The position numbers and the translations under genes were made by a program. Shown here in pieces: positions 1-13,794 of a stretch of 13,794 nucleotides of DNA. The stretch covers positions 1-13,794 of the forward strand of contig JACQMU010000121.1 of the NCBI GenBank assembly GCA_016203425.1, given 5' to 3'. Origin of the DNA: Candidatus Woesearchaeota archaeon (GTDB lineage: Archaea > Nanobdellota > Nanobdellia > Woesearchaeales > ARS49). The first letter of the stretch is position 1. Each line of letters opens with the position of its first letter. The notes under the pieces are model-generated. The model saw nothing but the letters and a program-made list of their open reading frames with translations, had not been told where the DNA came from and searched no databases.

Positions 1-1724
1 CCACTGGTAGACACACCCAGCGCAAGCTTGTAAACAAAAAATTCTGTTTTGTCTTTGTATCCTTTTGTTAAATCTTCAATTTCTTTTTTAACAGCAGGCG
101 GCATTTTTTTGAAATTCAGCAAAGCAAGAGGGTGAGCTTTGATGTAAGACGTAATAATAAATTCCTCTCTCGCAAGACCAACACCATCATTCGGCAAGAA
201 ACTCAAACTAAAAGCTTCATCAGGATTGCCAACATTCATCATAACTTTAGTCTTTGGCTTTTTCAGCAGTTTAAGATTAGTTTTTTTCACTCTAAATTTC
301 AACAAGCCATCATACACTTTACCCTGTTCACCTTCAGCACAACTCACAGTAATTTTTTGGTTGTTTTTGATAACTTCAGTAGCATTATTTGTGCCGACAA
401 CACAAGGAATTCCCAATTCACGAGAGATGATTGCTGCATGACAAGTTCTTCCCCCTTTATTTGTCACAATAGCACTTGCCATTTTCATAACAGGAACCCA
501 ATCAGGATCAGTCATTTCAGTAATGAGAACCTGGCCATCTTTGAATTGAGCTATGTCTTTTACATCTTTTATAACATTAGCAACACCCTGACCAATCTTT
601 TCACCAACACTCTTGCCAGTCGTCAGCACTTTGCCTTTTTGTTGTAAAATATACTCCTCAAGTACATTAACATTTTTTTGGCTTTGCACAGTTTCAGGAC
701 GGGCCTGCACGATAAACAATTGTTTTGTTTCACCATCCTTAGCCCACTCAATATCCATCGGACACCAATACTTGTGCTTCTTAGAATAATGATCTTCAAT
801 CACACAACCCCACTTCGCCAACTGCAAAATTTCTTTGCCATCAAGACAAAAACGCTCGCGGTCAGCCTTCTCAACAACAACATCCTTTGTAGTTCTTAAG
901 CCGCCATCCTCTGCATAAATTCTTTTAATTGCTTTTTCACCAATCTTTTTGCTAATAATCGGGTTAAAACCTTTCTTCAGCGTTGGCTTGAACACAAAAA
1001 ATTCATCAGGATTAACAGCACCCTGCACGATGTTTTCTCCCAAACCCCAACTGCCAGTAACGAAAACAACATCCTTAAAACCAGATTCTGTATCCAGCGT
1101 GAACATCACACCAGAACAAGCACGATCACTTCTCACCATTTTCTGAACACCAATACTCAATGCAACCTTAAAATGGTCAAACCCCTTTTCTTCACGATAA
1201 ACAATCGCACGATTAGTAAACAAAGAAGCAAAACAATCCTTGCACGCATCAATCAACTGCTCATCACCACAAATGTTGAGAAAAGTTTCCTGCTGGCCAG
1301 CAAAACTCGCACCAGGCAAGTCCTCAGCAGTAGCACTGCTTCTAACAGCAACATCAACATTGTCAGTTTTGTATGATTCAGAAAGCTGGTGATACGCAGC
1401 AACAATTTCTTTCCTCAAATTATCAGGAAACTTTGCATTACGAATAATCTCACGAACCTTTTTGCCGTGCTCTGACAAATTGTGCATGTTCTTAACATTC
1501 AATGTTTTTAGAACAGTTTTTATTTCATTCTTTATGCCGGCTTTGTCCAAAAGATAACGATAAGCAGTTGCCGTAACCGCAAAACCATTAGGCACACTAA
1601 CACCCTGTTTTGACAATTCACGATACATCTCACCCAAAGAAGCATTCTTTCCACCAACCAAAGGAACATCATCTATAGAGAGTTCGTCAAACCACAGAAT
1701 AAATTTCTTTGAGCGAGACACCAT
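1..1724 (-). CDS. ppsA: Phosphoenolpyruvate synthase (pyruvate, water dikinase), 3' end cut by window edge
   Basis: Makes phosphoenolpyruvate from pyruvate with ATP and water, releasing AMP and phosphate: the gluconeogenic entry step, in the cytoplasm. I read 574 codons on the minus strand without a stop. The N-terminal nucleotide-binding domain shows GGKNASLGEM (residues 24-33) and VRSSATAEDLPGASFAGQ (127-144). The phosphohistidine swivel domain shows GGRTCHAAIISRELGIP, with the phosphorylated His at residue 429 (bases 438-440). The start of the C-terminal PEP-binding barrel follows and is cut by the edge; the family is usually about 750-820 aa. Start is the ATG at 1722-1724, with a TATA box about 35 bases upstream and no Shine-Dalgarno, giving a leader of under 10 bases. 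Codons end mostly in T (GTT, GGT, GAT), unlike the plus-strand genes. Pyruvate phosphate dikinase is less likely, because the motif order and spacing match PpsA. Confidence 0.96.
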   Translation of the reverse strand, partial: MVSRSKKFILWFDELSIDDVPLVGGKNASLGEMYRELSKQGVSVPNGFAVTATAYRYLLDKAGIKNEIKTVLKTLNVKNMHNLSEHGKKVREIIRNAKFPDNLRKEIVAAYHQLSESYKTDNVDVAVRSSATAEDLPGASFAGQQETFLNICGDEQLIDACKDCFASLFTNRAIVYREEKGFDHFKVALSIGVQKMVRSDRACSGVMFTLDTESGFKDVVFVTGSWGLGENIVQGAVNPDEFFVFKPTLKKGFNPIISKKIGEKAIKRIYAEDGGLRTTKDVVVEKADRERFCLDGKEILQLAKWGCVIEDHYSKKHKYWCPMDIEWAKDGETKQLFIVQARPETVQSQKNVNVLEEYILQQKGKVLTTGKSVGEKIGQGVANVIKDVKDIAQFKDGQVLITEMTDPDWVPVMKMASAIVTNKGGRTCHAAIISRELGIPCVVGTNNATEVIKNNQKITVSCAEGEQGKVYDGLLKFRVKKTNLKLLKKPKTKVMMNVGNPDEAFSLSFLPNDGVGLAREEFIITSYIKAHPLALLNFKKMPPAVKKEIEDLTKGYKDKTEFFVYKLALGVSTS

Positions 1725-1754
1725 CTTTTAACAACAGCAAGAATTACTTAAGCA

Positions 1755-1763
1755 TATATAAAG
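1755..1763 (-). promoter_or_regulatory. TATA box of ppsA
   Basis: Read on the minus strand, TTTATATA is centred about 34 bases before the ppsA ATG. Archaeal transcription normally starts 25-27 bases after the box centre, so the predicted start is near 1732 with a leader of about 8 bases. Confidence 0.6.
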
Positions 1764-1801
1764 ATTACTCACACAATAAACTCAAGAAAAGCATCATTCA
1801 T

Positions 1802-1951
1802 TACCGCTGCAGTTGACGGCACGACGGTCGTGTCGCCACGCTCCACGCCCTACGCGGTACTCCGAAGTGTTTCGAACCGTAGGTTCGTAACATATTACGA
1901 ATGCTTTACATTCGAAATAGGACAACCCTCCCCGCGTCGTGCGTCAGCAGC
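1802..1951. repeat. GC-rich palindromic intergenic element, chain of overlapping hairpins
   Basis: Noncoding, about 56% GC by hand count over 1801-1960, in an AT-rich surrounding. An outer imperfect inverted repeat brackets it: GCTGC/TGACG/CACGACG at 1806-1826 against CGTCGTG/CGTCA/GCAGC at 1935-1951, 17 pairs with bulges at 1811-1813 and 1819. Inside are four short hairpins in series: CGAA/TTCG (1863-1874), CGAACC/GGTTCG (1873-1887), CGTAA/TTACG (1886-1899) and CGAATG/CATTCG (1898-1914). Each shares its terminal CG with the next. A further 6-bp pair TACCGC/GCGGTA (1802-1807 with 1854-1859) competes with the outer stem. It sits between divergent promoters. It may be a dispersed palindromic repeat, a small RNA or a protein-binding array; the sequence alone does not decide. 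Confidence 0.7.
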
Positions 1952-1982
1952 GATGGTTGGTTGTTGATTGCCTGAACACACA

Positions 1983-1990
1983 TTTAAATA
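1983..1990 (+). promoter_or_regulatory. TATA box of the 297-aa gene
   Basis: TTTAAATA is centred about 27 bases upstream of the ATG at 2014. This places transcription start at, or within a base or two of, the start codon, so the mRNA is probably leaderless. It decides the start: the in-frame ATG at 1942 lies upstream of this box, inside the palindromic element. Confidence 0.7.
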
Positions 1991-2013
1991 CAACTTATTA
2001 TTTCTTGTGCGTC

Positions 2014-2907
2014 ATGAGCCTTGAAAACGACATCAGCTGTTTGTACGCCGCAAAAAACTTTGCGCCACACTTGCAATTAAGACAGCCAGAACCAGTACAA
2101 CAATCACCATTCCTGACAAAACTAACTGAAATAATTGAAAAATACGGAAAAGAAGCGTGGAACAAAATTAAAGCACGAGAACAAGAACTACGAACATTAG
2201 AAGAAGGAACTGATGAAGAAGCAGAACAAATGCAATCAATCATTCTCGGATACTGCAAAAAAGCATGCGAGAAACTCGAAACAGAAATAACAAAAAAATA
2301 TGAACAATTAAGAAAACAAGGAAAAATAACTCCAGAAGACAAACAAACATACCACCAATTCATGGCAGAAACATCACCAGAATACGTGTTTCAGATGGCA
2401 TCAGGATTTGCACAAGAAGAAGGACAACAAAACCTTCCAGAACGCGAAAAACAAGCACGACAACAATCACAAGACTGGGCAAAAGAACAAAACAAAAAAC
2501 ATGAAGATTATTTAGCAACAGCAGGCATTAATACAGAAGAAGGAAAAATAGCGTGGACTGTAGCACATTCTGCAGCATATCACTTCAGCCAAAGAATATA
2601 TTTCAAAGACGAACACGAAGGAAAACAACAAGACAGATTACGCTTTGCTACAGAAACAACAATAAAACAAGAAGAACTCGAAGCAATGGTTTTGCCTGCA
2701 ATTTATGGCGGACTTTTGACTGCAGAATCTAACGCAATAATCACGAATAAAGACAAATTTCACGAGAAGACAACAGAATGGCTTTCAAAAGAAATAAAAG
2801 ACAGACTTTCTCAAGGAATAGAATTCAATTTACTTGATGCGGTTTATGTAAAAAAACTAAGCGACGGACAAATTGAATTAAAAGTTGACAAAAGAGAGAT
2901 ATATTAA
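2014..2907 (+). CDS. Hypothetical charged, mostly helical 297-aa protein
   Basis: I do not recognise this protein. It has no signal peptide and no membrane segment, so it is probably cytoplasmic. It is very rich in Glu, Lys and Gln. Long stretches from about residue 30 to 175 have the heptad-like charge pattern of extended helices or coiled coil, with a particularly Glu/Gln-rich part around residues 140-170. The C-terminal part (about 180-297) is less repetitive, contains the more hydrophobic stretch LEAMVLPAIYGGLLTAES, and ends in a beta-like segment. Two Cys (CKKAC) occur near residue 80, but no metal site is evident. The start at 2014 is chosen because a TATA box ends 24 bases before it. 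Codon use (ACA, GCA, GAA, CAA) matches the other plus-strand genes, so it looks native. It stands alone, convergent with the next gene. Confidence 0.8.
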   Translation: MSLENDISCLYAAKNFAPHLQLRQPEPVQQSPFLTKLTEIIEKYGKEAWNKIKAREQELRTLEEGTDEEAEQMQSIILGYCKKACEKLETEITKKYEQLRKQGKITPEDKQTYHQFMAETSPEYVFQMASGFAQEEGQQNLPEREKQARQQSQDWAKEQNKKHEDYLATAGINTEEGKIAWTVAHSAAYHFSQRIYFKDEHEGKQQDRLRFATETTIKQEELEAMVLPAIYGGLLTAESNAIITNKDKFHEKTTEWLSKEIKDRLSQGIEFNLLDAVYVKKLSDGQIELKVDKREIY

Positions 2908-2919
2908 ATTCTAAAAAAG

Positions 2920-2996
2920 AAATAAAAAAATAAAATTTAATACTAAACTTTTGTTTAGTAAAGTTGCCTTTTGCAATATTAAACGCAAAAGCCAAC
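2920..2996 (-). terminator. Double hairpin plus T-tract after the small membrane-protein gene
   Basis: Read on the minus strand just after the stop at 2996-2998, an imperfect 12-bp stem appears first (2985-2996 with 2963-2974, one mismatch, 10-base loop). A perfect 8-bp stem TACTAAAC/GTTTAGTA with a TTTT loop follows (2941-2960), then a T-rich run complementary to 2920-2940. This is a plausible end for the minus-strand transcript. It also lies downstream of the convergent plus-strand gene ending at 2907. Archaeal terminators are mainly U-tracts, so the role of the stems is inferred. Confidence 0.5.
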
Positions 2997-3346
2997 TAAT
3001 CCTGTGCCAAAACCCACAAGGCTTTCAGCGCAACAATCAATGCAGCCGGGGCAACGAATGCAACAACATTCGCAAGCACGCTTGTAACTGTCAACCCGAG
3101 AGCTGGCAACGCGCCAACACTGCCGACAACCAACAACGTCAAGGCAGCAACAAGAAACTCTGTTGTCTCACGCGCAGTAATGTTCAACAAGCCAACAATA
3201 AAGCCCAGCACTGCAAGCGTCCAAACCATGCTAACAGTCTGCCACGTTGGAACAGCACCAGCAAGAATTGCAAGCGCAATTCCCACAATAAAAGCCCAAT
3301 GCCCAATTCTATGATCAAGCATTAACATCGACCTCCCTTTTGCCAT
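2996..3346 (-). CDS. Small integral membrane protein, 116 aa, function unknown
   Basis: After a basic, hydrophilic N-terminus (about residues 1-16), the protein shows four hydrophobic segments: about 18-35, 39-58, 64-83 and 88-112, with very short loops. It is almost wholly embedded in the membrane. There are no catalytic-looking polar residues beyond a few charges (RET near 62), and I cannot assign a family. Unusually for this window, the start has a full Shine-Dalgarno, AAGGAGGTG at 3352-3360, five bases before the ATG. A second purine box, GGGAGGT, lies inside the gene eight bases before Met9, so a shorter form beginning MLDHRIGH is possible. It has its own TATA box and follows the NurA-like gene in the same direction, so it is probably a separate transcript. 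Confidence 0.75.
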   Translation of the reverse strand: MAKGRSMLMLDHRIGHWAFIVGIALAILAGAVPTWQTVSMVWTLAVLGFIVGLLNITARETTEFLVAALTLLVVGSVGALPALGLTVTSVLANVVAFVAPAALIVALKALWVLAQD

Positions 3347-3351
3347 AAAAG

Positions 3352-3360
3352 CACCTCCTT
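3352..3360 (-). promoter_or_regulatory. Strong Shine-Dalgarno of the small membrane protein
   Basis: The minus strand reads AAGGAGGTG, a near-perfect complement to the 16S rRNA tail, five bases before the ATG at 3344-3346. Most other transcript-leading genes here appear leaderless, so this one probably uses a different initiation route. Confidence 0.75.
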
Positions 3361-3388
3361 TGTGCTATTAAGCAAAACAACAATTAAG

Positions 3389-3398
3389 TTATAAAAAG
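3389..3398 (-). promoter_or_regulatory. TATA box of the small membrane-protein gene
   Basis: The minus strand reads TTTTTATAAC. Transcription would start near 3367, giving a leader of about 20 bases that contains the Shine-Dalgarno. Confidence 0.55.
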
Positions 3399-3423
3399 GT
3401 TTGTCACTACTGAGCAATAGTTC

Positions 3424-4416
3424 TTAGTGCAGCTCATTCAACACATCATGCGCGTCAAGCGCAGCAGAATGAGTTTTAAAACGCTCGCCAAACTGCGCAA
3501 AAAACTGCAGTTTCAGCATTGCACGCTCTTTCTCAGAAACACAAGCACGACAATCAGCATCAACCAAACCATAAGGATAACCCAAAAAAGCAGGATCCTG
3601 AGAATTCTCCAACAGCAAAGAAACAACATTTCTAACGTTTGCTGCATTAAACAGGTCAACCCTGAAAACATAATTACTGTGAGGAGAAAGCCTGACAAAA
3701 CCAGTAATTATTTCAAGCGATTGAAACGGAAAATAATACCAAGGAGCATTCTTATTCAGCTGGCTGAGAACAACAACAGCACTCTGGCCAACATCTGTCA
3801 GCAATGAAGTTGTTTTAGAAAAACCACATACAGAAACATTCTTCTTTTTTGCAGCAGAAAACAAAGCATCATAATACTGCTGTTCATGCGTCACCCTTGC
3901 TGAAAGCTCACCATCCCTGACAATAACATCACCATCATTTAATTGTTCAACAATTTCAGCAGCCATTTGAAGTTCAGCAAACCTGCGCAAAGCATCAGCA
4001 ACAGCAGCAGGACTCACACGATGATTGTTGTTTGACATTGTTTTGTCATCAAGCTCAAACTCATGCATCAAAGACCAGCTGCAATCAAATGTTTGTGCGC
4101 CATAAACAATTTTCCCATTATTCTCTTTCACAGCAACAACAACAAAAAACTCTTTTACACTGCGATGAACACGCTGCCGGCCATCAAAAATTGAAGCATA
4201 AACACGAACCAACTGCACAGAAACATTAGGCGCAGCAAAAATTTCGCCATTACCACCATCAACAAAAGCAATCTTGTTTTTCACCGCAACAAAATCATGC
4301 TGAAAGAATTTTTCACCAATAGGAATTTCGTCGCCATCAAGCACAACATAGTTACTCTGTTTCCTGCTTAAACCATCAACGTGCGCCACAATAGCATTAA
4401 AAACATCAGCTTTCAT
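3424..4416 (-). CDS. nurA: NurA-domain protein (DNA-end-processing nuclease family)
   Basis: NurA proteins are Mn-dependent 5' nucleases that work with the HerA helicase and Mre11-Rad50 in DNA end resection. At 330 aa the length fits. Visible family features are AFVDGGNGEI around Asp53 (the first metal-binding Asp follows a beta strand in the family), the helix with Glu148, DVIVRDGEL with Asp168, VCGFSKTTSL in the middle, WYYFPFQ, and FRVDLF near the C-terminus. The start ATG overlaps the stop of the upstream CCA-enzyme gene in an ATGA (4413-4416), so the two are probably translationally coupled. No herA, mre11 or rad50 lies in the window. Assignment rests on motif order only and the family diverges strongly, so a NurA-domain protein of changed function is possible. 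Codons are T-rich, as in the other minus-strand genes. Confidence 0.72.
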   Translation of the reverse strand: MKADVFNAIVAHVDGLSRKQSNYVVLDGDEIPIGEKFFQHDFVAVKNKIAFVDGGNGEIFAAPNVSVQLVRVYASIFDGRQRVHRSVKEFFVVVAVKENNGKIVYGAQTFDCSWSLMHEFELDDKTMSNNNHRVSPAAVADALRRFAELQMAAEIVEQLNDGDVIVRDGELSARVTHEQQYYDALFSAAKKKNVSVCGFSKTTSLLTDVGQSAVVVLSQLNKNAPWYYFPFQSLEIITGFVRLSPHSNYVFRVDLFNAANVRNVVSLLLENSQDPAFLGYPYGLVDADCRACVSEKERAMLKLQFFAQFGERFKTHSAALDAHDVLNELH

Positions 4417-5648
4417 TCGATAGAAACACTCTTTACTTTTTCCCTGAAATAATTATTCAGCACAGCAGCACGAACAGCACCCTGCAGAGTATTGTGGGGG
4501 CGTTTAACTAATGCATAAATCCTGTTTTTTTTCACAATTGTTTTTTTATGAGCCTGCTTAAAATGCGCAACATGCTCTTTAAGCTTCAATGGAGGGCCAT
4601 CAACAAGGATTTCAGCAGACAATTCTCTCTTTTTAACAACAAACCACCAAACAGCAGCATTCTTTTTATCCCACTCCCACACAGCATCAACAACACCAAA
4701 TTCTTCAAGAGATTTTTTAATAAATTCACCTGCCTTCAAAAGCTTCACGCCAACAACATTCTCAACACCAAGAACGGGCGCCATGACAATTTTAACAACA
4801 ACGCCTTTTTTCTTCAAAGCAATTTCATCAACAGGCATTTGAACAAAAAATTTCTCAGAAGGATTTTTCAGAAAAGACTTTGCAGCACCAACAAACCTCA
4901 AAAAGTTTTCATCACTCAAAGCAGCAGAAGCATTTCTTCCAGGCTGAACAGGGTCGACAACAATTAAAGAACTTTCAGTCTTAGACTTGTTAATGAATTG
5001 CAAAGCTTTGCCCTTGTAATGATTTTCAGTATCAACAACAACCTTCGGCACCCATTTTGCAGCAGCTCTCAACAACGGAACAAAACCTTTGTAATGAATC
5101 ACGAGAATATCAAGCACGTGGCCTGAAAAACCACGAATGTAACTCTCAGCACCATAGACATGTTGTGCCTTGCAAAACTTTTTTGCAAGACGAATATCAT
5201 CCTTAAGCTTTTTACTCTTCTTATTAACCCATTCAACATGCCACAAAGAAAAATCAGTCACGTTTTTAGCATCAGAAGCCTTTTTGATATTCAACACAGG
5301 AATAATTTCAAAACAAATCTTTTCACGCACCTGAAAGTAATCACGACTGCCATGAATCCTCAACGGCTTAAAAGGAGAAAGAATTTTTTCAGACAAAACA
5401 CTGAGGTCAGTATTTTTGTACTTTAAATCAAAAGCCAAAAACACATCAACATCATAATCATCCTTCAGCCACACATCCTTAGCAAAACTACCGCCCAAAA
5501 CAAGAACTACTTTAATTTTCAGCCTTTTAGCCTCACTGCGTGCACGGCTCAAAAAGTAATTAACTGCCTTTAATCTGGCATCATCATTTTCAGGAGTGAT
5601 TTCTTTCACAACATTCACAAGAATTCCGCGCAGTTCTTTAGGAGACAT
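4413..5648 (-). CDS. cca: Class I (archaeal) CCA-adding tRNA nucleotidyltransferase
   Basis: Adds or repairs the CCA tail at tRNA 3' ends from CTP and ATP without a template. The N-terminal nucleotidyltransferase domain has GGSFAKDVWLKDDYDVDVF (residues 52-70), the GGS signature and the two metal-binding Asp, D66 and D68. The expected third carboxylate appears as Glu114 in CFEIIPVLNI, where archaeal enzymes usually have Asp. Central (about 120-260) and C-terminal tRNA-binding parts follow, including the conserved-looking IRGFSGHVLDILVIHYKGF. Its 411 aa is slightly shorter than the roughly 440-460 aa typical of the class. It follows the HAD gene by 23 bases and overlaps the NurA start by four bases, so it is the middle gene of a three-gene operon. 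The ATG at 5646-5648 has no clear Shine-Dalgarno. Confidence 0.93.
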   Translation of the reverse strand: MSPKELRGILVNVVKEITPENDDARLKAVNYFLSRARSEAKRLKIKVVLVLGGSFAKDVWLKDDYDVDVFLAFDLKYKNTDLSVLSEKILSPFKPLRIHGSRDYFQVREKICFEIIPVLNIKKASDAKNVTDFSLWHVEWVNKKSKKLKDDIRLAKKFCKAQHVYGAESYIRGFSGHVLDILVIHYKGFVPLLRAAAKWVPKVVVDTENHYKGKALQFINKSKTESSLIVVDPVQPGRNASAALSDENFLRFVGAAKSFLKNPSEKFFVQMPVDEIALKKKGVVVKIVMAPVLGVENVVGVKLLKAGEFIKKSLEEFGVVDAVWEWDKKNAAVWWFVVKKRELSAEILVDGPPLKLKEHVAHFKQAHKKTIVKKNRIYALVKRPHNTLQGAVRAAVLNNYFREKVKSVSIE

Positions 5649-5671
5649 GATGACGCTTTAACGTGTTATTA

Positions 5672-6340
5672 CTATAAAAAAGCTTTCATTATAGCAGGAT
5701 ATTCCTTCAAACTTTTTACAGCAACATCTGGCTTTTCTTTTTCCAACGAGCTTATTGGAAAAGAACCAGTAGCAACAGCCACAGTACTAACGTTCGCAGC
5801 TTTGCCAGCCAGAATGTCACTCGGAGTATCACCAACAACAATAATTTTTTTACAACCAAAATTATTTTGTGCAATCAAAACTGCACGCTTAACAATAGAA
5901 TTGCGGTCATCATGCCCAGAATCACAGCTTATTACCGAGAAAAAACCAAGCAAACCAGCATTTTTCAAAATATTTCTTGCAGGAACTTCAAAATTACCAG
6001 TAACAACACCCAAACAAGCATTTTGTTTTTGCAATTCAGTAAGAAAATTAACAACACCATTCAAAGGAACAATTTTGTGCTTTTTAGCTTCTTCAGCAAA
6101 AAAACGCTGGTGGAGAGCAACAACATCATCAATTGTTTTTTGCGCACAAGAAATTCCAACAGCGCCAAAAACCAGTTCATGACCCTTTGTCGCAGGCATG
6201 CCAAAACGGCTTGCAATAATCTTGTCAGGAACAATTTTTCCAGTAACACTTTCATAAGCTCTTCTGTAAGCAGCAATATGAATAGCAACAGTATCAACAA
6301 GCGTGCCATCCACGTCAAACAACCATGCGAGTTTTGTCAT
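5672..6340 (-). CDS. HAD-superfamily phosphatase, phosphoglycolate-phosphatase-like
   Basis: This hydrolase family removes phosphate from small metabolites through an aspartyl-phosphate intermediate. Motif I is LFDVDGTLVD, with nucleophile Asp9 and acid/base Asp11. A helical cap follows (about 17-85). Motif II is GVVTGNFE, the motif III Lys lies in SIVKRAVL, and motif IV is VVGDTPSDILAGKAANVSTVAV, so all catalytic elements are present. The 222-aa length is typical of the Gph/PgmB-like branch, but the true substrate cannot be read from sequence. I chose the ATG at 6338-6340 over an upstream in-frame TTG at 6361, because a TATA box (6364-6372) sits about 28 bases before the ATG, implying a leaderless mRNA. 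It is the first gene of the operon with cca and nurA. Confidence 0.9.
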   Translation of the reverse strand: MTKLAWLFDVDGTLVDTVAIHIAAYRRAYESVTGKIVPDKIIASRFGMPATKGHELVFGAVGISCAQKTIDDVVALHQRFFAEEAKKHKIVPLNGVVNFLTELQKQNACLGVVTGNFEVPARNILKNAGLLGFFSVISCDSGHDDRNSIVKRAVLIAQNNFGCKKIIVVGDTPSDILAGKAANVSTVAVATGSFPISSLEKEKPDVAVKSLKEYPAIMKAFL

Positions 6341-6363
6341 TTTTCTTACCTGCGAAAGCAAGC

Positions 6364-6372
6364 TTAATAAAT
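6364..6372. promoter_or_regulatory. Shared AT-box between HAD operon and antiporter gene
   Basis: On the minus strand ATTTATTAA is centred about 28 bases before the HAD ATG and predicts a leaderless HAD-cca-nurA transcript. On the plus strand the same bases read TTAATAAAT, about 40 bases before the antiporter ATG, and would give it a leader of roughly 15 bases. One box may serve both directions. A second plus-strand candidate, TAATTTAAAA near 6387, lies too close to the start codon to fit the usual spacing. Confidence 0.5.
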
Positions 6373-6408
6373 GTTGAGGTCATACATAATTTAAAAAAGG
6401 GGAAAATC

Positions 6409-7578
6409 ATGAACATATTACAACCTATTCTCTCATTAATAATACTACTTGCAATTACGCACTGTGTTAAACAAATTGCACAAAAACTCACAATCCCAAC
6501 ACCACTTATCGCACTAATTACAGGTTTCTTACTTACGGAAGTTTACAGAATAATGCCAATTCAGCTTCCAAGTGACTTTTTTTCAACACTTGTTCTAATA
6601 CTATTCATCCTGCTCGTCTTTGAAAGTACAGCAAGACTCAAGCTGTCAGCAACAGACACAACAGCAGCACACTCGCTGGCATTCATTGTTTTATTTGCAA
6701 GCTTAATTTTTGTCGGGCTATCTCTCACGGCAAAGCCATTCCTAAACATAACACCAATATCAAGCGTCATCCTCGCAGCAGCACTGCTTGGAGTCTCAGC
6801 AGAACTCCTGCCAAACATAAAAACCCTGCCACACAGCGAAGCACTAATCAGGCTCGAGGCATTCTGGACAACACCAATATCGCTGATAGTTCCAATAGTT
6901 ATTGCCATGCTCATACCCCCAGTAACAACAATCTTTGTATCAGACACCATCAACTTTTTCCTCTTCACGACAATAAAATTCATTGCCAGCATTGCAACAG
7001 GAGTCTTTGTAGGCATACTCTTTGCAAAACTCCTCACGCACACAAAAACAGCATTTGTGCCACCACTTATCATAGCAACAGCATTTATTGCATTTGCCCT
7101 TGGCACACTCTGGGGACACGGCATCCTTGCAACAGCAGCATTCGGGCTATTTTTCACGAACGCATTTGCAACAACACACAAGCCATTTGTGCAACTCAAC
7201 CACAAACTAACAAATTATGCAGGCATCCTTGCAGTCATCCTCCTCGGAAGCACAGCACGCTTGCAGTTAACACCAAATTTCATTACACTATCAGCAGCAC
7301 TCTTTTCAAGTTACATCGTGATAAGATATGTAGCGATACGAATAAGCCACAAAAAACACGCATTCTCAAAAACAGAAAACAAGCTCATGACATTTTATGC
7401 GCCAGCAAGCGAAGCACAATGTGCACTATTTTTGTTTTTAGCAACATTCCCACCAACAAGCATACCACTTGCAGAACTTAAGCCAATCATAAGCATAGGA
7501 ATAATGTTTGTGCTCTACTCAAACATACTTGCATTCGCAATCATACAAGCACCACAAATATTAAAAGTAAGGAAATAA
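6409..7578 (+). CDS. CPA-type cation/proton antiporter-like membrane protein
   Basis: An integral membrane protein of 389 aa with about 11-12 hydrophobic segments from residue 4 to 380, layered like the Na+/H+ exchanger (CPA1/CPA2) fold. FESTARLKL near 71-79 resembles the family FExGL motif, and SAELLPNIK near 130-138 sits where ATDPVAV is expected. LIRLEAFWTTPIS (147-158) sits where ESLLNDA is expected, and HGILATAAFGLFFTNAFA (237-254) resembles a later family helix. The ND ion-binding pair appears to be Thr-Thr here and the TDP Asp appears as Glu132, so ion specificity or even transport is uncertain. Start is the ATG at 6409, preceded by a purine-rich AAAAAAGGGGAAAATC. It is divergent from the HAD operon and monocistronic. 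A Kef-like channel or sensor is an alternative. Confidence 0.78.
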   Translation: MNILQPILSLIILLAITHCVKQIAQKLTIPTPLIALITGFLLTEVYRIMPIQLPSDFFSTLVLILFILLVFESTARLKLSATDTTAAHSLAFIVLFASLIFVGLSLTAKPFLNITPISSVILAAALLGVSAELLPNIKTLPHSEALIRLEAFWTTPISLIVPIVIAMLIPPVTTIFVSDTINFFLFTTIKFIASIATGVFVGILFAKLLTHTKTAFVPPLIIATAFIAFALGTLWGHGILATAAFGLFFTNAFATTHKPFVQLNHKLTNYAGILAVILLGSTARLQLTPNFITLSAALFSSYIVIRYVAIRISHKKHAFSKTENKLMTFYAPASEAQCALFLFLATFPPTSIPLAELKPIISIGIMFVLYSNILAFAIIQAPQILKVRK

Positions 7579-7609
7579 GTTAAATAAAATTAACAAGCAT
7601 ACATTTCAT

Positions 7610-7782
7610 GCGCCGACAAGGGCGGTGCGACGCGTTGCTTCGCAACGCTATTCGGCATCCCGAAGGGAGCAACCCCTGCCTCATCGCACGCCACGTCGGC
7701 GCCGACGAGCCGAGGGTTGGCTCCTACGGAGTGGCGAGTAGGTCATGAAGCAGTCATGACCGTAGGCGCCATTGTGGTGGCG
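7610..7782. repeat. GC-rich palindromic intergenic element, nested and overlapping hairpins
   Basis: About 66% GC by hand count over 7611-7790, against AT-rich flanks; noncoding. Stems seen: GCGCCGAC 7610-7617 with GTCGGCGC 7695-7702; GTGCGA 7625-7630 with TCGCAC 7684-7689; GCGTTGC/GCAACGC 7632-7648; TTCGG/CCGAA 7651-7664; GGAGCAACCC 7666-7675 with 7714-7724 (one bulge). Further right: a perfect 12-base palindrome GTCGGCGCCGAC 7695-7706; GAGCC/GGCTC 7707-7723; GGTCATGA/TCATGACC 7741-7761; CCTACGG/CCGTAGG 7723-7766; CGCCA/TGGCG 7767-7782. Several stems are mutually exclusive or overlap by two bases, as in the element at 1802-1951. It lies just upstream of the PIN-gene promoter. Function unknown. 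Confidence 0.7.
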
Positions 7783-7798
7783 TGCGGCACTAAAATTG

Positions 7799-7807
7799 TT
7801 TACTTAA
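7799..7807 (+). promoter_or_regulatory. Probable TATA box of the PIN gene
   Basis: TTTACTTAA is centred 31 bases before the ATG at 7834 and directly follows the GC-rich palindromic element. This predicts a leader of only a few bases. The C makes it a weaker match than the other boxes. Confidence 0.4.
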
Positions 7808-7833
7808 CAAAATCAAATAATCTTAATTGCACT

Positions 7834-8226
7834 ATGAAAACAACAATCCTGTTAGACACGAGCTTTCTCATAGCATGCGCAGAATTCAAAATAGATTATT
7901 TGTCAGAATTTGAAAGAATATTCACAACACAATATGTTGTTTCAGCACCAGACATTGTTATCAAAGAACTAAAAACATTATGTGCAAAAGGAACAGCACG
8001 ACAAAAACAAGCATCAAAACTTGCACAAACAATACTTGAAAGAAAAAACATCAATGTTACAAAAACAACTGAAGCAAAAACAGCAGACCAAGCAATACTT
8101 TCAATAGCAAACAAAGATACTGTTGTTGCAACCATTGATGCAGAACTCAAACAAATGCTAAAAAAGAAAAGAATCCCGTTAATTGTCGTGCGGCAAAAAA
8201 AATATCTCATAATTGTGCAACCATGA
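7834..8226 (+). CDS. PIN-domain protein, Fcf1/VapC-like nuclease
   Basis: A 130-aa protein that is essentially one PIN domain, a Mg/Mn-dependent RNA nuclease fold. The four acidic positions are visible: Asp8 in LLDTSF, Glu45 in IVIKEL, Asp85 in TADQAIL and Asp102 in ATIDAELK. The C-terminal IPLIVVRQKKYLIIV strand is typical of the archaeal Fcf1-type group (COG1412, related to the eukaryotic small-subunit rRNA processing factor Utp24/Fcf1). Genes of this type commonly lie beside rpo7-spt4 and eIF2-gamma in archaea, and here it lies upstream of rpo7, separated by the large metallopeptidase-like gene. No antitoxin is adjacent, which argues for a housekeeping role rather than a VapC toxin. The ATG at 7834 is chosen over upstream in-frame starts because those fall inside the palindromic element and before the TATA box. 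Confidence 0.85.
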   Translation: MKTTILLDTSFLIACAEFKIDYLSEFERIFTTQYVVSAPDIVIKELKTLCAKGTARQKQASKLAQTILERKNINVTKTTEAKTADQAILSIANKDTVVATIDAELKQMLKKKRIPLIVVRQKKYLIIVQP

Positions 8227-8273
8227 CAAAATTCTGCAGTGTTATTCCAATCAGACATAAAAACGTGCAAAAA

Positions 8274-8281
8274 TTTATATA
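8274..8281 (+). promoter_or_regulatory. TATA box of the metallopeptidase-like gene
   Basis: TTTATATA is centred about 31 bases before the ATG at 8309, so the leader would be about 5 bases. The out-of-frame ATG at 8302 falls before or at the predicted transcription start. Confidence 0.65.
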
Positions 8282-8308
8282 GCAGACAAAGGTTTTATCC
8301 TATGCGCA

Positions 8309-11218
8309 ATGAGGCTTTTGCACAAACTCCGCGAAAAAACACTTCAAGGAATTTTAGCCGGAGCTATTCTCGCAGGCTCTGCATCAATGTTTCCTGCAAT
8401 ACAACAACAAGCAAGAGCACAAGAAACAGTACAGTCTTCACGAGCACACTATCTACAAGGCATAGACGTGCCTGACGACCCAGTCAAAAAATTATTTGAA
8501 AAAGAAAGAGTTTACAACTCAATAAAAGGCACATATTCACGACAACGGCCACCAATAATTAATGAATCAATACAAATAAAGCAAACAATACTCGGAAAAA
8601 ATGTTACATTAACCTTTGTTAATTATGTCAACAAAGGAGACCATGTTGTGCACTACACTTCAAACGGCATGCAACGGCTAACGTACCCAGAATTTCAGGC
8701 AGTCGTGCAAGACCATGCAGCATACATTGAAGAATCTGCCCTCACTCTTGAAAAACGATTCAAAGAACCATCAAAACGCATACTTGAAACAGTTGAAGCC
8801 AACCTTCGCAAAGCAAAAAAACTGCCAGCTGACAAAAAATTAGAAGACATACTAAATGAACAAATAACAGGATATGACGGCATCACAGTCAGAGACGCAC
8901 TTCTTGTGCCGCCGCCAGCACTTACTGCAAAAGACTTCCTCCCACAACAATACTATTTCGGCGTGCTTCCAACAGGCCAAAGAGGAGGCTCAATTCTCGG
9001 CGTAACCTACCTAAATGTAGGCGTTGTCGGCATTGACCCAAAAGCACGCATACTTGACTACATAAACGGCAAACCAACAATCCTAATGCACGAAATGATG
9101 CACGCCAATGAAAAATTACAAGGCATGCCACTCGTATTCTATTTCGATGCAGAACTATACGCAGATTTAGCAGAAATATCAAACATGGACTATCTTGAAA
9201 TTACATCCCACCCGTATCTTGACGTGCCACGGCAATTAAGCGACACACTATTTAGCTTTAATTCAGACCTCGCATTTGAAAACGTGCGCGATTTTGCAAT
9301 CATGCCAGGCACAAGCTTCGAGGAAAGCGCAGGCTACAAAAAACTAAGAAAAACAATGCACGTAGTCAATGATATCGCAAAAAAATTCCAAACAAAGTCA
9401 CTCGAAGAATTCTTCCCAGAATTTTATGCAAGCCCGCATTACTGGATAACAGTAAACGAATTTCACCGCGACGGCACAGCAGCATTCAAAATATTCTTTT
9501 ACGCAAACTATGAACCAACATCACTGGGCGGACCTGAAGCAACACGAAAATTCATGGAAGAAAACAAAGAAGTCATAAAAGAAACATCAGAACAAGTCCT
9601 CAAAGAATTAAGAAACAGAAACACACGGCAACAAACGTACGGCGTTGACCAATTATTCCCACTGCTAACTTTTGGGCAAGAACCATCACGACAACAAAAC
9701 ATCATTATTGGAGGATTAGGCATTCCAGTCACATACGATTCACTTTTAGAACAACGCCTCAAAGAAAAAAACTTCAGCCCAGAACAAGCGCGCGTCGGCG
9801 TCGTCATGGGCGAACGAGCACTCTTTCTAAAAGAAATTAAAGACGTTAACGAAGACCAAGGCACAGCAACCTACCGCTACAAGTTCAACTACAGTGGAAT
9901 AACCATTGCAGACATGCTCGACACATTTAACGGAATGCTCAACGACATGGATGATGCCCTCTCACGCAAAAATGAACTGCGCTGGGAAAAATATCTTGAC
10001 CATTTCAAGCTCCGAGACGTACTTGAGAAAAAAAGAATTGCAGTCACTTACATCCGCGACACACTCGCACACAGACAATTATACAATGAATTCAGAGACC
10101 TAATGGGACTAAGGCCAAAACAAATCACAAAAGACTTTCACAAAATTCAAACTGATGAGACATATTCACTCGCAGCACTTTTGCCAGACAGCGCAAAAGA
10201 ACTTGTTTTCGACGCAAAATACGTACAAGACGCGCGACGCGCAGGCAAGATAGCTGACGAACGCAACATCGTCGAAAGCATAACACAAGACATAGCATTT
10301 TACGAAAGAATTCCAAACCCAGACTATCCAATGAAAGACCCAAACAAAGAATACATCTTCAAAAAACGAGATCGCCGCATAAAAATAATAAGCTATAATC
10401 TCGATGACAACACTGAAAAAAACCCAACATACATAGAAGTATACCGCCTCAGAACAGACGGCACACGAGAAACACTCCCCGCAATTAAAATATTCAAGTC
10501 AGCAACATCCTCAACATTAGACGTACTGGTGGCAGACAAAGACAAAGAAGATGACAAAAAAGGATTCGGCAAACCAGACTTTGTCAGCGGAATTTCAGGC
10601 ATCACAATAGGAAGCGACCTGCAACGCCACCACCAAAACGTTATCGAATACATCTTTCAAGAAAACGACGTACCACCACTGCCAACCATCAAGACAACAA
10701 CAGAAGCCCACATCATTGAAACAGGAAAATACCCATTTGCCCAACACGAAATAAAAGCAGAAGGATGGCAGAATGAAGTGCCAGACCACAAACAAAGCGA
10801 GTTCAACAATAATTATCGCGTCCACATTAAGCTCGAGGATGCTCAAAACGATGAAGAAGAACAAAACGAACAACATTACAAGAAAAAACCACGAAAAATA
10901 GAATGGATTGCAAAAGCTTATCGCGGCGTTGACGGGCGCATTGTCGCATTCTACAAACCATCAGATTCAATCAAAGACCATGCCGTCACTGACATCAAAG
11001 GAACAGCAACAGAACTTGAACTACACGAGCTTGGCAAGCCAATAGAAAAATATTCATTAGAATACTTAGTCAAAGAAAAACCATTCAGAATAGATTTTGA
11101 TTACTCATCAGAAAAAAGATGGTCAATAATAGATAAAGACAATGATGGCACAATATACGAAGCAAAACAAGAAATAAGAAAGCCAGACGACCTCAAACTG
11201 CCACAACTACCGCGCTAA
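8309..11218 (+). CDS. Predicted secreted zinc metallopeptidase-like protein, 969 aa
   Basis: The N-terminus is a clear Sec signal peptide: basic HKLREK, a hydrophobic core at residues 12-30, and probable cleavage after ARA at residue 37. The mature protein is soluble; I see no membrane anchor at the C-terminus. The key motif is ILMHEMMHANEKL, an HExxH zinc site (H261, E262, H265; codons 9089-9103), followed 16 residues later by ELYAD (E282, D286). This HExxH...ExxxD layout is that of gluzincin peptidases such as the thermolysin clan. Residues 300-700 are mixed helical and 700-969 more beta-rich. DKDNDGTIYE (942-951) is a DxDxDG calcium-loop-like motif. I recognise no family for the whole chain. 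It has its own TATA box, nearly leaderless, and sits between the PIN and rpo7 genes, where archaea do not usually have it. Codon use matches the neighbouring plus-strand genes. Confidence 0.82.
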   Translation: MRLLHKLREKTLQGILAGAILAGSASMFPAIQQQARAQETVQSSRAHYLQGIDVPDDPVKKLFEKERVYNSIKGTYSRQRPPIINESIQIKQTILGKNVTLTFVNYVNKGDHVVHYTSNGMQRLTYPEFQAVVQDHAAYIEESALTLEKRFKEPSKRILETVEANLRKAKKLPADKKLEDILNEQITGYDGITVRDALLVPPPALTAKDFLPQQYYFGVLPTGQRGGSILGVTYLNVGVVGIDPKARILDYINGKPTILMHEMMHANEKLQGMPLVFYFDAELYADLAEISNMDYLEITSHPYLDVPRQLSDTLFSFNSDLAFENVRDFAIMPGTSFEESAGYKKLRKTMHVVNDIAKKFQTKSLEEFFPEFYASPHYWITVNEFHRDGTAAFKIFFYANYEPTSLGGPEATRKFMEENKEVIKETSEQVLKELRNRNTRQQTYGVDQLFPLLTFGQEPSRQQNIIIGGLGIPVTYDSLLEQRLKEKNFSPEQARVGVVMGERALFLKEIKDVNEDQGTATYRYKFNYSGITIADMLDTFNGMLNDMDDALSRKNELRWEKYLDHFKLRDVLEKKRIAVTYIRDTLAHRQLYNEFRDLMGLRPKQITKDFHKIQTDETYSLAALLPDSAKELVFDAKYVQDARRAGKIADERNIVESITQDIAFYERIPNPDYPMKDPNKEYIFKKRDRRIKIISYNLDDNTEKNPTYIEVYRLRTDGTRETLPAIKIFKSATSSTLDVLVADKDKEDDKKGFGKPDFVSGISGITIGSDLQRHHQNVIEYIFQENDVPPLPTIKTTTEAHIIETGKYPFAQHEIKAEGWQNEVPDHKQSEFNNNYRVHIKLEDAQNDEEEQNEQHYKKKPRKIEWIAKAYRGVDGRIVAFYKPSDSIKDHAVTDIKGTATELELHELGKPIEKYSLEYLVKEKPFRIDFDYSSEKRWSIIDKDNDGTIYEAKQEIRKPDDLKLPQLPR

Positions 11219-11227
11219 ATAGTTAGC

Positions 11228-11235
11228 TTTATAAA
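11228..11235 (+). promoter_or_regulatory. TATA box of the rpo7 operon
   Basis: TTTATAAA is centred 29-30 bases before the rpo7 ATG. Predicted transcription start is about 11258, so the five-gene message begins with a leader of about three bases. Confidence 0.7.
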
Positions 11236-11260
11236 CACCATTCATCAACAAGCCAATAAT

Positions 11261-11875
11261 ATGTTCTACAAAATACAAGTTGAAGACCACATACGAGTTG
11301 CGCCCAAATATTTCGGACTAGACCTCAACGAAGCACTCTTAAAAAGCATCAAGCTAAAATACGACGGCATGATAGACACAGAATTAGGAGTGGTTGTAGA
11401 CGTCATAAATGTAGTCAATGTCGGTGAGGGGAACGTCATATTCGGCGACGGAGCAAGCTATTACACAACAACATTTGAATTACTCGCATTCAAGCCAGAA
11501 CAACAAGAAGTAGTCAGCGGAAAAATAAAAGATATAGCAGACTTCGGCGCATTCATTACATTAGGGCCAATAGACGGCATGATACACATCTCACAAACAA
11601 TAGACGACTTTGTCAGCTTTGCAAAAGACAAAGTCCTAACTGGCAGAGACTCAAAAAAAACACTAAAAGTGGGAGACATCTGCAGAGCACGCATCATTGC
11701 AGTCTCGTTCAAAGACGTCACAAACCCAAAAATAGGGCTAACAATGCGACAACCAGGACTGGGCAAGCTTGAATGGATAGAACAAGAAAAAGAAGCAGAA
11801 CAAAAAATAACAGCAACAACCGAAGAGAAAAAGACCAAAGAAGAAAAGAAAATAACAAAAGACAAGAAAAAATGA
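11261..11875 (+). CDS. rpo7: DNA-directed RNA polymerase subunit Rpo7 (RpoE')
   Basis: Forms with Rpo4 the stalk of archaeal RNA polymerase, which helps open promoters and binds emerging RNA; homologous to eukaryotic Rpb7. The N-terminal tip domain is MFYKIQVEDHIRVAPKYF with the YDGMIDTELG segment. An S1 RNA-binding domain follows from about residue 82 (GKIKDIADFGAFITLGPIDGMIHIS), ending with the characteristic LTMRQPGLGKLEWI. At 204 aa it is slightly longer than the usual 180-190 because of a Lys/Glu-rich tail (about 178-204). It leads the operon: its stop overlaps the spt4 start (ATGA, 11872-11875). The TATA box just upstream gives an almost leaderless message, so initiation must occur without a Shine-Dalgarno. 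Confidence 0.96.
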   Translation: MFYKIQVEDHIRVAPKYFGLDLNEALLKSIKLKYDGMIDTELGVVVDVINVVNVGEGNVIFGDGASYYTTTFELLAFKPEQQEVVSGKIKDIADFGAFITLGPIDGMIHISQTIDDFVSFAKDKVLTGRDSKKTLKVGDICRARIIAVSFKDVTNPKIGLTMRQPGLGKLEWIEQEKEAEQKITATTEEKKTKEEKKITKDKKK

Positions 11876-12060
11876 GCAAGAAAAAAGCCTGCAAAACGTG
11901 CAAAATGTTCGTAGAAGAAAACGAGTGCCCCACCTGTAAAACAACACAATTCGCAACAAACTGGAAAGGAAGGCTGACAATCATAGACGCAAAAAAGTCA
12001 GGCATAGCAAAAAAAATAGGCGTAGACAAATCAGCAGAATACGCAATCAAAGTGACTTGA
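11872..12060 (+). CDS. spt4: Transcription elongation factor Spt4 (RpoE'')
   Basis: Spt4 pairs with Spt5 and clamps RNA polymerase for processive elongation. This 62-aa protein has the four zinc-binding cysteines as CKTC and CPTC (C7, C10, C19, C22), then the beta-strand core TTQFATNWKGRLTIID, which binds the Spt5 NGN domain. The length is normal for archaeal Spt4. The ATG at 11872 overlaps the rpo7 stop by four bases, indicating translational coupling. The stop is one base before the rps24e start. No spt5 is in the window, as expected, since it usually lies elsewhere with secE. Confidence 0.95.
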   Translation: MSKKKACKTCKMFVEENECPTCKTTQFATNWKGRLTIIDAKKSGIAKKIGVDKSAEYAIKVT

Positions 12061-12061
12061 G

Positions 12062-12352
12062 ATGGACATAACAATAACAACAAAAACAGAAAACCCACTT
12101 TTGAAAAGAACTGAATTCTTGGGAACAATAAGCTTTACAGGCGCAACACCAGCATACCCACAAATAAAACAAGAATTAGCAAAAACACTAAAAGTTGGAG
12201 AAGACGTTATTGCACTCAAACAAGTTCTAACATCATTTGGAAAACAAGAAGCAACATTTACAGCATATGTTTACGAGACTGCAGAACAACTAAAGAACGT
12301 TGAACCAAAAATAAAAGCGAAAAAAGAAAAGAAAGTTGAGGAGAAGAAGTAA
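12062..12352 (+). CDS. rps24e: Small ribosomal subunit protein eS24 (S24e)
   Basis: A 96-aa protein matching S24e: the N-terminal beta strands MDITITTKTENPLLKRTEF are followed by the segment after TPAYPQIKQELAKTLKV and by TSFGKQEATFTAYVYET. A Lys-rich tail (about 80-96) is the usual rRNA-contacting extension. The protein is a structural part of the 30S subunit found in archaea and eukaryotes. The start follows the spt4 stop after one base, so translation is probably coupled. The next gene begins 13 bases after its stop. Confidence 0.95.
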   Translation: MDITITTKTENPLLKRTEFLGTISFTGATPAYPQIKQELAKTLKVGEDVIALKQVLTSFGKQEATFTAYVYETAEQLKNVEPKIKAKKEKKVEEKK

Positions 12353-12365
12353 AAGAGTGATATTC

Positions 12366-12731
12366 ATGGACATTGATTTACAAACAATAATCTCACAACT
12401 TCGCAGCATACAACCACAACAATTCCGTGCAGTTCAAGAACGAAAAGTAATTCCTTCAGACCAAAACGTACTGCCGCAAGACAGAGTTGTTTATCTGCGA
12501 GAGGTTTATTCTACACAATTGCAGAACAATCTCACTGCCAAACTTGAAAAAAAAGTCGACAAAACACAACAACCCACTCAAGAAACATACAGACTCGAAG
12601 TCTGGCAATCAACAACATACATTGCGACATATGACGGCGACAAAATTATTGACCTTTGGAACACCATCGACAAAAAAGTACGCATGTACGAAAATGAAAG
12701 ATTTTATGTCGAACACGGGGGCGGAGACTAA
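12366..12731 (+). CDS. Hypothetical 121-aa protein between S24e and S27ae genes
   Basis: I do not recognise it. The protein is soluble, without cysteines, signal or membrane segment. It has a helical N-terminus (IDLQTIISQLRSIQPQQF), a middle QDRVVYLREVYSTQLQNNL, and a C-terminal part that looks like a small beta-alpha fold (TYRLEVWQSTTYIATYDGD, then IIDLWNTIDKKVRMYENERF). It ends in EHGGGD. I chose the ATG at 12366 over an in-frame upstream AUG at 12336 because the latter lies within rps24e, and 12366 is preceded by a GAGTGAT purine box. Lying 13 bases after S24e and 3 bases before S27ae, it must be co-transcribed with ribosomal and transcription genes, which suggests a role in ribosome or RNA-polymerase function. 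That role is inference from location only. Confidence 0.82.
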   Translation: MDIDLQTIISQLRSIQPQQFRAVQERKVIPSDQNVLPQDRVVYLREVYSTQLQNNLTAKLEKKVDKTQQPTQETYRLEVWQSTTYIATYDGDKIIDLWNTIDKKVRMYENERFYVEHGGGD

Positions 12732-12734
12732 ACC

Positions 12735-12914
12735 ATGGCAGACAAAAAAAGCGCAAAAAAAGGAATTTGGAATTTGTACGAAAAAAAAGGAAATGATGTA
12801 AGCTGCAAAAACAAAAGCTGCCCAAAATGCGGACAAGGACACTTCATGGCACACCATTCAAACAGATGGGTCTGTGGTGGATGCAAATATGTTGAGTATG
12901 TGAAAGGCGCATAA
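12735..12914 (+). CDS. rps27ae: Small ribosomal subunit protein eS31 (S27ae)
   Basis: A 59-aa zinc-ribbon protein of the 30S subunit, related to the part fused to ubiquitin in eukaryotes; archaeal versions lack ubiquitin, as here. It reads MADKKSAKKGIWNLYEKKG at the start and carries the zinc cysteines as CPKC (C29, C32) and CGGC (C47, C50). The characteristic GHFMAHHSNRWVCGGCKY lies between and after them. The length is normal. It starts three bases after the previous stop and is the last gene of the rpo7 operon, ending seven bases from the convergent hicA stop. Confidence 0.95.
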   Translation: MADKKSAKKGIWNLYEKKGNDVSCKNKSCPKCGQGHFMAHHSNRWVCGGCKYVEYVKGA

Positions 12915-12921
12915 GTTTTCA

Positions 12922-13146
12922 TCAAACAAGTTTCAGAAATTCATCCCTGCTTAATCCTGCTTCTCTTATTATTGCTCGCAAAGTTCCTTTTGAAAGTTCT
13001 TTATGATTAGGAACTGTTAATCTTCTATGCGGTTCTTGTTTTTGCCTCAAAATAATATGACTGCCGGTTTGATGATCTATTTCGTACCCTAATTTTGATA
13101 GTGCTTTTACGGTATCTTTTCCAGAAATAATTGGTAGTTTAGGCAC
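12922..13146 (-). CDS. hicA: HicA-type mRNA interferase toxin, GTG start
   Basis: HicA is a small double-stranded-RNA-binding-fold ribonuclease that cleaves mRNA and is held inactive by HicB. The 74-aa chain begins PKLPIISGKDTVKALSKLGY and carries the catalytic-type His30 in TGSHIILRQ. The family ending is LTVPNHKELSKGTLRAIIREAGLSRDEFLKLV, complete and intact. I take the GTG at 13144-13146 as start because it gives the standard family N-terminus and overlaps the hicB end by eight bases. A longer reading from 13191 would add 15 residues that are out-of-frame hicB. Order is hicB then hicA. It converges on rps27ae with only seven bases between stops. Confidence 0.92.
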   Translation of the reverse strand: MPKLPIISGKDTVKALSKLGYEIDHQTGSHIILRQKQEPHRRLTVPNHKELSKGTLRAIIREAGLSRDEFLKLV

Positions 13147-13360
13147 AAACTTCAACCACTGCTTCTTGTATCGAAGGCGGAATAGGTTCATTATGTTTCT
13201 TCAAACTTGCCACATAACCCTGAATTGCATCTTTTATATTTCTAATCGCTTCTTCATGGGTTGTTCCTTGAGAAATACAACCAGGCAATGTTGGACATTC
13301 TGCCACAAACAGTCCATCTTCATCTTGTTCTATTACAATTCTGAATTTGATATGTTCCAT
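13139..13360 (-). CDS. hicB: HicB-type antitoxin, short form
   Basis: Neutralises HicA. The 73-aa protein has the partly degraded RNase-H-like HicB fold: KFRIVIEQDEDGLFVAECPTLPGC, then the SQGTTHEEAIRNIKDAIQGYV helix, and a short KKHNEPIPPS tail. It ends without the C-terminal ribbon-helix-helix or HTH domain of longer HicB proteins, so self-repression by direct DNA binding is not obvious. The start ATG (13358-13360) is about 27 bases from a TATA box centre, implying a leaderless transcript. Codon choice (AGA, GGA, mixed third bases) departs from the T-ending pattern of the other minus-strand genes, which suggests recent gain. Confidence 0.92.
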   Translation of the reverse strand: MEHIKFRIVIEQDEDGLFVAECPTLPGCISQGTTHEEAIRNIKDAIQGYVASLKKHNEPIPPSIQEAVVEVCA

Positions 13361-13383
13361 AATAAACTCTGAAAGTTTAGGGG

Positions 13384-13390
13384 TTTAAAT
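13384..13390 (-). promoter_or_regulatory. TATA box of hicB-hicA
   Basis: The minus strand reads ATTTAAA, centred about 27 bases before the hicB ATG, which predicts a leaderless message. A palindrome (13391-13407) abuts it on the upstream side. Confidence 0.6.
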
Positions 13391-13407
13391 AATTTACGCA
13401 GTAAATT
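13391..13407. promoter_or_regulatory. Palindrome at the hicBA promoter, possible operator
   Basis: AATTTAC-gca-GTAAATT is a perfect 7-bp inverted repeat with a 3-base centre, abutting the TATA box where the B-recognition element lies. A bound repressor or activator here would affect TFB/TBP loading. It could equally be chance in AT-rich DNA. Confidence 0.4.
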
Positions 13408-13459
13408 CTTTCTGAACAACAAATACCATGCACAGTAATTGGGCAGGATGATTTTTTTA

Positions 13460-13610
13460 AATGTCGGAAACTACTCTCGACTAACTTTACTCACTTTAGT
13501 TCGTAGATAAGGACGAGTAGTTTCTGAGCATGTTAAGAAACCACAAGCTGTCACATTGCAGTGTCGTTATCACTTCACGCCACCTGCTTTAGCTGGTGGT
13601 TCTTGACAAG
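13460..13610. mobile_element. Noncoding structured element resembling IS200/IS605-type ends or guide RNA
   Basis: No gene fits here. Two clear structures are present. The first is GAAACTACTC (13467-13476) paired with GAGTAGTTTC (13515-13524), extendable to 12 pairs, enclosing a second stem CG-ACTAA/TTAGT-CG (13478-13503). The second is the hairpin CCACC-T-GCT-TT-AGC-T-GGTGG (13580-13599). The latter has the short, imperfect, CTTTAG-looped form known at the ends of IS200/IS605/IS1341 elements and at the 3' end of their TnpB-associated RNAs, followed here by TTCTTGAC. AAGAAACCAC (13535-13544) can also pair with GGTGGTTCTT (13595-13604). It may be a non-autonomous remnant, a solo TnpB-type RNA, or an unrelated small RNA. 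Its limits are approximate. Confidence 0.4.
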
Positions 13611-13641
13611 AGTGTAACGCGGCAATAATACCTGTTAGAAC

Positions 13642-13794
13642 TTAGTCATTTCCACTTTGCATAACCAACAAATCTTCAGTTCTTAATTTTTCACCACGCT
13701 TGAGCTTTGCTTCGATTTCAGCACGCATATCCTTCAATGTTTTTTTCATGCTGTCCTGACGGCGGTGATACACTTCCTCAGCAGTCTTTTTTAC
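13642..13794 (-). CDS. C-terminal fragment of an unrecognised protein
   Basis: The last 50 codons of a minus-strand gene that enters from the right edge and ends at the TAA (13642-13644). The residues are charged and helical, with a coiled-coil look, containing MKKTLKDMRAEIEAKL and ending RGEKLRTEDLLVMQSGND. Codons (GAG, CGT, GCT, GGT, TTG) match the T/G-ending style of the minus-strand housekeeping genes, which supports it being a native gene. I cannot name the family from this piece. Confidence 0.75.
   Translation of the reverse strand, partial: VKKTAEEVYHRRQDSMKKTLKDMRAEIEAKLKRGEKLRTEDLLVMQSGND

What the first reader, a model, noticed from the sequence alone, without database searches (positions are those of the whole stretch)
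1802..1951. Chain of four palindromes, each overlapping the next by CG, inside a bracketed element
Hairpins at 1863-1874, 1873-1887, 1886-1899 and 1898-1914 follow each other with a shared CG at every junction, so neighbours compete for those two bases. A 17-pair imperfect inverted repeat (1806-1826 with 1935-1951) encloses the set. Such a regular chain is unlikely by chance and is neither a normal terminator nor a tRNA. Possible roles are a dispersed palindromic repeat, a structured small RNA, or a row of protein-binding sites next to two divergent promoters.
Basis: partly seen in the sequence, partly recalled or inferred. Interest (0 to 1): 0.7.

Follow-up and report, generated by a model that had tools for sequence, protein, structure and literature searches.

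The report
Dispersed structured repeat of Woesearchaeota
The odd string of palindromes is part of one copy of an apparently uncatalogued family of structured, probably mobile DNA repeats scattered between genes in many Woesearchaeota genomes; evolution has kept its folded shape, but which molecule (RNA or single-stranded DNA) uses that shape is not known.

Summary
The palindromes are real, but the reading changes. Window 1803-1954 is one of at least 22 copies in this incomplete 0.87-Mb archaeal genome of a dispersed structured repeat; 93 of 352 genomes of the order carry it, and 13 of 15 named pattern hits are Woesearchaeota. No Rfam family reached its cut-off. Compensatory changes establish a fold: outer stem P1, a three-way junction, hairpin P2, and an arm P3/P4 with a G-rich internal loop. 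The folded strand is the minus strand: G.U exceeds A.C, and a P3 site is either tandem GA/GA (110 of 188 elements) or Watson-Crick (70).

The "four hairpins sharing CG" are two longer tandem hairpins on P4, each with a 4-bp arm, a 1x1 mismatch and an inner stem. Because their arms are alike, the other two palindromes arise as by-products; relatives changed the arms with compensation. Competition for CG is not supported.

Nearly all copies are intergenic, they come and go between sister species, and 45 of 45 close pairs are head-to-head, mostly sharing about 15 nt. Best explanation: a non-autonomous, REPIN-like mobile repeat. The mobilising enzyme is unknown: a Y1 transposase is only statistically associated and was not detected here.

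The parts
1803..1954 (-). whole element (folded strand is minus)
   Evidence: covariance-model match R1 at 1803-1954, E 6.4e-14; strand
1937..1952 (-). P1 outer stem, 5' arm (CGCTGC-TGAC-GCACGA)
   Evidence: located; helix 1 of the covariation counts
1805..1824 (-). P1 outer stem, 3' arm (TCGTGC-GTCA-GCAGCG)
   Evidence: located; covariation
1932..1936 (-). P3 5' strand; this copy has the Watson-Crick (GC/GC) version of the tandem GA site
   Evidence: location; site counts
1853..1857 (-). P3 3' strand
   Evidence: location; site counts
1923..1931 (-). conserved G-rich internal loop (GGGGNTG in most aligned copies; GGAGGGTTG here)
   Evidence: alignments; location
1920..1922 (-). P4 stem 5' strand (TCC), pairs with GGA 1861-1863
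1861..1863 (-). P4 stem 3' strand (GGA)
   Evidence: covariation; MFE folds
1826..1850 (-). P2 hairpin
   Evidence: helix 4; location
7610..7702 (-). second copy in the window, partner A of a head-to-head pair
   Evidence: C54:7610-7702, folded strand minus
7687..7781 (+). third copy in the window, partner B, sharing about 15 nt with partner A
   Evidence: R1 '-' match, so folded strand +; L018:1579-1674 +
3..1724 (-). flanking gene: PPDK_N / PEP-utilizers protein (pyruvate phosphate dikinase / PEP synthase-like), cut by the window end
2014..2907 (+). flanking gene, 297 aa from the ATG chosen, no Pfam match

Best explanation
1803-1954 is one copy of a family of dispersed, non-coding, structured repeats of Woesearchaeota that behaves like a non-autonomous mobile element of the REP/REPIN kind. 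Shown: multiple copies; a fold kept by compensatory changes; the minus strand is the folded strand; mostly intergenic placement; presence/absence and one subtype replacement between two sister species; head-to-head close pairs. Inferred: the fold of one strand, as single-stranded DNA or as RNA, is recognised (perhaps through the G-rich internal loop and P3/P4) by a protein acting in trans that copies or moves the unit, in its fullest form the head-to-head pair of about 190 nt, into promoter-bearing gaps. The loop of P4 tolerates extra hairpins; in this copy it carries two, and these two are the reported chain.
For: Copies: 22 in the own genome at E below 0.001; 17, 16, 23 and 36 matches in G204, G205, G302 and G146; 93 of 352 genomes of the order. 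Fold: 27 of 31 pairs with changes on both sides, covariation 0.503 against 0.160 shuffled and at most 0.105 slid (alignment fitted to the model); MAFFT alignment of 21 copies on the other strand 92.5% paired, 18 of 30 pairs doubly changed. Strand: read on the minus strand GU 54 against AC 15, although that model was built on +; GU 138 against AC 63 on 188 elements fitted to the minus-strand model; P3 site GA/GA 110, Watson-Crick 70, other 8 of 188. Turnover: of 13 sites of G204, 2 keep the element in sister species G205, 1 holds another subtype, 6 lack it, 4 unclear. Codirectional gaps: 10 against 8, no orientation bias. 45 of 45 pairs under 60 nt apart are head-to-head. Two-hairpin reading of the chain.
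Against: No target-site duplication was seen. No mobilising gene was found beside the elements: around 75 loci, apart from frames that run through the element, no protein recurred in more than 4 loci. Y1 transposase (PF01797) co-occurs (49 of 93 carriers against 70 of 259 others), but none was detected in G000 or G204 at E up to 1e-6. At the two conserved loci the fold is largely kept since the species split (of 112 pairs 5 compensatory, 2 one-sided, 3 broken), which fits selection at the locus or gene conversion as well as mobility. Over all 34 single copies the downstream gene is codirectional in 25 (p 0.009); this comes from 15 divergent against 1 convergent gap, but a bias towards sites upstream of genes is real and could reflect function. 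Three neighbour pairs 148-2863 nt apart are not head-to-head (two ++, one +-). Four of 188 elements lie wholly inside open frames over 900 nt.
Confidence: 0.62

Rival explanations
1. A multicopy structured non-coding RNA family: each copy is transcribed from the folded strand and works as an RNA, for example by binding a protein.
For: Strand-specific fold with G.U pairs and tandem G.A; compensatory changes at loci shared by two sister species; an NUNCG loop of P4 (130 of 188 elements matched a pattern that itself requires it).
Against: Flat composition upstream of 45 single copies (coarse, in 5-nt bins); 34 of 45 close pairs overlap in their 5' arms, so each promoter would lie inside the other; patchy distribution (5 of 37 genomes, own included); no Rfam match at the cut-off.
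Confidence: 0.17
2. A cis-acting element of promoters or transcripts (regulatory leader, terminator, or a row of protein-binding sites between divergent genes).
For: Among 34 single copies 15 lie in divergent gaps and 1 in a convergent gap, and the downstream gene is codirectional in 25 of 34 (p 0.009); in this window it lies between two divergent genes.
Against: In codirectional gaps orientation is even (10 against 8); six orthologous gaps of a sister species lack it; the two flanking genes look leaderless, so the element would not be in their mRNA (inference).
Confidence: 0.11
3. A narrower form of the best explanation: the mobilising enzyme is an IS200/IS605-type (Y1, HUH) transposase, so this is an archaeal counterpart of REP/RAYT.
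For: Statistical association with PF01797 (odds ratio 3.0, p 1.2e-5; Y1 in 119 of 352 genomes); one Y1 gene lies about 50 nt upstream of an element in the same orientation (L079); one strand is folded and partners are inverted, as in REPINs.
Against: That Y1 element seems to have hairpin ends of its own with the repeat outside them (my reading); 0 of 6 other Y1 loci examined (of the many) carry an element within the up to 1.5 kb of flank held; G000 and G204 have no Y1 match and G000 no TnpB match; the association is confounded by mobilome size and assembly quality.
Confidence: 0.25
4. A chance arrangement of palindromes.
For: A chain of four short CG-sharing hairpins turns up in 10 of 60 shuffles of the whole window.
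Against: Homologous copies with compensatory changes in other genomes.
Confidence: 0.01

Closest known systems
REP / REPIN / BIME repeats with RAYT (TnpA-REP) transposases of bacteria
   Same: Short, non-coding, dispersed between genes, palindromic, inverted doublets, many copies, single-strand fold presumed (abstract of PMC3116915; passages of PMC3733652 and PMC6006769).
   Different: REPs are 20-40 bp with a GTAG-type foot and RAYT genes flanked by REPs (same passages); here about 100 nt with a three-way junction, a conserved internal loop and a tandem G.A site, in archaea, with no REPtron found; most close partners overlap by about 15 nt.
CGTC-tagged palindromic repeats
   Same: Dispersed palindromes, often in dimers, with no dedicated transposase found (passages of PMC3733652).
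   Different: Small hairpins in bacterial phyla; a three-way junction is not mentioned in the passages seen. A CCGTC stretch is conserved here too, but no relation was tested.
MITEs and RU/ERIC-like repeats
   Same: Non-autonomous, intergenic, about 100-200 bp (search listings of PMC10969869 and PMC2759123 only).
   Different: No terminal inverted repeat of fixed sequence and no target-site duplication seen; P1 length and sequence vary between copies.
Integron attC sites (recalled, no call)
   Same: One strand folds and is used as single-stranded DNA.
   Different: No cassette arrays seen: copies are scattered. The attC boxes were not tested.

Membership tests
REP/REPIN with RAYT | dispersed, mostly intergenic multicopy palindrome | tested here: met
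   4 of 188 elements lie wholly inside open frames over 900 nt
REP/REPIN with RAYT | inverted doublets as a common arrangement | tested here: met
   45 of 45 pairs under 60 nt apart are head-to-head
REP/REPIN with RAYT | 20-40 bp simple hairpin with GTAG/GGAG foot | tested here: not met
   about 100-nt three-way junction with variable P1 ends
REP/REPIN with RAYT | RAYT (Y1) gene flanked by the repeat | tested here: not met
   one adjacency, one side only (L079); 0 of 6 other Y1 loci examined; no Y1 match in G000 or G204. Most Y1 loci were not examined.
REP/REPIN with RAYT | cleavage and rejoining by the transposase | not testable with these tools
   needs biochemistry
MITE | terminal inverted repeats plus target-site duplication | tested here: inconclusive
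   inverted ends exist (P1), but no duplication is visible at the aligned empty sites; the gaps are too diverged for a firm negative
known RNA family (Rfam 15) | score above the gathering cut-off | tested here: not met
   whole window: 0 matches at gathering score; E-value scans of the window copy and two canonical copies gave only matches far below their gathering scores
IS605/TnpB-associated RNA | TnpB gene in the genome | tested here: not met
   PF07282: 0 matches in the own genome, which is 82.5% complete; other genomes not tested

The most novel reading that the evidence does not exclude
An RNA-centred mobile or selfish element of archaea: a catalytic or protein-bound RNA with a three-way junction (tandem sheared G.A switch, NUNCG loop, G-rich internal loop), spread in head-to-head overlapping pairs without a transposase gene of its own, whose P4 loop collects hairpin modules shared between lineages.
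Probability: 0.18. Interest if true: 0.85.

Novelty: new variant of a known kind. Interest (0 to 1): 0.62.

Why it matters
It is a large, strongly covarying and, as far as six literature searches and Rfam show, undescribed repeat family in an order of small-genome archaea. The alignments and models here give a test set for two open questions: how palindromic repeats spread without an adjacent transposase, and whether such folds act as RNA or as single-stranded DNA. It may also break draft assemblies: some copies lie at contig ends.

Tried and rejected
Stand-alone ncRNA gene with its own promoter: composition upstream of 45 single copies is flat; downstream it is AT-rich. Rfam: nothing at the cut-off, weak chance-level matches only. 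Partner protein by clustering frames of 75 loci: mostly frames through the element; of real genes the largest cluster has 4 loci, two of them the same place, and a serine-hydrolase gene (PF06821) recurs at 3 loci. Genes lying between neighbouring copies look ordinary by reading (no Pfam run on these). Y1 transposase: association only. A flank motif (AAGTNNACTT: 6 in about 14 kb of flanks against 20 in 1.16 Mb of G205) also occurs in a similar form in an empty site and looks promoter-proximal; not pursued. A perfect four-way junction for the chain was my first correction (96.4% paired, covariation 0.119, 121 of 500 shuffles as high); I dropped it for the two-hairpin model (98.8%, 0.198, 10 of 500; then). 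Viral contigs by two exact patterns: 0; plasmids and phages by distant blastn of one canonical copy: 0. Literature: six searches listed no report of this family; most subscription papers are not held.

Rows dropped and limits: one search counted only sites with both flanking ORFs within 400 nt and left out ORFs overlapping the element (34 single copies, 17 pairs); three duplicate loci were skipped. In one search, of 20 main-strand rows 15 met my hairpin thresholds (14 distinct modules) and 5 did not (L274 has an extra insert; L280, L282-L284); 8 opposite-strand shadow rows were dropped. That script picks the best-pairing segments, so the amount of pairing leans upwards; the variety of pair types is the evidence. 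Alignments A3, A5, A7 and A8 are fitted to models. Copy numbers are floors (at most 10-11 candidates scored per genome). In one search the C20 gap of G205 holds an element-like remnant, counted as unclear.

Full report
Observation. The palindromes and the enclosing inverted repeat are at the stated places. The 166-nt region 1795-1960 folds better than 199 of 200 shuffles on either strand. The chain as such is only moderately unusual: 1 of 400 shuffles of the region, but 10 of 60 shuffles of the whole window, contain a chain of four or more hairpins with stems of at least 4 bp overlapping by 2 nt. The stretch lies between a PEP-synthase-like gene on the minus strand (start 1724) and a gene of unknown family on the plus strand (from 2014).

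Copies. blastn of 1795-1960 in the own genome (865 kb, 168 contigs, 82.5% complete) gave 5 places, the window's own included. A covariance model of five copies (R1) gave 23 matches up to E 10, 22 of them below 0.001; two more lie in the window itself at 7610-7702 and 7687-7781. Of 37 genomes (own included) 5 carry the element. A minus-strand model (R2, 21 copies) found it in 93 of 352 genomes of the order at E up to 1e-3 and in 45 of 371 genomes of a phylum sample at E up to 1e-5, all 45 of the same order. An exact pattern over named species genomes hit 15 contigs: 13 Woesearchaeota, 1 Nanoarchaeota, 1 labelled Desulfobacteraceae. Viral, phage and plasmid collections gave none with the queries used. 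No Rfam family reached its gathering score in the window, and E-value scans gave only matches far below theirs.

Fold. On 42 copies aligned to R1, 87.3% of cells pair, 27 of 31 pairs show changes on both sides, and the covariation score is 0.503 against 0.160 for shuffles and at most 0.105 for slid partners. On 21 copies aligned by MAFFT on the other strand, 92.5% pair and 18 of 30 pairs are doubly changed. Read on the minus strand: outer stem P1; P3, stacked directly on P1; a G-rich internal loop, mostly GGGGNTG; P4; back through P3; usually one A; hairpin P2; GU; back into P1. P1 varies in length and sequence and extends further in some copies.

Which strand. With the plus-strand model, non-Watson-Crick cells read on the minus strand are 54 G.U against 15 A.C. 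Over 188 distinct elements G.U is 138 against 63 A.C (these alignments were fitted to the minus-strand model). At the P3 tandem site GA/GA occurs in 110, Watson-Crick pairs in 70 and other combinations in 8 of 188. Tandem G.A between C-G pairs is a stable motif in RNA and in DNA (recalled), so this fixes the strand but not the molecule. The window copy has the GC/GC version.

The chain. In this copy and one other in the genome, P4 is not closed by a simple loop (NUNCG in the 130 of 188 elements that matched a pattern requiring it) but carries the chain. The chain sequence is also found in G294, another family of the order, where by my reading it sits at the same place on a P3/P4-like core; the R2 model does not match there, and over 17 such loci R2 gave only two weak matches elsewhere, so the outer parts differ. 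A model of the chain (R3) found 10 copies in G294, 4 in G208, 3 in G207, the 2 in G000 (plus 2 opposite-strand shadows) and 1 weak match in G028: 5 of 336 genomes. Minimum-energy folds give the two hairpins in the window copy as RNA and as DNA and in part or in full in the three others folded, and covariation favours them. Over 14 distinct modules the 4-bp arms occur as A-T, T-A, G-C and C-G pairs, for example HpA arm pair 2 GC 9, CG 3, AT 1, TA 1, and HpB arm pair 2 GC 8, CG 5, TA 1; the 1x1 position is unpaired in 27 of 28 cases. Other copies carry other extra sequence in the P4 loop (L015, L019, L024; L036; L046).

Place and turnover. Elements lie between genes as far as frames show, but 4 of 188 lie wholly inside open frames over 900 nt. 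In two of these the Pfam domain starts well beyond the element (L030, L055), which suggests a frame extended upstream; L067 (no Pfam match) and L188 (not scanned) are unresolved. Of 34 single copies with both neighbours within 400 nt, 15 are in divergent gaps, 10 and 8 in the two codirectional orientations, 1 in a convergent gap, so that the downstream gene is codirectional in 25 of 34 (p 0.009) although orientation within codirectional gaps is even; of 17 pairs, 9 codirectional, 6 divergent, 2 convergent. Of 188 elements, the 45 pairs under 60 nt apart are all head-to-head in the folded-strand sense: 34 overlap by 13-18 nt (26 of them by 15) and 11 are separated by 11-26 nt; three further neighbour pairs at 148, 2473 and 2863 nt are ++, ++ and +-. 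In G204 and G205, two species of one genus (most flank matches about 85-92% identical), 13 G204 sites were compared: 2 keep the element, 1 has a different subtype in the same gap, 5 lack it with the flanks nearly adjoining, 1 has unrelated sequence instead, 4 could not be decided. At the two conserved loci (four elements, 112 pairs) 5 pairs changed on both sides, 2 on one side and 3 were broken: locus selection or gene conversion.

Mechanism. The best-supported reading is a non-autonomous mobile repeat whose one-strand fold is the substrate of a protein acting in trans. Y1 transposase genes are over-represented in carriers (49 of 93 against 70 of 259; odds ratio 3.0, p 1.2e-5), but the own genome and G204 have none detected, TnpB was not found in the own genome, and the one close neighbour (L079) appears to be an IS200-type element with hairpin ends of its own. 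So the enzyme is open.

Known relatives. REPINs are the nearest kind: inverted doublets, intergenic, thought to fold as single strands (abstract of PMC3116915; passages of PMC3733652 and PMC6006769). The element fails the tested REP definitions (small hairpin with GTAG foot, RAYT gene flanked by the repeat), so it works like a REPIN but is not filed as one. Six literature searches listed nothing on this family.

Noticed in passing
window 7610-7781: A head-to-head pair of the same element lies between the 417-aa ORF 6325-7578 (no Pfam match) and a PIN-domain gene.
   Followed up: yes
L075:1881-1959 (JAUVVL010000057.1): A partial core copy lies on a contig labelled Desulfobacteraceae; misbinned archaeal contig or horizontal transfer was not resolved.
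   Followed up: no
G204/G205 loci, e.g. flanks in L097, L099 and L175: Another repeat of about 80 nt (for example G205 C6:382510, C13:130434, C13:80343) recurs near some element sites.
   Followed up: no
flanks of elements; G205 gap matching G204 C39: An AAGTNNACTT / TTTACTTTA-like motif is enriched next to elements, near apparent promoters; possibly a regulator site.
   Followed up: partly
L268-L284 (G294, G208, G207): A larger element class carries the two-hairpin module on a P3/P4-like core but has different outer arms; it looks like a sister family of the repeat.
   Followed up: partly
L079:3596-4027: IS200-like Y1 transposase gene (PF01797) about 50 nt upstream of an element in the same orientation, with CCCCGCC-type hairpins around it.
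   Followed up: partly
L062, L063, L084: Serine-hydrolase (PF06821-type) genes recur near elements at three loci of three genomes (L062 member not scanned).
   Followed up: partly
L067:1501-1601 and L188:4723-4869: Two elements lie wholly inside long open frames with no known domain shown; true intragenic insertion was not resolved.
   Followed up: partly
L012, L025, L028 (G000 contig C6 ends); L198 and L199 at 14-111: Copies sit at contig ends, and the copies at the starts of G212 C33 and C35 are identical, so the repeat probably breaks assemblies and copy numbers may be underestimates.
   Followed up: partly
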